A stretch of 64,000 nucleotides of DNA from Jiangella asiatica (GTDB lineage Bacteria > Actinomycetota > Actinomycetes > Jiangellales > Jiangellaceae): the NCBI RefSeq assembly GCF_004349065.1, contig NZ_SMKZ01000024.1, positions 1 to 64,000 of the forward strand, in the 5' to 3' direction. Position numbers and translations under genes: made by a program. Within the stretch, counting starts at the first letter, position 1. Each line of letters starts with the position of its first letter. Positions 1-64,000 of the stretch are shown piece by piece. The notes under the pieces were generated by a model, which was not told the origin of the DNA, ran no database searches, and was given only the letters and a program-made list of their open reading frames with translations.

Positions 1-22
1 CGCCCACCCCGTAGCCCCCCGG

Positions 23-622
23 CTACACGACGCCCGCGGCCCGGGCGATGTCGCGGTAGGCAGCGGCCAGCGTGTCCAGGCTGGCGTGGGCGTTCAGGCC
101 GCTGGGGTTGGGCGCCACCCACACCTGCGCCCCGGCGAGGTCCCCCGGCTGCCGCCCGGCCGTTGCCGACGGCTCGCCGAAGGCGGAGCGGTACGCGGTG
201 ATGCCGAGGACCGCCACCACCGCCGGGCGCAGCCGGGCCGCCCGCGCGGCCAGGTCGCGGGCGCCAGCGGCCAGCTCGCCGGCGGCCAGCTCGTCGGCCC
301 GAGCGGTGGCCCTGGCGACCAGGTTGGTGATGCCGACGCCGCGCTCGACCAGGTGGTCGTGGTCGGCGGTGGACATGCCGCCGGACGGGTCGATCAGCCG
401 GTCGACGATGCCGGCCCGGAACAGCGCCGGGTAGAAGCGGTTGCCGCGCCGGCCGAAGTGCGCCTGCACGGCGGCCGTCCAGAGCCCTGGGTTGATGCCG
501 ACGAACAGCAGTTTCAATCCCGGACCGGCGAGGTCGGGCACGGTCGCATCGCGGAACGCCTCGAGCTCGGCGCGGGTGAACCGCACCACGGGCACGGACG
601 GGTGCCGCCCCTCAGTTGACAT
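23..622 (-). CDS. mug: G/U mismatch-specific uracil-DNA glycosylase (Mug/TDG family)
   Basis: A 199-residue protein of the Mug/TDG uracil-DNA glycosylase superfamily, which excises uracil or thymine mispaired with guanine in cytosolic base-excision repair. The family signature GINPG is at residues 42-46, where the Asn is the catalytic position in Mug, and the second active-site loop NPSGLNAH is at about 172-179. The length is somewhat above E. coli Mug (about 168), the extra being mainly an N-terminal arm. The ATG at 620-622 overlaps the -35 box of the divergent exporter gene, so the two genes share a very short control region. The gene ends 22 bases from the window edge and is complete. Family assignment is firm; substrate preference is inferred. 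Confidence 0.9.
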   Translation of the reverse strand: MSTEGRHPSVPVVRFTRAELEAFRDATVPDLAGPGLKLLFVGINPGLWTAAVQAHFGRRGNRFYPALFRAGIVDRLIDPSGGMSTADHDHLVERGVGITNLVARATARADELAAGELAAGARDLAARAARLRPAVVAVLGITAYRSAFGEPSATAGRQPGDLAGAQVWVAPNPSGLNAHASLDTLAAAYRDIARAAGVV

Positions 623-654
623 GTCTTTGTCTCCAAATTAATTTTGCTCGCAAA
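616..654 (+). promoter_or_regulatory. Promoter and putative operator of the DHA2 exporter
   Basis: A consensus -35 box TTGACA (616-621) is followed after exactly 17 bases by TAATTT (639-644), a good -10. Directly downstream, over the expected transcription start, lies the inverted repeat TTTGC-TC-GCAAA (643-654), with a further direct copy GCAAA at 655-659. The placement suits a repressor that blocks the exporter promoter, for example a MarR or TetR protein, but no such regulator gene is adjacent. Seen directly: the boxes and the repeat. Inferred: repression. Confidence 0.6.
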
Positions 655-699
655 GCAAAGGTTCTTAGACTCCGATTCTATGCCGACGAGAGGCCTGCC

Positions 700-2253
700 G
701 TGCCAGTCAGCGACACCACACCAGGACCCACGACCCCACCACCGGGCGAGCCCTGGAGCGACCCTGCTCCCGGCGACCGCTCCTACAGTCCTCGCCGACG
801 GGCCGCGCTGGCCATCACGCTGCTCGCGGTGCTCATGGACATGGTCGACGCGACGATCCTCAACGTGGCGCTCCCGTCCGTGCAGGCCGACCTCGACGCG
901 TCATCGACGCAGCTGGAGTGGTCGCTGGCGGGGTACACGCTCGCCTTCGCCACCGCGATGATCACCGGCGCCCGGCTCGGCGACCGGTACGGACGGCGGC
1001 GGGTCTACCTGGCCGGGCTGGCCGGTTTCGTGGTCACCTCGACGCTGGCCGGCCTCGCCACCGGCCCGGAGACGCTGGTGGCCGCCCGGGTCCTCCAGGG
1101 CGCGTCGGCCGCGCTGATGGTGCCGCAGGTGCTGGCCATGCTGCAGGTGGAATTCCCGCTGGCGGAGCGGGCGCGTGCGATGTCGCTGTACGGGATGACG
1201 TTCGCCGTCGGCGGCATCGGTGGTCCGCTACTCGGCGGGGTGCTGCTCGAGGCGGACCTGTTCGGCCTGGGCTGGCGGCCGATCTTCTTCATCAACATCC
1301 CCATCGGGATCGCGGCGTTCATCGGGACTCTCGTGCTGGCCCGCGAGTCGCGGGCCGAGCACGCCGACACCGCGGACCTGCGCGGCACGCTGATCGCCAC
1401 CGGCGGCCTGCTGGCGGTGCTGTTCCCGCTGGTCGAGGGCCGCGAGCTGGACTGGCCGCTGTGGACGTTCGCGCTGATGGCCACCGCGCCGGTGCTGCTG
1501 TGGCTGTTCATCCGGTACGAGCGGCGGGTGGTGCGTCGCGGCGAGTCGCCCATCATCGACCCGGCACTGTTCCGCCACCGTGGCGCCGTCGGCGGCCTCA
1601 CCGTCGCCGTCCTGTTCTTCGCGGCGCAGGCGTACACCCTGGTCATGACGCTGCATCTGCAGGCGGGCGTGGGATTCTCACCACTGCGCACCGCCGCGGC
1701 GCTGGTGCCGTTCACCGTGGGGATCGGGATCGGCGCCGTGTTCGCCGGGCGGCTGGTGCCGCTGGGCCGGCGCGTCGTCATGGCCGGCTCCCTGATCATG
1801 GCGCTCGGCATGGCTATGATCCTCGTCGCCGTCGACCGGTCCGGCGCCGAGCTGGAGCAGTGGCAGCTGGTGCCCGGCATGGTGGTGGGCGGCCTCGGGA
1901 TGGCGATGGTGGCGCAGACGCTGGTCACGATCGTGCTGGCCAAGGTGCCGACCACGGCGGCCGGCGGCGCGTCGTCGCTGGTGAACACGTCTATCCAGGT
2001 CGGCGTGGCCGCGGGCATCGCCGTCGTCGGCACCGTGTACTTCGCCATGCTCGACGGCGGTGAGCCGCCGGTCGACTCCGCAACGGTCGGCCTGCTCGTC
2101 GTCATCGGTCTACTCGTGCTCGCGGCCGCGCTGGCCTTCGTTCTGCCGCCCGACCGGCTGCCCGCCGACGACGGGTCAGAGCAGCGGCGCGGTGAGGAGC
2201 CCGACGCCCACGACGACGTCGACGACGGCGCACCACTCGGCGTACGTCCGTGA
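700..2253 (+). CDS. MFS multidrug exporter, DHA2 (14-TM, EmrB/QacA) family
   Basis: A 517-residue integral membrane transporter of the drug:H+ antiporter-2 family, expected to export toxic compounds using the proton gradient. After a Pro-rich cytoplasmic N-terminus come about 14 hydrophobic segments. The motif MDMVDATILNVALPSV marks TM1 of DHA2 proteins, and GARLGDRYGRRRV is the MFS motif A loop between TM2 and TM3. The start is placed at GTG 700 because the longer reading would begin upstream of the promoter's expected transcription start, and GAGAGG lies 5 bases before the GTG. The C-terminal tail is acidic and its last 78 bases overlap, tail to tail, the convergent membrane gene. Substrates are unknown. 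Confidence 0.88.
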   Translation: MPVSDTTPGPTTPPPGEPWSDPAPGDRSYSPRRRAALAITLLAVLMDMVDATILNVALPSVQADLDASSTQLEWSLAGYTLAFATAMITGARLGDRYGRRRVYLAGLAGFVVTSTLAGLATGPETLVAARVLQGASAALMVPQVLAMLQVEFPLAERARAMSLYGMTFAVGGIGGPLLGGVLLEADLFGLGWRPIFFINIPIGIAAFIGTLVLARESRAEHADTADLRGTLIATGGLLAVLFPLVEGRELDWPLWTFALMATAPVLLWLFIRYERRVVRRGESPIIDPALFRHRGAVGGLTVAVLFFAAQAYTLVMTLHLQAGVGFSPLRTAAALVPFTVGIGIGAVFAGRLVPLGRRVVMAGSLIMALGMAMILVAVDRSGAELEQWQLVPGMVVGGLGMAMVAQTLVTIVLAKVPTTAAGGASSLVNTSIQVGVAAGIAVVGTVYFAMLDGGEPPVDSATVGLLVVIGLLVLAAALAFVLPPDRLPADDGSEQRRGEEPDAHDDVDDGAPLGVRP

Positions 2254-2766
2254 CACCACCCGGTCGCGCCGCAGGTGGATGAGGTCCCAGGTGCCGTGGG
2301 CGATCCAGCCGGCCGCGACGACGTACCGTCCGAGGTCCGGGTCGAGCGCGAGCGCGACCAGCGCGACCGTCGTGAAGGCGGCCATCCCGGCTACCTGGAG
2401 GCCGACACCGGTGCCCCGGTGCCGGCCGAGCCCGGCGCCCAGGAGGAACACGACCAGGGCGATGCCCAGGTACGCGACCGGTGGTTCGACGACGTCCTGG
2501 GCGAGCACGCCGAGATGAACCGGCCCGGACGCGATCAGCACCGGCCAGGTCCAGCGGCGCCGTCCGAGCAGGGCGACGACCAGGTAGATCAGGGCCAGCA
2601 GCGGAAGCGTCTCGCCGAGCCCGCGGGCGGTGTCGTCGGTCGTGGCGCCCGCGACGAACACTGTGCCGGCGGCGGCGCCGAACAGGGCCGGCCAGCGCCG
2701 GGCCGCGGCGGTGAGCAGGGAGCCGCGCGAAGCGGCCGGGATGGTGGAGACGGAGGTCGATGTCAT
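2176..2766 (-). CDS. Hypothetical multi-pass membrane protein
   Basis: A 196-residue protein with about six hydrophobic segments separated by short Arg-rich loops (for example LLGRRRWTWPVL). I do not recognise a specific family; the residues HGTWDLIH near the C-terminus recall small integral membrane proteins of unknown function common in actinobacteria. The start is set at ATG 2766 rather than the upstream in-frame ATG at 2823, since the intervening residues look non-coding (Arg/Gly/His-rich). It lies 108 bases downstream of the response regulator on the same strand and could be read through from that operon. Its 3' end overlaps the exporter gene by 78 bases in antisense, so either gene could influence the other transcript. 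Confidence 0.65.
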   Translation of the reverse strand: MTSTSVSTIPAASRGSLLTAAARRWPALFGAAAGTVFVAGATTDDTARGLGETLPLLALIYLVVALLGRRRWTWPVLIASGPVHLGVLAQDVVEPPVAYLGIALVVFLLGAGLGRHRGTGVGLQVAGMAAFTTVALVALALDPDLGRYVVAAGWIAHGTWDLIHLRRDRVVSRTYAEWCAVVDVVVGVGLLTAPLL

Positions 2767-2874
2767 GGGTCCAGCGTCGCGCCGGTGCCGCCCGGCCCCA
2801 AGGTGCGCGGTGTCACCATTCATCCGTGCGTTGTGCCCGGCCGGGCCGTGTGCCGGCCGGGGACCGCCCGCGGG

Positions 2875-3480
2875 TCAGAGCCAGCCGTGCTCGCGCGCCG
2901 TCGCGATCGCCTCGGCCCGGCTGCCGGCCTCGAGCTTGGCCACGGCCGCGGCCAGGTAGTTGCGGACGGTCCCCGGTGAGAGGTGGGCCTGACGTGCGAT
3001 GACGGCCACCGGCTGGTCGCGCGCGGCCAACCGCAGCACGTCGAGCTCGCGCGGCGTGAGCGGGCACTCCGGGGCGAGCAGCGCCTCGGCGGCAAGCGAG
3101 GGGTCGACGTAGCGGCCGCCTTCGTGGACGCGGCGGATGACCTCCGCCAGCACCGAGGCCGGGGAGCCCTTCGGCACGAAGCCGCGGGCACCGCTGTGCA
3201 GCGCTCGTTTCAGCAGCGGCGGCCGGCCGTGACCGGTGAGGATGACGACGGCGACGTCCGGCGCCGCGGTGGCCAGCTCGGCAGCGACCTCGATGCCGGT
3301 CAGTCCGGGCATCTGCAGGTCGACGACGGCGACGTCCGGCCGGTGCGCGAGCACCTGCTGGACCGCGTCGTGGCCGTCTCCGGACCGCGCCACCACCTCG
3401 ACGTCGGGCTCGAGCTCCAGCAGCGCGGCGACCGCGCCGCGGATGAGCTCTTCGTCGTCGGCGAGCAGGACCCGGATCAT
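2875..3480 (-). CDS. NarL/LuxR-family response regulator
   Basis: A 201-residue two-component response regulator. The receiver domain (about 1-118) has the acidic pocket ADDE at 7-10, the phospho-acceptor Asp54 in VVDLQMPG and the conserved Lys near 103 (VPKGSP). The C-terminal LuxR-type helix-turn-helix (about 138-200) contains LTPRELDVL and LSPGTVRNYL, which bind DNA as a dimer after phosphorylation. Its ATG lies inside the last codons of the histidine kinase gene (4-base ATGA overlap), so the pair is translationally coupled and forms a cognate system. Target genes are not evident; the membrane protein downstream and the nearby exporter are possible candidates. Confidence 0.93.
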   Translation of the reverse strand: MIRVLLADDEELIRGAVAALLELEPDVEVVARSGDGHDAVQQVLAHRPDVAVVDLQMPGLTGIEVAAELATAAPDVAVVILTGHGRPPLLKRALHSGARGFVPKGSPASVLAEVIRRVHEGGRYVDPSLAAEALLAPECPLTPRELDVLRLAARDQPVAVIARQAHLSPGTVRNYLAAAVAKLEAGSRAEAIATAREHGWL

Positions 3481-4682
3481 GCGGCCACCGGGACCGTCGC
3501 GGTGACGGTGAACGTGCCGGCCGAACCGTCGGCGACCACCGTGCCGCCGACCTCCGCCAGCCGGTCGGCCAGGCCGCGCAGTCCGTGGCTGTGCGGGTCG
3601 CGCTCGTCGGTGCGTGTGCTGACGCCGTCGTTGGTGACCACCATCCGCACCTGCTCCGCGCTCGCCTCCACGTCGATGGTGCAGTGTACGGCCCGGCTGT
3701 GCCGCAGCAAGTTCGTCACCGCCTCGCGCAGCACCGGCACCAGGTGCGTCGCGACCGGCGGCAGCTCGCCCTCGGGCAGGCGCACGGTGCAGCGCACCCC
3801 GGCTGAGTCGAGCACGTGCCGGACGGCGTCGAGCTGGTCACGCAGGTCGATGGCGCGGTAGCCGTGGACCGCGCGCCGGACCTGCTCGAGCGCCGCTCCG
3901 GCCAATCGCTGGATCTCCGCGGCCTGCTCACCGGCGCGGTCGGCGTCGACCGGTGCCAGCCGTTTGGCAAGCTCGGCCTTGAGCGCGATGACCGAGAGGT
4001 CGTGACCCAGCAGGTCGTGCACGTCGCGGGCGAAACGCAGCCGCTCCTCGGTGGCCGCCAGCCTTGCCCTTGCCTCCTGCCCGTCCCTGGCCTGCACGAC
4101 CAGCCGCCACATGCCGAGCTGCAGACCGTTGGCCAGCGCCAGCGTGACGCCCACGGACAGGGTGATGACGACGTACGCCAGCACCGACCCGCCCACCGCC
4201 AACGCCACGCCCACCGCCGTCGCCACGGTGACGACGACGGCGAGGACCGCCGCCAGGCCGCGCAGCAGCAGCGGCACCACGCCCACGACCACGCCGGCCA
4301 GCCACGCCCAGCTCTCCCACTCACCCGACGGCGCACCCACCGGCCCGACCAGCGGCACCGACGCGACCGTGGCGGCGACCAGCGCCACCGACGACGCGCG
4401 CACGCCGCCGCCGTCACCGTCGCCGGGCCGGAACTCGTCGTGCAGCGCCCACGCCAGTGCGGCCGTGAACGCCGCGATGCCGGCCCCGCCGAGCACCCGC
4501 CACAGCGGCCGCTCCTCCACGACCAGACCCACGACCGGCATGGCCACCCCGGACACGAGCATGACCACGACAAGGGCGACGGTGCCCGTCCGCGCCCGTC
4601 GGTACGCGGCGTCGACGCCCACCTCCGCCCAGGCGATCGGCGGGACGGCGCCCAGCCCGGCGTCGTCGGCAGCGCTCGGCAT
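3477..4682 (-). CDS. Sensor histidine kinase (HisKA_3 type), partner of the NarL regulator
   Basis: A 401-residue membrane sensor kinase. About six hydrophobic segments cover the first 190 residues with very short loops, so it probably senses the membrane or an intramembrane ligand. The dimerisation/phospho-acceptor motif FARDVHDLLGHDLS places the phosphorylated His at about residue 222, and a compact HATPase_c domain follows with the N box (NLLRHSRA) and the glycine-rich GLRGLADRLAEVGG. Start: ATG 4682 was chosen over an upstream GTG-like extension because residues before it are not conserved-looking. It overlaps the response regulator gene by 4 bases. The architecture resembles LiaS/DesK-like envelope-stress kinases; the stimulus is unknown. 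Confidence 0.92.
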   Translation of the reverse strand: MPSAADDAGLGAVPPIAWAEVGVDAAYRRARTGTVALVVVMLVSGVAMPVVGLVVEERPLWRVLGGAGIAAFTAALAWALHDEFRPGDGDGGGVRASSVALVAATVASVPLVGPVGAPSGEWESWAWLAGVVVGVVPLLLRGLAAVLAVVVTVATAVGVALAVGGSVLAYVVITLSVGVTLALANGLQLGMWRLVVQARDGQEARARLAATEERLRFARDVHDLLGHDLSVIALKAELAKRLAPVDADRAGEQAAEIQRLAGAALEQVRRAVHGYRAIDLRDQLDAVRHVLDSAGVRCTVRLPEGELPPVATHLVPVLREAVTNLLRHSRAVHCTIDVEASAEQVRMVVTNDGVSTRTDERDPHSHGLRGLADRLAEVGGTVVADGSAGTFTVTATVPVAA

Positions 4683-4790
4683 CCCGCCATCGTGGCATAC
4701 CCCCGCCACCCGCTGCCTTGATCATCGAGGGAGCGGAGCAGCCGTCAGGCCAGGTCGGGGCCGAGCACGCCTGCTCACCGGCGGCGACGC

Positions 4791-4840
4791 TGATCATCAA
4801 CGGGTGGCGACGTCATGGTGTCGCCACCGGTTGATGATCA
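4791..4840. repeat. Long intergenic hairpin with TGATCA ends
   Basis: Two 21-base arms (4791-4811 and 4820-4840) pair with one mismatch around an 8-base loop (gtcatggt). Each arm ends in TGATCA, itself a palindrome. No T-tract follows on either strand, so this is not a canonical intrinsic terminator, though it lies just outside the 5' end of the kinase gene and 67 bases before the aldo/keto reductase. A structurally similar element, also carrying TGATCA in its arms, lies at 10227-10314. Confidence 0.8.
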
Positions 4841-4907
4841 TGGAGGATTGGCGATCACGTGGCGATGGACTTGACCTAGAGCGCGCTCGAAGCGGAAGGC
4901 TGTGCCC

Positions 4908-5888
4908 ATGACCACGCGGTTGATCCTGGGTGCCATGAACTTCGGCACCACCGTCGACGAAACCACGTCCTTCGCGCTGCTCGACCGGTTCGTCGAGCGC
5001 GGCGGGGAGTGGATCGACACCGCCGACTGCTACTCATTCTGGAACAGCGAAACCGGCTACGGCGGGCAGAGCGAGGCTCTGATCGGCCGTTGGCTGGCCG
5101 CCCGTCCCGGCATGCGCGAACGGGTCAAGATCGCCACCAAACTCGGCGCCGAGCCTCGCGTCGCGGGCCGGTGGCCGACCTCCCGGACGGGCCTGTCCGC
5201 GGCGGCGGTCCACGATGCGTTCGAGGGCAGCCTGCGCCGGCTGGGCGTGGACGCCGTCGACCTGCTGTGGCTGCACATGGAGGACCGCTTCACCCCGATC
5301 GAGGAGACCGCCGCCGCCCTGGCCGAGCTCACCGAGTCCGGCCGGACAACCCGGGTCGGCGCCTCCAACCACCCGGTCTGGCGGGTCGAGCGGGCCCGGC
5401 AGCGCGCGCTCGCCACCGGCGCCCGGCCGATGGACGCCCTGCAGCACAACCACACCTACCTGCGGGCGCGTCCGCACACCCAGGTGACCGACCACCGCTT
5501 CGGCGTGCTCAGCGACGAGCACCTCGACTACGCCGCCGAGAACGGCCTGGAGCTCTGGGCCTACAGCCCGCTCATCGTGGGCGCCTACGACAACCCGGCC
5601 AAGCCGATCCCCGAGGTCTACGACCACTCGGGCACCACGGACCGGCTGGCCGTGCTCACCGCGGTGGCGCGGGAGCTCGGCCTGCAGCGCGGCCAGGTCG
5701 TGCTGTCGTGGCTGGCCGGCGGCGACCAGCCGATCCGGCCTATCCTCGGCGGCAGCAAGCTCGACCAGCTCGACACCGCGCTCGACGGTGTCGCGTTCGA
5801 GCTGCCGGCGGAGCTGCGGGCCCGCCTCGACGACGCGGTCCCCGCCGATCCCGGCCCGGCGCAGGCGGCAGCCGCGGCGCAGGCCTGA
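4908..5888 (+). CDS. Aldo/keto reductase
   Basis: A 326-residue NADPH-dependent oxidoreductase of the aldo/keto reductase superfamily, a TIM barrel acting on aldehydes or ketones in the cytosol. Visible features are the N-terminal GAMNFG, the Asp-x4-Tyr of the catalytic tetrad in DTADCYSFW, the Lys in KIATKLG, the His of LLWLHMED, and the C-terminal cofactor-binding segment PILGGSKLDQL. ATG 4908 has GGAAGG 8 bases upstream; an in-frame GTG at 4902 is too close to that site. It stands alone, convergent with the SDR gene. Closest in style to the YajO/Tas-like group; substrate unknown. Confidence 0.9.
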   Translation: MTTRLILGAMNFGTTVDETTSFALLDRFVERGGEWIDTADCYSFWNSETGYGGQSEALIGRWLAARPGMRERVKIATKLGAEPRVAGRWPTSRTGLSAAAVHDAFEGSLRRLGVDAVDLLWLHMEDRFTPIEETAAALAELTESGRTTRVGASNHPVWRVERARQRALATGARPMDALQHNHTYLRARPHTQVTDHRFGVLSDEHLDYAAENGLELWAYSPLIVGAYDNPAKPIPEVYDHSGTTDRLAVLTAVARELGLQRGQVVLSWLAGGDQPIRPILGGSKLDQLDTALDGVAFELPAELRARLDDAVPADPGPAQAAAAAQA

Positions 5889-5930
5889 CCGGCCGAGCCG
5901 CGCCCGGGCTGAGCCCGCCCGAGGGCCCGG

Positions 5931-6728
5931 TCAGCGCAGCCGCACGATGCTGCCGGTCAGCAGCTTCGCCTCCTCCGACACCATCCAGGCGATGACGTCG
6001 GCGACCTCCTCCGGCGAGGCGACGTGCGTGTGGTCGGAGCTGGCGGCGACGGCGGCGCGGACCTCGTCGGTGACCCAGCCGGTGTCGGTGACCGGCGGGT
6101 ACACGGTGTTGGCCGTCACGCCGTACGGCGCCAGCTCGGCCGATGCCGACATCGTGTAGTTCTCCTGGGCCGCCTTCGCCGCGCCGTACGACACCTCCTC
6201 CGGGAAACCGTGCTGGCTGCCCGAGGTGAGGCCGACGATGCGGCCCCAGGTGTCGCCCCGGGCCACGTGCCGGCGCGAGAACTCGGCGATGAGCAGCGCC
6301 GGCGCCATCGCGTCCACGGCGAACTGGCGCTGGAACGTCTCGGCGCCGACCGGCCGCATGGGCCGGCCGAACCGGTCGGTGGCGGCGGGCTTGAACGTGT
6401 CCTGGACCCAGCCGCTGGCGTTGTTGACCAGGATGTCGACCGGCCCGAGCCGCTCCTCGGCCGCGTCGAACAGCGTGGCCGCGCTGGCCGGGTCGGCGAG
6501 GTCGGCCTCGACGGCGTGCGCCCGGCCGCCGGCGCTCTCGACGGCGGCGACGACATCGCTCGCGTCGCCCCTGCGGGCGCGGTTGTATGCCTCCTCCTGG
6601 CCGGCGTCGTCGCCGGGGCGGTAGAACGTCACCAGCACCGCGACGCCGCGCCGGCCCAGCGCCATCGCCGTGGCCGCTCCGATTCCCTGGTTCGCGCCGG
6701 TGACGAGGGCGACGTGACTCCCGATCAT
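5931..6728 (-). CDS. Short-chain dehydrogenase/reductase
   Basis: A 265-residue classical SDR, an NAD(P)(H)-dependent oxidoreductase. The cofactor motif TGANQGIG is at 10-17, the structural NNAS motif is mid-protein (VNNASGWVQD), and the catalytic Ser and YxxxK appear in LTSGSQHG and VSYGAAK. The segment TFYRPGDDAGQEEAYNRARR is an unusually long insertion after beta-2, compared with FabG-like enzymes, resembling 3-ketoacyl-ACP reductase-like SDRs of actinobacteria. Upstream in-frame codons to 6791 are excluded because the peptide there is not SDR-like and a GTG-ATG pair marks the natural start. It is divergent from the ArsR operon, about 80 bases away, so both could share regulation. Confidence 0.9.
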   Translation of the reverse strand: MIGSHVALVTGANQGIGAATAMALGRRGVAVLVTFYRPGDDAGQEEAYNRARRGDASDVVAAVESAGGRAHAVEADLADPASAATLFDAAEERLGPVDILVNNASGWVQDTFKPAATDRFGRPMRPVGAETFQRQFAVDAMAPALLIAEFSRRHVARGDTWGRIVGLTSGSQHGFPEEVSYGAAKAAQENYTMSASAELAPYGVTANTVYPPVTDTGWVTDEVRAAVAASSDHTHVASPEEVADVIAWMVSEEAKLLTGSIVRLR

Positions 6729-6771
6729 CACGTCAGCATCGCAGAGCCGCACACACGCTTCGGCGCCACCC

Positions 6772-6817
6772 TTTACGCCACTGGCCGCCACGACTAACCT
6801 ACAACCTAATGGTTGTA
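6772..6817 (+). promoter_or_regulatory. Leaderless-type promoter with ArsR operator
   Basis: TTTACG (6772-6777), a 17-base spacer and TAACCT (6795-6800) form a plausible sigma-70-type promoter whose start would fall at or just before the ATG at 6809. The perfect inverted repeat TACAACC-N4-GGTTGTA (6800-6817) covers the -10 end, the transcription start and the start codon. ArsR-family repressors bind imperfect or perfect dyads of this kind. Occupancy would block RNA polymerase, so the operon is probably autorepressed. Boxes and dyad are seen; binding is inferred. Confidence 0.7.
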
Positions 6818-7192
6818 AATGAGGTGTCCGACGAGACGGTGGACCAGCTGTTCCACGCGCTGGCCGACGCCACGCGCCGCGACATCCTGCGCCGCTGCGT
6901 AGCCGCCGAGGCGTCGGTGTCGCGGCTGGCCGAGGCCTATCCGATGAGCTTCGCGGCGGTCCAGAAGCACGTCGCGGTGCTCGAGCGCGCCGGTCTGGTC
7001 ACGAAGCAGCGGCGCGGGCGCCAGCAGCTCGTGCGCACCGACGTCGACGCGCTGGCCCGTGCTCGGCGGGCGCTCGACCAGCTCGAGCTGGCCTGGCGCG
7101 GTCGCGTCGAGCGGATGTCCGGTCTGCTCGGCGAGGACACCTCAGCCGACGACGACGCATCGCCACACATCGAAGGGAACGACAGATCATGA
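6809..7192 (+). CDS. ArsR-family helix-turn-helix repressor
   Basis: A 127-residue winged-helix regulator of the ArsR family, without a metal-binding Cys cluster. The N-terminal helix LFHALADATRRDILRRC is the family hallmark, and the recognition helix lies around FAAVQKHVAVLERAGLV, followed by the wing KQRRGRQQLV. Its start codon lies inside a perfect dyad operator, indicating autoregulation and probably a leaderless mRNA; GTG 6824 is an alternative start. The last 4 bases overlap the DHFR-like gene, so both are made together. This ArsR class pairs commonly with DHFR-like or SRPBCC genes, as again at 45777 in this window. The inducer is unknown. Confidence 0.9.
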   Translation: MVVNEVSDETVDQLFHALADATRRDILRRCVAAEASVSRLAEAYPMSFAAVQKHVAVLERAGLVTKQRRGRQQLVRTDVDALARARRALDQLELAWRGRVERMSGLLGEDTSADDDASPHIEGNDRS

Positions 7193-7830
7193 AGTTGGTC
7201 CTCAACGAGTTCCTCAGCCTCGACGGCGTCATGCAGGGCCCCGGCGCCGTCGACGAGGACCGCAGCGACGGCTTCGACCGCGGCGGCTGGATCGTCCCGT
7301 TCGCGACCGAGGAGTCGTGGGGACAGGTCGTCGACGGCTGGTTCCGCCGGGTCGAGATCTTCCTGCTCGGCCGCACCACCTACGACATGATGTACGGCTA
7401 CTGGAGCCGGGTCACCGACCCCGACAACCTCGTCGCCACCAAGCTCAACACCTACCCGAAGTACGTGTCCAGCTCCTCGATGACCGACCCGGCGTGGGCC
7501 AACACCACCGTCCTGCCCGGCGACCCGGTCAAGGCCGTCGCCGAGCTCAAGGTCCGCGACGGCGGCGAGCTCCAGGTGCACGGCAGCTGGCGACTCGCGA
7601 AGACCCTGCACGAGGCGGGGCTCGTCGACGAGTACCGCCTGCTGACCTTCCCCGTCGCCGTCGGCACCGGCAAGCGCCTGTTCACCGACACCGCACCGGC
7701 GACCGGCTTCACCGTCCTGGAGACCCGAGCGCTCGGTTCCGGCATCACCTACCACGCCCTCACCCCTGCCCCGTACGCCCAGGGGGACCTCGACGTCGTC
7801 GACGGCCAGGAGGCGGTGACCGACGCCTGA
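7189..7830 (+). CDS. Dihydrofolate reductase family protein (RibD C-terminal fold)
   Basis: A 213-residue protein with the DHFR/RibD C-terminal Rossmann-like fold, of the YwjB/YyaP group. Characteristic stretches are the opening LVLNEFLSLDGVMQGPG, the nucleotide-site loop FLLGRTTYDMMYGYW, KYVSSSSM in the middle and the C-terminal LVDEYRLLTFPVAVGTGKRLF. Such proteins are not the folate enzyme FolA; reductase activity on pterin-, flavin- or deaminated-purine-like compounds is assumed from the fold, but the physiological reaction is not known. Translation is coupled to the ArsR repressor by ATGA overlap. Related proteins occur at 9331 and 46628 and in frameshifted form at 48028-48707. Confidence 0.87.
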   Translation: MKLVLNEFLSLDGVMQGPGAVDEDRSDGFDRGGWIVPFATEESWGQVVDGWFRRVEIFLLGRTTYDMMYGYWSRVTDPDNLVATKLNTYPKYVSSSSMTDPAWANTTVLPGDPVKAVAELKVRDGGELQVHGSWRLAKTLHEAGLVDEYRLLTFPVAVGTGKRLFTDTAPATGFTVLETRALGSGITYHALTPAPYAQGDLDVVDGQEAVTDA

Positions 7831-7846
7831 CTCTCAGGTGAGCACG

Positions 7847-8077
7847 TCAGGCCAGCGGCGCCACCGGGTAGTCGACGAAGTAGTGGATCTGCTCGGGCCC
7901 GTAGTCCTGCGCCTCGAAGTAGCTTTCGCTCCGCACCTGGACCTGGACGTAGTCGTAGGCACCGATGGCGTACACGCCAAGGAAGATCAGGCCGGCCAGC
8001 CACAGGTGCCGCGGTGTCGCAGCACGTGCGGATGGCCGGTCGCTGCCGACGGCGTTCTGCGGCCCACTCGGGTCCAC
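7847..8077 (-). CDS. Small single-pass membrane protein, unknown
   Basis: A 76-residue protein: a polar N-terminus, one hydrophobic segment (HLWLAGLIFLGVYAIGAY) and a Tyr/Gln-rich outer tail. No family recognised. GTG 8077 is chosen because GAAAGGG lies 6 bases upstream; an in-frame GTG at 8083 sits against that ribosome site. The gene converges with the DHFR-like gene 16 bases away. The predicted topology and balanced codon use make a real gene likely, but no function can be given. Confidence 0.55.
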   Translation of the reverse strand: MDPSGPQNAVGSDRPSARAATPRHLWLAGLIFLGVYAIGAYDYVQVQVRSESYFEAQDYGPEQIHYFVDYPVAPLA

Positions 8078-8393
8078 GGCCACCCTTTCACCACGACGGA
8101 ACGAACATAGCGGCTCAGCGGGGTTAACCCATGTCCTACATCTTTGAGGAGATCATATTCGTCCGCCGCGAGCCGGAACGTGAAGCGCCTGATCCTTGGC
8201 GACCGGGCACCGGCCGGAATCTCGATGGCTGATCCGCCGCGGGTCGCCTGAGGTGACCGCGCCAGAACGCACCTCGACCATCGGGACGGACAGAGTGGAC
8301 CTTCCCCACGCCTTGGGGCATCTTCGCCCTCACCGAACGCTGAGGCCGAACGCGTCGCGCGCAGCCGGGGCCGGCCCGGCCGGCCGTCTCAGG

Positions 8394-9194
8394 TCAGGAA
8401 TGAGGAGGCGACCAGACGTACGGCGTGGTGGTGGTCACCGCGTGGAAGCCCAGGCGCCGCAGGATCGGGGCGCTGTTGTCGGAGGCGTCGACCTGCAGGT
8501 ATCGGACGCCCCGGGCGACGGCGAGCTCGGCGCGTGCGGCGACCAACGATCGGTAGATGCCCCGGCCCCGCCAGGCCGCGAGGGTCGAGCCGCCCCAGAG
8601 GCCGGCGAACTCGGTGCCCTGCCTGAAGACCAGCCAGGCCGCCGCGATCACCTGACCGCCGGAGCCGCCGGCCTCGGCCACCAGGATCACGATCTCGTCC
8701 GGCGCCGCCGAGACACGGCGAATCAGGTCGTCGCCGAGCCAGCTCCAGTCCTGCCCCCACACCGCCGACTCCATGGCGGCGATTCGGCGCAGGTCGGCGT
8801 CGGCGCTCACCTGCCGCAGGGTGACACCGTCGGGGAGGCCCGGCGCCGCCGTCATCTCCCGCGCCATGCCGATGAGGACGGTCTCCTGCTCCTCGCCGGC
8901 GAAGCCCGCGGCGCGCAGGCGGTCGGTGAGGTCGGCGGGCAGGTCGTGTCCGCGGGTCTTCCACTCGACCTGCTCACCGCGCGCGCCGAAGTAGTCGCGC
9001 TGGCGGGCGATCAGCCGGTCCAGGTCGGCACCGCGTACACCGAGATCGCGAGGGCCGGTGACGAAACCGCGGTGCATCCCGACCATGCGCAACAGCGGGC
9101 CGTCCTGCTCGTAGGTGACCCCGGCCGGCGGCGTGGGAGGCGTACCGCGCAGCTGCTCGTCGTACGCCGCGAGCAACCCGTCGATGTCCGTCAT
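8394..9194 (-). CDS. GNAT-family N-acetyltransferase
   Basis: A 266-residue protein with the acetyl-CoA-binding GNAT fold in its C-terminal half. The pyrophosphate-binding loop is in AAWRGRGIYRSLV (the R/Q-x-x-G-x-G/A position), followed by a beta strand YLQVDASDN and the terminal ILRRLGFHAV typical of GNAT motif B. The N-terminal ~120 residues form a second, degenerate GNAT-like half or substrate-recognition domain. ATG 9194 is taken because residues from further upstream codons are Arg/Pro-rich and unlike protein. Divergent from the DHFR-like gene at 9331. The acetyl acceptor is unknown. Confidence 0.85.
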   Translation of the reverse strand: MTDIDGLLAAYDEQLRGTPPTPPAGVTYEQDGPLLRMVGMHRGFVTGPRDLGVRGADLDRLIARQRDYFGARGEQVEWKTRGHDLPADLTDRLRAAGFAGEEQETVLIGMAREMTAAPGLPDGVTLRQVSADADLRRIAAMESAVWGQDWSWLGDDLIRRVSAAPDEIVILVAEAGGSGGQVIAAAWLVFRQGTEFAGLWGGSTLAAWRGRGIYRSLVAARAELAVARGVRYLQVDASDNSAPILRRLGFHAVTTTTPYVWSPPHS

Positions 9195-9330
9195 GAGGGT
9201 CGACAGTACGAGGCGCGGCGACCGGTTCTCCGGCGGGTGCGAGCGACGGCGTTTGGTCCCTCGCCGGCGGTAGCGTGTCGGGTGACCGGTCGGCGCCCGC
9301 CGCACGCTCGACGAGAGGACGTTCCGCATC

Positions 9331-9876
9331 ATGGGTTCCATCGCAGTGCACGAGTTCATCTCGCTGGACGGGTTCTTCCAGGACCCGAGCTGGACGGCCG
9401 ACTACGGGTTCCTACCGGAGATGGGCGAAGCACTCGGGCCGATCACCGACGCGGCGACGGCGATCCTGCTGGGCCGCACCACGTACGAGATGTTCGCGCC
9501 GGCCTGGTCCAACCGCACCGTCGAGGACGACGAGGGCGCGCCGTTCTTCAACGACACCCCGAAGTACGTCGTCGGCTCCACCGCACCGAACGTCGACTGG
9601 CCGCCGCTCACCCGCCTCGGCTCGTACGACCCCGCGAAGATCGCCGAGCTCAAGGCCGACATCGACGGCGGCATCTTCACCTCCGGCAGCGGCACCCTCG
9701 TGCGTGCCATGCTCCGCGACGAGCTGGTCGACGACCTGCACCTGTTCGTCTACCCCATCGTCCTGGGCACCGGGAAGCGGTTCTGGGGCGAGAGCGCCGA
9801 CCCCACCCGGTTCGCGCTGAAGGGGCAGCAAGTCTTCGACAACGGCGTCGTCCACCTCCACTACGGCCCAGCCTGA
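9331..9876 (+). CDS. Dihydrofolate reductase family protein
   Basis: A 181-residue stand-alone RibD-C/DHFR-fold protein, clearly paralogous to the one at 7189. It opens with IAVHEFISLDGFFQDPS, contains the nucleotide-binding ILLGRTTYEMF, PKYVVGST, and SGTLVRAMLRDELVDDLHLF, and ends in a Gly-Lys-Arg-Phe segment (GTGKRFW). The ribosome site GAGAGG lies 12 bases before the ATG, which is longer than usual. Unlike its relatives it has no adjacent ArsR gene and is divergent from an acetyltransferase. Reaction unknown; the fold predicts NAD(P)H-dependent reduction of a heterocycle. Confidence 0.87.
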   Translation: MGSIAVHEFISLDGFFQDPSWTADYGFLPEMGEALGPITDAATAILLGRTTYEMFAPAWSNRTVEDDEGAPFFNDTPKYVVGSTAPNVDWPPLTRLGSYDPAKIAELKADIDGGIFTSGSGTLVRAMLRDELVDDLHLFVYPIVLGTGKRFWGESADPTRFALKGQQVFDNGVVHLHYGPA

Positions 9877-10226
9877 GCGGACCGCGGCAGCGCCAGCCGT
9901 GGCCGCGCAGTCATTTCGGGCTCTCCTGTGGCTTCGGTGGGTTGTTCCGAGGTTGCTTTGGTGGGGGCGTTCGGATCGGTGCGATGTCGATAGCCGGCGT
10001 CGACCGTGATGGCGCCAGACGCGGACCGACTCCGGTTTCGGGTCCTGGAGCGTGATCATGGCCATCGAGGTCGGGCAGCGCTATCTGGCTCAGGCTGTGG
10101 CGGTGGGACATCCCAGGTGAGTCGACATCGTCGTCGGGCCTGGTGTGTCGCAACCGCCGGGATGTGCCGGGCGCCTGGTATCGGCCGGCCCGCTCAGGCG
10201 CCCTGCGGATCGGGTCGGAGCGCCTC

Positions 10227-10314
10227 AAATGATCACGTTCAGCAGGATTCCCCGAGCCTCACCATGCTTGCGAGCATGGTGTGACACGAGATCTCGTGCT
10301 GAACGTGATCATTT
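10227..10314. repeat. Nested cruciform-type element with TGATCA-bearing arms
   Basis: Outer arms of 18 perfectly complementary bases (10227-10244 and 10297-10314) enclose a second perfect 9-bp hairpin CACCATGCT-tgcg-AGCATGGTG (10260-10281). Both outer arms contain the TGATCA palindrome near their base, as in the element at 4791-4840. The strand-symmetric shape would fold as a three-part RNA or a cruciform in DNA. There is no coding capacity and no T-tract. It could be a non-autonomous repeat (REP/MITE-like) or a structured RNA signal. Confidence 0.8.
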
Positions 10315-10378
10315 CGGCGTGGGCGCCCCGGGGCGACGACGGCCAGGTTGAGATTCCGAGAACTCAGCGCGTTCGGGA

Positions 10379-10405
10379 TGTCGAGAACGTGGCGCTGGCT
10401 CCGTC
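10379..10405 (+). promoter_or_regulatory. ECF42-type promoter of the VOC operon
   Basis: TGTCGA (10379-10384), 17 bases and CGTC (10402-10405). The whole block is nearly the same as the one upstream of the YCII-sigma operon at 11514-11540, including GAAC after the -35 and GGCTC before the -10. TGTCGA / CG(A/T)C is the promoter class reported for ECF42 sigma factors in Streptomyces. The start codon follows 50 bases downstream. Confidence 0.78.
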
Positions 10406-10455
10406 CCAGCCACACCAGTGGCCCCGACGGGCCGCGCGACGAAGGAGAACCCACC

Positions 10456-10896
10456 ATGACGATCCAGCGGATGGACAACGTCGCCATTGTCGTCGAAGAC
10501 CTGGATGCCGCCGTCGCCTTCTTCACCGAGCTCGGCATGGAGCTGGAAGGCAGAGCGCAGATCGAGGGCCTCACGGCGGACCGCACCGTCGGACTCGACG
10601 GCGTCCGCAGCGACATCGCGATGATGCGGACCCCAGACGGCCACGGCAGGCTGGAACTGACGAAATACCACGCCCCCGCGGCGATCGGCGCCACACCGCA
10701 CGACCCGCCGCCCAACACGCCGGGCCTGCATCGCGTCATGTTCGCCGTCGACGACATCGAGGACGTCGTTGCCCGCCTGCGCACTCACGGCGCCGAACTC
10801 GTCGGTGAGCTGGCCCAGTACGAAAACAGCTACCGGCTCTGCTACGTCCGCGGCCCCGAGGGGATCATCGTCGCGCTGGCCGAGCAGCTCAACTGA
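10456..10896 (+). CDS. VOC (glyoxalase/bleomycin-resistance fold) protein
   Basis: A 146-residue protein with two beta-alpha-beta-beta-beta modules of the vicinal-oxygen-chelate superfamily. It opens with RMDNVAIVVEDLDAAVAFF, has TPDGHGRLELTKY as the middle strand with Glu in a potential metal position, GLHRVMFAVDDIEDVVARL beginning the second module with His, and ends CYVRGPEGIIVALAEQL with a second Glu. These match the usual H/E metal-ligand pattern, so a metal-dependent lyase, dioxygenase or resistance role is possible. GAAGGAG lies 8 bases before ATG 10456. Its promoter matches that of the sigma operon, so it is likely a member of that regulon together with the flavin-oxidase-like gene behind it. 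Confidence 0.88.
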   Translation: MTIQRMDNVAIVVEDLDAAVAFFTELGMELEGRAQIEGLTADRTVGLDGVRSDIAMMRTPDGHGRLELTKYHAPAAIGATPHDPPPNTPGLHRVMFAVDDIEDVVARLRTHGAELVGELAQYENSYRLCYVRGPEGIIVALAEQLN

Positions 10897-10974
10897 CGGC
10901 CCGTCGCGGCCGACCTGCGACCACCCACAACGATCCGCTTGGACCGACCGAGAACGACAACTGGAGGAACAACC

Positions 10975-11475
10975 GTGCAACCGAACGAGATCACCGAGGT
11001 TCTGAACCGACCGGTCAGTCAGGAACTGTTGGCCCGCGACGTGACCCGCTTGGCCTACGTCGCCGAGGACGGCACACCGCGGAACGTCCCGATCGGGTTC
11101 ACCTGGAACGGCTCGGAGATCGTCATGTGCACGTCGAAGAATGCTCCGAAGCTTCCGGCCTTGGTCGAGAACCCGATGGTCGCCCTGACGATCGACACCG
11201 AGGTGCACCCGCCCAAGATCTTGCTCATCCGGGGCCGGGCCGAGCTGGACTTCGTCGATGGCATCCCGGCCGAGTATCTCCAGGCGACGAGCACCTACGA
11301 GATGACGCCCGAGCAACGGGTCGAGTGGGAGGCGGAGGTGCGCTCGCTCTACCGCGACGGCATGGTCCGGATCGTGGTGACCCCGACGTGGGCGAAGCTG
11401 ATCGACTTCGAGACGACTCTGCCGAGCGCGGTCGAGGAGCTGGTCCGGCGGCGGGAAGAGCGTCAGCGCGCCTGA
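10975..11475 (+). CDS. Pyridoxamine 5'-phosphate oxidase-fold (split-barrel flavoprotein) family
   Basis: A 166-residue split beta-barrel protein of the PNPOx-like/F420-or FMN-binding superfamily. Recognisable stretches are LARDVTRLAYVAEDGTPRNV (entry strand), PIGFTWNGSEIVMCTSKNAPK, ENPMVALTIDTEVHP and KILLIRGRAEL, the last two being the strands that carry the cofactor pocket. GTG 10975 has GGAGGA 6 bases upstream, which outranks other starts. Downstream of the VOC gene by 78 bases with no promoter evident between, so probably co-transcribed under the ECF-type promoter. Many such actinobacterial proteins use F420; which cofactor applies here cannot be told. Confidence 0.85.
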   Translation: MQPNEITEVLNRPVSQELLARDVTRLAYVAEDGTPRNVPIGFTWNGSEIVMCTSKNAPKLPALVENPMVALTIDTEVHPPKILLIRGRAELDFVDGIPAEYLQATSTYEMTPEQRVEWEAEVRSLYRDGMVRIVVTPTWAKLIDFETTLPSAVEELVRRREERQRA

Positions 11476-11513
11476 GCACCGGGCGGTCGTCCGTCAGAAT
11501 TGTCGCGGGAGGA

Positions 11514-11540
11514 TGTCGAGAACCCGCCCGCGGCTCCGTC
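11514..11540 (+). promoter_or_regulatory. ECF42-type promoter of the YCII-sigma operon
   Basis: TGTCGA (11514-11519), 17 bases and CGTC (11537-11540), matching the site at 10379 base for base in both boxes and in spacing. It lies about 50 bases before the YCII gene and is followed by the sigma factor itself, so it predicts positive autoregulation. Confidence 0.8.
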
Positions 11541-11588
11541 CCCGCGGTGAACACGGCCACAATGGCCGTACGCCACAAGGAGAACATG

Positions 11589-11999
11589 ATGGCCAAGTAC
11601 CTGCTGCTCAAGCACTACCGGGGTGGCCCGGCCCCCGCCGTGGACTTCGCGCCGATGGACCAGTGGACGCCGGACGAGGTCGACGCGCACGTGCGGTTCA
11701 TGCGCGACTTCGCGGCCCGGCTGGAGGAGGCGGGCGAGTTCGTCGACACCCAGGCGCTGGCGCCCGACGGCGCGTTCGTGCGGTACGACGGCGAGGGGCG
11801 GCCGCCGGTGACCGACGGGCCGTTCGTCGAGACCAAGGACCTGATCGCCGGGTGGTACATCGTCGACGTGGAGTCGTGGGATCGCGCGGTACAGCTGGCA
11901 GGGGAGCTGTCGGCGGCGCCCGGGCCTGGCGGCAAGCCGGTCTGCGAATGGCTGGAGGTTCGGCCGTTGTGGGGCGACTCGCCCGCGGTCACCGAGTGA
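11589..11999 (+). CDS. YCII/DGPF-domain protein
   Basis: A 136-residue protein of the YCII-related family. It carries the signature TDGPFVETKDLIAGW that gave the DGPF family its name, and begins AKYLLLKHYRGG as these proteins do. DGPF proteins are the standard genomic partners of ECF41/ECF42-type sigma factors and are thought to be either enzymes or modulators; their activity is not known. ATG 11589 is preferred over the adjacent ATG 11586 because AAGGAGA lies closer to the ideal spacing. It overlaps the sigma factor gene by GTGA, so the two proteins are made in coupled fashion. Confidence 0.9.
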   Translation: MAKYLLLKHYRGGPAPAVDFAPMDQWTPDEVDAHVRFMRDFAARLEEAGEFVDTQALAPDGAFVRYDGEGRPPVTDGPFVETKDLIAGWYIVDVESWDRAVQLAGELSAAPGPGGKPVCEWLEVRPLWGDSPAVTE

Positions 12000-13141
12000 A
12001 CGAGCCGCTGCTGCGGGAGCTGGTGCCCGCGGTGATCGGAGTCCTCGTCCGTCGCGGAGCCGACTTCGCGGCGGCCGAGGACGCCGTGCAGGACGCCCTG
12101 GTCGAGGCCGTTCGCGTGTGGCCGGATGCTCCGCCGCAAGATCCCAAGGGCTGGTTGGTCACCGTGGCTTGGCGCAAGTTCCTCGACGCCTCCCGCGCCG
12201 ATACCTCTCGACGGCACCGCGAGGCACGCGTCGAGAGCGAGCCCATGCCCGGCCCGGGCGAGGCGGTCGACGACACGCTCCAGCTGTACTTCCTGTGCGC
12301 GCACCCGTCCCTGACACCGGCGTCGGCCGTCGCGCTCACGCTGCGCGCGGCCGGCGGCCTGACCACGCGTCAGATCGCACAGGCCTACCTCGTGCCGGAG
12401 ACGACCATGGCCCAGCGGATCAGCCGAGCAAAGCGGACGGTCTCGGGCGTCCGGTTCAACCAGCCCGGTGACGTCGCCACGGTGGTGCGCGTGCTCTACC
12501 TGGTCTTCAACGAGGGCTACTCCGGCGACGTCGACCTCGCCGCCGAGGCGATCCGGCTCACCCGTCAACTGGCGGCCATGACCAGCCACGAGGAGGTGGC
12601 GGGCCTGCTCGCGCTCATGCTGCTGCACCACGCTCGGCGCCCGGCACGGACCCGCCCCGACGGCAGCCTCGTGCCCCTCACCGAGCAGGACCGCAGCCTG
12701 TGGGACACCCGCCTGATCGCCGAGGGCGTCGACGTGCTCCAGACAGCCCTCGCCCGCGACCGCCTGGGCGAATTCCAGGCCCAGGCCGCCATCGCCGCGC
12801 TGCACGCCGACGCCCGGACGGCCGAGGAGACCGACTGGGTGCAGATCGTCGAGTGGTACGACGAACTGGTGCGGCTCACCGCCAGCCCGGTGGCCCGCCT
12901 CAACCGGGCAGTCGCGGTCGGCGAGGCCGACGGCCCGCGGGCCGGCCTGGCCGCCCTGGCAGAGCTCGACCCCGCACTGCCCCGCCACACCGCCGCCGCG
13001 GCGTACCTGCACGAGCGTGACGGTGACCCGGTGACCGCGGCACGGCTCTACGCCGAAGCCGCCCGATCAGCTCCCAGCCTCCCCGAACGCGACCATTTCA
13101 CGCGACACGCCGCACGGCTCAACGCGCAACTGCGCGGTTGA
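11996..13141 (+). CDS. RNA polymerase ECF sigma factor, ECF42 type with long C-terminal extension
   Basis: A 381-residue sigma factor. Region 2 is at about 1-75 (AAAEDAVQDALVEAVRVWP-like, WLVTVAWRKFLDASR) and region 4 at about 110-165 (LTTRQIAQAYLVPETTM, QRISRAKR helix-turn-helix). The remaining ~210 residues form the helical, TPR-like C-terminal extension typical of ECF42, in place of an anti-sigma factor; none is encoded nearby. GTG 11996 overlaps the stop of the YCII gene. The promoter at 11514 and the one at 10379 match the ECF42 consensus known from Streptomyces, so this factor probably drives its own operon and the VOC operon. The signal is unknown. Confidence 0.92.
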   Translation: MNEPLLRELVPAVIGVLVRRGADFAAAEDAVQDALVEAVRVWPDAPPQDPKGWLVTVAWRKFLDASRADTSRRHREARVESEPMPGPGEAVDDTLQLYFLCAHPSLTPASAVALTLRAAGGLTTRQIAQAYLVPETTMAQRISRAKRTVSGVRFNQPGDVATVVRVLYLVFNEGYSGDVDLAAEAIRLTRQLAAMTSHEEVAGLLALMLLHHARRPARTRPDGSLVPLTEQDRSLWDTRLIAEGVDVLQTALARDRLGEFQAQAAIAALHADARTAEETDWVQIVEWYDELVRLTASPVARLNRAVAVGEADGPRAGLAALAELDPALPRHTAAAAYLHERDGDPVTAARLYAEAARSAPSLPERDHFTRHAARLNAQLRG

Positions 13142-13347
13142 GCGGCGGGCGCAGTCACTCACCGCCCCGATTGGGACGGTCCGCCCACCCAGTTGGCCGG
13201 CCGGACCGCGTCACTACCACTCTTGCCCGTCGTCCCGGAAATGACGCACCTGTGACGCTTGGCCGACCTGAACGCATGTGGTCGGTGTAGGTCGGTGGCT
13301 GCTGGGACGATGCGTCTCGAGCAAGACCGAGTCCGTGCAGACCGTGC

Positions 13348-14193
13348 TCAGGTTCTCGCCCCAGAACCGATGATGAATTCGAGCTCGGCCTCGAGTCCGT
13401 CACCTGATTCGAACTGCGTCAGGCGGTCGCGGACCTCCGCCCATGCCTTCGCCCGGTCGGCCTCAGCGAGGTCTGCCAGCACCGCTCGATAGGCCCCGGC
13501 GGCCTCCTGCAACATGTGCGTGGCGCTATCGGCGCTCGCCAGCCGCAACGTGGCACCGACGACATGGGTGCGTACGTCCACCAGGCCGCCGTCGATCAAG
13601 AGCCGCTCAAGGACACCCGCGTCCCCCAGTGCGAAGATTCCGGGCTGTCCCGGGCCCGGCGGCGCCGCCCCGGCGTGCCGGAGCAGGATCGCCATCGGGT
13701 CGGCCATGAACGAATTGTGGAGGGGTGTGGTGAAGACCAGCGATGCGAATCTGCCGCCCGGCTTGAGCGCGGCCCGGACCGTCTCCAGCGCTCGGCCGGG
13801 CGCGGCAAAGAGCATGAGCCCCAGCCGGGAGATGGCCGCGTCGAAATGCGCTGTCGGCAGGTCGAGGTCCTCGGCCGGACCTTCCAGCGTCGTGATGTTG
13901 TGCAGGCCTGCCTCGGCCGCGTTGTGTAGCACATGCTCGAGCATGGTCGGCGAGATATCGCTGGCGACCACGCCGCCGGCGGGCCCGACTCGCTCAGCTA
14001 CCCGGAGGGTCTGGCTGCCTGCTCCGCATGCGAGATCGAGGACCTGCATTCCCGGCCGCACTCCGGCCTCGTCGATCATGGTGTCGGTGGCGTCCGCGGC
14101 CGCGCGCGCCCACACCGGCTCCCATTTCGCCCAGCCAGGCGCGGCTGCCTCCCAGGTGCTGCGCAATCGCGATGTCGTCGTCTCTTCGACCAT
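13348..14193 (-). CDS. Class I SAM-dependent methyltransferase
   Basis: A 281-residue methyltransferase of the UbiE/Methyltransf_11 type. SAM motif I is QVLDLACGAGSQTLRVAERV (about 52-71), the acidic residue ending strand 2 is in VVASDISPTML, motif II is LPTAHFDAAISRLGLM and motif III is LKPGGRF. ATG 14193 is preceded by GGGGAGG at 6-bp spacing; the open frame continues upstream to 14823 but the upstream part contains only a recombinase relic. Substrate unknown; small aromatic, quinone or lipid acceptors are common in this group. It converges with the sigma factor gene across 206 bases that hold only a weak hairpin (13177-13208). Confidence 0.88.
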   Translation of the reverse strand: MVEETTTSRLRSTWEAAAPGWAKWEPVWARAAADATDTMIDEAGVRPGMQVLDLACGAGSQTLRVAERVGPAGGVVASDISPTMLEHVLHNAAEAGLHNITTLEGPAEDLDLPTAHFDAAISRLGLMLFAAPGRALETVRAALKPGGRFASLVFTTPLHNSFMADPMAILLRHAGAAPPGPGQPGIFALGDAGVLERLLIDGGLVDVRTHVVGATLRLASADSATHMLQEAAGAYRAVLADLAEADRAKAWAEVRDRLTQFESGDGLEAELEFIIGSGART

Positions 14194-14358
14194 CCCGACC
14201 TCCCCAGGGAAAGCGGGCCGGCACACTACCGGGGCATCACTGAGGGACCCGCCCAGCCGGCGCCGCACGATCTGCCACGACCAGCGTATCGGTCCTTCAG
14301 CCCGCCGCACGGGCCAGGCCTGCCACCGCTCACCGTGAGCGCGTCTACAGCCGAATCG

Positions 14359-14550
14359 TCGTACCAATGTCAGCCGTGCTTCGGTACGTTCCCCGCGACA
14401 GGCCTCGAGGACTCGCAGGACCGGGACGGTCAGCGGCATAGTGGCCGGCTTGCCGCCCTTGTCGCCCTTGCCGACCAGGTGCAGCACCCGGTGCCCGCGC
14501 AGCGTCGCGCGGTGACCCCAGTCGCCGAGGTATCGGATGTTGTCCGACAT
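14359..14550 (-). pseudogene. Tyrosine recombinase (integrase) fragment
   Basis: Translation over about 64 residues gives a segment like the core of actinobacterial XerC/D-type integrases: TLRGHRVLHLVGKG, then KPATMPLTVPVLRVLEACRG and ERTEA. This is the beta-hairpin region carrying the conserved Lys of the catalytic domain (VGKGDKGGKPAT). Neither the N-terminal SAM-like arm domain nor the R-H-R-Y catalytic boxes are found around it, so only an internal slice remains. It lies in the same open frame as the methyltransferase but has no connection to it. A second integrase relic lies at 44534. Confidence 0.65.
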
Positions 14551-14771
14551 GGCATGCTCCCGGGCGCAACGCAGCTGCTGCCCGGAACGACGGGCCTCGA
14601 GTCGCCGGCGAACGCCGACAACCGATGAGTCCGGGCCGCCATCGGAGTCAACCTTGGAGACGTCACGCACGAGGAGCGGATTCCTATGGACAGGACCAAC
14701 CAGGGTGATTGCGGGCTCTCGACGGCGCGCGGACGGGCGGCGGCCCCGCCCATGATCAAGGGGTTCCGAGC

Positions 14772-15131
14772 ATGGCGGTGATCGAAGACGTTCGGTCGCT
14801 GGGTGAGGGGTTGGAGCGCTCATACCAGGTGTACGTACGAGGCGCGTTGAGGTTCCGCGTCGGGCAGATCGTCTACGTGGCGTTCTCCCTCGACGAGACA
14901 GTGATGGGCTTCGCGTTCCCCAAAGAGGAGCGGGCGGCCCTCGTCGCGAGCGAGCCGCACAAGTTCCAGATGCCGTCGGCGTCGGAGATGCGCTTCAACT
15001 GGGTCCACGCCGACCTGGCGGCACTGGACCCGACCGAGGCCCGCGAGCTCGTCGTCGACGCTTGGCGCATGGTGGTCCCCAAGAAGCTCTCCCGCGCCTA
15101 CGATCTCACCCATCCGAACGGTCCGGGCTGA
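14772..15131 (+). CDS. MmcQ/YjbR-family protein
   Basis: A 119-residue protein of the MmcQ/YjbR-like family (CyaY-like fold). The core pattern RFRVGQIVYVAFSLDETVMG, FAFPKEERAALVASEP, and NWVHADLAALDPTEARELV followed by WRMVVPKKL is characteristic. The family is often annotated DNA-binding on structural grounds; a molecular role is not established. ATG 14772 is chosen with AAGGGG 7 bases before it; an in-frame TTG at 14709 is unlikely. It stands alone between the integrase relic and a broken P-loop gene. Confidence 0.85.
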   Translation: MAVIEDVRSLGEGLERSYQVYVRGALRFRVGQIVYVAFSLDETVMGFAFPKEERAALVASEPHKFQMPSASEMRFNWVHADLAALDPTEARELVVDAWRMVVPKKLSRAYDLTHPNGPG

Positions 15132-15206
15132 AGCCCGGACTCCGTGGCGACTCCGCTCCCAGGCAGATTCCCAGAAAGCATGAACGCCGTCCTGCCGCCC
15201 GGGCGT

Positions 15207-15406
15207 TCAAGTCTGGAGGGACGCGACCACTGGTTCGAGTCTGGCCAGGGGAGCATCTGGCGTACCCGCCACTTCGATGACCTCGGCTCCTCCCGTCAGG
15301 TCCTTGTCGTCGGCCAGCTCGAGAAGCGCCGCGGTTGCGCTGTCGCGAACGCATCAATCAGGGAGGTCTTCCCGCTCGCGTGCGTTCCGGACACCACAAT
15401 GACCAT
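15207..15406 (-). pseudogene. Broken P-loop ATPase/kinase gene
   Basis: A start ATG 15406 opens VIVVSGTHASGKTSLIDAF, a clear Walker A nucleotide-binding start as in small AAA/kinase-like proteins. After about 36 residues this frame stops at 15296, while another frame carries on with a protein-like string (LELADDKDLTGGAEVIEVAG, then PLARLEPVVASLQT) to a stop at 15207. This is best explained by one frameshift plus loss of most of the gene, since Walker B and the sensor regions are absent. Confidence 0.5.
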
Positions 15407-15796
15407 GGTCGGATCGTAGGAACGCGCGGTGGCCGACAAGCTCGCGGTCCATCCGGATCGTCCCCGTCCTGATCGCGACGGAGGGCCGCTGCGCGGCCTG
15501 CACCTCCGCGGCCTCCTCGTCGATGAAAACCCGGAGACCTCGCGTCGTTGTCCTGCCACGACTCACTTCGCTGAGCGAGATCGAACACGTTCCGGCGTCG
15601 TGGCCACTACCGGACCCGCGACCGAGCCACCGTGGAGTGCGGTGACGGTTGTGGAGTCGCACGAACACCCCGGCCCGCTCTCTTACCCCGCGTGAATGCG
15701 GTGACGCTGCGTCCACGACAGCCTGGAAGGACCGGCCCGGTCGCCGGCGAGCTGTTGGCGACCTCGCCGGACCCGCGTCGACTGCGAGGAGACGGA

Positions 15797-16729
15797 ATGA
15801 GCATGAACGAGGGCACCGACCCGGCGGCAGCCGATCCGGAGTGGGCCGCGTGGATCGACGGGAGCCTGTGCTCGGGACGTGGGGCGGCCGTGCCGGTCTG
15901 GGACCGGGCCTTTCTCTACGGCGACGGCTGTTTCGAGGGCATGCGAGTCCGCGGCGGGCTTCTGTTCCGGCCGCAGGACCACCTTGCCCGTCTGCGCCGG
16001 TCCGCGGCCGCCCTCGGCGTCCAGCTCCAGTGGCGGCCCGACCAGCTGATCGCGGCCGTCGCGCAGGTCATGGCCGCGAACGAGCTCACCGACGCGCACG
16101 TCCGGGTGATCGTGTCCCGCGGCGCCAGCGCACCCGGCGGGCTCGACCCGCGGCCGGCGACGCGGCCCAGGGTCGTGGTCATCGCGTACCCGCTCCCGCT
16201 GCGAGAGCGCCCAGTGCGGGTCATGATCAGTTCCATCACGCGCAAGGCGCCCCGCTCGGTCGACGCTGGCATCAAGTCGCTGAACTCGCTCGACGCGATC
16301 CTCGCCAAGCAACAGGCGAACGCCGCCGGCATGGACGACGCCTTCATGCTGGACGGCGACGGGACCATCGCCGAGGCGACAACCACCAACGTCTTCGTCG
16401 TCCGCGACGGCCGCGTCGCGACACCGACAACGCGCGCCGCGCTGCCGGGAATCACCCGTCGCACCGTCATCGAGCTGCTGCGCGAGGCCGACGTCGAGAT
16501 CGTGGAGCGCGACGTCACCTGGGGAGAGCTCTACTGCGCCGACGAGTGCTTCCTGACCGGCACAGCCGCCGGCATCGTCCCGGTCTCCGCGGTGGACGGC
16601 CGCGAGCCGGCCGCGGCTCCTGGCCAGATCACGACCCTGGTGAGCGAGGCGTACGCGCGCACGGTCACCAGGGCCGACCTCACCATCGACCTGGCCCAGC
16701 AGCGCGCTGAACCGGCGGCAGCCGAGTAG
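15797..16729 (+). CDS. Class IV PLP-dependent aminotransferase (D-amino-acid/branched-chain type)
   Basis: A 310-residue fold-type IV aminotransferase, the family of IlvE, D-amino-acid transaminase and aminodeoxychorismate lyase. The opening VPVWDRAFLYGDGCFEGMRV is the family signature; the Schiff-base lysine is in DAGIKSLNSL, and the PLP phosphate/tail motif EATTTNVFVV and FLTGTAAGIVPV follow. GAGGAG lies 5 bases before ATG 15797. It converges on the S13 peptidase locus, with its last 50 bases overlapping the orphan signal-peptide remnant. L- versus D-stereospecificity cannot be decided from motifs, but the D-Ala peptidase next door makes D-amino acids worth testing. Confidence 0.9.
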   Translation: MSMNEGTDPAAADPEWAAWIDGSLCSGRGAAVPVWDRAFLYGDGCFEGMRVRGGLLFRPQDHLARLRRSAAALGVQLQWRPDQLIAAVAQVMAANELTDAHVRVIVSRGASAPGGLDPRPATRPRVVVIAYPLPLRERPVRVMISSITRKAPRSVDAGIKSLNSLDAILAKQQANAAGMDDAFMLDGDGTIAEATTTNVFVVRDGRVATPTTRAALPGITRRTVIELLREADVEIVERDVTWGELYCADECFLTGTAAGIVPVSAVDGREPAAAPGQITTLVSEAYARTVTRADLTIDLAQQRAEPAAAE

Positions 16730-16919
16730 ACCGCGCGACCGCCGAGAACGCGCCGCTGGCGTTGGCGGCTGTCGACAGCCGAGGAACGCCGGCTCGAACA
16801 GCGCCGCCGACCGCGTGCGGGGGTCCGGACACCGCCAGCACACCGGTCGCGGCCGACGGCGCGGCTCCCCGCATCCCCAGTACGGCCCGGCGGGCTACCG
16901 GCAATGGCCGACCGCTCAT
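16680..16919 (-). pseudogene. Orphan Tat-signal remnant downstream of the S13 peptidase
   Basis: A 79-residue frame starting ATG 16919, in ATGA overlap with the peptidase stop. Its start, VARRAVLGMRGAAPSAATGV, resembles the peptidase's own Tat signal (TRRTVLGMLGSAPLAASGL), after which the sequence becomes Ala/Arg-rich and unlike any domain. It looks like the 5' stub of a tandem paralogue whose body has been lost. The reading frame also runs 50 bases antisense into the aminotransferase gene. Confidence 0.45.
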
Positions 16920-18541
16920 GAGGCCGTCCTCTCGTAGATGACCGTTGCGATCTCTCCCAGCGCCTCCATCGCGACCGATTGCAGCTCCCGGCCTTCTTCT
17001 TCCGATGCGATCGGACGTTCGATGAACGACGCGAAGGCGATCCACTGTCCGTCCGGGTTCTCGATGAATCCACACAGTGCGCGGATGCCGACGGTTTCTC
17101 GTGTGCTACCGCCGGTCTTGGCGAAGACGTGGCCGGCGGCCGGCGAATCGACCCCTACATGGGTGAGGGTTCCCTCCTTGCCCAGGACGGGCAGTGCGCC
17201 GAGATACTCCGGCAGATAGGTCTGCCGCGACATGTGCGTGAGGAACTGGACGAAGAAGTCCGGGGAGTAGCGGCCCTCTTCCGTGCCCGGGGTTCTCGGA
17301 TCCAGACCTGCCTGCGTGAACAGGTCATCGCGCATCCGCTCGTACACCGGTTCCGGATTCTCCTGCTCGTGGCCGGCGACTGCGCCGACGACGTACGGCC
17401 AGTGAGCGGTGTGAATGTTGTTGCTCAGCTTGAGCATGGGCTTCACGGCCTCCGACAGCGGTGGCGACACCAGCTCGGCCAACTGGTTCGTCGGTTCGCC
17501 GTGCGCCGCCGTCAGCTTCTCCGGATGCACATTGCCCCGAGGATGTGGCTCGATGTGGATCGCCTTGTCCCGCAATGCTTCGGCAAAGGCCAGCTCTGCG
17601 AACCTGACCGGGTCGGGAAGCCAGTAGGGCAGCAAGGTGTGCGGATCGGTCAGGGAGATGTTGCCGGTGAGCCGTACCGTGTGGCTGCCGTCCGGATTCT
17701 CGACGTCGTCGACGAGCCGCAACGGCGCGCCGGATTCCTCTGAGATCGTTGTTGCTTCGTTGATGATGTCGACGTAGCCGAGTTGCGGTGTCACCTCCAG
17801 CACGGCTGGATCGTCGGGGTTGGTGCCTGGGCGCACCACGACGTCGATCACGTTGTCGTTGACCATCATCGGGGAGACCGGCACATCGGACGCGTTGCCG
17901 GTCGATGCCCGGCCTTCGCGGAAGAGCGAAGCGTCCACCAGTACGCTCCCTTCGACCCGCCGGACACCTGCCGCCGCCACCTGATCCGCGAGATCGCGCA
18001 GCGATTGCAGCGGATCGCCCGGCACGGGAAGGGCGTCGCCGCCATACGTGTGATCCGGAGCGACGAGCGACAGCGAGCCATCGGGCCGCACGCGTCCTCC
18101 CAGCAGAAGGTCACCGCCGGCCACCAGCAGCACATGTCCTCTGAGGACGCCACGCACGACAGGACCGGTGCGGTAGACCCTGGTGTGGAAACGATGGTCG
18201 ACGCCGAGCATCTGGTAGGCAGTCCCACCGATGAAGAGCTTCATCGCTGAGGCGGGGCGGCTCGGCGAGTCGGAGTTCAGCGCGAAAATGGGCTCGTGTG
18301 AGTCGATGGCCTGGTACTTCAAGGCCCATGTGGCGCCGTCCCACACGGGACGGTCGAGGATCTCCTGAATCCTGGCGTTCAGTTCCGGATCGCTCAGCGC
18401 CGATGGCGCCTGGCCCACGGTTGCCGCGTTTGCGGTCCGGGGCAGCGCCAGCAGGCCGCTCGCCGCCAGTGGAGCAGATCCCAGCATGCCCAGCACCGTT
18501 CGCCGGGTCGGTCCATCCACGCGCCGTAGCTGGTCGGCCAT
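16916..18541 (-). CDS. D-alanyl-D-alanine carboxypeptidase/endopeptidase, S13 (PBP4) family, Tat-exported
   Basis: A 541-residue penicillin-binding-protein-type peptidase, expected to act outside the membrane on peptidoglycan stem peptides or other D-Ala-D-Ala-containing substrates. A twin-arginine signal (TRRTVLG, cleavage near PRTANA) precedes the enzyme. The three active-site motifs of the serine DD-peptidases are visible: SxxK as SAMK in PASAMKLF (about 99), SxN as SNN in LKLSNNIHTAH, and KTG in FAKTGGSTRE. The S13 insert domain lies between the first two motifs. It belongs to a minus-strand group with aldehyde dehydrogenase and sulfatase genes, unusual company for a cell-wall enzyme and compatible with a catabolic role on D-peptides. 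Confidence 0.9.
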   Translation of the reverse strand: MADQLRRVDGPTRRTVLGMLGSAPLAASGLLALPRTANAATVGQAPSALSDPELNARIQEILDRPVWDGATWALKYQAIDSHEPIFALNSDSPSRPASAMKLFIGGTAYQMLGVDHRFHTRVYRTGPVVRGVLRGHVLLVAGGDLLLGGRVRPDGSLSLVAPDHTYGGDALPVPGDPLQSLRDLADQVAAAGVRRVEGSVLVDASLFREGRASTGNASDVPVSPMMVNDNVIDVVVRPGTNPDDPAVLEVTPQLGYVDIINEATTISEESGAPLRLVDDVENPDGSHTVRLTGNISLTDPHTLLPYWLPDPVRFAELAFAEALRDKAIHIEPHPRGNVHPEKLTAAHGEPTNQLAELVSPPLSEAVKPMLKLSNNIHTAHWPYVVGAVAGHEQENPEPVYERMRDDLFTQAGLDPRTPGTEEGRYSPDFFVQFLTHMSRQTYLPEYLGALPVLGKEGTLTHVGVDSPAAGHVFAKTGGSTRETVGIRALCGFIENPDGQWIAFASFIERPIASEEEGRELQSVAMEALGEIATVIYERTAS

Positions 18542-18569
18542 GACAGGCTCTCCTCACTGTCGACAAGGC

Positions 18570-20033
18570 TCAGAAGGGATAGCGGGGCGCGGCGCCCCGG
18601 ATCGTCACCCACTGCTGCTCGGTGAAGGCTTCGAGGTTCGCCTGGAGTGATCCGTGCCGTGACCCGTTCCCCGAGTCCGCCACGCCGCCGAACGGGGCCG
18701 TCGCTTCGTCATTGATGGTCTGATCGTTGATGTGCACCAGGCCGCTCGGGATCCTCTCGGCCAGCTCCATGGCTCTCATCAGGTCCTGCGTGAGGATGCC
18801 GAGGGAGAGCCCGTACTCGGTACCCGCGGCGAGCCGGGCGGCGTCGTCGAGGTCGCGGAACGGCACGACCGGCGCGACCGGACCGAAGATCTCCCGTGCG
18901 TAGGCGGGCGCGGTGGAGGGCACGCCGGCCAGCACCGTCGGCCGGTAGAACAGGCCGTCGTACTCCCCACCGGTCAGCAGCGCGGCGCCGGCCGCGACAC
19001 TGCTGGTGACCATGGAGTGGACGAGGTCGCGCTGGCCGGCGTCGATCAGCGGCCCGACGGTGACGCCGTCGTCCATCGGGTTGCCGACCGGCAGCTTCCG
19101 GGCGTGCTCGGCGAGCACCGCCGCGTAGTCGTCGGCGATGGACGCCTCGACGAGGTGGCGGCTGCTGGCCATGCAGATCTGCCCCGCGTGGTTGAAGGAG
19201 CCGAACGCACCGCACGACGCGGCATGCTCGAGGTCGACGTCGTCGAACACGACGAGCGCCGAGTTGCCGCCGAGCTCGAGGTGCACCCGCTTGAGCCGGT
19301 CCGCCGCGGCGCGCGCGATCGCCCTCCCGGCCGCGGTGGACCCGGTGAACGCGATGACCGGGATCGCGGGGTCGTCCACGACGGCGGCACCCACGTCCGC
19401 GCCGCCCGGGATGAGGTGCAGCAACCCCTCGGGCAGGCCGGCCTCCTCGAAGACCCTGGCGATCGCCACCCCGCCACACACCGCGGTGCGCGGGTCGGGT
19501 TTGAGCACGACGGCGTTGCCGACGGCCAGAGCCGGCGCCACGGCACGGATCGCCAGCACCATCGGCGCGTTGAACGGCGCTATGACCCCGACCACACCGA
19601 CGGGGAGCCGTCGGGTGAGGGACAGCCGGGGCTGGCTGGACCGGATCAGCTCGCCGTACGGGAGGGCCGCCAGCGCGGCCGCCTGCCAGCACTCCTCAGC
19701 CGCGCCGGCCAGCGTCTGGTGGCTCGCGAAAGCGCTCGACGCCCCCGCCTCCCGCACGATCCACCGCGCGATCTCCTCGTGGTGTTCGGCGAAGAGCTCG
19801 CCCGCACGGCGCAGCACGGCCGCGCGGCGGTCGTAGGTCAGCCCCGCCCAGCTCCGCTGCGCCTCGGCGGCCACCCGCGCGGCGGTCCGGACGTCGGGCG
19901 CCGACCCCGCGCCGACCCGGGCCAGCGCCAGCCCGGTGGCCGGCTCGACCGTGTCATACGACCCGCCGCCGCCTGGCGTCCACGTGCCGTCGAAGATCTG
20001 GCCGCTCCAGGTCCGTGGTTCGAGAAGACTCAT
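18570..20033 (-). CDS. NAD(P)-dependent aldehyde dehydrogenase
   Basis: A 487-residue aldehyde dehydrogenase superfamily enzyme that oxidises aldehydes to acids in the cytosol. The general-base Glu is in VHLELGGNSALVVF and the nucleophilic Cys in HAGQICMASSRH; the NAD(P)-binding GVIAPFNAPMVLA and the C-terminal PFGGVADSGNGSRHG are also seen. The N-terminus (SYDTVEPATG) and GGNSALVVFDD resemble benzaldehyde/vanillin dehydrogenases. It lies 28 bases from the S13 peptidase gene and 22 bases from the sulfatase, all on the minus strand, so the three probably form one operon. Substrate unknown; aromatic aldehydes are suggested by the resemblance. Confidence 0.92.
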   Translation of the reverse strand: MSLLEPRTWSGQIFDGTWTPGGGGSYDTVEPATGLALARVGAGSAPDVRTAARVAAEAQRSWAGLTYDRRAAVLRRAGELFAEHHEEIARWIVREAGASSAFASHQTLAGAAEECWQAAALAALPYGELIRSSQPRLSLTRRLPVGVVGVIAPFNAPMVLAIRAVAPALAVGNAVVLKPDPRTAVCGGVAIARVFEEAGLPEGLLHLIPGGADVGAAVVDDPAIPVIAFTGSTAAGRAIARAAADRLKRVHLELGGNSALVVFDDVDLEHAASCGAFGSFNHAGQICMASSRHLVEASIADDYAAVLAEHARKLPVGNPMDDGVTVGPLIDAGQRDLVHSMVTSSVAAGAALLTGGEYDGLFYRPTVLAGVPSTAPAYAREIFGPVAPVVPFRDLDDAARLAAGTEYGLSLGILTQDLMRAMELAERIPSGLVHINDQTINDEATAPFGGVADSGNGSRHGSLQANLEAFTEQQWVTIRGAAPRYPF

Positions 20034-20055
20034 CGTGACCCTCCAGCCGAGCCGG

Positions 20056-21576
20056 TCAGACGCGCGGTGACGGTGTCGTGCCGGGTAGGTGGTCGTCGCC
20101 TACCTCGGCGTCGACCAGCGCGGCGACCTGCTTCTCGAGTCGGAGCAGCTCGTCGCGGTGGTTCTCGTCGTGCGCCAAGTTGCGCACCTCGTCGGGGTCG
20201 GACGCGGTGTCGTAGAGCTCCAGGTCGCTGCCTGTCCGCAGGGCGTCCCAGCCGTCGGCCCGGAGCGGGTCGTCGGCGCCGAAGTACCGCGCGTACTTCC
20301 AGCGACCGTCGAACACGCCGCGCAGGTTGCGTCGCTGTGCCGAGCCGGCGAACCCGGTGTCCCGGCCGCCGAGCGCCGGCGTGGGCCGGGACATGTTGAA
20401 CAGCACGCCGGTGTCGTCGCGGCCAGTGCGTGCCGCGTCGCCGGCCACGACGGGGCTGAGGTCGTGGCCGGTGAGCTGCTGGTACCGGTCGGTTCGCTCG
20501 CCCTCGGCCACGCCGGCGAAGGAGAGGATCGTGGGGACCAGGTCGACGGTCGAGGACAGTGCCTCGGCCGTCGACCCGCCGTCGACGTCCGGGTGGCAGA
20601 TGACCAGGGGCACGTTGACCACTTCGCGGTAGACGCTCGTGGGTTTCTCGCGCAGCCCGTGCGCGCCGGCGGCCTCGCCGTGGTCGGTGCTGTAGACGAC
20701 GAGCGTGTCGCGGTCGTGGCCGGCCTCGACGAACGCGTCGAGCACGGTCTTGACGTGCTGGTCCAGGTCGCGCAGGCAGTTGTAGTAGTAGTCGCGGTAG
20801 CGCCGCCACGCGTCCACGTCGTCGTGCGGGATCTCACCCAGACCGGCCGCCACCGCGGCGCTCAGGTCGGCCTGGATCGCGGGCTTGCGGGCGAGGTCGT
20901 CGTCGAAGCTCGCGGGGAGGTCGACGTCCCAGGTTCGCTGGTAGATCGCCGACCTGGGCGCGGGCTGCCGCGGCGTCGGTGCCGTCGCCGGCGGCTCGTT
21001 CATCCGGCCGGTGGCGTCGAAGTACATGATGTCGTGCGGGTTGACGAAGTTGACCGCCAGGAACCATGGCCGGTCGGCCGGCTTGCCGCCGCTCCCGCCG
21101 AGCAGCCAGTTGGCCGCCTCGGACGCCACGGCGGGGTCCTGCCGGAAACCCTCCCAGGCCACCCCGACCGGGTCGCCGCCGGAGTTGAACTCGGAGAAGC
21201 CGAATTCCTCCAACGCGTGCACCGTCGACGCCGCGAAGGGCGTCGGCGGGTCGATCACACTGACGTGCCACTTGCCCTTGTACGCCGTGTGGTAGCCCTG
21301 GTCGCGCAGCATGCGCCCGACGGTCGCCACCTCGGGCGACATGCTGATCCCGCGGGCTCGGCTCGGGTTGCCGTACACCTTTGTGTGCTGTGTGTGCTGC
21401 CCGGTGTAGATGGTCGATCGCGACGGGCCGCACGGGAGGGTCACCACATGGTGGTTGGTGAAGGCGGTGCCGTTGGTCAGCAGCCACCCCAGGCCCGGCC
21501 TGGTCAGCCCGGGCGGCAGGATCGACCAGTGCTGCTCCTGGTCGCTCATGATGAACAGGACGTTCGGTCGCTTCAC
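20056..21576 (-). CDS. Sulfatase (type I, formylglycine-dependent)
   Basis: A 506-residue sulfatase of the alkaline-phosphatase superfamily that hydrolyses sulfate esters. The formylglycine motif C-x-P-S-R appears as LPCGPSRSTIYTGQH with Cys49; an FGE-type activase must convert it. The metal region SDQEQH at 11-16 has Ser in place of the first Asp of the common DDQ, and TDHGEAAGAHGLREKPT is the second metal-site block. No signal peptide is visible, so it may act inside the cell after uptake of a sulfated compound. Adjacent to a binding lipoprotein and an aldehyde dehydrogenase. Whether it cleaves alkyl, aryl or choline sulfates cannot be told. Confidence 0.9.
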   Translation of the reverse strand: MKRPNVLFIMSDQEQHWSILPPGLTRPGLGWLLTNGTAFTNHHVVTLPCGPSRSTIYTGQHTQHTKVYGNPSRARGISMSPEVATVGRMLRDQGYHTAYKGKWHVSVIDPPTPFAASTVHALEEFGFSEFNSGGDPVGVAWEGFRQDPAVASEAANWLLGGSGGKPADRPWFLAVNFVNPHDIMYFDATGRMNEPPATAPTPRQPAPRSAIYQRTWDVDLPASFDDDLARKPAIQADLSAAVAAGLGEIPHDDVDAWRRYRDYYYNCLRDLDQHVKTVLDAFVEAGHDRDTLVVYSTDHGEAAGAHGLREKPTSVYREVVNVPLVICHPDVDGGSTAEALSSTVDLVPTILSFAGVAEGERTDRYQQLTGHDLSPVVAGDAARTGRDDTGVLFNMSRPTPALGGRDTGFAGSAQRRNLRGVFDGRWKYARYFGADDPLRADGWDALRTGSDLELYDTASDPDEVRNLAHDENHRDELLRLEKQVAALVDAEVGDDHLPGTTPSPRV

Positions 21577-21628
21577 GGGATCTCCCAGGGGACGACGGGG
21601 CCGACGGCGGGGCCGGCGACGGCCGGGG

Positions 21629-23461
21629 TCATTCTTCGAAGTACCAGTTCTCCGGCTCCAGCCGACCGTGCAGGTTCATCGGCGAGGCGCCGCGCAGGTC
21701 GCTGTCGACGGCGTTGATGATGCCCACCGTTGCGGGGATCCAGATGTACGGAACCTGCTCGGTGAGGTGGTCTGCGTAGGCGTGGAGGCTCGCCAGCTCG
21801 GGCGAGGTGGTCGAGGTCTGGATGAGCTGGTCCGTGGCCGGGTCGTCCCACCCACCCACGTTGCTCGCGGCGGAGCTGGCGTAGGACTGCTCGCCGGTCG
21901 GGTAGGCCTGCGGCGGCGCCTGGCCGCCGAGGAAGAACGCGCCCCAGCTGGTGCACTCCGCGACGTCGTCGATGCAGGCCGTGCTCTTGCCCAGCCAGGT
22001 CTGATAGGTCTCGCCGGCGACGTCCAGGACGATGCCGGCCTGGGCGGCGTCGGAGCGCCACTGCTCCATGATCACCTCGGCTGAGGGATCACGGCCGGTC
22101 GCGAACGTGACGGGGATGACGAGCTCGTGGCCGGCCGCGATACCCGCACCGCAGTTCTCCGGGCCGGTTCCCGGCGACGTGCACACGGCCGGCCCGTTGT
22201 CCGGAATCGACCAGCCGTGCGACGTCAGGTAGTCGCGGGCGTTCTCGATGGAGAAGGGATACGGCGGGTCCTGCTGAGCGGGAGAGATGAACTCCGTGTC
22301 CGGCCGCAGCGGGATGGGCCCGACGACGGGAACGCCGTAGCCGTTGAGCGCCTTGTCGATGATCAGCTCCTGGTTGACGACCGACGTCAGCGCCTGCCTG
22401 ATGTAGAGCTGGTCGAACAGCGGGGCCAGCTCGGGGTTGCGGTAGTTCAGTGAGACATAGGCGATCCGCGGGATCTCCTCCACCATGAGCTCGTAGTTCG
22501 GTGCGAGTGTCTGGCTGCTAGGCTGGCCGTCGCCGTCCGCGGGCGGCGCGTAGGTGGTCGGCACCTCACCGATCGTGAGGTCGCTGCCGGCACGCAGGGC
22601 CGTCAGGATCGCCGACGCCGAGGTGTACGGCACCATCCTCAGCTCGCTGAGCGAGGCCTTGACGGGGCCGGAGTAGCTCTCGTTCGGCACCATCGTGATG
22701 TGCCCGTCCGGCGAGAAGCTGGACAGCTTCCACGGTCCGCTCACCACCTGCCACAGCGGGTTGGTCGCGTACGTCGACAGGTCCTTGGCCTGGCCGTCGA
22801 GATACTCGTACACCGCGGGGCACGACTGTTCCTGCGCCGCCAGGTCCCCCGACGAGCATTGGCCGGGCTGGTCCCCGGCGACGAGGTCCCACGCCGTGGG
22901 CAGCGGGATGATCTGGGTGAGCTGGTCGTTGAGGAACCAGTCCGGTGAGTACGACTGCGTGAGCTCGAGGGTCACGGTGTTGGCATCCTCGTCATAGCTG
23001 ACCGAAGCGACGTTGTCCGGGAAATAGCCGGGGGTGTACCCGAAGTACTTGTTCTTCTGGGTGATCGCCAGGCCCATCCAGAAGGCCACGTTGGCCGGAC
23101 CGAGCGTGGTGCCGTCGGAGAACTCATACGACGACTTCAACGGGATCGTCACCGTGCGATTGTCATTGGACCAGATCGGCGGATCGGCGAGCGACTTCTC
23201 GAAGTCGACCGTCGGATCATCACCGTCGCCGGTCCAATACAGCGGCCGCCACATCAGCACTTGAAAACGATTGATGTTCGCGGCCAACTGCAGCTGATTG
23301 AACGGGAAGATGTAATTCGGCAGCCCGGTCGTGTACACGGGAATGGTGGCGACGTTCTGGTCGCGAGCCGGCGACGACGTCTCCGTGCAACCCGCGCCGA
23401 TTGCTGCCGCGGTCAGCGCCGTAGCCAGTGCGACAAAGCGCCGTGCCCACCTGGCTCGCAT
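21629..23461 (-). CDS. ABC transporter solute-binding lipoprotein, family 5 (Opp/Dpp type)
   Basis: A 610-residue extracellular binding protein of the peptide/nickel/opine family. A lipoprotein signal ends in the lipobox IGAGC (Cys at about 25), and the mature part has the family-5 strings FPFNQLQLAANIN, WSNDNRTVTIPLK, IYQALTSVVNQELIIDK-like helix and LDVAGETYQTW. ATG 23461 is preceded by GGGAGA at the usual spacing. There is no permease on this strand, but unpaired Opp-type permeases and ATPases lie in the divergent operon at 28308-32302, which makes this its probable partner. The ligand is unknown: peptides, glycosides or other organic compounds. Confidence 0.9.
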   Translation of the reverse strand: MRARWARRFVALATALTAAAIGAGCTETSSPARDQNVATIPVYTTGLPNYIFPFNQLQLAANINRFQVLMWRPLYWTGDGDDPTVDFEKSLADPPIWSNDNRTVTIPLKSSYEFSDGTTLGPANVAFWMGLAITQKNKYFGYTPGYFPDNVASVSYDEDANTVTLELTQSYSPDWFLNDQLTQIIPLPTAWDLVAGDQPGQCSSGDLAAQEQSCPAVYEYLDGQAKDLSTYATNPLWQVVSGPWKLSSFSPDGHITMVPNESYSGPVKASLSELRMVPYTSASAILTALRAGSDLTIGEVPTTYAPPADGDGQPSSQTLAPNYELMVEEIPRIAYVSLNYRNPELAPLFDQLYIRQALTSVVNQELIIDKALNGYGVPVVGPIPLRPDTEFISPAQQDPPYPFSIENARDYLTSHGWSIPDNGPAVCTSPGTGPENCGAGIAAGHELVIPVTFATGRDPSAEVIMEQWRSDAAQAGIVLDVAGETYQTWLGKSTACIDDVAECTSWGAFFLGGQAPPQAYPTGEQSYASSAASNVGGWDDPATDQLIQTSTTSPELASLHAYADHLTEQVPYIWIPATVGIINAVDSDLRGASPMNLHGRLEPENWYFEE

Positions 23462-23647
23462 CGCTGTTCTCCCTTGTCCAAGGCATTCAGTCGCTGGGCG
23501 AAAGGCACTCCCACCGAGGCCCGATCGTTGACACCAACAATGGCATCGGTGAACAACCGCCACATCGTGTCGTCAGCACAATCGGCCGGCATTGGCTCGG
23601 TGCATCGGCCCAGCCGCCGCGGACGCCGTCACCACCAGACGGTGCGC

Positions 23648-25267
23648 TCACGCCGAGAGGTTCGACGCCGCCGTCAACTGCATGAGGACGGCCAACCGCG
23701 TCCTGGAGTCGTTGAGGTCGATGCCGCTCACCTCGTGAATCCGCTTGAGGCGGTAGCGGAACGTGTTCGGATGCACGTTGACCGCGCCCGCGGCCGCTTT
23801 CACGTCACCGAAGGCCTCCAGGTATGCGCGCAGCGACACCGTGAGGTCGGTCCCGTTCGACGCGTCGTAGGTCATCAGCCTGGCGATCGGCCCGCGCGCG
23901 TGGTCCGCCTCGCCGGCGAGCACGTCGCTCAGCTGATCGAGCACGGTCTCCAGGTAGACGTCCTCGAAACAGGCCACGGCGGCCTTGTTCCCGGCCCGCA
24001 ACACCCGCACCGTGCGTTCGGCCTCGGTCCTGGCCTTGCCCAGACCCGGCAACGACGGCGCCAGGCCCCCGATGCCGATGACGACACGGTCGCGGGTGCC
24101 CAGGCGGGAGACGAAATCGGACGTGATGGACTGCATGTGGCGCAGGACGTCCTCGCGCGCCTTGCGCGCGGCCACCGAGATGACGGCGTAGACGAACCGC
24201 CCCACTATGGCCACGGCCGACTGGGCCCGGATGGCGGCCAGGTGCAGGGCGAGGGCATCGGCCAGCCGCTGGCCGGCCGATTCGAACTCCGCGCCCGGCG
24301 CGCACAGCGGCTGACCGGCCAGAACGCACAAGGGCCCGTCCCGTAGACCGAGACGACTGGCCGCCTCGGCCGCCCCCACGCCACCGGCCAGGACCGATCC
24401 GAGCAGCTCCGCGCTGAGCTGTCGGTCGAAGTCCATGGTGTTGCGCTGGCGCAGCATGTGCAGCGCGGCCAGCTCGGCCGCATCGGCGAGCGCGCGCAAG
24501 CGGTGCTCGGGCAGCGGTTCGCGGACGACCACCCACAAGGCACCGAGCACCTCCGAGCCGGCACGGACGGCTACGGCTACCCGCGGCAGCATGCCCGGCC
24601 CTATTGCTGGTACGTAAATCGGCTCATGGCTGCTGTACAGGTCGCGGAAGACCCCTCGCTCCTCGAGGATCTGGATCGGGCCCTTGGGCATCTGCCGCCC
24701 GAGGATCGTCTCAACCCTGCCCCTGTCGGCCTCGTCCTGCCGCCCGGAGAAGGCGAGCACCCGCGACGCCCGGTCTTCCACCGTGACCGGGGCGTCCACC
24801 AGTGCGCTGACCGCGTTCGCGAACGCGAACAGATCACCGACCGGACTGTCGCCGAAATGTCGGCCTTCGATGACGGTCCACCGGTCGAGCAGCGTCTGCA
24901 GGAGCACCGCCACCTGGAACCAGGACGCGGTCCCGTTCAGCCCGAGCAACGACACGTCGTGTGCACGGACCGATTCCCTGATCGCCGTGCCGATCTGGGC
25001 GGGTGTCTTGATGACCAGAGCCGCGGCGCGAGCCGCCCCCAGCTTGCGGATCAGGTCGATGATCTCGACTTCGCTGTTCAGCCCGACACCGAGCACCAGC
25101 TCCCCGGGCCAGATCATGAGCTCGTCGCGCGGATCGAAGATCGTGACCCCCGTGACCTCTGCCGCGAGTGCCTCGGAGCCCTCGATGACCTCGAGCAGGG
25201 TCCCGCCCAGGTCGTCCACCAGCCGTTGCAGCCGGACCCGCGCCATCTTCTTCTCGGTATCTGCCAT
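23648..25267 (-). CDS. PucR/CdaR-family transcriptional regulator
   Basis: A 539-residue activator-type regulator. An N-terminal PucR domain (about 1-125; LVDDLGGTLLEVIEG, IWPGELVLGVGL) is followed by a GAF-like middle (FANAVSALVDAPVTVEDR) and a C-terminal HTH_30 domain with NVHPNTFRYRLKRIHEVSG, the standard recognition helix of this family. PucR and its relatives control purine and other nitrogen-compound catabolism, responding to a pathway metabolite. It sits between the binding protein and the divergent amino-acid/oligopeptide importer, a place that fits control of both arms. ATG 25267; in-frame codons upstream run into the importer's control region. Confidence 0.9.
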   Translation of the reverse strand: MADTEKKMARVRLQRLVDDLGGTLLEVIEGSEALAAEVTGVTIFDPRDELMIWPGELVLGVGLNSEVEIIDLIRKLGAARAAALVIKTPAQIGTAIRESVRAHDVSLLGLNGTASWFQVAVLLQTLLDRWTVIEGRHFGDSPVGDLFAFANAVSALVDAPVTVEDRASRVLAFSGRQDEADRGRVETILGRQMPKGPIQILEERGVFRDLYSSHEPIYVPAIGPGMLPRVAVAVRAGSEVLGALWVVVREPLPEHRLRALADAAELAALHMLRQRNTMDFDRQLSAELLGSVLAGGVGAAEAASRLGLRDGPLCVLAGQPLCAPGAEFESAGQRLADALALHLAAIRAQSAVAIVGRFVYAVISVAARKAREDVLRHMQSITSDFVSRLGTRDRVVIGIGGLAPSLPGLGKARTEAERTVRVLRAGNKAAVACFEDVYLETVLDQLSDVLAGEADHARGPIARLMTYDASNGTDLTVSLRAYLEAFGDVKAAAGAVNVHPNTFRYRLKRIHEVSGIDLNDSRTRLAVLMQLTAASNLSA

Positions 25268-25683
25268 GAACACGCCTGGCCAAGTAGTCGGGATGGGAGA
25301 CGCGCGGCCCGCCGCTGCGGTCGTCCTCCCGCACAATACCGTCGCGGGCAGCGCGATCATCTGGCAATCGGCCCAACGCAGCCTCGCCTGTTCGTGCGAT
25401 CGACCAACAGCGTGGCCTGACCTTGGCCTCCTCCCCACCGGGCCACCAGTCAGCTCGTGCATCCACACATAGCCCGATCTGGTCGGAAGGCGGATCATAG
25501 TTCGACATTCCTGAACGTGCCGGTTCGCGCGGACCGGATGGCCGATGTCACGCCGACACGCTGGCGCGGCGATGCCCCACCTGCTGCTCCCTGTGTTGAA
25601 GCACGTTCGACACGATCCCCGAACCTTCGCCTGTCCCGGCGGCGCTCCGCTCTCTCGTCGATTGATCATCGGAAGGACTGAAG
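25268..25683. promoter_or_regulatory. Divergent control region between PucR and importer operons
   Basis: 416 bases without a supported gene separate the two divergent transcription units. No convincing consensus promoter was found on either strand by eye. A GGAAGGA ribosome site lies at about 25672-25678 for the plus-strand gene. This is the natural place for a PucR-type binding site; no perfect dyad stands out. Confidence 0.5.
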
Positions 25684-26640
25684 ATGGGTGACCACGACCA
25701 GACACCACGTCGACCGCCGCGACGCGTCCGGCTCACCGCGCTGTCCGCGGCGATCTGCGGTGCCGCGCTGCTGACCGCGGCCGGCTGCGGTGACTCGACA
25801 AGCTCCGGCAATGCCGACTACGACCTCGTGGGGAACGATGTCGTCCTGGTGTCCACGGCAGCGTCGATGCCGAACACCGGCATGGATGGCCGGGAGTTCA
25901 TCGGTTTCGAGGCCGAGATGCTGAAGCAGGCGCTGGACAACCTGGGCCTGGAGTACGAGGTCGCCCTCAGCGACTTCCCCGGGATGCTCGCGTCCGTCCA
26001 GTCGAAACGCGCCGATATCGGCGTGGCCAACATCGCCTGGCTCGAATCGCGAACTGCCGACGGCCTGTTCAGCGATCCGATCTTCTACGGGCGGCCCGTC
26101 GTCGCCCAGACCCCAGGACTCGGCGTCGACTCCGTCGAGGGCCTGAAGGGCCACACGGTCGGCACCGTCTCCGGATTCGTCTCCGTTCCGGTTCTGAGCA
26201 ACATGGAGGGGGTCGAGCTGCGTACCTATCCCGACATCGCGGCCACCCTGGCCGACCTCGACGCCGGGCGCATCGACATCGCGCTGATCGACCCGTTGCT
26301 GACGCTCTACACGCACAAGACACGGCCTGATCTGAACTTCGACGTCATGCCCATGACCCCGCCGACGACCGCGGAGATCGAGGCGAACCCGGATCTCGAG
26401 GTCTTCGGGCCGCACATGATCGGCTGGTACCTGCCGGAAGGCGGCGAAGAGCTCCGCGACGCTCTCAACGAGGAGATCCGCGCGATGTACGAGAACGGCG
26501 AAACCGCGCGGCTGATGCAGGAGCATGGCATCGACGCACCGGACGACCTGCTGACCGTCTCCGACGAGTGGCAGACGTTCTTCACCGATCAGCGCCACTC
26601 GGTCGACCGGCCCGACGAGTGGACGCTGCCGTTGGGCTGA
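25684..26640 (+). CDS. ABC transporter solute-binding lipoprotein, family 3 (polar amino acids)
   Basis: A 318-residue extracellular binding protein of the amino-acid family (SBP_bac_3). An Arg-rich N-terminus leads to a hydrophobic core and the lipobox LTAAGC (Cys at about 39). The lobe-1 string EFIGFEAEMLKQALDNLGLEYEV and the hinge GLKGHTVGTVSGFVSVP are typical. The C-terminal helices (ALNEEIRAMYENGETARL) are standard. GGAAGGA precedes the ATG. It is followed by its permease and ATPase, separated from them by a strong GC hairpin. It has an extended C-terminal tail beyond the usual 250-280 residues. Ligand unknown; polar or aromatic amino-acid derivatives are the family's range. Confidence 0.9.
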   Translation: MGDHDQTPRRPPRRVRLTALSAAICGAALLTAAGCGDSTSSGNADYDLVGNDVVLVSTAASMPNTGMDGREFIGFEAEMLKQALDNLGLEYEVALSDFPGMLASVQSKRADIGVANIAWLESRTADGLFSDPIFYGRPVVAQTPGLGVDSVEGLKGHTVGTVSGFVSVPVLSNMEGVELRTYPDIAATLADLDAGRIDIALIDPLLTLYTHKTRPDLNFDVMPMTPPTTAEIEANPDLEVFGPHMIGWYLPEGGEELRDALNEEIRAMYENGETARLMQEHGIDAPDDLLTVSDEWQTFFTDQRHSVDRPDEWTLPLG

Positions 26641-26649
26641 CTGGCGCCA

Positions 26650-26678
26650 GCGCGGCCGGGCGGTCGGCCCGGCCGCGC
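26650..26678 (+). terminator. Intra-operon GC hairpin after the binding-protein gene
   Basis: Twelve perfect base pairs (26650-26661 with 26667-26678) around a 5-base loop, all G/C, placed 10 bases after the binding-protein stop and 36 bases before the permease. Stems of this type after a binding-protein gene commonly protect its message from decay or partly terminate it, giving more binding protein than permease. No T-tract is present, so partial termination is not assured. Confidence 0.7.
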
Positions 26679-26713
26679 ACGTACGAGACATCCGAAGGAC
26701 GAGAGGTGATGAC

Positions 26714-27469
26714 GTGACACTTGAAGGACTCGGGCTGTCCGTGCCGTGGTTCGACTATCTCCCTGACCTGTGGGCAGGCCTTCTGACCACACTCAAGTTC
26801 ACCATCTCAGGGTTCGTCGGCAGCATCGTGCTGGGACTGGTCGTCGCCCTGATGAGGGTCTCTCGCGTGGCTCTCATCAGGGCGGTCGCGTCGATCTACA
26901 CGGAGATCTTCAAGAACCTGCCGCTGATCACCGAGATCTACATCATCTACTTCGGGCTGGCGTCGATCGGCATCCGCTTCGGCATCTTCGCCGCCGCCAC
27001 TTTGTCCTTCGCGCTCTTCTACGGGGCGTACGTGTCCGAGGTCTTCCGGGGCGGGCTCCAGGGTGTGCCACCCGGCCAGCGCGAGGCATCGCTCGCATTG
27101 GGAATGACGCCGCGCTCGGTCACCCGCCACATCATCGTGCCGCAGGCATTGCGACTGGCACTGCCCGGCGCCGGCACGATGATGGTGGACCTGCTGAAGG
27201 GGACGGCGTTGCTCGTCACCATCGGCGGCGCCGAGCTGATGACCCAGGGCGCCATCATCACCTCGACGACCTTTCGCGCGCTCGAGGTCTACCTCGTCAT
27301 CGGGCTCATCTACTTCTCCCTCTGCTACCCCTTGTCGCGGGGGGTGGTGCGGCTCGAGCGCCGCCTCGACAGTGGCGCACCACTGACGCCCTCCCGGCGA
27401 CGACACCTCAAGCTCGTCGACGAAGCGATGCGTCGCCGTGTACCCAGGACAGGAGACGTACCCGCATGA
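26714..27469 (+). CDS. Amino-acid ABC transporter permease (HisM/GlnP type)
   Basis: A 251-residue inner-membrane permease with about five hydrophobic segments. The ATPase-coupling EAA loop is seen as GQREASLALGMTPRSVTRHI, and the upstream YTEIFKNLPLITEIYIIYFG is the family's conserved TM2-TM3 region. GTG 26714 follows a purine-rich ribosome site (GAAGGACGAGAGG). The stop overlaps the ATPase start (ATGA). A single permease gene implies a homodimeric channel. The C-terminal tail is long and Arg-rich. It works with the binding protein and ATPase on either side to import a polar amino acid or derivative. Confidence 0.92.
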   Translation: MTLEGLGLSVPWFDYLPDLWAGLLTTLKFTISGFVGSIVLGLVVALMRVSRVALIRAVASIYTEIFKNLPLITEIYIIYFGLASIGIRFGIFAAATLSFALFYGAYVSEVFRGGLQGVPPGQREASLALGMTPRSVTRHIIVPQALRLALPGAGTMMVDLLKGTALLVTIGGAELMTQGAIITSTTFRALEVYLVIGLIYFSLCYPLSRGVVRLERRLDSGAPLTPSRRRHLKLVDEAMRRRVPRTGDVPA

Positions 27470-28311
27470 CCAGGCGAGGTGTTTCGTTACCGGACCCCGC
27501 GGCCTCGGCGCGTGACCGTGCGACCCGCACCGCCGAGCTAGCCGTCCAGGTCGACGGTCTATGCAAGTCGTTCGGGACCAATGTCGTACTCGACGGCGTG
27601 GACCTCCACGTCACCGAGGGTCAGGTGGTGAGCATCCTCGGGCGCAGCGGCAGCGGCAAGAGCACGCTCCTGAGATGCATCAACCTCCTGGAGATTCCCG
27701 ACGGCGGCCGCGTCCAGGTCGGCCGCCATCGGGCGTTCGACAACGGCCACGCACTGCGGGGGAACGACCTGGTGAAGCTGCGACAGGCAGTCGGCATGGT
27801 CTTCCAGAGCTTCCATCTGTTCCCCCACCTGACCGCCATCGAGAACGTCGCGCTGCCACTCATGCAGCTACGCGGCCGCGACGTGTCCAAGGCCATCGCC
27901 GAATCGCTGGAGCTGCTCGATCGCGTCGGCCTGGCGGAGAAGTCCAAGCAGGCACCACACCAGCTGTCAGGCGGTCAGCAGCAGCGAGTGGCCATCGCCA
28001 GGGCGCTCGCCGTCAATCCGAAGGTCCTGCTCTTCGACGAGCCCACATCGGCGCTCGATCCCGAGTCGACCGTCGACGTGCTCAATGTGATGAGGAACAT
28101 CAGCTCCGACGGGATGACCATGATCGTCGTCACGCACGAGCTTTCCTTCGCCACCGAGGTCTCGAACCGGATCGTCATGATCGACGAGGGGAAAGTCATC
28201 GAGGACGGCTCCCCCACGTCGGTGAGCAGGTCTACGAATCCCCGCACCGCGTCCTTCTTCAAGTTCTTCGACAGAGGACCGCGGCTGCGCCGGGACGACG
28301 ACCAGCCGTGA
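27466..28311 (+). CDS. Amino-acid ABC transporter ATP-binding protein
   Basis: A 281-residue nucleotide-binding subunit of the GlnQ/HisP type. Walker A is GRSGSGKSTLLRC, the Q-loop VFQSFHLFPHLTAIEN is the amino-acid-importer form, the signature is LSGGQQQRVAIARAL, and Walker B is VLLFDEPTSALDPE; the H-loop His follows in VVTHELSF. About 27 extra residues precede the domain. ATG 27466 overlaps the permease stop, and its own stop overlaps the start of the next permease (GTGA). The tight coupling to a different transporter class downstream is unusual. Confidence 0.93.
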   Translation: MTRRGVSLPDPAASARDRATRTAELAVQVDGLCKSFGTNVVLDGVDLHVTEGQVVSILGRSGSGKSTLLRCINLLEIPDGGRVQVGRHRAFDNGHALRGNDLVKLRQAVGMVFQSFHLFPHLTAIENVALPLMQLRGRDVSKAIAESLELLDRVGLAEKSKQAPHQLSGGQQQRVAIARALAVNPKVLLFDEPTSALDPESTVDVLNVMRNISSDGMTMIVVTHELSFATEVSNRIVMIDEGKVIEDGSPTSVSRSTNPRTASFFKFFDRGPRLRRDDDQP

Positions 28312-29258
28312 CCCGCTACCTGGCCCGCAGGTTGGCGCATGCGCTCGTCGTGACGCTCTGCGTCACCGCGGTCGTGTTCGTCCTGCTCCACATGCTGCCG
28401 GGCGGTCCCGTGCGCGCATCACTGCCGATCAACGCCACCCCGGCGCAGGTGGCGGAACTGACGCGACAGTACGGGTACGACCGGCCTCTCCACGTCCAGT
28501 ACGGCACCTGGATGTGGAACCTCCTGCGGGGAGACCTGGGCTTCTCCCCCCAGCTGAACATGCCGGTGCGCGACGCGATCACCGAGCGCCTGCCGAAGAC
28601 CATGACGCTGATGGTGCTCGGCATCGGGGCGTCGCTGCTGATCGGCGTGCCCATGGGCATCTACCAGGCGGCTCGGCGCTACCAGCGCAGCGACTACCTG
28701 CTGACCGGTGCCACGTTCCTCAGCTACGCGGCGCCGGTGTTCTTCGTCGGCCTGCTGCTCATCGACCTGCTGGCGGTGAGCTTCCGGGTGTTCCCGGCGG
28801 GTGCGCCGCAGGGCGACTCGGTGGCGGAGATCCTGTCGCAGCCGAACGCCCTCGTGCTCCCGGTCGCGACGTTCGCCTTCTGCGGCTTCGCGCAGTGGAG
28901 CAGGTTCATTCGCTCGGCCACCATGGACAACCTGGTCCAAGACTACGTGAGGACAGCGCGGTCGATCGGGGCGAGTGAGCGCCAGGTGCTCTGGGTCCAC
29001 GTGACCCGCAACTCTCTGATCACCATCGTCACGCTGCTCGGCCTGCACCTTCCCACGTTGTTCGCCGGCGCGGTCATCGTCGAGACGGTGTTCAACTACC
29101 CGGGCATGGGGCTGATGTTCTGGCAAGCGGCCCAGAACCACGACTATCCCATCCTGCTCGGCGTCGTGCTCTTCGGCACGATCCTGACGATCGTCGGGAG
29201 CATCCTCGCCGACATCGGCTACGCGGTCCTGGATCCGCGGGTGCGGTTGACCGCATGA
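28308..29258 (+). CDS. Opp/Dpp-type ABC permease, subunit B
   Basis: A 316-residue permease of the oligopeptide/dipeptide/nickel class. It begins TRYLARRLAHALVVTLCVTA and FVLLHMLPGGP, the family's first helix, and has the EAA-like loop DYVRTARSIGASERQVLW. About six membrane segments. GTG 28308 overlaps the amino-acid ATPase stop, so translation is coupled across two transporter types. Its partner is the gene at 29272. The binding protein for this pair is not in this operon; that at 21629 on the other arm is the candidate. Confidence 0.92.
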   Translation: MTRYLARRLAHALVVTLCVTAVVFVLLHMLPGGPVRASLPINATPAQVAELTRQYGYDRPLHVQYGTWMWNLLRGDLGFSPQLNMPVRDAITERLPKTMTLMVLGIGASLLIGVPMGIYQAARRYQRSDYLLTGATFLSYAAPVFFVGLLLIDLLAVSFRVFPAGAPQGDSVAEILSQPNALVLPVATFAFCGFAQWSRFIRSATMDNLVQDYVRTARSIGASERQVLWVHVTRNSLITIVTLLGLHLPTLFAGAVIVETVFNYPGMGLMFWQAAQNHDYPILLGVVLFGTILTIVGSILADIGYAVLDPRVRLTA

Positions 29259-29271
29259 GAGGAGGGACGAG

Positions 29272-30225
29272 ATGACGATCCGGCGGAGACCGACACTCCG
29301 CGGACGCGACCAGGCCGCGAAACCCGAAATGGTGTCGGAGGTCGACGCCACGCTGACCGGGCCGCCGAACGGCCAGCGCCCGGAGCCGGTGTCGGGCACC
29401 TGGAGGCGCTTCCTGCGCCATCCGATGGCGCTGGTCGGCCTCGCGGTCATCGCCGCGCTGGTGGCCTTCTCGTTCCTCGGTCCGCTCGTGTACCGCACCG
29501 ACCAGGTCCACGCCGACCTGGCCCAATCGATGCTCCCGCCCAGCGCCGACCACCCGCTCGGCACCACCGACGCCGGCTACGACGTGTTGGGCCGACTGAT
29601 GGTCGGCGGTCAGGCGTCGCTCGCGGTCGGGTTCGCCGCCGCGCTGCTCTCGGTCATCTTCGGCACGTTGTACGGCGCCGTCGCGGGCTACCTCGGCGGG
29701 GTCGTCGACGACGTCATGATGCGAGTGGTCGACGCGGTCTTGTCGATCCCGCCCATCTTCGTGCTCATCCTCCTGTCGGCCATCTTCCATCCCGACCCCA
29801 CCGTCATGATCTTCATCATCGCGGCGTTCTCGTGGCTGGGCGTCGCACGGCTGGTGCGCGGCGAGACCTTGACCCTGCGCACCCGCGAGTTCGTGCAGCA
29901 GGTGAAGATGATCGGGGGCGGTCCGGTCCGATGCGTGGTCCGGCACATCGTGCCCAACGCCGTCGGGACCATTGTGGTGAAGGCCACCTTCGAGGTCGCC
30001 GACTCCATCCTCGTCCTCGCCGGCCTCGGCTTCCTCGGCCTCGGCATCCAGCCGCCGGACACCGACTGGGGCGGCATGCTGTCCAACGGCCTGGCGTACC
30101 TGCAGAACGGTGCGTGGTGGCTCATCTACCCGCCCGGTATCGCGATCATGCTCACCGTCGTGGCGTTCAACTTCGTCGGCGATTCGCTGCGCGACACCTT
30201 CGAGACTCGGTTGCTTCGCCGGTAG
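29272..30225 (+). CDS. Opp/Dpp-type ABC permease, subunit C
   Basis: A 317-residue permease of the DppC/OppC family. An N-terminal cytoplasmic stretch precedes the first helix (FLRHPMALVGLAVIAALVAF); the periplasmic loop HPLGTTDAGYDVLGRLMVGG is the DppC hallmark; the EAA loop is REFVQQVKMIGGGPVRCVV. About six membrane segments. It follows subunit B after 13 bases containing GAGAGGAGGG-type ribosome signals. It forms the heterodimeric channel with subunit B. Confidence 0.92.
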   Translation: MTIRRRPTLRGRDQAAKPEMVSEVDATLTGPPNGQRPEPVSGTWRRFLRHPMALVGLAVIAALVAFSFLGPLVYRTDQVHADLAQSMLPPSADHPLGTTDAGYDVLGRLMVGGQASLAVGFAAALLSVIFGTLYGAVAGYLGGVVDDVMMRVVDAVLSIPPIFVLILLSAIFHPDPTVMIFIIAAFSWLGVARLVRGETLTLRTREFVQQVKMIGGGPVRCVVRHIVPNAVGTIVVKATFEVADSILVLAGLGFLGLGIQPPDTDWGGMLSNGLAYLQNGAWWLIYPPGIAIMLTVVAFNFVGDSLRDTFETRLLRR

Positions 30226-30247
30226 TCCGATCAGAGGAGACGTAGCC

Positions 30248-32302
30248 GTGGAGCCTGTACTGCGGATCGAAGACCTGCGCGTCGAGGTGAGGCTCAGGGA
30301 CTCGGTGGTTCGCGCCGTCGACGGCGTCTCGATCCATCTTCGCGCGAACGAGATGCTCGGCATCGTCGGCGAGTCCGGCTGCGGCAAGACGATGACCGCA
30401 CTGTCGGTCATGCGCATGCTGCCGCCCCGCGGCCGGATCGCCGGCGGCAGCATCCGGCTCGCCGGCAAGGAGCTCACCGCGCTCACCGACGCCGAGATGC
30501 GCCACGTCCGGGGCAACGACGTCGGCATGATCTTCCAGGACCCGTTCACGTCCCTCAACCCGACGATGTCGATCGGCCGGCAGATCGCACGGGCGGCCCG
30601 CCTGCACCGCGGCCTGTCCCGGGCGGAGGCGGCCGAGCGGGCGACCGACCTGCTCGAGCTGGTCGGGCTGCCGCACGCGCGGCAACGCTTCGACGACTAT
30701 CCCCACCAGTGCTCCGGCGGGATTCGCCAGCGGGTCATGATCGCCATGGCGCTGAGCCGCGAACCCAAGGTGCTGATCGCCGACGAACCCACGACCGCCC
30801 TTGACGTCAGCATCCAGCACCAGATCCTCGACCTGATCGACGACCTGCGCCAGCGGCTGGGCATGGCGGTGCTGCTGGTGAGCCACGACCTCGGTGTCGT
30901 GGCCGGCCGCGCCGACCGGGTGGCCGTGATGTACGCCGGTAAGGTCGCCGAGTCCGGTGACACCGACGCGCTGTTCGCGGCGCCGCGGCACCCCTACACC
31001 GAAGCCCTGTTCGAGGCACTGCCCGAACGGGCCGCCGCGACCAGGACACCTCTCTACACGATCCCCGGCATGCCGCCGGGCCTGGCCCGGCCACTGGTCG
31101 GGTGCCGGTTCGCGCCGCGCTGCCGCTACGCCGAGGAACGATGCACGGTCGAGGAGCCGCCGTTAGCCGTCGCGTTGGACGGTCGGCGCCACGCCTGCTT
31201 CCACCCGGTCGGCGACCCGCCGCAGCCGTTGGCGCGTCCGGCCGCCGGCGCTCCCCAGGTCCCGACGGTGGCCGACGACGCGGCGGCCGCGGTGCCGCTA
31301 CTCTCTGTCCTTGGGCTGGTCAAGGACTATCCGCTGGCCAGCGGCGCCATGCTGCGCCGGCGCGAGGGCACGGTGAGCGCCGTCGCCGACGTGACCTTCG
31401 ACGTGCACCGGGGTGAGACGTTCGGCCTGGTCGGCGAGTCCGGGTGCGGCAAGACCACGATCGGGCGGCTCATCGTCGGGCTCGAGAAGCCTACGCGAGG
31501 ATCGATCGAGCTGGACGGCGAGGAGCTCACCACGCTCAAAGGCGCCGCCTACCGGCGGGCGCGACGCGACATCCAGCTGATGTTCCAGGACTCCTCCACG
31601 TCGATGGACCCCCGCATGCGCATCGCGGCCACGCTGCGCGAGCCGCTGGCCGTGCAGCGCGTCGGCAATCTGCGCGAGCGGCGGCACCGAATCGAGGAAC
31701 TGCTGGGCAAGGTCGGACTGCCCGCGGCCGCGCTGCACCGCTACCCGCACGAGTTCTCCGGCGGGCAGCGGCAGCTACTGTCCTTTGCCAGGGCACTGAC
31801 ACTGATGCCGAAGCTCGTGGTCACCGACGAGCCGGTCAGTGCCATGGACATGTCCGTCCAGGCGCACATCCTCAACCTCATGCGGGACCTCCAGCACGAT
31901 CTCGGACTGACCTACCTGTTCATCTCGCACGACCTGGCGGTCGTTCGGTACCTGTCCGACCGCATCGGTGTCATGTACCTGGGCAAGATCGTCGAGGTCG
32001 GGCCGGCCGAGGAGGTCTATCGCAACCCGGCACATCCCTACACGAAGGGACTCGTCGACTCCGCGCCCGTCGCCGATCCGGTGATCGAACGCCAGAAGCT
32101 GCGCAGCGGCATCAAAGGTGAGCTGCCCAGCGCCATCGATCCGCCGTCCGGCTGCCGGTTCCGGACCCGCTGCGAGTTCGCGCAGGACGTCTGCGCCGAG
32201 GTGGAGCCGCCCGCGCGCCCGTTCGGGCCCGGCGGTCACGTCGCGGCGTGTCACTTCCCGTTGGCTCGCCCCGCGGGCGTGACCGCTTCCCCGGCGACGT
32301 GA
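30248..32302 (+). CDS. Fused double ATPase of an Opp/Dpp-type ABC importer (DppD-DppF fusion)
   Basis: A 684-residue protein with two complete ABC ATPase domains. The first (about 1-330) has [26 protein letters not shown] as its signature (Cys for the usual Leu) and [12 protein letters not shown]; the second (about 345-670) has [28 protein letters not shown] and [12 protein letters not shown]. Each is followed by the oligopeptide C-terminal Cys-rich motif ([28 protein letters not shown]), which in related ATPases holds a 4Fe-4S cluster. GTG 30248 has GAGGAGA 7 bases upstream. Fusions of DppD and DppF are common in actinobacteria. It powers the B/C permeases upstream. Confidence 0.93.
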
Positions 32303-32303
32303 C

Positions 32304-32341
32304 GACGACCGGGTGCCGATGGGCCTCGGCACCCGGTCGTC
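32304..32341. terminator. Bidirectional hairpin terminator
   Basis: A perfect 15-bp stem (32304-32318 with 32327-32341) and an 8-base loop, starting 2 bases after the importer stop and lying 15 bases from the stop of the convergent TPP enzyme. GC-rich without a clear T-tract, as often in actinomycetes. It separates the two convergent operons. Confidence 0.85.
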
Positions 32342-32356
32342 AGCGGTACGGCCCGG

Positions 32357-34063
32357 TCAGCGCGGGGTAACCACGTCCACCACCGCGCACCGGCCGGCGT
32401 CGGTGGCGTCCAGCGCCCGGGTGAGGGCCGCCACCAGCTGTGAGCGGTCAGTCACCCGCTCGCCGTGCGCGCCGCACGCCTCGGCCAGCGCTACGAAGTC
32501 CGGTGGCCGGCGGAAGCGGGTCCCCGGTACCTCCGCGCTCGCGGCGGCCGCGCCGTCGGGGTAAAGGTCGGTGACCGGCAGCCGGCTGGCTCGGTAACCG
32601 TCGTTGTTCAGCACGATCGTGACGAACGGTGCGCCGGCCTCCGCGGCCAGGCACAGCGCCGCGGTCGGCACCCCGAACATGAAGGCACCGTCGCCGACGA
32701 CGGCCACCACCCGGTCCGCTGGACGGGCCAGCTTGACCCCGACCGACGCACCGAGCGCCCAGCCCAACCCGGGGCCGCCGGGCGTGCACAAGGTGCCGGG
32801 CTCCGCGCGCGACAGCCCGCCGGCCACCGCCGCGCTGTTGGTCACCGCCTCCTCCACGACCACGTCGGCCGGGCGCAGGACCTGGTCGAGCGCGGCCACC
32901 ACGTCGGCGGCCTCGGGAACGCCCCGTGCGGGCCGCGGCGCGGGTGTGACACCGTCGGACCGGCCGGTCGCGGACGCCATCCAGGCGCGTCGCGCCCGGC
33001 TCAGGTCTGCGGGCACGCCGCCGCGCTCACGTACCGCCCGCGCGAGCTGGGCCACCGCGACCGCGGGGTCCGCGGTGATCGCGAGGTCGACGGGGAAGGC
33101 CCACAGCGGCATGTCAGCGTGCACGGGGTCGAGCTCGATCTGGGCCACCGTCGCGTCCGGCGGCGGCGTCACGGCGCGGGGGATCCACGGCACGTCGCAG
33201 TCGAGGCACACCACAAGATCCGCCTCGGCCACGAGCGCGTCGGTCTCAGACGGCGCGACCCGCATCGGATGCGCGGTGACGAGGTTGACCGCCTCGGGCC
33301 GCCCGCCGACCGGCACGCTCGCCGCCGCGGCCAGCTCCGCGAGCGACCGCGCCGCCGCGGGCGACCGGCCGAGCCGACTGGTCACGATCACCGGCCGCTG
33401 TGCCGTCACCAACAGCTCCGCCAGCCGCGACAACGCGGCCGGCTCGACGGCGGGCGGGCTCGGCCGGGCGAACCGGGTCGCCCGCCGCGAGAGCGGGCTT
33501 GCCGGCTCCATGAGAACGTCGCGCGAGACCATCAGGTAGGCCATTCCGGGCCGTCCGCCGGCGGCCACCTGCAGCGCCCGGCCCACGACCACCGACGTGT
33601 CCGCGCTCCGGGTGAGCTCCGAGGTCCACTTGGCGTAGCCACGCACGATTCCGGCCTGGTCCGCGACGTCCTGCCGCCAGTGGATCTCGTTCGAGCGCCC
33701 TCCGACCGCATCAGCAGCCGTCCCGTACGGCGTCTTGCCCGCCAGGACCACGACGCCGGCGCCGTCGCGGAGGACGTCGTGCACCATGGCGCCGAGGTTC
33801 TGCGTGCCCACGTCGACATGGACGAACACCGCCTGCGGACGCCGCGTCAACTGCCAGTATCCGTGCGCCGCCGCCAGCGCGACGCTCTCGAACGAGCAGG
33901 TCACCACCCGCGGGATCGCCACGCCACGGGCCTGGAGCGCGGCCACCGCCTCCTGGAGCGGGGCGGAGTCGGTCCCCGGGTTCAAGAACAGGTACTCCAC
34001 ACCGTGCTCGTGCAGTAGGTGGAGGATCTCCTCCGCGCACGTCGCGACGTTCGCGGTCTTCAT
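32357..34063 (-). CDS. Thiamine-pyrophosphate-dependent enzyme (acetolactate-synthase-like)
   Basis: A 568-residue TPP enzyme with the three-domain layout of the acetohydroxyacid synthase/benzoylformate decarboxylase group. The N-terminal Pyr domain carries the catalytic Glu in VVTCSFESVALAAAHGYW, the middle domain is Rossmann-like, and the PP domain has the metal motif VVGDGAFMFGVPTAALCLA followed by VTIVLNNDGY. Such enzymes decarboxylate 2-oxoacids or join two of them. ATG 34063 overlaps the dehydrogenase stop by 4 bases, placing this as the last gene of the minus-strand operon. Substrate specificity cannot be read from motifs; a 2-oxoacid made by the adjacent aminotransferase/dehydrogenase is a reasonable guess. 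Confidence 0.88.
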   Translation of the reverse strand: MKTANVATCAEEILHLLHEHGVEYLFLNPGTDSAPLQEAVAALQARGVAIPRVVTCSFESVALAAAHGYWQLTRRPQAVFVHVDVGTQNLGAMVHDVLRDGAGVVVLAGKTPYGTAADAVGGRSNEIHWRQDVADQAGIVRGYAKWTSELTRSADTSVVVGRALQVAAGGRPGMAYLMVSRDVLMEPASPLSRRATRFARPSPPAVEPAALSRLAELLVTAQRPVIVTSRLGRSPAAARSLAELAAAASVPVGGRPEAVNLVTAHPMRVAPSETDALVAEADLVVCLDCDVPWIPRAVTPPPDATVAQIELDPVHADMPLWAFPVDLAITADPAVAVAQLARAVRERGGVPADLSRARRAWMASATGRSDGVTPAPRPARGVPEAADVVAALDQVLRPADVVVEEAVTNSAAVAGGLSRAEPGTLCTPGGPGLGWALGASVGVKLARPADRVVAVVGDGAFMFGVPTAALCLAAEAGAPFVTIVLNNDGYRASRLPVTDLYPDGAAAASAEVPGTRFRRPPDFVALAEACGAHGERVTDRSQLVAALTRALDATDAGRCAVVDVVTPR

Positions 34064-35106
34064 CGTGCCGCCACGGCCTCGGGCGGGGCGATCAGACCTA
34101 CCGCGGCGGCCATTCGCACGACGTCGGCCATCGTGAGCAGCCCGGGCCGGGCGTCGGCTACCACCGGGACGAGGTTGCCGATCACCGCGACGGTTCCGAC
34201 GTCGCCGTTCACGCCGCCGACGATCCGCTGGTGAACGGCAGGCTCACCGTCGATCTCGATGACATCCGTCGCCTCCGCGCCGGCGCTCATCTCCAGGTCG
34301 TACTGGATCACGTCACGGCCGCCGGAGGTCGCCACGACCCGCTGCCGCTGGCCGATGACGTCACCGGGCGCGATCACGCCGAGACCGGTCGCGGTGGGCT
34401 CGCCGGCGACCACCGGCTCGATCCGCTCCTCGTAGCCGTCGAGCCTCCAGCCGAGCCGGTCCGCGACGACGTGGGCGGACTGCCGCAGGCCGACATGGCC
34501 GAGGCGGCCGTGCCGCGCACGTCGTACGAACTCCTCACGGGTCAGGCCGACGCCGGCCTTCACCTGCAGCGGAATGCGCCGGGCGTTCGTGTCGACGACG
34601 CGGGTCACGTGTACGCCGCGCACGGCCGTGCACGCTCCGGTCAGCATCAGGACCAGCGTGTCCATGAGGTATCCGGGGTTGATGCCCGAACCGAGCACAC
34701 TGCGCTCCCGGTCGTGCGCGAGCGCGTCCAGGCGCAGCGCGACCTGCGCGTCGACCGACCAGGGGTGGACCAGCTGCTCACAGGTCGACACCACGTTCCA
34801 GCCACGGTCGAGCAGTTCCTCCAGCTGCGGTGCGACGTCGACCAGCCCGGACCCGGTGGCGTGGACCGCGACGCCGCCGGGCGGCGCCGCCGGTACCTCG
34901 CTCGTCACGCGCACACCGTTCTTGCCGCCGCCGTGCAGCAGCCCCAGATCGGTGCCGATCTTGTCCGGGTCGATGTCGACCGCGCCGACGAGCGTGACAC
35001 CGTCGCGCCCGGCGAGCAGGGCCGCGACACCTAAGCCGATCGGACCCAGACCGTAGCCGAGCACCGGGATCCCTTCACTCAGCGGCTGGTGTGCTCCCTC
35101 AGACAT
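34060..35106 (-). CDS. DapB-fold NAD(P)-dependent dehydrogenase (2,4-diaminopentanoate dehydrogenase-like)
   Basis: A 348-residue protein with an N-terminal dinucleotide-binding fold, VLGYGLGPIGLGVAALLAG, and a DapB-like C-terminal domain. Segments such as GWNVVSTCEQLVHPW and GSGINPGYLMDTLVLMLTGA are found in the 2,4-diaminopentanoate dehydrogenase-like family, whose enzymes oxidatively deaminate diamino acids. GGAGGAAGGAC directly precedes ATG 35106. It overlaps the upstream aminotransferase gene by 8 bases and the TPP gene by 4, so the three are coupled. Amine oxidation or imine reduction is inferred; the substrate is unknown. Confidence 0.83.
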   Translation of the reverse strand: MSEGAHQPLSEGIPVLGYGLGPIGLGVAALLAGRDGVTLVGAVDIDPDKIGTDLGLLHGGGKNGVRVTSEVPAAPPGGVAVHATGSGLVDVAPQLEELLDRGWNVVSTCEQLVHPWSVDAQVALRLDALAHDRERSVLGSGINPGYLMDTLVLMLTGACTAVRGVHVTRVVDTNARRIPLQVKAGVGLTREEFVRRARHGRLGHVGLRQSAHVVADRLGWRLDGYEERIEPVVAGEPTATGLGVIAPGDVIGQRQRVVATSGGRDVIQYDLEMSAGAEATDVIEIDGEPAVHQRIVGGVNGDVGTVAVIGNLVPVVADARPGLLTMADVVRMAAAVGLIAPPEAVAAR

Positions 35107-36466
35107 GTCCTTCCTCCTTCATCCGCTTCAGGGCGCTGGAGTGCGCGGAGATGACGAGGTCCACGTCCTTCTCCGTGTGTGCCGTGCTGAGGAAGCCCAG
35201 GTGCACGGGGGCGGACATGACCACCCCTTCCAGCAGCAGGTAGGCGGCCAGCACCCGCGCGACCGACGGGGACGCGGTGGCCAGGTCGCGGACCGTGCGC
35301 GGCGACTCGGCCGAGAAGTGCAGGCCCCACAGCGAACCGACCCCGGTGACCCAGCCGCGGATCCCGTGGGCCGCCAGCACCTGGCGCAGCCCGTCGCGCA
35401 TGCGCTGGCCGAGCACGGCGAGCCGCGGATACGTGTCCGGGTCGTCCAGCAGGACCGACAGCTGCGCGACACCCGCCGCCATTGACAGGGGGTTCGCCGC
35501 GAAGGTCCCGCTCGCGGCGACCGGACGGCCCTCGCGTGAGGCGACCCGCCCCATCAGGTCGGCCCGGCCCGCGACCGCCCCGATGCTGAGGCCGCCACCG
35601 ATGATCTTCCCGAGGGTGACGAGGTCGGCGGTCACTCCGTACAGGCCGCCTGCCCCTGCCGGGCCGAGGCGGAAGCCGCTGATCACCTCGTCGAACACGA
35701 GCAGCACGCCGGTCTCGTCGCAGACCGCGCGCAGCCGCTCGAGGAACTCCCGCTCCGTCGGCAGGCCGCCCGCCGCACCCTGGACGGGCTCGACGACGAC
35801 ACAGGCGAGCCGGTGCGCCTCGTCCCGGATCCGGACCAGCGCGGCGTCGTGGTTGTAGGGCAGCACCACCACGTCCCGAGAAGAACTGCGCGACAGCCCC
35901 GCCGACGACGGCACCGCACGCGGTGCCGTCAGCTCGCCGTCGGTCTCTGTGAAGCTGTGCAGCAGGAAGTCCTGCGCGCCGTGCCAGCCGCCCTCGAACT
36001 TGGCGACAACGTCCCGGCCCGTCGCCGCGCGGGCGATGCGCAGCGCCGTCATCGTCGCCTCGGTTCCGCTGCCCACGAACACGGCACGCTCGGCACCCGG
36101 GACGTTGGACACGACCAGCCGGGCCAGGTGCTCCTCCTGGACGCAGGGCGCCCCGAAGACCGTCCCGAGGGCGACCTGAGCCGCCACCGCGTCCGTCACC
36201 GCGGGGTGCGCGTGACCGAGGATCATCGACCCGAAGCCCACCAGGCAGTCGATGTACGTGCGGCCGTCGATGTCGTGGAGGCTCACGCCCCGCGCACGCT
36301 CGACGTAGATCGGCGCCGGCCACCAGAACCGCCCCCTGCTCGCGCCGCCAGGGATCAGCTCGGACGATCGGCGAAAGTGCTCCGCGCTGGCCGGCAGCAC
36401 CCTAGACGTCTCCTCATCGATGGAACGTCCGATGGCATGTGCGTCGACCATCCCCGTCATCTCCAT
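35099..36466 (-). CDS. Class III PLP-dependent aminotransferase (glutamate-1-semialdehyde aminomutase-like)
   Basis: A 455-residue class III aminotransferase. The opening SSELIPGGASRGRFWWPAPI is close to HemL-type proteins. The PLP-binding strings VFVGSGTEATMTALRIARA, VLLVFDEVISGFRLGPAG and the Schiff-base Lys in LVTLGKIIGGGLSIGAVAG are present. It is the first gene of a three-gene minus-strand operon with the DapB-fold dehydrogenase and TPP enzyme. A true HemL role is unlikely in that setting; an aminomutase or amino-acid transaminase in a catabolic path is more probable. ATG 36466 is used; an internal ATG 36451 is possible. Confidence 0.88.
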   Translation of the reverse strand: MEMTGMVDAHAIGRSIDEETSRVLPASAEHFRRSSELIPGGASRGRFWWPAPIYVERARGVSLHDIDGRTYIDCLVGFGSMILGHAHPAVTDAVAAQVALGTVFGAPCVQEEHLARLVVSNVPGAERAVFVGSGTEATMTALRIARAATGRDVVAKFEGGWHGAQDFLLHSFTETDGELTAPRAVPSSAGLSRSSSRDVVVLPYNHDAALVRIRDEAHRLACVVVEPVQGAAGGLPTEREFLERLRAVCDETGVLLVFDEVISGFRLGPAGAGGLYGVTADLVTLGKIIGGGLSIGAVAGRADLMGRVASREGRPVAASGTFAANPLSMAAGVAQLSVLLDDPDTYPRLAVLGQRMRDGLRQVLAAHGIRGWVTGVGSLWGLHFSAESPRTVRDLATASPSVARVLAAYLLLEGVVMSAPVHLGFLSTAHTEKDVDLVISAHSSALKRMKEEGHV

Positions 36467-36747
36467 TCGGTTGCCTCTTCGTGAGCGCAGGAATCGGACA
36501 GAATGCGATGGAATGACGAAACCAGCTCACGGCATTCATCGCGTCGTGTGGACGGCAGGAGCGACCGATTGCCCTTGGTGGAATTGGCCAATGCATCGCT
36601 ACCGGTCAGCCCGGGTGGCCGGGCGTTGGGCGAGAACACGAAACGGAAGATCCGCGCTCACCTCATTGCACGAAGCAGGCACGCTCCGCGGCTGATCTAA
36701 TGGCCGCAATAGCAGCCACACTGAGGTCGGATGAGGGAGCGATAGCG

Positions 36748-38085
36748 GTGACGCCTTCTGCCCGTCAATTCCACGCCTGGTTGACGGCTGTGAATAGTGG
36801 CGACGCCACCCGTGTGTCGTCCTTCTTCGCCGACCACTGCGTGCAGCCGTCGGCCGTCGACATCATCCCGGAGACCACCTACTGGCGGACCGGCGGCTTC
36901 ACGCTGCACAGCACCGAGCAGGACACCGACACCACGTTCGTCGGTATCGTGCGCAGCCGGGCGCGCGGCATCCACGCCCGCGTGTCCGTCGATGTCACAC
37001 CGCGGGAGCCGTGGCAGGTGACCCGGTTCGACATCCACGACCTGCCGAGCCCACCGGGAACGGCCGTAGAGCGCGAGACGGAGGCGGCGGCCCTCTCGCA
37101 CCTGAGCCAGCGGCTGACCGACGCCACCGCGGCCGACCAGTTCTCCGGTGTCATGCTCGTCCACCGGCGCGGACTGCCCGTCTTCGGCCAGGCGCACGGC
37201 CTCGCCGACCGCGAGCACGGTATCGGCAACACGATGGACACCAGGTTCAGCATCGCGTCGATGGGCAAGATGTTCACCGGCGTGGCTGTTCTCCAGCTCG
37301 TGCAGGCGGGCGAGATCGAGCTCGAGGCGACGCTCGACGACTACGTGCCCGATTATCCGAACCGCGACCTCGCGAGCGCCGTCACCGTCCACCACCTGCT
37401 GACGCACACCGGTGGCGCCGGTGACTTCTTCGGCCCCGAGCTACCCCGCATCTGGCACGAGCTGGACACGGTCGACGCCTACGTGCGCCACTTCGGCCAC
37501 CTGGGGCCCGAGTTCGAGCCGGGTAGCCGGTGGGTCTACAGCAACTACGGCTTCGTGCTCCTCGGCCTGCTCATCGAGCAGGTGTCCGGTCAGGGCTACG
37601 CCGAGTACATCGCCGACCACGTCTTCGGACCGGCCAGCATGCGGGACACGACGTTCGAGCCCGAGCGGAACGTCCCCGGTCACGCCACCGCCTACTCGAG
37701 GACCTCCGTGGCGCTGCCGTGGCAGCCGGTGACCGACCGGCACGACTACCCAGGCTCGCCAGCCGGCGGGGCCTACTCCACCGCGGGCGACATGGCACGG
37801 TTCGCCGCGGCACTGCTCGACAACCGTCTCCTCGACGCCGAGCACACCGAGCTGGTCACGACGGGGAAGGTCACCGCCAGGGGCGGCGCGTACGCCTACG
37901 GCTTCGTCGACGTCACCGAGAACGGCACCCGCTGGTTCGGACACACCGGCGGCAACAACGGCATCAACAGCGAGCTGCGGATCTACCCCGAGTCCGGCTA
38001 CGTGCTCGTCGGCCTGTCGAATCTCGACCCGCCCGCCGCCGCCATGGTCATGAGGTACGCCGGCGACCGCCTGCCGGCACGGTGA
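36748..38085 (+). CDS. Serine beta-lactamase-like hydrolase (class C fold) with extra N-terminal domain
   Basis: A 445-residue protein of the beta-lactamase/esterase class C superfamily. Catalytic motifs are SxxK as SMGK in FSIASMGKMFTG (about 185), YxN as YSNYGFVLLGLL, and HTGG in WFGHTGGNNG, where KTG-type enzymes have Lys. About 115 residues before the hydrolase domain form a separate module (HAWLTAVNSGDATRVSSFF start), similar in layout to N-terminal modules of secreted hydrolases but here without a signal peptide. GTG 36748 has GAGGGAG 8 bases upstream. Function as an esterase, amidase or DD-peptidase-like enzyme is possible. It starts a plus-strand cluster of ring-modifying enzymes. Confidence 0.87.
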   Translation: MTPSARQFHAWLTAVNSGDATRVSSFFADHCVQPSAVDIIPETTYWRTGGFTLHSTEQDTDTTFVGIVRSRARGIHARVSVDVTPREPWQVTRFDIHDLPSPPGTAVERETEAAALSHLSQRLTDATAADQFSGVMLVHRRGLPVFGQAHGLADREHGIGNTMDTRFSIASMGKMFTGVAVLQLVQAGEIELEATLDDYVPDYPNRDLASAVTVHHLLTHTGGAGDFFGPELPRIWHELDTVDAYVRHFGHLGPEFEPGSRWVYSNYGFVLLGLLIEQVSGQGYAEYIADHVFGPASMRDTTFEPERNVPGHATAYSRTSVALPWQPVTDRHDYPGSPAGGAYSTAGDMARFAAALLDNRLLDAEHTELVTTGKVTARGGAYAYGFVDVTENGTRWFGHTGGNNGINSELRIYPESGYVLVGLSNLDPPAAAMVMRYAGDRLPAR

Positions 38086-38165
38086 CCCGGCCCGGAATCG
38101 CTGACCCACCGCCTGAACCGACCCGAGCCCGCGCCTCGCCGGGCTCACAGCGAGAGGAGTGCTGA

Positions 38166-38657
38166 ATGATCAACGGTCTCGGACACACCGGCCTGTGGGT
38201 GAACGACCTCGACACCATGCGGAGGTTCTACGAGGAGTTCCTCGGCCTGACCGTCACCGACGAGGACCCGGAGCTCGGCATCGTGTTCCTCTCCGCGCAG
38301 CCCGAGCTCGAGCACCACGAGTTCGTGCTGCAGCGCGGGCGGACAGCCCCGCCGGGCGTGAAGCTGGTGCACCAGATCTCGTGGCGGGTGGAGTCGCTGG
38401 AGTCGATCATCGAGTTCCACCATCGATTCACCGCCGCCGGCATCGAGGTGCAGCAGGAGGTCACGCACGGCAACGCGATCGCCATCTACTTCTTCGACCC
38501 CGAGGGCAACCGCAACGAGGTCTACGTCCGAATCGAGCGCGACGTGCGGCAGCCGTTCCGCAAGACGCTCAACCTCGACCAGCCGCTCGACGCGGTGCTG
38601 CGCGAGGCCGACGCGCTCGTCGACGACGGCGGGCCCGCGTACCAGCCGGTCCAGTAG
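38166..38657 (+). CDS. VOC-family extradiol-dioxygenase-like protein
   Basis: A 163-residue single-module-pair VOC protein. His7 in GLGHTGLWVNDL, His in VKLVHQISWRVESL and Glu in EGNRNEVYVRI give the two-His-one-Glu metal site of type I extradiol dioxygenases; FYEEFLGLTVTDEDPELG and ITHGNAIAIYFFDPEGN are typical of catechol-2,3-dioxygenase-like proteins. It is shorter than two-domain BphC-type enzymes (about 290). GAGAGGAG lies 6 bases before the ATG. Followed closely by a flavin monooxygenase and an FAH-family hydrolase, which suits meta-cleavage of an aromatic ring, though ring cleavage by this small protein is unproved. Confidence 0.88.
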   Translation: MINGLGHTGLWVNDLDTMRRFYEEFLGLTVTDEDPELGIVFLSAQPELEHHEFVLQRGRTAPPGVKLVHQISWRVESLESIIEFHHRFTAAGIEVQQEVTHGNAIAIYFFDPEGNRNEVYVRIERDVRQPFRKTLNLDQPLDAVLREADALVDDGGPAYQPVQ

Positions 38658-38666
38658 CCGACGTCG

Positions 38667-40337
38667 ATGCGCGCGACGACGACGCCGGTGCCCGGCGCCG
38701 GTCCCCTGGTCACCGAGGTCCTGGTTGTCGGCAGCGGTCCGACCGGGCTCACCGTGGCCAACCTCCTCGGCACGTTCGGCATCACCACTTTGCTGGTCGA
38801 GCGCAACACGTCGACCAGTGAGGAGGCCAAGGCGATCAGCCTCGACGACGAGTCGCTGCGCACCCTGCAGGCGGCTGGTTTGGACGCCGAGGTGTACTCC
38901 GTCGTCGTACCGGGGACCGGCACGCGGTACTTCTCCGCACGAGGGCGGCCGCTGTTCCACGCGCGCGGGCCGGGTCGCCGTCTTGGCCACTCGTTCAAGA
39001 ACTCGTTCGCCCAGCCGGACCTGGAGCGTGTACTCGCCGCCGGACTCGCGAGGTTCCCGCACGTCACCGTGCTCTTCGGAACCGAGCTTCACGATCTCGA
39101 CGAGGACTCGTCCGGTGTCGACGCCGTGCTCACCGACGTCGATGGCCAGGAACGCCGGGTACGGGCGAGGTACGTACTCGGCTGCGACGGCGGCCGCAGT
39201 ACCGTCCGCGACCTGGCCGGCATCCAGATGACCGGCGTGACCTTTCCGGATCGGTGGCTGGTCGTCGATGCCCTCGGCGACCAGCACGACCAGCGGTACG
39301 CGATGCACGTGGGCGACTGGCGCCGCCCGCATGTCATCGTGGCCGGTCGCGACGGCCGCTGCCGCTACGAGTTCTGGCTGCGCCCGGGCGAAGCCGATCC
39401 CGGACCCGACCCGCCCTTCGACCTGGTGCGGCGGCTCGTCGGACGCTACCGGCCACTGCGGCCGGACGACGTCGAGCGATCCGTGGTCTACGGATTTCAT
39501 GCCCTGCTCGCCGAGCGCTTCAGCCACGGCCGCTGCTTCCTGCTCGGCGACGCCGCGCACATGATGCCGCCCTTCGCCGGTCAAGGCCTCAACTCCGGCG
39601 TGCGAGACGCGACGAACCTGGCCTGGAAGCTCGCGGCCGTGCTGTCCGGCCGGGCCCGGCCGACGCTGCTCGACACCTATGAGCAGGAGCGCCGGCCCCA
39701 CGCGCAGGCGACCGTCGACCTGTCCGTCCGGCTCGGATCGATCGTGATGACCACGAGTCGCACCCGGGCCCTGGCTCGCGACGCTTTCGTCGCGTCGGCG
39801 ATGCGGCTACCCGCCGGCCGGCGCTTCCTGGAGCAGATGCGCTACCGCCCGGCGGCCCACCTCCGCCAGGGATTTCTCGTCGGTGGCGCCGGCGGCGTCG
39901 GCGGGCGGCTCGTCGGTCGGCCACTGCCGCAACCCACCGTCCTCGCCGGCGACGACCATGCGCCGGCCAGGCTGGACGACGTCCTCGGCCCCGGCCCGAC
40001 TGTTCTGGGCATCGACCTCGAACCGGAGCTCTGGGCGGCGCTGAGCGACCTCGACCTCCGGCCGCTCGACGGACGCCGCGTCGACGTGCGGCTGGACGAC
40101 CGAGCGTCGTGGTCGCGCAACGGCCGCACGGCGGTCGCCGACCTGGACGGTCAGCTCGAGAAGACGTTCGGCCACGCTCGCGGCCGGCTGGTCTTCGTCC
40201 GGCCGGACCGGATCGTCGCCGCAGTCGTGCATCCGTCCCGGCTCGGCGGGCTCCCGGCGGCCCTGTCTCCGTACACGCCGGCGCCGGAGGACGTCGTCGC
40301 GCCGGCACCCGGTCCCGCAGCGACCCGGACCAACTGA
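38667..40337 (+). CDS. FAD-dependent aromatic monooxygenase (MhpA/PheA type)
   Basis: A 556-residue flavoprotein hydroxylase of the class A group. The N-terminal dinucleotide fold is VLVVGSGPTGLTVANLLG, the second FAD/NADPH motif is YVLGCDGGRSTVRDLAGI, and the third FAD-binding motif is CFLLGDAAHMMPPFAGQGLN (20 residues) before the helix NLAWKLAAVLSG. The C-terminal thioredoxin-like domain (about 400-540) is as in MhpA, the 3-(3-hydroxyphenyl)propionate hydroxylase. It begins 9 bases after the VOC gene. Ring hydroxylation with NAD(P)H and O2 would make a catechol for the dioxygenase. Confidence 0.9.
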   Translation: MRATTTPVPGAGPLVTEVLVVGSGPTGLTVANLLGTFGITTLLVERNTSTSEEAKAISLDDESLRTLQAAGLDAEVYSVVVPGTGTRYFSARGRPLFHARGPGRRLGHSFKNSFAQPDLERVLAAGLARFPHVTVLFGTELHDLDEDSSGVDAVLTDVDGQERRVRARYVLGCDGGRSTVRDLAGIQMTGVTFPDRWLVVDALGDQHDQRYAMHVGDWRRPHVIVAGRDGRCRYEFWLRPGEADPGPDPPFDLVRRLVGRYRPLRPDDVERSVVYGFHALLAERFSHGRCFLLGDAAHMMPPFAGQGLNSGVRDATNLAWKLAAVLSGRARPTLLDTYEQERRPHAQATVDLSVRLGSIVMTTSRTRALARDAFVASAMRLPAGRRFLEQMRYRPAAHLRQGFLVGGAGGVGGRLVGRPLPQPTVLAGDDHAPARLDDVLGPGPTVLGIDLEPELWAALSDLDLRPLDGRRVDVRLDDRASWSRNGRTAVADLDGQLEKTFGHARGRLVFVRPDRIVAAVVHPSRLGGLPAALSPYTPAPEDVVAPAPGPAATRTN

Positions 40338-40382
40338 TCGATCCCGCGTCACCCACACCGTCGAATCCGAGAGAGGTTCAGC

Positions 40383-41249
40383 ATGCGACTGGCCACCATC
40401 CGGCTCCCCGACGGCGGCACGAGCGCAGCTCGCGTCGACCGCGACCGCGTGCGCGTCCTGCCCTGGCCGGACCTCGGCCGGTTGCTCGCGGACCCGAACT
40501 GGAGGCAGCTCGCACTCGTCGGCGAGACGCTGCCCGGCGAGGAGGAGCCCCAGTACGCGCCGCTCGTCCCGCACCCCAACAAAATCGTGTGCCTCGGCCT
40601 CAACTACGCCTCCCACATCGCCGAGATGGGCCGGCCGACGCCCCAGTATCCGACGCTGTTCGCGAAGTACGACGGCGCCCTCATCGGCGCGCACGACCCG
40701 GTCGTGCTCCCCGCCGTCAGCGACGCCGTCGACTGGGAGGCCGAGCTGGGTGTCGTCATCGGCGCTCCCGCCCGTCATGTCCCGCCCGACCACGCACTCG
40801 ACGTCGTCGCCGGTTACACCGTCGTCAACGACGTCACCGTGCGCGACTGGCAGCACCGCACCCGCGAGTTCCTGTCCGGCAAGACGTTCGAGGCGACGAC
40901 GCCCGTGGGCCCCGTCCTGGTCACCCCGGACGAGCTGCCGCCCGGAGCGAGCGGCCTCGCGATCACCTGCACGGTCGACGGCGTCGTGATGCAGCACTCG
41001 ACCACCGCGGACCTACTGTTCTCGGTGGCCCGGATCGTGTCGTACGTGAGCACCATCATCACCCTCAAGCCGGGCGACCTCATCGCGACGGGGACCCCGG
41101 GCGGCGTCGGCGCCGGCCGGTCACCGGAGATCTGGCTTCGGCCGGGCAGTGAGCTCGTGACGACCATCGAAGGCATCGGCCAGCTGCACAACCGTTGCGT
41201 ACGGGAGGAACGCCCGGCTCTGGCCCCCGCGTCGTCGACAACCCGCTAG
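40383..41249 (+). CDS. Fumarylacetoacetate hydrolase-family enzyme (FAH/HpcE type)
   Basis: A 288-residue enzyme of the FAH superfamily. The motif KIVCLGLNYASHIAEMG leads the catalytic domain; the metal-binding acidic residues are in DWEAELGVVIGAP and YTVVNDVTVRD; DLIATGTPGGVG closes the site. Members hydrolyse or isomerise ring-cleavage products in homogentisate, homoprotocatechuate, gentisate and related pathways. GAGAGAGG precedes the ATG. It is the last plus-strand gene of the cluster and its stop lies in a CTAG shared with the convergent deacylase stop. It fits as the carbon-carbon-cleaving or isomerising step after the dioxygenase. Confidence 0.92.
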   Translation: MRLATIRLPDGGTSAARVDRDRVRVLPWPDLGRLLADPNWRQLALVGETLPGEEEPQYAPLVPHPNKIVCLGLNYASHIAEMGRPTPQYPTLFAKYDGALIGAHDPVVLPAVSDAVDWEAELGVVIGAPARHVPPDHALDVVAGYTVVNDVTVRDWQHRTREFLSGKTFEATTPVGPVLVTPDELPPGASGLAITCTVDGVVMQHSTTADLLFSVARIVSYVSTIITLKPGDLIATGTPGGVGAGRSPEIWLRPGSELVTTIEGIGQLHNRCVREERPALAPASSTTR

Positions 41250-42745
41250 CGAGGCACCGCGCGCACCGGGACTCCCGGCAGCGCGTCCGGGACGACGTCG
41301 CCGTCGCGGACGACCAGCGTGCCGCCCACCATGACGTGGCGCATCCCCACCGAAGGCAGCGAGCTGTTCGCATAGCTCGCGCGGTCGGTGATCGTCTCGG
41401 GATCGAACACCGCCAGGTCGGCGTCGCACCCCACCTGAACCCGGCCCTTGCGGCGCATCGCCGGAGCCATCTCCTCCAGCAACAGGGCCGGCAGCAGGCT
41501 GCACCTGCGCATCACCTCGACCAGCCCGAGGTCGGCATCGTCCCTGGTGAGCATCCGAATGCTGCGCGCGTACGTGCCGGCCGTCCGCGGATGCGTGAGC
41601 CCGCCCGGCGGGAGCGGCCATCGCATGGGGTCCGGCGGCGGCGCGGTCCAGACCAGCGGCATGGCGTCGCTGGCGATCACCGTGTCGGGGAAGCAGAGCG
41701 CACGAAGCAGGAAGCCGCGATCGCGTGGATCGTCCTCGCGCAGGTGCTCGTCGACGACCAGGCCGCCCGGGTCGCTGGCCCGCAACCGCCGCAGGTGCTC
41801 GGCGTCACGGACGCGCTCGCCGCTGCGCAGGTGGACCAGCGAGTCCGGAGTGCGGCCGCGGCGGGCCAGAGCGTCCGGGTCCAGGAACGCCGCGCCGATC
41901 CCCGTCATGGCGAAGCCGTACGGGTAGGCCTCGGTGGAGACCCGTGCCCCTTCCGAGCGCGCCCGGTCGACCAGCGCCAGCACCCGGTCGACATGGCGAC
42001 TGGCCACGCTGTTCACGTGGCACATGTGCGTGGGCGCGCCGGTCTCCGCGGCCGCCATGACGATCTCCTCCGCCCCGTCGACGACGCCGATCGACGGACC
42101 GCCTCCGGCGTCGCCGCGGTCCTCCACCAGCGAGCGTGCATGGGTGAACGTCACACATCCGGCAGCGGCCGCGAGCCGTGCCATCGCCAGGTACTCCTCC
42201 GATCCGGTTCCCGGCCCGTAGCCGAGCAGGATGCCGATGCCCAAAGCGCCGCCGGCGAGGTCCGCGCTGACGGTCGCGACGATCCTGTCGATCTCCTGCC
42301 GGCTGGCGGCACGTTGCCATTCCGGATGCCCGATGTTGTCGAGGATCGCGTGCTGCTTGCCCTCGGTGCGGATGCCGGCGAGCACCTCCATACGCGCCGC
42401 CGCCCATGACGCGGAGAACCCGTAGTTGACCGGCCGCCCCTCGGCCGCGGCCCGCTCGTACGCCCGGCTGATCGGACCGGCGCCGGCCTCCAGGTCCAGG
42501 GCCGTCGTGACGCCGTCGAGAGCCTGGAGCCGAAGCTCCGGAATTCCGGGCGAGTGACTGTGCAGGTCGATGAAGCCAGGAGCGACGACAAAGCCGCTCA
42601 CCTCCAGGCGAAGCCGCGCCTGCGGCAGCGGTCCGGCCGCGACAACCGTCACCGTTCCAGCACTCACCCCGACGTCCCGGATCGCGTCCAACCCCGTCTC
42701 GGGGTCGAGCACACGACCACCCTCCAGCACGACATCGAACGTCAT
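41246..42745 (-). CDS. N-acyl-D-amino-acid deacylase/amidohydrolase family protein
   Basis: A 499-residue amidohydrolase of the D-aminoacylase/dihydroorotase-like group. The N-terminal small beta domain (DVVLEGGRVLDPETGLD) is followed by the metal-binding VAPGFIDLHSHSPGIPE, with the HxH pair, and later the Lys/His/Asp ligand regions around THMCHVNSVASRHV and VIASDAMPLVW. Such enzymes remove acyl groups from N-acyl-D-amino acids. ATG 42745 with GGAGGGG upstream at about 11 bases. It is transcribed toward the FAH gene and its TAG stop shares CTAG with that gene. With the S13 peptidase and class IV aminotransferase it supports a D-amino-acid theme. Confidence 0.87.
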   Translation of the reverse strand: MTFDVVLEGGRVLDPETGLDAIRDVGVSAGTVTVVAAGPLPQARLRLEVSGFVVAPGFIDLHSHSPGIPELRLQALDGVTTALDLEAGAGPISRAYERAAAEGRPVNYGFSASWAAARMEVLAGIRTEGKQHAILDNIGHPEWQRAASRQEIDRIVATVSADLAGGALGIGILLGYGPGTGSEEYLAMARLAAAAGCVTFTHARSLVEDRGDAGGGPSIGVVDGAEEIVMAAAETGAPTHMCHVNSVASRHVDRVLALVDRARSEGARVSTEAYPYGFAMTGIGAAFLDPDALARRGRTPDSLVHLRSGERVRDAEHLRRLRASDPGGLVVDEHLREDDPRDRGFLLRALCFPDTVIASDAMPLVWTAPPPDPMRWPLPPGGLTHPRTAGTYARSIRMLTRDDADLGLVEVMRRCSLLPALLLEEMAPAMRRKGRVQVGCDADLAVFDPETITDRASYANSSLPSVGMRHVMVGGTLVVRDGDVVPDALPGVPVRAVPR

Positions 42746-42876
42746 AGGAGCAGACCCCTCCAGGCGGAAGACTCCACGATCCCACCAGACTCCACCCGCC
42801 GCATCGTGCGCCGGCCAACGGGGCAGGCCGATGCTTCGTGCCGGACTCCAAGCCCTGAGCCCGAGCACGTACACGA

Positions 42877-43185
42877 GTGCTCAGCCGGTTCAGCCCGCTC
42901 TGCCTGCGTACGGTCTCGGACGCGTCGCACGCGGTCGTGCAGGAGGCGAGAAACGTTGGTGTATGGGTGTTCGGCGGCGGCATCGACGAAAACGTTCCGC
43001 CTGTCATGGTCGATGGCGACGGGACCGTGGTCGAGGGCACCTACCCGCAGACGAAACAGCTCGAGGGCGGCTACACGGTGCTGGAGCTGCCCTCCCGTGA
43101 GGCGGCACTGGAATGGGCCGCGAAGATCGCGACCGCGTGCCGCTGCGCGCAGGAGGTGCGCGTCCAGTACGACCCCGCCAGCTGA
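42877..43185 (+). CDS. YCII-related protein, probably N-terminally truncated
   Basis: 102 residues, GTG 42877. From about residue 13 it matches the YCII/DGPF family variant with HAVVQEARNVGVWVFGGGI, EGTYPQTKQLEGGYTVLEL and EAALEWAAKIATACRCAQEV. Family members normally begin with a strand such as M-A-K-Y-L-I-S-F and about 10-15 more residues; here the first ~12 residues (LSRFSPLCLRT) are unlike that and no ribosome site is visible, so the 5' end has probably been lost. It lies 131 bases from the divergent deacylase start. Whether it is still expressed is doubtful. Confidence 0.6.
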   Translation: MLSRFSPLCLRTVSDASHAVVQEARNVGVWVFGGGIDENVPPVMVDGDGTVVEGTYPQTKQLEGGYTVLELPSREAALEWAAKIATACRCAQEVRVQYDPAS

Positions 43186-43544
43186 CGGGCATCGTCGCGG
43201 ACCGGGTATCCTCCTCAGCTCGCTCCGCGACAAGGTGGCGCACCTGCAACCGCTGCATACGCCCTGGCCAGAAGGCCGGACGTCCTTCGGTAACCAGAAA
43301 CCGAACGCAGGCCACGACAGATGGCAATCCAGACAAGCTGGAGCACCCGACCCATCCGACGCCCATGAACCACAGCAGCGTATTCACGCGAGTTCTATGG
43401 TGTCAGCGACCTCGTTCGGTGGCTCGTGCTCCCAGAATCTCGCCGGGAGAAGGTCGAGGTCGAGGACCTCGGCAGCAGCACCTACCGTCCCGACGATTCG
43501 ATCGCGACGACGATTCCGGCCAGCGCTGGCCCGCCCCGACGCCG
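43186..43544. other. No supported gene
   Basis: 359 bases of GC-rich DNA without a gene I can defend. One plus-strand frame near 43386 (EFYGVSDLVRWLVLPESRRE) reads somewhat like protein but has no clear start or family. Confidence 0.5.
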
Positions 43545-44066
43545 TCAATGCCCTGGGGCCGGCAAGCAACCGCCGTCGGCGATGCCCCCGCCGACGTGAA
43601 GGGTGACCTCGGTGTCGCGAACCTCGCCGTAGACGCACCCGGACCCGGTGCTCACGCCGATGGCCAGCCCGCCGTTGGCTACCTCGGACGACCCATGGGC
43701 CTGCACGTTTTCGTAGCCCAGTGGTTGCAGGACCGCGAATGCGTCGTCCACCGTCAGCGGGCCGGCCGCGACGGCTTCGGTCAGAGCCGCGGCGATCCGG
43801 TCCCGGTGCTCGACGGCGCCGTCCCGCCATTCCGGCGGCAGCTCGCTGCGCTGCCGATAGGCGTCGTTCGCGCGCATGCCGGCGTCAGGGTCGTAGCCCA
43901 CGCAGTCGTCCGGCACCAGCTGGTCGTGCACCGAAGGGCAGGCGCCAGTGGGCGAGGAACCGGCCCGCCCGTCATCGGCAATCGAGCCGCAGCCGACGAG
44001 ACAGACTGCGGCCAGGATGCAGAACGCGGGGACGGCGAAAGCCTTCACCGTCTCAGCGAACAGCAC
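43545..44066 (-). CDS. Hypothetical lipoprotein
   Basis: A 173-residue exported protein. A hydrophobic N-terminus (FAVPAFCILAAVCLVGC) ends in the lipobox LVGC with the lipidated Cys at about 26. The mature part has conserved-looking stretches PDDCVGYDPDAGM and SGCVYGEVRDTEVTLHVGGG, with four Cys that could form disulfides. I do not recognise the family. The assigned GTG 44066 has no close ribosome site (GGAGG lies about 26 bases upstream), and GTG 44048 would give a shorter but still valid signal. Function is unknown. Confidence 0.68.
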   Translation of the reverse strand: MLFAETVKAFAVPAFCILAAVCLVGCGSIADDGRAGSSPTGACPSVHDQLVPDDCVGYDPDAGMRANDAYRQRSELPPEWRDGAVEHRDRIAAALTEAVAAGPLTVDDAFAVLQPLGYENVQAHGSSEVANGGLAIGVSTGSGCVYGEVRDTEVTLHVGGGIADGGCLPAPGH

Positions 44067-44533
44067 CGCGTCCGCAATGTCGAGCCTCGCCTCCTCACTG
44101 TGGGGCGGGCCATGAAGTTCGTGCCGAAGCTCTCCGCACTGTGCTGCGCCTAGGCATGGTGTGATGCCGGCGCCGTTGAGCGAGCCGATGCGCGCAGGTC
44201 GCCGAGGCGCTCACGGCTGCGACGTGCCTGATGTTCACCAAAGAGCGGCATGCCCGGCGGTGTCGAGCTGCGTGCGGCGCTGAAGCGGTGGGCCATCAAC
44301 ACCCGCCGCCGCGGCGAACCGCACCAGCCCGGCTGGGTGAGCGACACCATTGCGCTGGGCCGCCGGCCACAGCAGGCCGGCCTCCGCGCCCGCCGACACC
44401 AACGTGCTCCGCCAGCTCCTCCACAGCCTCGCAGTCCGCCTCGACGGTGGCATGCGCGCAGCCAGCCTCACATCACGGTGGCGGACGATCGGCGAGGTCG
44501 GCAAGGTCCCGTCACCACCGGAACTCACCCGCG

Positions 44534-44900
44534 CTCCATCACCACCTCGACACCTTCGGCACCACACCCGACGGACGCCTGTTCGTCGGCGAACGCAGCA
44601 CCGACCACCTCCCCGCCCTCACCGTGTTCCGCGTCTGGAACCGCGCTCGCCAAGCGGTGTTCGGCGCCGACGCAAGGCGCTCACTCGTGGCGCTGCGCCC
44701 CTACGACCTCCGCCACGCGGCCGTCTCCACCTGGCTCAACCCCGGCGTCCCACCGACCGAGGTCGCGACCTGGGCCGCTCACTCCGTCGACGTCTGCTCA
44801 AGATCTACGCCAAGTCCATCGACGGCGACGACGCCGGCACCGCGCGGCGATCGAGCAGGCCTTCCGCGACTGCGGCCCCACCGCCCGTCAGCGATACCGG
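44534..44900 (+). pseudogene. Frameshifted tyrosine recombinase (integrase) C-terminal part
   Basis: The first frame gives a clear integrase catalytic segment: LDTFGTTPDGRLFVGER, ALTVFRVWNRARQAVF, then RPYDLRHAAVSTWLNPGVPP containing the catalytic R and H box. After about 44790 the match moves to another frame (LLKIYAKSIDGDD, the region of the catalytic Tyr), then to a third (AIEQAFRDCG). At least two frameshifts and a missing N-terminal half make it non-functional. It overlaps the 3' end of the TetR gene by a few bases. Confidence 0.8.
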
Positions 44901-45466
44901 TCGATGAGGCAGCGGGCCATGTCCTTCGCCCGTTGCGCGGCCTCTCGATCCCCTTCGGCAGCGGACACTATCGAGCCCTTCATCAGGATGTGCCAGGAGC
45001 GGGCGAACGCGTCCGGGTCACGCAAGCCCGCCTCCTGCGCCCGCTCCCGGACGATCGCCCGGATGTTCTCCAGGTATTCGATGCTCGCCGCCCCGAGCGG
45101 ATGATCCCCGCCCATCTCGAGTAGCACGTTGATGAAAGAGCAGCCGTCGAACCCGTCGCTGCCGAACCAGTCGTCGAACACGTCGAAGATGGCCAGCAGC
45201 CGCTCCTCCGCGGTGGAACCCCGCTGCTCGGATCCGGCCTTCACGAAGCCGAGAGTCCATTCCTGTTCACGCCGCTCCAGGAAGGCCAGAACGAGATCGG
45301 TCTTGGACCGGAAATGCCGATAGAACGTCGCCTTTGCCACCTTCGAACGGTCGATGACCTCGTCGACCCCGACCGCGCGGATACCGCGTCGCGCGAACAG
45401 GTCGTAGCTGGCCGACAGGATACGTTCTCTGGCGTCGACGGTTGGCGTCCGATCACTGTGGAGCAT
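44888..45466 (-). CDS. TetR-family transcriptional repressor
   Basis: A 192-residue TetR-family regulator. The N-terminal HTH (about 14-60) reads RERILSASYDLFARRGIRAV and VIDRSKVAKATFYRHFRSK, with the C-terminal region (TetR_C_6/AcrR-like, EWTLGFVKAGSE onward) forming the ligand pocket and dimer face. ATG 45466 lies 20 bases downstream of a perfect 13-bp palindrome ACAGAC-c-GTCTGT, a typical TetR-family operator, so autorepression is likely. No transporter or enzyme is divergent from it except the ArsR operon at 45777, 300 bases away; its target is unclear. Confidence 0.9.
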   Translation of the reverse strand: MLHSDRTPTVDARERILSASYDLFARRGIRAVGVDEVIDRSKVAKATFYRHFRSKTDLVLAFLERREQEWTLGFVKAGSEQRGSTAEERLLAIFDVFDDWFGSDGFDGCSFINVLLEMGGDHPLGAASIEYLENIRAIVRERAQEAGLRDPDAFARSWHILMKGSIVSAAEGDREAAQRAKDMARCLIDRYR

Positions 45467-45486
45467 GCCACGAACGCTAGCTTGTA

Positions 45487-45499
45487 ACAGACCGTCTGT
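45487..45499 (-). promoter_or_regulatory. TetR-type operator
   Basis: ACAGAC-c-GTCTGT, a perfect dyad with a single central base, 20 bases upstream of the tetR-like start. Many TetR-family repressors bind such palindromes of 13-17 bp over their own promoter. Seen: dyad. Inferred: binding by the adjacent product. Confidence 0.7.
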
Positions 45500-45753
45500 C
45501 TTACGGCTACCCGCTCGTTGCCCTGGTTGGCGGTAGTCGCAACCCCACGCCGCCGCGGTCTGGATCTCCATCGGCGTAGCGATACAAGCCGGGGACGACA
45601 TGCCCGGGCGGGAACTCCTCCAGCACCGCACGCCCCTCATGCCAACCTCCACATCTTGCCTGGAGTTCCAGACGATGACGAATCGCATCTGGTGCGGCCT
45701 CGTCATCGTTGCTGGCTGTCGCCTAGGAAGGTCCGGTCCATCCCACGCTTTCC

Positions 45754-45769
45754 CATATGGGTATATGAT
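45754..45769 (+). promoter_or_regulatory. ArsR-type operator and leaderless-type promoter
   Basis: TATGAT (45764-45769) is a consensus -10 whose start would fall at about 45776, on or next to ATG 45777, so the message may be leaderless. The dyad CATAT-GGGT-ATATG (45754-45767) has the same N4-spaced layout as the ArsR operator at 6800-6817 and overlaps the -10. It is A/T-rich in an otherwise very GC-rich window, which supports a regulatory role. Confidence 0.65.
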
Positions 45770-45776
45770 AGGGGTC

Positions 45777-46118
45777 ATGGCACGGGCAGCGACGACGTCG
45801 GACGTCTTCAACGCGATCGCCGAGCCGCAGCGCCGGAAGATCCTTGTGCTGCTGCGGGCCGGTGAGCGGCCGGTGACCGAGTTGGCCGTGGAGCTGGGGA
45901 TGACCCAGCCGGGAGCGTCCAAACACCTACGGGTGCTCCGGGAGGTCGGACTGGTGCGGGACCGCAAGGCGGGCAAGCACCGCCTGTACGGCCTTGACGC
46001 CCGCGGGCTGCGACCGGTCCACGAGTGGACCGGCGGATTCGAGCGGTTCTGGAACGAGAGCTTCGACCGGCTGGACGCGTACGTGCGGGACCTCAAGCAG
46101 GCAAGGCAGGAGGAGTAG
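45777..46118 (+). CDS. ArsR-family helix-turn-helix repressor
   Basis: A 113-residue winged-helix regulator. The starting helix FNAIAEPQRRKILVLLRAGE and recognition region GMTQPGASKHLRVLREVGLV are typical of ArsR, with the wing RDRKAGKHRLYGLD. No metal-binding Cys motif. It is the first gene of an operon with an SRPBCC protein and a DHFR-like protein; this trio is common in actinobacteria and likely autorepressed through the dyad over its promoter. The start ATG 45777 is supported by the -10 box placed 8 bases upstream. Confidence 0.9.
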   Translation: MARAATTSDVFNAIAEPQRRKILVLLRAGERPVTELAVELGMTQPGASKHLRVLREVGLVRDRKAGKHRLYGLDARGLRPVHEWTGGFERFWNESFDRLDAYVRDLKQARQEE

Positions 46119-46121
46119 CTG

Positions 46122-46628
46122 ATGAGGGCGACGGGACGAGGAGCGCCGGCGCAGTCCGCGACGGCGGACCGGGAGATCGTGATCTCTCGAGTCATCAATG
46201 CCCCGCGGGAGTTGGTGTTCGAGGTGTTCACCGAGGTGCGGCACCGGTCGCGGTGGTGGGGCCCTGACGGGTTCACCACCACTACGCGGGCGTTCGAGTT
46301 CCGGGTCGGCGCGGAGTGGGACTTCGTGATGCACGGACCGGACGGGACGGACTACTCCGAGTGGATCACCTGGACCGAGATCGCCCCGCCGGAGCGGATC
46401 GCACTGCGCCACGGTGAGTCCCGCGGCGATCCGAACGCATTCGAGTCGGTCCTGACGTTCGCGCCCGACGGGGCGGCGACCCGGATCGAGATGCGCACGG
46501 TCTTCCCCACCACGGAACTGCGTGACGAGGCGGTCGAGAAGTACCACGCGATCGAGGGCGGCCAGCAGACCCTGAGCAACCTGGCTGCCTACGTCACCGA
46601 GATCGCTCGGACACGAGTTGAGGACTGA
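46122..46628 (+). CDS. SRPBCC/AHSA1-domain protein
   Basis: A 168-residue START-like (Bet v 1 fold) protein of the AHSA1 family. It shows the entry REIVISRVINAPRELVFEVF, the family's HRSRWWGPDGFTTTT, and FEFRVGAEWDFVMHGPDGTD, ending in the long C-terminal helix EGGQQTLSNLAAYVTE. A hydrophobic pocket for a small ligand is expected; the ligand is unknown. GGAGGAG lies 6 bases before the ATG. Stop and start of neighbours are 3 bases (ArsR) and 1 base (DHFR-like) away, indicating a single operon. Confidence 0.9.
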   Translation: MRATGRGAPAQSATADREIVISRVINAPRELVFEVFTEVRHRSRWWGPDGFTTTTRAFEFRVGAEWDFVMHGPDGTDYSEWITWTEIAPPERIALRHGESRGDPNAFESVLTFAPDGAATRIEMRTVFPTTELRDEAVEKYHAIEGGQQTLSNLAAYVTEIARTRVED

Positions 46629-47248
46629 TGGCCGGAAAGGTGTTCTTCAGCGTATCGATGTCGCTGGACGGGTTCATCGCACCCGAATCGGTCTCGGAGT
46701 TGATGGGGCGGCAGTGGGTGGAGCTGCAGGCGTGGATGTTCCCGCTGCGGTTCATCCGGGAGAACTTGAGTCTCGGCGAGGGCGGCAAGGGGGGACGCGA
46801 CAACGACATCGTGCGGGAGACGTTCGAGCGCACCGGCGCGAGCGTCATGGGCAAGCGCATGTTCGACGCCGGCGAGCAGATGTGGCCGGAGAACGCCCCG
46901 TTCCATACACCGGTGTTCGTCGTGACGCACGAGAAGCGTGATCCCTGGGAGCGGCTGGGCGGCACAACCTTCCACTTCGTGAACGACGGCATCGAGCCAG
47001 CGCTCGACCAGGCCCGCGAGGCCGCCGGCGACCGCGACGTCCGCATCGCCGGCGGCGGCGCAACGATCCTCGAGTACCTGAGCGCCGGCCTGATCGACGA
47101 GTTCACGATCGCGCTCTCACCCGTGCTCTTCGGCTCCGGAATCCGCCTGTTCGAGGGCGTCGACGCCGCCCGCGTGGCCCTCGAGCCGCTACATGCGGAG
47201 CCAACCGATCGGGTCACCCACCTGAGCTACGCAGTGCGAAAGCGGTGA
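46628..47248 (+). CDS. Dihydrofolate reductase family protein
   Basis: A 206-residue RibD-C/DHFR-fold protein. FFSVSMSLDGFIAPESVSEL opens the fold, ASVMGKRMFDAGEQMWPEN supplies the nucleotide loop, VFVVTHEKRDPWERLGGTTF is a feature of a distinct sub-group, and GLIDEFTIALSPVLFGSGI ends it. Its ATG overlaps the SRPBCC stop. It appears to be the enzymatic member of the ArsR-SRPBCC-DHFR operon. Third intact DHFR-like gene in the window and not closely similar to the other two. Confidence 0.87.
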   Translation: MAGKVFFSVSMSLDGFIAPESVSELMGRQWVELQAWMFPLRFIRENLSLGEGGKGGRDNDIVRETFERTGASVMGKRMFDAGEQMWPENAPFHTPVFVVTHEKRDPWERLGGTTFHFVNDGIEPALDQAREAAGDRDVRIAGGGATILEYLSAGLIDEFTIALSPVLFGSGIRLFEGVDAARVALEPLHAEPTDRVTHLSYAVRKR

Positions 47249-47282
47249 CTGTCTGATCTCTGCGCCACGGGCGGGGCCAGGG

Positions 47283-47519
47283 GAGGGTGAGATTCGAAGC
47301 TCTGAGCATCGGGAGGCTGTCTCTTCGAGGCTATTCGCCCCACGTGAATACGACCGGGCAGAGCCACCGGGAGACCTGGCCGCATGGCTGGTCACCGACG
47401 AGCATGGCAGGGTCGGCTCCGTCACTGTCGTACGGGCGTCGGAGTTCCATCGGGCGCACGTACCACGTCCCGGTTCCCTGGCGAGGATCAGCCTGATCGG
47501 TCTCGGATCTCGAAGCTGA
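47283..47519 (+). pseudogene. Fragment of an unknown protein gene
   Basis: An open frame ending with TGA at 47517-47519 reads as protein (EYDRAEPPGDLAAWLVTDEHG, then SVTVVRASEFHRAHVPRPG) but has no start or ribosome site and no recognised family. Its end overlaps the HesB-like gene in antisense. Most likely a relic; function unknown. Confidence 0.3.
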
Positions 47520-47781
47520 CTTGTCCCTGGTTTCCGACGTGGGCGTCCAGGGCCTTGTCCTCGAGGGCCGCAACCGCCGTCGGGTCCAGGAAGACACGAG
47601 CCCCCTCCGCCTCGATCACCTGGTCGCCGGGCCCAGGGCGGGCGGCGAGCTCAACAGAGAGTGCCGAGGCGCCGTTCGTCGGTGCTGCCGCCGCGATCCG
47701 AAGGCCGATCGCCCGCGGAAGCTCAGGCTCCTCGACGAGCGAACGGATCACGGATACGGCATTGGCGGTCAGAGCGAGCAC
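47488..47781 (-). CDS. HesB/IscA-like protein lacking cysteines
   Basis: A 97-residue protein aligned with the HesB-like (A-type iron-sulfur carrier) family of actinobacteria: LALTANAVSVIRSLVEEPEL, GLRIAAAAP, LSVELAARPGPGDQVIEAEG and GARVFLDPTAVAALEDKALD. The three cysteines that bind the cluster in IscA/ErpA are absent; there is none in the whole protein. Iron-sulfur carriage is therefore doubtful, and the adhesin-like annotation often given to such proteins is only a name. GTG 47781 has GGGAGG 5 bases upstream. It is a stand-alone gene. Confidence 0.75.
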   Translation of the reverse strand: MLALTANAVSVIRSLVEEPELPRAIGLRIAAAAPTNGASALSVELAARPGPGDQVIEAEGARVFLDPTAVAALEDKALDAHVGNQGQVSFEIRDRSG

Positions 47782-48027
47782 GTCTGCCTCCCATCGAGTC
47801 CACCGCTTCTCTGTACGGCAATACCCCTCGGCCGGGACCGCAAGCCGTGGCGGAACACTGCGACATAGCCAGGTGCGCGGGAACTGCCGGGAACCGACAG
47901 TTGGTCTGGTGCTCCCACGCGTTGACGGCGAGGACCGGCGAACTACTCGACATCTTCCGGCTTCACACCGGTACCGCCGGCATGCACCTAGATGAGTGAT
48001 TCCCAACCATGGGTCCGTCGCCGTAGG

Positions 48028-48707
48028 TCATCGGCGACCGCTTTCGTGGATGCGTCGATCTTCCAGTCGTGCCAGATCGCGACCGTGCACACGAGCTGGC
48101 GTTGGGCGACGCGCACGATCACGCCAGCCGGGGTGCGGCGGCCATGCCTGGTCCCTCGAGCGCCCTCGAGCGGCATAGTGCAGCAGGGAGACGCCGTTTC
48201 GGTAGCGGCGGGCCTGTACCAGCTGCAACCTCGGCACGTCGCACCCTTCAGGGAACAGCCTCCGCCCGCGGCCCTGGACGGCAGGGTAGACGAACAGGCG
48301 GTACTCGTCGACCAGCCCGGTCCCGATCAGCGCATGGCTCAACGTGATGCTGCCGGTGACCACGATGTTGCGGCCCTCCTGCTCCTTCAGGGCCCGCACC
48401 TGGGCCATCCAGTCGCCGGCGAGCACGGTTGAGTTGTGCCACTGCGGGTCGGTCATGGTCGAGGAGACCACGTACTTGTGGACCTCGTTGAGCTCGTCGG
48501 TGATCCCGGACTGGTCGTCGGTCTGCAGGGGCCAGTAGCCGCGGAAATCCTCGAACGTCTGCCGACCCAACAACAGGACGTCCCCTGCTCCGGCCGCAGG
48601 CGTCCCGCCTCCACCAGTTCCTGATCCTGATCGGCGGGATCGAACCAGTCGCCGAGCATCTCGATGGAGCCGTCGAGGGTGATGTTCTGGGTGATCGCGA
48701 GTGTCAT
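48028..48707 (-). pseudogene. Frameshifted dihydrofolate reductase family gene
   Basis: ATG 48707 opens MTLAITQNITLDGSIEM, the normal N-terminus of this family, and runs to about 48590 (PADQDQELVEAGR). The rest of the fold is then found in another frame: AGDVLLLGRQTFEDFRGYW, KYVVSSTMTDPQWHNSTVLA, and VDEYRLFVYPAVQGRGRRLF. A single frameshift near 48590-48600 separates the two, with the downstream frame extending to a stop at 48028. It is either a pseudogene or a sequencing error in one gene. It would be the fourth DHFR-like gene in the window. Confidence 0.75.
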
Positions 48708-48723
48708 CATGTGTGTGCAGACC

Positions 48724-48741
48724 ATTCCGCGGTCGCGGAAT
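48724..48741. promoter_or_regulatory. Perfect inverted repeat between divergent genes
   Basis: ATTCCGCG-GT-CGCGGAAT, 8 perfect base pairs around 2 bases, placed 17 bases before the DHFR-like pseudogene start and 67 bases before the PepE gene. It is short and palindromic, more like an operator than a terminator. No regulator is adjacent. Confidence 0.5.
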
Positions 48742-48807
48742 CATCCCCAACCCAGCTGTGCGTTGGTGCGGGTTGTAGGTCGGTGTGGTCCACGCCAGGA
48801 TGACCGG

Positions 48808-49455
48808 ATGCGGCTCTACCTGTCGTCGTTCCGGCTCGGCGCCGAGCCGGAACGGCTGCGTGCGCTCGCCCGCAGCGACCGCCCGGTAGCGGTGATCGCA
48901 AACGCCTGCGACGCCGCGTCCAGCGATGACCTGCGGTCGGCCGCGGTGCGGGCCGAGCTGGACGCTCTCACCGGCATCGGGCTGGCCGGGTTCGAGCTGG
49001 ACCTGCGCGACCACGTCGGCGACCCGGACGGTCTGGCCGCCGCACTCGCCGAAGCCGAGATCGCCTGGCTACGCGGAGGGAACGTCTTCGTGCTGCGGCA
49101 CGCGCTGGCCGTCAGTGGGGCGGACCAGGTGTTCAGGACGCTCCTGGCCGAGGACCGCATCGTCTACGCCGGCTACAGCGCCGGGCCGTGCTGCCTCGCG
49201 CCGAGCCTACGCGGGCTCGAGCTGTGCGACCCGGTCGACGACCTGCTCCGCCTGCACCCGCGGGCGGAGGTGCCGTGGGACGGACTGGGCGTACTGGACC
49301 GCGCGTTCGTGCCGCACCTGGACACGCCCGGGCACCCGGAGACCGGCGCGGTCGGCGAGATCGCCCGCCACTACCGAGAGCAGGGGCAGCCGTACTGGGC
49401 GCTGCGCGACGGCCAGGCGCTGGTCGTCGACGGCGACCACGTCCAACTGCGCTGA
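48808..49455 (+). CDS. Peptidase E-like (family S51) protein
   Basis: A 216-residue protein of the peptidase S51 family, class I glutamine-amidotransferase-like fold; relatives cleave Asp-X dipeptides or cyanophycin. The nucleophilic Ser is in VYAGYSAGPCCLAPS and the oxyanion or Asp/Glu specificity region is in AWLRGGNVFVLRHAL; a His in DRAFVPHLDTPGHPE completes the picture. ATG 48808 is chosen since the frame upstream lies in the divergent control region. Cytosolic peptidase; exact substrate unknown. It is a single-gene unit. Confidence 0.87.
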   Translation: MRLYLSSFRLGAEPERLRALARSDRPVAVIANACDAASSDDLRSAAVRAELDALTGIGLAGFELDLRDHVGDPDGLAAALAEAEIAWLRGGNVFVLRHALAVSGADQVFRTLLAEDRIVYAGYSAGPCCLAPSLRGLELCDPVDDLLRLHPRAEVPWDGLGVLDRAFVPHLDTPGHPETGAVGEIARHYREQGQPYWALRDGQALVVDGDHVQLR

Positions 49456-49593
49456 CCCTCCCGCAGCGCCTGCGCAACGTCTGGGCGGCTCCGCGCCGCC
49501 AGCCGAGGCCGCCACCCTGATTGTCCGGAAGCCGTCCTCACGTCCGCCGGCGCGCCAGTAGGCCGACCAGCACCGCCGCGCCACTAGAGCAGC

Positions 49594-50610
49594 TCAGCGG
49601 CCGTTTGGTGTGATCACGACCTTGAGACCGGTTCGCTGGTCGGCCTGCCGGAACGCCTCGCCTGCCTGGTCGAGTGGGAAGGTGTGCGTGACGATGGAGC
49701 TGACGTCGACTAGGCCGCGCTCGACGAGCCGGATGGCACGGGGGTAGGTCGCCTTCATGCGGCGGGACATCTTGAGGGTCAGTCCTTTGCGACGTGCCTC
49801 GGCGGCCGGGAAGGTGGTCCGGTCGTCATCCGGGATGCCGGCCAGGACCACCCGCCCGCCGGGACGGGCGGCGGTCACGGCCAGCTCGACCGCGTCGTCG
49901 GTCCCAGCCACCTCGATGACCACCTGCGCGCCCTTGCCGCCGGTCGCCGTCGCCAGCTGTGCCGAGGCGTCGTCGGCCCCGGCATCGACGACGACGTCGG
50001 CGCCCACCGCGGCAGCCGCGTCGCGACGATGGGCCAGCGGCTCGACCGCCACCACCAGCCCGGCGCCGGCCGCCCTGACCAGCTGAACGGCGCACAGGCC
50101 GATGGGCCCGCACCCTACGACCGTGACCGTGGAACCCGGCCTCGGCCGGCCGAGGTCGACGGCGTGCAGGGCCACGCCGAGCGGCTCCAGCATCGCTGCG
50201 TCCGCATCGCTGAATGCGTCGGGAACGACGTGCAGCAACTCCACCGGCCAGGCAAGATGCTCTTGAAGGCCCCCGTCCTGGCCGCCATGGCCGGCGAATC
50301 GCACCCGGGGACACAGGTTGTGGTCACCCTCGAAACATTGGTCACACGCGCGGCACGGCTGCGCCGGGTCGACGGCGACACGACGGCCGTCGTACGGCCC
50401 GCCCTCCACTGTGCCGGCCATCTCGTGCCCGAGGACCAGAGGCTTCTGCAGCACCGCGTCGCCGATGCCGCCTTCGGTGAACCAGTGCAGGTCCGAGCCG
50501 CAGAGGCCCACAGCGGTGACTCGGACGAGCGCCTCTCCGTGACCCGCGGCCGGGCGGTCCTCCTCCGTGATCCTGACGTCTCCGACCCCGTGCAGCCGGG
50601 CAACCTTCAT
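49594..50610 (-). CDS. Zinc-dependent alcohol dehydrogenase (sorbitol/threonine dehydrogenase type)
   Basis: A 338-residue medium-chain dehydrogenase. Catalytic zinc ligands are Cys in VGLCGSDLHWF and the GHE motif in LVLGHEMAGTV; four cysteines of the structural zinc lobe are in CRACDQCFEGDHNLC. The NAD(P) fold is TVTVVGCGPIGLCAVQL. ATG 50610 overlaps the isomerase-like stop by ATGA. It is the last gene of the LacI-controlled sugar operon and probably oxidises a polyol or sugar derivative released by the operon's glycosidase-like enzyme. Confidence 0.92.
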   Translation of the reverse strand: MKVARLHGVGDVRITEEDRPAAGHGEALVRVTAVGLCGSDLHWFTEGGIGDAVLQKPLVLGHEMAGTVEGGPYDGRRVAVDPAQPCRACDQCFEGDHNLCPRVRFAGHGGQDGGLQEHLAWPVELLHVVPDAFSDADAAMLEPLGVALHAVDLGRPRPGSTVTVVGCGPIGLCAVQLVRAAGAGLVVAVEPLAHRRDAAAAVGADVVVDAGADDASAQLATATGGKGAQVVIEVAGTDDAVELAVTAARPGGRVVLAGIPDDDRTTFPAAEARRKGLTLKMSRRMKATYPRAIRLVERGLVDVSSIVTHTFPLDQAGEAFRQADQRTGLKVVITPNGR

Positions 50611-51806
50611 GCGTGTCCCATTTCCGTGACGTGAGGGGCATCGGGATTGATGTCCGGGCCGAAGAACTTGATGATGACGAGATCGTCGTCGCCGGTGTTC
50701 ACGTACTCGAGCGGCTGAACCGCGCGGTCGTGGACGACGAGCAGCTCGTCGGCGCCGACCTGCCCACCGAGCACGGCGGTGCCGCCGATCGTTCCGCGTC
50801 CCCGCCACGCCAGCAGGTTGAAGACCCCACGTTCTCGAGCGACGTACCGAGCGCCCGGCGCGATGATCAGCCGCTTGCCGCTGAACTTCGTCGAGCCGTA
50901 CAGGATCCATGCCTCGGTGACGCCGTCGGCGTCGTGGAAGACCCGCGGGGCGAGATGACGGTTCTCGTAGAAGTATGGATCGGCGTTGGCCGGCCAGTCG
51001 ACCCAGTCGAGAACGGCGTCCTCTCCGCGGACGTCCCGCTCCGCCCTATCGACGTCCTTGTACAACAGGTCCTTGCTGATCAGCGCCCCGGCGTTGAGGG
51101 CCTGGAACATCGAGAGCGTGTCGGAGTCCTCCTGCAGCTCGATCGTCAGCGCTGTCCCCGGGGCATGCAGGACGCCCGACGGTACGAAGAAGCCTTCCTC
51201 GGCCACCTGCAGGTACGCGGGCGCGTGCTTGAGGATCTCATCGGAGTCCCATGACCTGAGGTACTGCAGGAAGATCCTCCGGCCGGACCCGTCAGCCAGG
51301 CTCGGATGCGTGCCCAGGAACGTTTCTGGATGCGTGCCCAGGTCGACGCCGGGCGGCAGGTAGTACGCCTCGTCCTTGGACTTCCGTCCGACCAGTTCCG
51401 CGTACCGCGACGGCGGGTGGATGTGGTACGGGATGCGCGCGGCGAAGTCGTAGATCTTGGCCAGCCGCCCGAGCCCGTCATGTGTCGCCGCATAGGCCGT
51501 CCCCAGAATGTCCGTGGGTGCCGCGCGGACCGCCGCCTCGAGGGACAGCCGGCGGCCATCGGCGAGGCGGATGTGGCTGATGCCCTCGTCCGGCGGGCCG
51601 ACCTCGTTGTCGGCGTGCGTGGTCGACGCCAGCCAGCGCTCGCAGATGAAGCCGCGGTCGCCGACGTCGTACTCGTCCTCGGCCAGGCCGAGGCGCCGGC
51701 CGGGCGGCAGCCAGTCGCGCGCGACCAGGGCCGGATCGAGTTCGAGGATGCCGTCGCCGTCTCCCATGGCGTCCTCCAGCACCGACCGGACGTCAGTCGT
51801 GGTCAT
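50607..51806 (-). CDS. Mannose-6-phosphate isomerase-like cupin protein
   Basis: A 399-residue protein that looks like a class I mannose-6-phosphate isomerase or related sugar isomerase with two cupin domains. Metal-ligand strings HIHPPSRYAELVGRKSKDEA and VPSGVLHAPGTALTIELQ are visible, with the second, C-terminal cupin around GTAVLGGQVGADELLVVHD and VQPLEYVNTGDDDLVI. It overlaps LacI by 14 bases and the dehydrogenase by 4. Within a sugar-catabolic operon an aldose-ketose isomerase step is plausible, but the family has several activities. Confidence 0.75.
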   Translation of the reverse strand: MTTTDVRSVLEDAMGDGDGILELDPALVARDWLPPGRRLGLAEDEYDVGDRGFICERWLASTTHADNEVGPPDEGISHIRLADGRRLSLEAAVRAAPTDILGTAYAATHDGLGRLAKIYDFAARIPYHIHPPSRYAELVGRKSKDEAYYLPPGVDLGTHPETFLGTHPSLADGSGRRIFLQYLRSWDSDEILKHAPAYLQVAEEGFFVPSGVLHAPGTALTIELQEDSDTLSMFQALNAGALISKDLLYKDVDRAERDVRGEDAVLDWVDWPANADPYFYENRHLAPRVFHDADGVTEAWILYGSTKFSGKRLIIAPGARYVARERGVFNLLAWRGRGTIGGTAVLGGQVGADELLVVHDRAVQPLEYVNTGDDDLVIIKFFGPDINPDAPHVTEMGHA

Positions 51807-52884
51807 CAGCGCTCCTCCGGTTTAGGTGGGTGGACGGCGACGGCGCGGCTCGCGTCGTGTCCGGGTCACGTTGTCGCCCCGTGCTCATCCGCACGACGAG
51901 CTCGCCTTCCAGACGCCGGCTCTCGGCCGGGGAGGTGTCCAGGCCCGCCTCTCGCGACAGCTCCTCCAGGGCGACTCTCGCCATCTCGCGCAGTGGTTGC
52001 CGGACGGTGGTGAGGGTCGGCTGGAACAGGCCCGAGAACCCGATATCGTCGATGCCGCCGACGGCGATGTCGGCTGGCACGCGTGTTCCGAGGCGAGTGA
52101 GCTCCTCGATCAGGCCGAGGGCGATGATGTCGTTCGAACACACGACGGCGTCGGCGCGGAATTCGCTTCCGACGACCTCGTGTGCGCCGCGCCGGCCGGT
52201 GTCGACGCTGTAGTCCCCTCCGGGCACCTCGATGAACTGTGCGACGTGCGGCGACTGTCTCGCGATCTCGGCGAAGGCCTCGTACCGCTCGATGTCGGGA
52301 CTGGTCGCGAGGCCGCCGCCGATGAAGGCGATCCGACGGCGCCCCTGCTCCGTGAGATGGGCGATCAGCAGAGACACCGCATGCCTGTTGTCCATCCCGA
52401 TGTGCGGGACGTCGGCGCCCTCGGCCCGGCCGTCGAACTGGATGACTGGAACCGATGCGTGCGCCTCCCGGATTCCAGCACCCGACGACTTCCAGCTGGC
52501 GGGTACGACCACGCAGGCGTCGACGTTCCGGGCCACGAGCTCGCGCAGTCGTTGCCGTTCGATCTCGGCGTCGTAGTTCGACACGGCGATGAGGACGTGG
52601 AACTCGATCTCCTGCGCGGCTGCCTCGAGTTCCTCGAGGACGGACGGGAAGAACGGGTTCGTGATCTTCGGTACCAGGACGCCCAGCGTGGCGCTCTGCT
52701 GGCGGCGCAGAGCGCTCCCGAAGTGGTTGGGCACGTACCCAAGCTCCCTGGCCGCCGCGACGACCCGCTCGCGGACCTCCTTGGTGACCGGCCGGCGGCC
52801 TGAGAGCGCGCGAGAGACGCTGGCGGTGGAGACCTTCGCCAGCGCGCCGACGTCCTTGGCCGTGGCACGTCTGCGTTCGCCCAC
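51793..52884 (-). CDS. LacI-family transcriptional regulator
   Basis: A 363-residue repressor. The N-terminal HTH (about 7-52) has TAKDVGALAKVSTASVSRAL and the hinge helix near ELGYVPNHFGSAL; the periplasmic-binding-protein-like core begins LGVLVPKITNPFFPSVL and continues VCSNDIIALGLIEEL and GIDDIGFSGLFQPTLTTV. GTG 52884 has GGGAG upstream. It lies inside the sugar operon, and tandem operators at 58295-58326 over the operon promoter are the expected target. The effector is probably a sugar imported or released by the operon. Confidence 0.93.
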   Translation of the reverse strand: MGERRRATAKDVGALAKVSTASVSRALSGRRPVTKEVRERVVAAARELGYVPNHFGSALRRQQSATLGVLVPKITNPFFPSVLEELEAAAQEIEFHVLIAVSNYDAEIERQRLRELVARNVDACVVVPASWKSSGAGIREAHASVPVIQFDGRAEGADVPHIGMDNRHAVSLLIAHLTEQGRRRIAFIGGGLATSPDIERYEAFAEIARQSPHVAQFIEVPGGDYSVDTGRRGAHEVVGSEFRADAVVCSNDIIALGLIEELTRLGTRVPADIAVGGIDDIGFSGLFQPTLTTVRQPLREMARVALEELSREAGLDTSPAESRRLEGELVVRMSTGRQRDPDTTRAAPSPSTHLNRRSADDHD

Positions 52885-52923
52885 TGTCGCTCCCGTTGCC
52901 GTCGGTTGGGTTGGATGGGTCGG

Positions 52924-55026
52924 TCAGAGTAGTTCGACGACGAGGTACGAGCTGAGTGCCCGGACCGTGAACGTGAACCGGTCACCGACGGTGCTCACCG
53001 CACCCTCGTAGGGCTCTTCGCCGGGGGTGTGGACACGAACCCGCGTCACGGGCTCCGGCAGGCGGACCGAGACCTCGGCGTTGTCCACCGCGGCGGTCCG
53101 GTCGAGAGCGTCGTCGTACTCATAGTTCACGATGTGCAGGGCGACCGTGCCGCGTGAGGTGCGTTGCAAGTTCACCGCGACGTCGGTGAGCGCCTTGATC
53201 TCAACCTGAGCGTCACCGGCGTCGTCGGCCACCGTGCGGGCACTGGCGACCACTCTTGTCCCAGGGTGCTCGAGAATCCGCGCGGTGCTCGTTCCGTCGT
53301 CGCCACCGCGCAGGTCGCCGATCACGATCACCCGTCCGCCGTCGTCCAAGTAGCCGGCCACCGCGTCGACCTGCCCGCCGGACAGTGCCCAACAGTCCGG
53401 CAGCACGAGGTGACGGTACTGGCGCAGGCGCTCCGGCGTGACGTCGTCTTCGCGCAGCACGCCGTCGTGGAATATGACCACGTCGAACGGATGCTGGGCG
53501 CGCGCCAGCGCGTCGGTCGCGCCGAAGAACGCCGACGACGAGTGCGCCTCGCCGCGACGACCGGTCACCGGATCCAGGCGCGCCTGGACGGCACCACCGA
53601 ACGCCTCGTCGTGCAAATTGCTGTCCATGCTGTAGACCACGGCGGTGTCATTGACGGTGCTGCGGGTGTAGAAATGCTCGTTGTCGGCGAGGAAACCCTG
53701 GATGACCTTGGTCGGATTGTGGGGCGCGTACATGGCGTCCTCGATGACGCTGCCCATCCACGCACCGTAGGGGACCGACATGTTCGCGCCCAGCGCCGCG
53801 GCTTCGTACATCATCGTCCGGTAGCGGTCGATGCCTCGGCCGTCGTTGAGCTCTTCGACCAGCGCCGGCAGAATCCCGCCGTAGGGATTGAAGCTGATGG
53901 TGACCGGCTTCTCCCCGCCGAAAGCGGCGATGTAGCGCATCCACCCGGGCTGCCGGTACAGCGTGTGCCGCTGCTCAGGCACCAGCACATCGACGTCGGC
54001 GGCCAGCGGGTCGTGCCAGGGGGCTCCGTCGTACAGGTTGGCGGAGATCAGCAGGGATCGGCCCGCCCTCGCCGCGTATTCACGCGCGTAGCTCGCCAGC
54101 TCGTGGAAGTTGGCTGCGTTCCGGGCGCGGACGAAGGTCACGTAGGCACGAGCGAGGAAGTCGGGATTCTCGGCCGGGATGCGATCGGCGCCGTGGGCGA
54201 GCAACCACCGGCCATAGTGGAAGTCGTCGAGGGCCCCGGCGACATCGGCGGGCACCTGACGGGCCGGCAGCGAGCGGAGGTAGGCCGTGAACCCCTTCAT
54301 GCAGTCCTTGCAGAAGCAGCCGCCGTACTTCAACGAGCCCATGGGGCCGTCGGGTTCGTCGAACTGGATCCCGTCGACACCGGCATCGACCTGGATCCGG
54401 ATGACCGCCTTGACGTACTCACGCCAGACTGGGTTGTTCGTGTCCATCAAATGACAGATATGCTCACGGTCGGGGCACTCCAGCCAGTCCGCCCGCAACG
54501 CCTCGCCGTGGATGTCGCGAGAGCAGCACTCCTCCCAAAGGTCCGTGACGACGTCGCCTTCGCTGTTACGCAGCCCGCCCGGGAAGTAGGACTCGTAGCT
54601 GTTCCAGAGCCTGGGGTAGGTGTTCTGGGTGAATTCCCGCAGCCCCAGCCTGGTCCGCTTTCCCACACCGCGCAGCTCGTTGAGGCTCAGGACCTCGTCC
54701 TCGTCCTCGGACAGTTCGGCCGGGAACTCCCATCCCTGCATCAGGAAGATCACACCGAACGCCTTGATTCCCCGTTCCGAGCACGCGTGGTTGAACTCCT
54801 GATCGGTGACATAGCCGTAGAACCGGAATCTCGCCGGAATCTCGCCGGCCGCCTCTTGCTCGAGATACGGCAGCGAGATGCCCCCGCCGCCGAGCGCGGG
54901 CCAGGTCAGCATAGTCGCGCGGTAGTCGGTGAAGTCGTCCAGCATCTTCAACCGGCGTGCCGGGCGACTCGGGTGGTAGTTGTGTTGCCGTGCATACCAA
55001 CCCTGGGCATAGACGCCTCGTTCCAT
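52924..55026 (-). CDS. Large putative glycoside hydrolase (TIM barrel plus GATase-like domain)
   Basis: A 700-residue cytosolic protein without a signal peptide. The N-terminal half is a TIM-barrel-like fold; VDGIQFDEPDGPMG has the Asp-Glu pair expected at a beta-strand end of glycosidases, and CFCKDCMKGFTAYL is a Cys-rich motif found in some uncharacterised GH-like proteins. About residues 500-610 resemble the beta-galactosidase trimerisation/GATase-like domain (VIFHDGVLREDD, LPDCWALSGGQVDAVAGYLD), followed by a beta-rich C-terminus. Total length fits GH42-like or related families but the match is not specific. GGAGG precedes ATG 55026. It lies downstream of the permeases of the same operon. 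Confidence 0.75.
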   Translation of the reverse strand: MERGVYAQGWYARQHNYHPSRPARRLKMLDDFTDYRATMLTWPALGGGGISLPYLEQEAAGEIPARFRFYGYVTDQEFNHACSERGIKAFGVIFLMQGWEFPAELSEDEDEVLSLNELRGVGKRTRLGLREFTQNTYPRLWNSYESYFPGGLRNSEGDVVTDLWEECCSRDIHGEALRADWLECPDREHICHLMDTNNPVWREYVKAVIRIQVDAGVDGIQFDEPDGPMGSLKYGGCFCKDCMKGFTAYLRSLPARQVPADVAGALDDFHYGRWLLAHGADRIPAENPDFLARAYVTFVRARNAANFHELASYAREYAARAGRSLLISANLYDGAPWHDPLAADVDVLVPEQRHTLYRQPGWMRYIAAFGGEKPVTISFNPYGGILPALVEELNDGRGIDRYRTMMYEAAALGANMSVPYGAWMGSVIEDAMYAPHNPTKVIQGFLADNEHFYTRSTVNDTAVVYSMDSNLHDEAFGGAVQARLDPVTGRRGEAHSSSAFFGATDALARAQHPFDVVIFHDGVLREDDVTPERLRQYRHLVLPDCWALSGGQVDAVAGYLDDGGRVIVIGDLRGGDDGTSTARILEHPGTRVVASARTVADDAGDAQVEIKALTDVAVNLQRTSRGTVALHIVNYEYDDALDRTAAVDNAEVSVRLPEPVTRVRVHTPGEEPYEGAVSTVGDRFTFTVRALSSYLVVELL

Positions 55027-55055
55027 GAATTCCTCCGCCTTTGACGGCCGCGTTC

Positions 55056-55901
55056 TCACCCGCGGCTCGAACCCTCGAGAACGGACAACTTGAAGTACCG
55101 CATGAATGGAGCAACCAAGATCATCGGGATGATCAGCGTGATGACACTTCCGGCGAGCACGGGTCCCCACGTCGGCATCTGTACCGTCCCTTGCATCGCC
55201 GACAGGGCCAACTGGACCACCCACGTGTCGCGCGAACGCAACACCACGAGTGGGAGGAACAGCGCCTGCCACACGGCGAGAAAGAGCACGATCGACGACG
55301 TCACGAGAATCGACTTCGACAACGGCAGGTAGATGTGCCAGATCACCCGGCCGACACCGGCACCGTCGATCATCGCCGCCTCGTACATCTCGCGCGGAAT
55401 TCCCAGGAAGAACTGGCGGAACATGAAGATGAGGAACCCGTTGGCGAGCGTCGGCAGAATGAGCGCGGCGAGGGTGTCCACGAGGCTGAGCCGCTGCACG
55501 AGCGTCAGGATCGGGATGACGATCGCCTCGAACGGCACCATGAACGTGATCAGGCTCGTGGTGAACAGCATGTTCTTCCCCTGGAAGTCGTAATAGGCGA
55601 AGGCGAAGCCGGCCAGGAAGTTGACCACCGCCCCCGCCACCACGACGATCACACACACGATGAGCGTGTTCACGAGCGACGCTCGGAAGATCGAGCCCAC
55701 GGCCATGACATCGCGATAGCCGCCGAGATCGAGGTCGTACGGAACGAGCGCTTGGAACCGGAACGGGCTCCAGTCGCGGAACACCCCGCCGCCGTCGCTC
55801 GACCGCGTCGACGTGACCACCATGAGCCAGACCGGCACGATGTAGATCAGCACCATGCCGACGAGGTAGATGTGGGCCGCCGCCCGGGAACGCTTACGCA
55901 T
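55056..55901 (-). CDS. Carbohydrate ABC transporter permease (MalG type)
   Basis: A 281-residue permease with about six membrane segments. The EAA loop is MYEAAMIDGAGVGRVIWHIY and the usual MalG features LVNTLIVCVIVVVAGAVVN and FMFRQFFLGIP are present. It begins within the preceding permease gene by 8-base overlap and works with it as heterodimer. No ATPase gene is found in the operon, so a shared MsiK-type ATPase elsewhere is expected, as usual in actinomycetes. Confidence 0.93.
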   Translation of the reverse strand: MRKRSRAAAHIYLVGMVLIYIVPVWLMVVTSTRSSDGGGVFRDWSPFRFQALVPYDLDLGGYRDVMAVGSIFRASLVNTLIVCVIVVVAGAVVNFLAGFAFAYYDFQGKNMLFTTSLITFMVPFEAIVIPILTLVQRLSLVDTLAALILPTLANGFLIFMFRQFFLGIPREMYEAAMIDGAGVGRVIWHIYLPLSKSILVTSSIVLFLAVWQALFLPLVVLRSRDTWVVQLALSAMQGTVQMPTWGPVLAGSVITLIIPMILVAPFMRYFKLSVLEGSSRG

Positions 55902-56886
55902 CCTTGCTCCTCAGCAGCCGGAACTGAAGGGCCACGGTGGTGGCGATGATCAGCAGCAACAGTGCCACCAAGGCGTTCGCCGTCCCCGGGTGCCCGTAGC
56001 GCAGGACCTCCTGCGACGCCATGTACATGAGGAAGTTCGTCGCTCCGCCAGGGCCGCCCTGGGTCAGCAACTGGGCCGGCACGAAGACCACCAGCCCGGC
56101 CGACATCAACACCACGCCCGCGAGAAGCGTGGTACGGCGCAGCAACGGGAAGATCACGTAGAAGAACTTGCGGATCGGCCCGCAGCCGTCGAGCTCCGCC
56201 GCCTCGAAGATCTCGGTGCTGACCGAGTTGAGCGAGGCGAGATAGACCAGCGTCCAGAAGCCGACGTTCGTCCAGACCGCCATGGCGACCAGCACGTACA
56301 ACGCCTGCCCGGTGCTCTCGTAGAAACCCTGCTCGGGGATGCCGAGCCGGGTGAGAATGCCATTGACGGCGCCGGTGTTCCGGTTGAACAGTGCCCTCCA
56401 CAAGATCACGACCACCGGCGGCGCCACAGTGAGCGGAATGAGCAGCGCGGCCTGGTACACGCCCGCCCCACGACGCACCGTCTTGATCGCCAGTGCGGTC
56501 AGGATGCTGAACGCGATGCACAAGAACGTGGTGAGCAGGGCATAGGCCACGGTGACGCGCAGCGAGTCGAGTGTCCTGCTGTCGGTGAGGACGCTACTGA
56601 AGTTCTCGAGCGTGAACCCAGTGATCGTCCCGTTCTTCCCCGCCCCCCGAGGCTGGACACTGATGGCGAGCGCCCAGACCAGGGGAAAGACCGAGAACAT
56701 CGCCAGCAGCGCGCCCGCCGGCAGCAGGAAGGCGTAGGGGGTCCAAGGGCGTCCCACTCGCGGACCGCCTCCGGCGAGGCTGGTCCGGTTGGCGCGTCCG
56801 GGCGGTGGCGGAGTGCTGCCGGTCAGTCGTCCGGACACGGCATCACGGTCCGGCACGATCTGTTCGGTGCCTGTTCGAGCAGCCAT
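55894..56886 (-). CDS. Carbohydrate ABC transporter permease (MalF/UgpA type)
   Basis: A 330-residue permease with a Pro/Arg-rich cytoplasmic N-terminus of about 50 residues and six membrane segments. The EAA loop reads EIFEAAELDGCGPIRKFFYV and the segment AMAVWTNVGFWTLVYLASL is typical. ATG 56886 has GGAAGG 9 bases upstream. It is placed after the binding protein (59-base gap) and overlaps the partner permease by 8 bases. Confidence 0.92.
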   Translation of the reverse strand: MAARTGTEQIVPDRDAVSGRLTGSTPPPPGRANRTSLAGGGPRVGRPWTPYAFLLPAGALLAMFSVFPLVWALAISVQPRGAGKNGTITGFTLENFSSVLTDSRTLDSLRVTVAYALLTTFLCIAFSILTALAIKTVRRGAGVYQAALLIPLTVAPPVVVILWRALFNRNTGAVNGILTRLGIPEQGFYESTGQALYVLVAMAVWTNVGFWTLVYLASLNSVSTEIFEAAELDGCGPIRKFFYVIFPLLRRTTLLAGVVLMSAGLVVFVPAQLLTQGGPGGATNFLMYMASQEVLRYGHPGTANALVALLLLIIATTVALQFRLLRSKDA

Positions 56887-56945
56887 GGAGTGAACCTTCC
56901 GGATCCGTGGAGTCCTCAGTGCGACCGGCAGGTCTGCCGACCCGG

Positions 56946-58274
56946 TCAACCTCGATAAGCCTCGAGGTCGCGTTCGACCCGTTCGGTCATGGTGCCGACC
57001 GCCTCTTCGGGGCTCATCGCGCCGACACGGACATCGAGGAAGGCGTCCGACATGACCGTGAAGACGGTGGCGGCCGCGGGGGTTTTGATGGCCCTGGACG
57101 GCCAGTTCTGGAACTGGTAGGCGCCGAGGCGCTTCACGCTCAGCGGGAACTCCGCGTAGGCGGGGTCGGTCGTGATGGCGTCCAGAGACGCCTGCTGCCA
57201 CGGGATCGCCGCGAAGTAGTTCCCGTCGACCAGGGCGCTCTGGCCCTCAGGGTCGAGCAGGATGAACTTGAGGAAGGCGGCGGCCTCGTCCTTGTGCTCC
57301 GACGCAGCGTTCATCGCCAGGGCGATGCCGTTCGACTGCACTGCGGGCACGCCGTCGGCGAAATGGGGCTGTGCGGCAGCGTCGCATTCGAAGCTGGCCG
57401 AGGCGCACATGTCGAAGTCACCGATGTGCGCCAGCTGGAAGGCCGACTCGCCGGCGAGGAACTGGTCCGTGGTCCACTCCGGGTTCGTGATGTCGGCGAC
57501 GCCATCCTCGAACCACGACTGGTAGCGAGTCGCCAGCTCCACCCATTGGTCCCCGTCGAGGTAGCCCTCCACCTCGAGCCCGTCCTCGTTGGTCGTCTCA
57601 CCGCCGAGCTGCTGGCCGAACGGCGCGAGGATCCAGGTCTCGTCGTTCGGGATGAGCAAGCCGGTCTTGCCGGTGGCCTCCTTGACCGCGGCGGCCGCGT
57701 CGACGACCTGCTCCCAGGTCCAGACCCCTTCGACCACCTCGTCGAAGGAGTTGCGTTGCAGACTTGGCGGCCCCTCCACGCCGGCCTCTGCGAGGAGGTC
57801 GTAGTTGACGGCGAGGTACATCGTCGAGTTGTCGACGGGAACGGCCAGGAACTCACCGTCGAAGGTCTCGTTGTCCACCAAATGCTGATCGATCTGGGCC
57901 AGTTCCTCGTCCGTGACGTACGACGTCAAGGGCTCGATCCAGCCCTCGGTGTACCACTGGTACTCATAACCCACCTCGGTGGTCACGATGTCGAGGGACG
58001 GATCGCCCTGCCCGAGGCGGAGGATCGCGCCCTCTTCCGCGTCAACTCCGGCAGCCGGCTCGAACTCGACATTGATCTCAGGATGCGCCGCCTCGAACCG
58101 CTCGATGAGATCGAGCTGCGCCGCCATGAACGTCTCATCCGAGGCACCCGAGAAGGTGATGGTCGTGACGCCATCCTCGCTCTGCGACTCCGAACCGCCG
58201 CACGCCACGGTCAGCGCCAGGGCCGCCGAGACCAAGATCGCCACGCATACCGCCCGTCCGTTGTGGTGCGTCAT
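56946..58274 (-). CDS. ABC transporter sugar-binding lipoprotein (family 1)
   Basis: A 442-residue extracellular binding protein of the carbohydrate family 1. Lipoprotein signal ends at LTVAC (Cys at about 25). TTITFSGASDETFMAAQL, DLIERFEAAHPEINVEF and LAVPVDNSTMYLAVNYDLL (the last a hallmark loop) mark the two lobes; the C-terminal part has HKDEAAAFLKFILLDPEGQ. First gene of the operon; ATG 58274 has GAGG at 6 bases. Its promoter overlaps two LacI-type operators. Ligand unknown, probably an oligosaccharide handled by the glycosidase-like enzyme. Confidence 0.92.
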   Translation of the reverse strand: MTHHNGRAVCVAILVSAALALTVACGGSESQSEDGVTTITFSGASDETFMAAQLDLIERFEAAHPEINVEFEPAAGVDAEEGAILRLGQGDPSLDIVTTEVGYEYQWYTEGWIEPLTSYVTDEELAQIDQHLVDNETFDGEFLAVPVDNSTMYLAVNYDLLAEAGVEGPPSLQRNSFDEVVEGVWTWEQVVDAAAAVKEATGKTGLLIPNDETWILAPFGQQLGGETTNEDGLEVEGYLDGDQWVELATRYQSWFEDGVADITNPEWTTDQFLAGESAFQLAHIGDFDMCASASFECDAAAQPHFADGVPAVQSNGIALAMNAASEHKDEAAAFLKFILLDPEGQSALVDGNYFAAIPWQQASLDAITTDPAYAEFPLSVKRLGAYQFQNWPSRAIKTPAAATVFTVMSDAFLDVRVGAMSPEEAVGTMTERVERDLEAYRG

Positions 58275-58294
58275 TGTCAACCTCGCGGATTGTC

Positions 58295-58358
58295 GGCAAT
58301 CGATTGCCATGTGGCAATCGATTGCCGGGAACCTAACACCGGGCTACGGCGCGGTCAA
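58295..58358 (-). promoter_or_regulatory. Operon promoter with tandem LacI-type operators
   Basis: On the minus strand TTGACC (58353-58358) and TAGGTT (58330-58335) are 17 bases apart. Just downstream lie two copies of the perfect 14-bp palindrome GGCAATCGATTGCC (58313-58326 and 58295-58308), 18 bp centre to centre, so both face nearly the same side of the helix within two turns. The first overlaps the expected transcription start. The lacI-like gene at 51793 in the operon is the likely regulator. Confidence 0.88.
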
Positions 58359-58550
58359 TAGTGTTGTGGCCGAGTGCATAGCGTGCCGGTCCCAGCGCCC
58401 CCGGACACGGCCCAGGTAGTCGGCGCCCGGGCTCAGTCCCGCCACCCGCTTTACGCGCGCTTTATCTGGATTGACGCACGCTGGATACGTCGTGACCGGA
58501 AGGAGTCCGCCGTCGGATGGCTGACTCCTCAACCCGTGAGGAGCAACTCG

Positions 58551-59063
58551 ATGAGACGCAAGCGACAGGTTGCAACAGCCGCTACAACGATCGCGATCGT
58601 AGCGATGGGAGGGTACGGCCTCGCCGCCGCGGAGGACTCGACTGAGTCCGAGTCGCTGCTGCCCCGCTCCGATTTGTTGGAAGGGGAGCCTCTCTACGGC
58701 GAGTCGTCCCAGCTGAACGACGACGGAGACGTCGTGACCAGTGCGTGGCAACAGGGAGAGGTGACCGAGGTCGCCGACACCCAGGTGACCGTGCGCAGCG
58801 CCGACGGCACCGAGTGGACATGGACACTGACCGAGGAGACGGGGGTCACGTCGGACGGCGACGCGGCATCGACGTCGGACATCGCCGTCGGAGACACGAT
58901 CCGGGTGTCCGGTCGACGCAGCGGTGACGAGCGAACCGCGTTGCAGGTCCAGGACCCGCCCATGAGGCTCGGCGCGAGACTCGAGGGGCGGCTGGAGAAC
59001 CTCCCTGACGACATCCGCGAGCGACGTGAAGAACGTCTCTCGGCGTGGACGCAGTCGCTCTGA
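58551..59063 (+). CDS. Small exported protein of unknown function (DUF5666-like)
   Basis: A 170-residue protein with an N-terminal signal (RKRQVATAATTIAIVAMGGYG, cleavage near GLAAA). The mature part is acidic and has an OB-like stretch QGEVTEVADTQVTVRSADG and IAVGDTIRVSGRRSGDE, a pattern seen in secreted DUF5666-type proteins that combine short beta-repeats. Ribosome site GAGGAG 7 bases before ATG 58551. It is a lone gene divergent from the sugar operon, ending in a hairpin at 59113. No enzymatic function can be given. Confidence 0.72.
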   Translation: MRRKRQVATAATTIAIVAMGGYGLAAAEDSTESESLLPRSDLLEGEPLYGESSQLNDDGDVVTSAWQQGEVTEVADTQVTVRSADGTEWTWTLTEETGVTSDGDAASTSDIAVGDTIRVSGRRSGDERTALQVQDPPMRLGARLEGRLENLPDDIRERREERLSAWTQSL

Positions 59064-59112
59064 CTCGGTCCGAACCCCACCCGAGGCTCGCCGGAACCAG
59101 CTGATCCCTTGA

Positions 59113-59133
59113 CCGCCGCACAGGGTGCGGCGG
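59113..59133 (+). terminator. Hairpin downstream of the exported-protein gene
   Basis: Nine perfect base pairs (59113-59121 with 59125-59133) and a 3-base loop, GC-rich, about 50 bases after the stop. No T-tract; actinomycete-type terminator or message stabiliser. Confidence 0.55.
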
Positions 59134-59276
59134 CCGGGTGATCTGCTCCACTGCGCCTTCCTGCGGTGCGGGTCGCCGGCGCGTGCCGGTCGGCGACCCG
59201 TGCCATCAACCGGAAGCGTCGGGCTCGTCGCCGCCCATCGAGAACTCGTCGCGCACCTGCCCGGCCGGTGCGCCGG

Positions 59277-59485
59277 GAACCCGATGATGACAACAACAGA
59301 TGTGTCAGTGGAGAACCGCTTCTCCATCATCCGCAGCGCGGACGACTTGCCACCACCCCACCTTGATTGGATCGCCACCGTCACGGGGTCGAGCGCCGGT
59401 GACAGTAGTGCCGCGACGACGGCCTCGACGACCGTGTCGATACCTGCAAGGTCATGATCGTTGGATTGTCGTCCCAGAGACGCAT
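59277..59485 (-). pseudogene. KAP-family P-loop ATPase fragment
   Basis: ATG 59485 opens MRLWDDNPT, and in a second frame come DLAGIDTVVEAVVAALLSP, DPVTVAIQSRWGGGKSSAL (W-G-G-G-K-S Walker A) and STDTSVVVI. This is the N-terminal part of a KAP-type NTPase, split by a frameshift near 59455 and lacking Walker B and everything beyond. The rest of 59064-59710 contains no other gene I can support. Confidence 0.65.
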
Positions 59486-59710
59486 GGCATCGTCCTGCAT
59501 GCCTCCCGCGCTTCGGCCCGCCGATCTCCATGGATGGCCAGGCATCTGGGTCACCCTAGTGACAGCCCAGGACAGATCAGCTGAGACTCGGCGCATCGCG
59601 CCGTCGAGAGCCGCCTGATACTCGTCGACGAGTACCAGTTGTAGCCCCGGAAGCCTGATGGTCGATTCGTCGGCGCCCTGCCTCGACAATTCGCGCGGCG
59701 ACGCCGCGAG

Positions 59711-62008
59711 CTAGCCTACGAGGTCGAGCGCTGCGCGGAAGATGCTGTCGGTGTCGATGCCGTGGTGGCGGTAGACGTCCTCGAGTGAGCCGGACTGGCC
59801 GAACCCGGCGACGCCGAGGGCGAGGTGGTCGACCCGGTGGACGGTGGCGAGGAATGCCAGGGTGTGCGGGTGCCCGTCGAGAACGGTGACGAGCGGGCAA
59901 GCCCGGCCGGCGGGCAGCAGCTGGTCGAGGATCCAGGACGGGGCGTCGTCGCGGCCATGGCGGGCCTGGATGGCGCGGAACAGCAGGTCCGGGCTGGTGA
60001 CGCAGACGACGTCGGCGGCGACCCCGCTCTCGGCCAGCCGGTCGGCCGCGTCCAGCGCCTCGGGAAGGACGGCGCCCATGGCCGCGATGGTGACGTCCGG
60101 CCGGGCGGCCCGTCGCAGCGGGTAGCCGCCCGCCACGGCCTGCCGCCGGCGCCGCTCCCGGGCGGCCGGGTCGGCGGGCACGGCGGCGAGGGTCTGGTCG
60201 ACGGGACGCGTGGACAGCCGCAGGTACGCCGACGAGCCGTCCGGCCGCCCGAGCCGGGCCAGCGCGGCGAGCAGGGTCCATTCCAGGTCGAGGGCGAACG
60301 CCGGCTCGTAGCTGACGCAGCCGGGTTGTTCCAGCCCGATGGACGGCGTGATGATCGACTGGTGCGCGCCACCCTCGGAGGCCAGCGTGACGCCGGACGG
60401 CGTGCCGACCAGGATCGACTGGCCGCCGGCGTAGATGCCGAACGTCCACGGCTCCAGCGCCCGGGCGACGAACGGGTCATAGAGGACGCCGATGGGCAGC
60501 AGCGGCTCGCCCCACCGGCTCCACGTCGCGCCCAGTTCGCCGAGCAACCCGACCAGGTTGGTCTCGGCGATGCCCAGCTCGATGTGCTGCCCGGTCGGCC
60601 GCTCGCGCCAGTGCAGGATGGTCTCGGGGTCGTCGGCGAACCAGTCCACCCGTTCGCGCGGCGACCAGACGCCGACCTTGTTCACCCAGCCGCCCAGGTT
60701 GGTCGAGGACGAGACGTCCGGGCTGACGGTCACGACCCGCCGGGCCGCGTCCGGCGCCTGCCGGGTCAGGTCGACCAGCGCCCGGCCGAGCGCGGCCTGG
60801 GTGGTCGCGGAGCCGCTCGGCGTCCGGCCGAGGTCCACCGGCAGCTCCGGCGCGGCTGCCGGGCGAAGGGTCGGCGGCGACAGCCGCTCCGCCGTCGTCG
60901 CGCACAGCCGGGCGGCGTCGGTGCCGTCGGCGAACCGTTCCCACGGCCGGTCCGGGTCGATGCCCATGGTGGCGGCGAGGTCGCGCAGCTGCGCGTCTGT
61001 GAGCAGGGCGGAGTGGTTCTGCGGGTGGCCCTCGGTGGGCAGGCCGTGGCCCTTGATGGTGTAGGCGAAGACCACCGTCGGCAGGGCGTCGTCGATGGCG
61101 GCGAACGCACCGTCCAGTGCGCGCAGGTCGTGGCCGCCGAGGTTGCGCACCGCCTGCCGCAGGCCGGCGTCGTCGAGATCGGCGATCAGGCCGGCGACGG
61201 CGGCGTCGCCGTCCGGCAGCCGGTCACGCAGTTCGGCGGCCGTGCAGCGCAGCAGCCGCTGGTACTCGGGGTTTGACATCTGATCCAGCCGGTCGCGCAG
61301 CGCCGGGCCGCCCGGCCGGGCGAACAGGTCGTCCAGCAGCCGGCCGTACTTCACCGTCAGCACCTGCCAGCCGGCGGCGGCGAACATGCCCTGCAGCCGC
61401 GGGATCGCGATGCCGGGCACGACGCGGTCCAGCGACTGCCGGTTCACGTCGACGAGCCACACCACCTCGCCCAGCTCGGCGACTTGCGGATCGAGGATCG
61501 CCTCCCAGACCGCTCCCTCGTCCAGCTCCGCGTCACCGACCAGCGAGTACTGCCGGCCGGTGCCGTCGCCGCCAAGGTAGCGGCGGGCCAGCGCACCCCA
61601 GATCGGCGCCGTCGCCCCGATGCCGACCGAGCCGGTGGAGTAGTCGACCGGGTCCGGGTCCTTCGACCGGCTCGGGTAGCTCTGCAGGCCGCCGTACTCC
61701 CGCAGCGTCGTCAGCTTCGCCGCGTCCAGCCAGCCGAGCAGGTAGTTGACGGCATGCAGCACCGGCGACGCGTGCGGCTTCACCGACACCCGGTCCTCGG
61801 CGCGCAGGTGCCGGAACCACAGCGACGTCATCAGCGTCGTCATCGACGCCGACGACGCCTGGTGGCCGCCCACCTTCACGCCCGACGGGTTCGGCCGGAC
61901 CCGGTTCGCGTGGTGGACCATCGCCGTCGACAGCCACAGCACCCGCCGCTCGATCTGGCCGAGCACCTCGAGCCGGTCCACCTCCGGCACCGCCGCGGTC
62001 ATCGCCAT
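59711..62008 (-). CDS. AceE/transketolase-like TPP-dependent enzyme
   Basis: A 765-residue TPP enzyme resembling the homodimeric pyruvate dehydrogenase E1 (AceE) or transketolases. Pieces include VKVGGHQASSASMTTLMTSL, the TPP metal motif around SLVGDAELDEGAVWEAI and LGEVVWLVDVNRQSLD, and the second-domain EGGAHQSIITPSIGLEQPG. AceE proteins are usually about 890-910 residues, so this is markedly shorter. GGAGG lies 5 bases before ATG 62008; a longer GTG start at 62020 overlaps that site. No E2 or E3 genes are adjacent, so a full dehydrogenase complex is not indicated here. Downstream of a racemase-like gene and an importer on the same strand. Confidence 0.82.
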   Translation of the reverse strand: MAMTAAVPEVDRLEVLGQIERRVLWLSTAMVHHANRVRPNPSGVKVGGHQASSASMTTLMTSLWFRHLRAEDRVSVKPHASPVLHAVNYLLGWLDAAKLTTLREYGGLQSYPSRSKDPDPVDYSTGSVGIGATAPIWGALARRYLGGDGTGRQYSLVGDAELDEGAVWEAILDPQVAELGEVVWLVDVNRQSLDRVVPGIAIPRLQGMFAAAGWQVLTVKYGRLLDDLFARPGGPALRDRLDQMSNPEYQRLLRCTAAELRDRLPDGDAAVAGLIADLDDAGLRQAVRNLGGHDLRALDGAFAAIDDALPTVVFAYTIKGHGLPTEGHPQNHSALLTDAQLRDLAATMGIDPDRPWERFADGTDAARLCATTAERLSPPTLRPAAAPELPVDLGRTPSGSATTQAALGRALVDLTRQAPDAARRVVTVSPDVSSSTNLGGWVNKVGVWSPRERVDWFADDPETILHWRERPTGQHIELGIAETNLVGLLGELGATWSRWGEPLLPIGVLYDPFVARALEPWTFGIYAGGQSILVGTPSGVTLASEGGAHQSIITPSIGLEQPGCVSYEPAFALDLEWTLLAALARLGRPDGSSAYLRLSTRPVDQTLAAVPADPAARERRRRQAVAGGYPLRRAARPDVTIAAMGAVLPEALDAADRLAESGVAADVVCVTSPDLLFRAIQARHGRDDAPSWILDQLLPAGRACPLVTVLDGHPHTLAFLATVHRVDHLALGVAGFGQSGSLEDVYRHHGIDTDSIFRAALDLVG

Positions 62009-62110
62009 CTCGACCTCCACGCAGTTCGGGCAGAATGCGCTCGATCACAGCACGAGTAGCACATGGTGCACCATCTCCCGATCCAAGATTCAGCACTGTG
62101 CTCACGCAGG

Positions 62111-62839
62111 TCACGCGGACCGCGGGCCGCCTCGCCAGGTGGGCATCGGTCGCGTGCCGACGGCGACGTCGAAGGCGGTGTGCGCGAGCAGGCGGGTGGA
62201 GTCGAGGGTCGGCAGCGGGGAGCTGCCGTCGTCGACCAGCAGCGGGATCTCGGTGCACACCAGCGCCACCGCGTCGCAGCCCCGTCGCTTCAGCCTGTTG
62301 ATGATCTCGACATAGACGCGGCGGGACTCGTCGGTGAAGACTCCCTCGACGAGTTCCTCGAAGATGATGCCGTTGATCGTCGCGCGCTCGTCGGGGTCGG
62401 GCACCATGGAGTCGATGCCGATGCGTCGGAAGGCGTCGGGATACAGGTCGGCGTCCATGGTGTACCTCGTGCCGAGGATCCCCACGGTTCGCCGCCCCTC
62501 CTGCGCGGCTCGTTCGGCCACGATCTCTGCGATGTGCAGGCCCGGGAGGGCCAACGGCTCGGGCGCTGCCTCCAGCGCCAGATGGGCGGTGTTGTCGGGG
62601 CAGACGAAGAAGTCCGCGCCGGCCGCGCGGAGTCGCGTTGCGCTGGTGGTCAGGATGGCGGCGATCGGCGGCAGGTCTCCGGCGTCCCAGGCCGGCATGC
62701 TCTCTCCCATCGCGATACAATCGAGGCTGACATCCGGGTGCAGATGCGGGCCGAGCTGGTCGAACCCGTCCGCACAGAACGTTCGCAGGCACAACGAGGC
62801 GCCCTCGACACTGTGCGCCAGGATTCCGAGATGCTTCAC
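62111..62839 (-). CDS. Aspartate/glutamate racemase family protein
   Basis: A 242-residue protein of the Asp/Glu racemase (YgeA-like) family, which acts by two catalytic Cys. They appear as FFVCPDNTAHLAL and ALVCTEIPLLVDD, the standard CxxN and CTE contexts. The N-terminal GILAHSVEGASLCLRTF and TVGILGTRYTMD are typical. It lies 31 bases from a sugar-type permease and 102 bases from the TPP enzyme, all on the minus strand. The substrate may be an amino acid or a hydantoin-like compound; the family also contains enzymes on other substrates. Confidence 0.88.
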   Translation of the reverse strand: MKHLGILAHSVEGASLCLRTFCADGFDQLGPHLHPDVSLDCIAMGESMPAWDAGDLPPIAAILTTSATRLRAAGADFFVCPDNTAHLALEAAPEPLALPGLHIAEIVAERAAQEGRRTVGILGTRYTMDADLYPDAFRRIGIDSMVPDPDERATINGIIFEELVEGVFTDESRRVYVEIINRLKRRGCDAVALVCTEIPLLVDDGSSPLPTLDSTRLLAHTAFDVAVGTRPMPTWRGGPRSA

Positions 62840-62870
62840 GTGATGGTCCTTCCGGATAGCGTGTGACTGC

Positions 62871-63788
62871 CTAGACGTGGGTGCGTTCGTTGAAGCCGCG
62901 GAGGTAGACCCAGGCCGACGCGATGAGCAACAGGGCCATGCAGACGGCCAGTGCCGAGGCCTGCCCGATCGAGCCGGACTCGAAGGCCAGCGACCGGATG
63001 GCGAGTGGCACGGTCACCGCGGACCCACTCGGACCGCCGCCGGCCGACAACAGGTACGGGATGTCGAAGTCGTACGCCGTCCAGATCGTGCGCAGCAGCA
63101 TGGCCACCAGCAGCACTGGCAGGATCGAGGGCAGCGTCACCGCGCGGAGGCCGGCCCATCGGCCACCACCGTCGATGGAGACCGCCTCGTACAGATCCCG
63201 CGGGATGGTCTGCAGCCGGGCCAGCACCACGATCACGAAGAACGGGGTGTACTTCCACACGTTGACCAGCACCAGCGTCACCATGATGACGTCGGGGTCG
63301 CTGAGCCAACCCAGCGGCGCGTCGATGAGCCCGAGATCGAGCAGGACGTAGTTCGCCAGGCCGGTGACGTCGTTGAACATGTAGCGGAACATCAGCGCGA
63401 CCACGATCGCCGGCACCATGTACGGGAACAGCACCAGGCCACGAGCCAGGCCCTGGCCCCGCAGTCGCGCGTTGAGCAACAGCGCGACCAGCACGCCGAG
63501 GCACACTTGCAGAACCATGTTGGACACAGTCCACACCACGGTCCGCCCGAACGCCGCGCGGAGGTCTGGGTCGGATCCGATCGTGACGAAGTTGTCGATC
63601 CCGATGAACGTGCGGCGGCCGCTGGCGGCGTCGACGTCGGCGAAGCTGTTGAGCAGCGCCGTGAGGAACGGGTAGACCACGAAGAGCGCCAGCAGCGCCG
63701 CGGCCGGTGCGGCGAGCAGGAGGGCGAGCCGCCGGTCGCTCATGGCCGGCCGGCGCGGCGCGCGTACGCGAGTACCGATGACGGCCAT
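62871..63788 (-). CDS. Sugar-type ABC transporter permease (MalF type)
   Basis: A 305-residue permease with about six membrane segments; LALLLAAPAAALLALFVVYP is the first, and the EAA loop is DLYEAVSIDGGGRWAGLRAV. A second typical loop is KYTPFFVIVVLARLQTIP. Start at ATG 63788 overlaps the previous gene's stop by one base (TGATG), so they are coupled. Ligand unknown; the racemase-like gene downstream suggests amino-acid-derived or sugar-acid substrates. Confidence 0.92.
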   Translation of the reverse strand: MAVIGTRVRAPRRPAMSDRRLALLLAAPAAALLALFVVYPFLTALLNSFADVDAASGRRTFIGIDNFVTIGSDPDLRAAFGRTVVWTVSNMVLQVCLGVLVALLLNARLRGQGLARGLVLFPYMVPAIVVALMFRYMFNDVTGLANYVLLDLGLIDAPLGWLSDPDVIMVTLVLVNVWKYTPFFVIVVLARLQTIPRDLYEAVSIDGGGRWAGLRAVTLPSILPVLLVAMLLRTIWTAYDFDIPYLLSAGGGPSGSAVTVPLAIRSLAFESGSIGQASALAVCMALLLIASAWVYLRGFNERTHV

Positions 63789-64000
63789 CAGCCCTTCACC
63801 GCCCCGGCCGCCAGCCCGGAGACCAGCCAACGTTGCGCGACCAGATAGAGCACGACGACGGGCGCCACGATGACCAGACCCGCCGCCATCAGAAGTCCCG
63901 CCGACGTCGTTCCATAGTGCCCCATGAGCAGGTAGGTCGCCGGATTGGCGGTCAGGTTGGAGGTGCTGGTCATGAGCGTGGACGCGTAGAGGTACTCGCT
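63788..64000 (-). CDS. ABC transporter permease, C-terminal part (continues past the window end)
   Basis: The last 70 residues of a permease of the binding-protein-dependent transporter class; the frame is open to the edge of the window. It contains NLTANPATYLLMGHYG and the terminal helix LLMAAGLVIVAPVVVLYLVA, then the conserved QRWLVSGLAAGAVKG end typical of MalG-type permeases. It precedes the permease at 63788 in the same operon. Confidence 0.85.
   Translation of the reverse strand, partial: SEYLYASTLMTSTSNLTANPATYLLMGHYGTTSAGLLMAAGLVIVAPVVVLYLVAQRWLVSGLAAGAVKG

Follow-up and report, generated by a model that had tools for sequence, protein, structure and literature searches.

A putative regulon of an ECF42-like sigma factor in Jiangella asiatica, marked by matched promoters ahead of its own operon and of enzyme genes

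We analyzed a window of 64,000 nt at the start of contig NZ_SMKZ01000024.1 of Jiangella asiatica, in which four genes stand behind two putative ECF42-type promoters. Promoter 1 (TGTCGAGAAC-N8-GGCTCCGTC, 10379..10405, + strand) lies ahead of VOC1 (10456..10896, + strand), which encodes a 146 aa glyoxalase/bleomycin-resistance-like (VOC) protein (PF00903, E 9.8e-16), and of PPOX (10975..11475, + strand), the second gene behind the VOC1 promoter, which encodes a 166 aa PNPOx-fold protein (PF01243, E 5.3e-08). Promoter 2 has the same form (11514..11540, + strand) and lies ahead of a gene for a YCII/DGPF-family protein (11586 or 11589..11999, + strand; PF03795, E 8.3e-10), whose translation includes TDGPFVETKD with the DGPF motif, and of the gene for a 381 aa ECF sigma factor (11996..13141, + strand). 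The GTG start of the sigma gene at 11996 overlaps the YCII stop at 11999. The distance from site to start is 77 nt for VOC1 and 72 or 75 nt for YCII. Neither consensus sigma-70 promoters nor intrinsic terminators were found in 10200-13400, and a search of 9700-13600 against Rfam at the gathering threshold found no family.

By sequence, the nearest solved structures are 1ss4 for VOC1 (E 2.8e-48), 1s7i, PA1349, for YCII, and 3f7e for PPOX (E 5e-05), which is titled MSMEG_3380 F420 reductase. The predicted model of PPOX, of low confidence (pLDDT 67), matches the fold of the F420 proteins 3f7e and 4qvb, and the NCBIfam Rv3369/Rv1155 families match PPOX below their cut-off (TIGR03667, 42.6 bits vs a cut-off of 125.3). 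PPOX is possibly F420- or flavin-dependent.

The sequence-only reading had claimed that TGTCGA-N17-CGTC occurs ahead of both operons with extra shared bases. Both statements were borne out: the pattern is present at the two positions given above, and the sites are equal at 10/10 positions in TGTCGAGAAC and 9/9 in GGCTCCGTC. The pattern as quoted (N16-18) has four matches in the 64-kb window vs 1.66 expected, and 8 of 100 shuffles reach four; thus, taken alone, it is weak and near chance. The whole-genome CGWC search that this reading had proposed returned 507 matches vs 115 for the reversed control. The signal is carried by the extra shared bases, not by the short pattern. The strict element, TGTCGAGA(AC)-N8-GGCTCCGTC, spans 27 nt with a fixed 17 nt from TGTCGA to CGTC; it was searched in the form TGTCGAGA-N10-GGCTCCGTC, with the reversed pattern as the control.

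The window sigma is ECF42-like, as had been claimed, in its domains, its TPR-like extension, its YCII neighbor, its own promoter and the lack of a recognized anti-sigma gene. Pfam places Sigma70_r2 at 5-69, Sigma70_r4_2 at 98-148 and DUF6596 at 161-251 in the C-terminal extension, which has the roughly 200 residues usual for ECF42, with no sigma3 match. In the predicted model (mean pLDDT 80) the C-terminal half is all-helical and TPR-like, and the top structural matches are TPR proteins (2pl2, Z 13.4, 185 residues, rmsd 3.1), a Z near 13 being modest for helical repeats. Searching the PDB sequences with the sigma factor found nothing at E values up to 0.001. No anti-sigma gene was recognized among the ten larger ORFs scanned at 4.9-18.5 kb; three of them had no domain match, and the others matched aldo-keto reductase, HTH_20, RibD_C, acetyltransferase, methyltransferase, aminotransferase and peptidase S13. 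Among the best 80 named sigma orthologs, YCII is present at 79/80 loci; the remaining one, L187, begins 68 nt before the sigma gene and was left out of the YCII count. TGTCGA-N17-CGTC precedes YCII, or PPOX or VOC just upstream of YCII, at 73 of the 79 named loci with YCII, and the exact site is absent at six. A quickly built tree, most of whose forks are weak, placed the window sigma beside that of Actinomadura and near those of Streptosporangium and a Propionibacteriales MAG, not with its own genus, which gives a hint that the gene may have been acquired by horizontal transfer.

The strict element has three matches in the 7.03-Mb genome and none in the reversed control. The third site lies ahead of an unlinked second VOC gene (VOC2), and RibD_C genes are added in relatives, so the regulon of two operons proposed earlier was drawn too small.

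In 12 genomes of the genus, all 34 strict sites are located 62-80 nt upstream of a YCII-sigma, PPOX, VOC or RibD_C gene on the same strand, and 24 of them have no sigma gene nearby. A sigma ortholog is found in all 12 genomes, with 75-84% identity in the 11 relatives. We also asked the reverse, starting from the genes. TGTCGA-N17-CGTC precedes 10 of 11 PPOX orthologs, the eleventh being the window copy, as well as 15/16 close VOC homologs and 7/8 close RibD_C homologs; it precedes none of the distant homologs (PPOX 0/14, VOC 0/14, RibD_C 0/21). Here, 5 of 30 PPOX loci were without a tblastn row, three RibD_C rows at 35-39% identity, classed as strong by the script, were counted as distant, and the RibD_C row L298 (a 55-residue remnant, 65-67% identity, no site) was left out of the 21. 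The sigma operons of G003, G004 and G009 have no recognizable site while three other targets in each genome do, indicating that autoregulation is not universal. In G006 there is no site before a RibD_C copy nor before the VOC gene directly behind it. The family genomes G013, G017 and G019 also have sites. The PPOX copy after the site in G017 seems disrupted.

At the level of the class, 118 of 393 genomes contain the strict element, and the reversed control has no match in the 393. Among the matches listed, 112 sites outside the family were annotated, and the class has more. A YCII, PPOX, VOC or RibD_C gene starts within 200 nt of 109 of these 112, and by alignment the gene start is 58-106 nt away. 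Two more look like deletion remnants, and behind L335 there is no gene of the target families. The listed sites precede YCII in 79/112 cases, and a window-sigma match then follows in 77/79. The same gene families share operons and neighborhoods at other loci: promoter-VOC1-PPOX-promoter-YCII-sigma at L130, promoter-PPOX-YCII-sigma at L129, L203, L106 and L119, and promoter-VOC1-YCII-sigma at L127 and L400.

Sequence comparison strongly supports an ECF42-type sigma factor and its matched promoters as one regulon, whose probable member genes can be read directly from the DNA. We consider it highly probable that an ECF42-type sigma factor, self-regulated and accompanied by a YCII partner, is encoded at this locus and drives its own operon and enzyme units in trans. 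RNA polymerase carrying the window sigma (sigma2, sigma4 and the TPR-like extension), which is encoded together with the YCII/DGPF partner, would read the stringent 27-nt promoter. It would drive its own operon as a positive feedback and act in trans on VOC1-PPOX next door and on VOC2 elsewhere in the genome; in the relatives, PPOX, VOC and RibD_C units elsewhere would be the trans targets. Because no anti-sigma gene was recognized nearby, the switch may be held by the sigma extension, perhaps together with YCII, a possible co-regulator or sensor partner. As the output, small molecules that are reactive or xenobiotic would be chemically modified.

The promoters could instead be real ECF42 promoters whose main reader is another ECF42 paralog, or which several paralogs share. 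This is improbable in our judgment. The genome has nine DUF6596 loci, so that another sigma factor could use the promoters; the paralog at C56 is 53% identical to the window sigma and has the similar promoter TGTCGAGAAC-N8-GGATCCGAC, and at the class sites L334 and L363 the sigma factor behind YCII is only 55-59% identical. However, five of the six C56-type loci examined have a CGAC rather than a CGTC site, and none of the 12 C71-type loci examined has a TGTCGAGA-type site, two of them having a TGTCGA-N18-CGAC match of another kind. The window-sigma match behind 77 of the 79 listed class sites that precede YCII likewise argues against another reader. The C56- and C71-type grouping is backed by group-specific residues, and a list was made of the residues by which CGTC-class sigmas can be told from CGAC-class ones, without assigning them to base recognition. 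Near-miss sites ending in CGAC in the own genome precede an MFS transporter gene, a PhnB-type VOC gene, an FAD oxidoreductase gene, a lone YCII gene and the C56 YCII-sigma paralog (the MFS and FAD proteins by a Pfam scan of their first 250 residues). In the literature searched, we found no CGAC-type promoters linked with a sigma paralog.

That the 27-nt element is the operator of a separate DNA-binding regulator would fit the strong sequence constraint across its length, but we think this very unlikely, since the element is non-palindromic, occurs in one orientation with a -35/spacer/-10 layout and a low-information middle, sits within a narrow range of distances from the start codon, and shares its N17 spacing and CGTC end with the promoters assigned to the ECF42 sigma factor RpoE10 of S. 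meliloti (PMC6180224). That the two sites are alike by chance or were recently duplicated on the spot, for which the near-chance short pattern in the window could speak, is refuted by the comparative data and has practically no probability left: the two sites differ outside the boxes (2/8 positions equal in the spacer, 24/60 upstream and 18/40 downstream), which disfavors recent duplication, the strict element has no reversed match in the 393 genomes of the class, and elsewhere it again stands ahead of members of these gene families.

The ECF42 sigma factors of Streptomyces venezuelae reportedly use a TGTCGA / CG(A/T)C promoter and have DGPF targets. The candidate promoter here is longer, with GAGA and GGCT parts, and, unlike theirs, it marks PPOX, VOC and RibD_C genes that lie outside the sigma locus. 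Compared by features, the window sigma resembles them (Sven_0747, Sven_7131, Sven_4377) in the TPR-rich C-terminal extension, long in these proteins, and the YCII partner gene, as described in the review PMC8999054. The same review counts Pseudomonas putida ECF-10 as ECF42 and notes that it affects oxidative and antibiotic stress. RpoE10 (ECF42) of Sinorhizobium meliloti is alike in its YCII-sigma operon, N17 spacing and CGTC end; its promoters are printed as TGTCGG-N17-CGTC (PMC6180224, spacing counted by us), whereas the -35 here is TGTCGAGA. In the portion of that paper available, overexpression raised two other operons with glyoxalase-like domain genes but not the first gene of RpoE10's own operon, and no PPOX or RibD_C target is found. 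Hence, the proposal that VOC and PPOX proteins extend the regulon beyond DGPF proteins is retained for PPOX, as neither PPOX nor RibD_C was found as an ECF42 target in the literature searched, while VOC targets were already known from S. meliloti.

The signal and output of ECF42 sigma factors are poorly known, and the recurring targets PPOX, VOC, RibD_C and YCII point to the kind of chemistry to look for. As the promoter is recognizable from sequence alone with few stray matches, the likely regulon of one subfamily can be drawn up for any genome that carries it, and the CGTC/CGAC split is a direct handle on how paralogous sigmas stay separate in one cell. Actinobacteria have many sigma factors with DUF6596 (PMC11119718). 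We tentatively propose, as a possibility on the doubtful side, a portable, class-wide response to xenobiotics or reactive metabolites, in which a one-component-like sigma factor (TPR extension and YCII ligand sensor) has a regulon that travels gene by gene between loci and species via its stringent promoter and is insulated by the -10 code (CGTC vs CGAC) from another ECF42 regulon that the cell runs in parallel.

We infer that the target enzymes may have a detoxification role. At what we take to be the classical glyoxalase I metal-ligand positions, 21 VOC1-type sequences have mostly N and some H at the first and H, R or P at the third; judged by sequence, VOC1 appears not to conserve these positions. 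VOC1 and VOC2 of the own genome each miss a different metal ligand. A VOC1:VOC2 heterodimer sharing these ligands was considered and rejected, given that the positions are unconserved across the VOC1 family and that no close VOC2 of G002 is among the VOC1 search matches.

A scan of the window confirmed that the identical TGTCGA-N17-CGTC pattern noticed in the sequence-only reading precedes both operons, at 10379-10405 (+) upstream of VOC1 (10456-10896, +) and PPOX (10975-11475, +), and at 11514-11540 (+) upstream of YCII (11586/11589-11999, +) and the sigma factor gene (11996-13141, +). The additional bases said to be shared between the boxes were also borne out: the two sites agree at 10/10 positions in TGTCGAGAAC and 9/9 in GGCTCCGTC, the spacer between these blocks has 2 of 8 bases alike, and the flanks are little alike. 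The short pattern with 16-18 nt between TGTCGA and CGTC matched 4 times in the window versus 1.66 expected, and the proposed genome-wide search with its CGWC form gave 507 matches versus 115 reversed; this pattern is almost uninformative in a GC-rich genome. The pattern derived from the agreement in TGTCGAGAAC and GGCTCCGTC occurs at 3 places in the 7.03 Mb genome and its reversed control at none. The same 3 places are recovered by the strict form, TGTCGAGA-N10-GGCTCCGTC, which has 9 matches versus 3 reversed when up to two mismatches are allowed. The third strict site is located on another contig and precedes by 69 nt a further VOC gene, which shares 44% identity with VOC1; thus, both operons of the supposed two-operon regulon carry the site, but the predicted regulon is not confined to them.

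VOC1, PPOX and YCII belong to PF00903, PF01243 and PF03795 (Pfam), respectively. The sigma factor of 381 residues, whose GTG start codon lies within the YCII stop, contains Sigma70_r2, Sigma70_r4_2 and DUF6596; the genome harbors nine DUF6596 loci. The C-terminal half of the sigma was predicted to be all-helical (AlphaFold2 with 25 homologs, mean pLDDT 80), and TPR proteins rank highest among its structural matches (2pl2, Z 13.4). None of the 10 neighbouring ORFs scanned matched an anti-sigma family, and 3 of them had no match at all.

The 12 genus genomes contain 34 strict sites including the two in the window, and all are located 62-80 nt upstream of the start of a YCII-sigma operon, PPOX, VOC or RibD_C-family gene, as assigned by BLAST and reading frames (one RibD_C by Pfam, the others by similarity). 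Leaving the window pair aside, 24 of these 34 sites lack a sigma gene in the 2.6 kb scanned downstream. In two genomes (G007 and G011), a single site is followed by PPOX ahead of YCII-sigma. In the reverse test starting from proteins, TGTCGA-N17-CGTC was found upstream of 10/11 PPOX orthologs, 15/16 close VOC homologs and 7/8 close RibD_C homologs, but not before distant homologs (PPOX 0/14, VOC 0/14, RibD_C 0/21). The exceptional PPOX is the window copy, the second gene behind the VOC1 promoter. In G003, G004 and G009, no recognisable site precedes the sigma operon, and neither gene of the RibD_C-VOC pair in G006 has one. In other genera of the family, 4/4 strict sites precede VOC or PPOX sequence; the PPOX copy of G017 appears disrupted. 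The window also carries, at 6809-7830, a regulator of HTH_20/ArsR-like type and, behind it, a gene of the RibD_C family that lacks the promoter element and is related to the regulon RibD_C at the 35-40% level.

Among the best 80 named sigma orthologs across Actinobacteria (75-91% identical), YCII is present at 79 loci. At 73 of these, TGTCGA-N17-CGTC precedes either YCII or a PPOX/VOC gene immediately ahead of YCII; the pattern occurs 3 times elsewhere in the same 679 kb. Of the six loci without an exact site, L131 and L166 have one base changed in the -35 and -10, respectively, L134 has one extra spacer base, and L173, L178 and L201 have no near-version. The arrangement of the window with both promoters recurs in a Propionibacteriales MAG (L130). 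The strict element was detected in 118 of 393 genomes drawn from the class and its reversed form in none. Among the matches listed, 112 class sites outside the family were annotated, and the first match within 200 nt is a regulon-type gene at 109 (YCII 79, VOC 21, PPOX 7, RibD_C 1, sigma itself 1); at 77 of the 79 sites with YCII, a match to the sigma comes after it. Two of these sigmas, at L334 and L363, are only 55-59% identical, and the single RibD_C (L311) is 37% identical. Of the three other sites, those at L346 and L358 are retained before what appear, on reading the sequence, to be internal-deletion remnants of YCII-sigma, and L335 has no gene of these families behind it.

The best-supported mechanism is that of an ECF42-type sigma factor, which would activate its own operon in positive feedback and small enzyme units in trans. 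A review describes the C-terminal extension of ECF42 as essential for activity and proposes a regulatory partnership with YCII (PMC8999054); the switch would lie in the extension, perhaps together with YCII. A chemical-stress or detoxification role, as previously hinted, is plausible because the targets would be VOC, RibD_C and PPOX, the last possibly F420- or flavin-dependent and with the F420 reductase MSMEG_3380 as nearest solved relative; against this, the classical metal-ligand positions appear not to be conserved in a sequence comparison of VOC1. Glyoxalase-domain targets of S. meliloti RpoE10, described in PMC6180224, provide a precedent for the VOC targets. We found no description of PPOX or RibD_C as ECF42 targets in the literature searched, which included parts of PMC8999054, PMC6180224, PMC8103513, PMC9205884, PMC11256431, PMC7730460 and PMC11119718.

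Among the six inexact strict-form matches in the J. asiatica genome, that in C54 differs in the -35 box and the other five end in CGAC (C75:21731-21757, C117:5235-5261, C56:1102-1128, C78:7046-7072 and C134:11744-11770). These five lie 64-81 nt upstream of gene starts, with start codons assigned by hand, and the genes encode an MFS transporter, a PhnB-type protein (PF06983), an FAD-binding protein, a lone YCII and, at C56, a YCII-sigma paralog. They probably represent a parallel ECF42 regulon. C56-type sigma factors have CGAC promoters at 5/6 fetched loci; C71-type factors have a TGTCGAGA-type site at 0/12, with a TGTCGA-N18-CGAC match of another kind at 2/12, and fixed residue differences distinguish the two types. 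These few sites suggest that a -10 code may keep the paralogous regulons apart.

Sequence identity of the window sigma is 90-91% with the factors from Streptosporangium, Actinomadura and the Propionibacteriales MAG (L125, L129 and L130) but only 75-84% with those of its own genus, which hints at horizontal transfer. An 88 nt near-palindromic hairpin element, with arms starting AAATGATCACGTTCAGCA, is located at 10227-10314, with 64 nt separating it from the VOC promoter downstream. Its arm was absent from 0.88 Mb of other genomes (up to one mismatch) and occurs outside the window 12 times in about 187 kb of the J. asiatica genome (up to two mismatches), in stretches C8, C56, C57, C75 and C134 and, with one mismatch, C71 and C78; the element looks like a strain-specific interspersed repeat.
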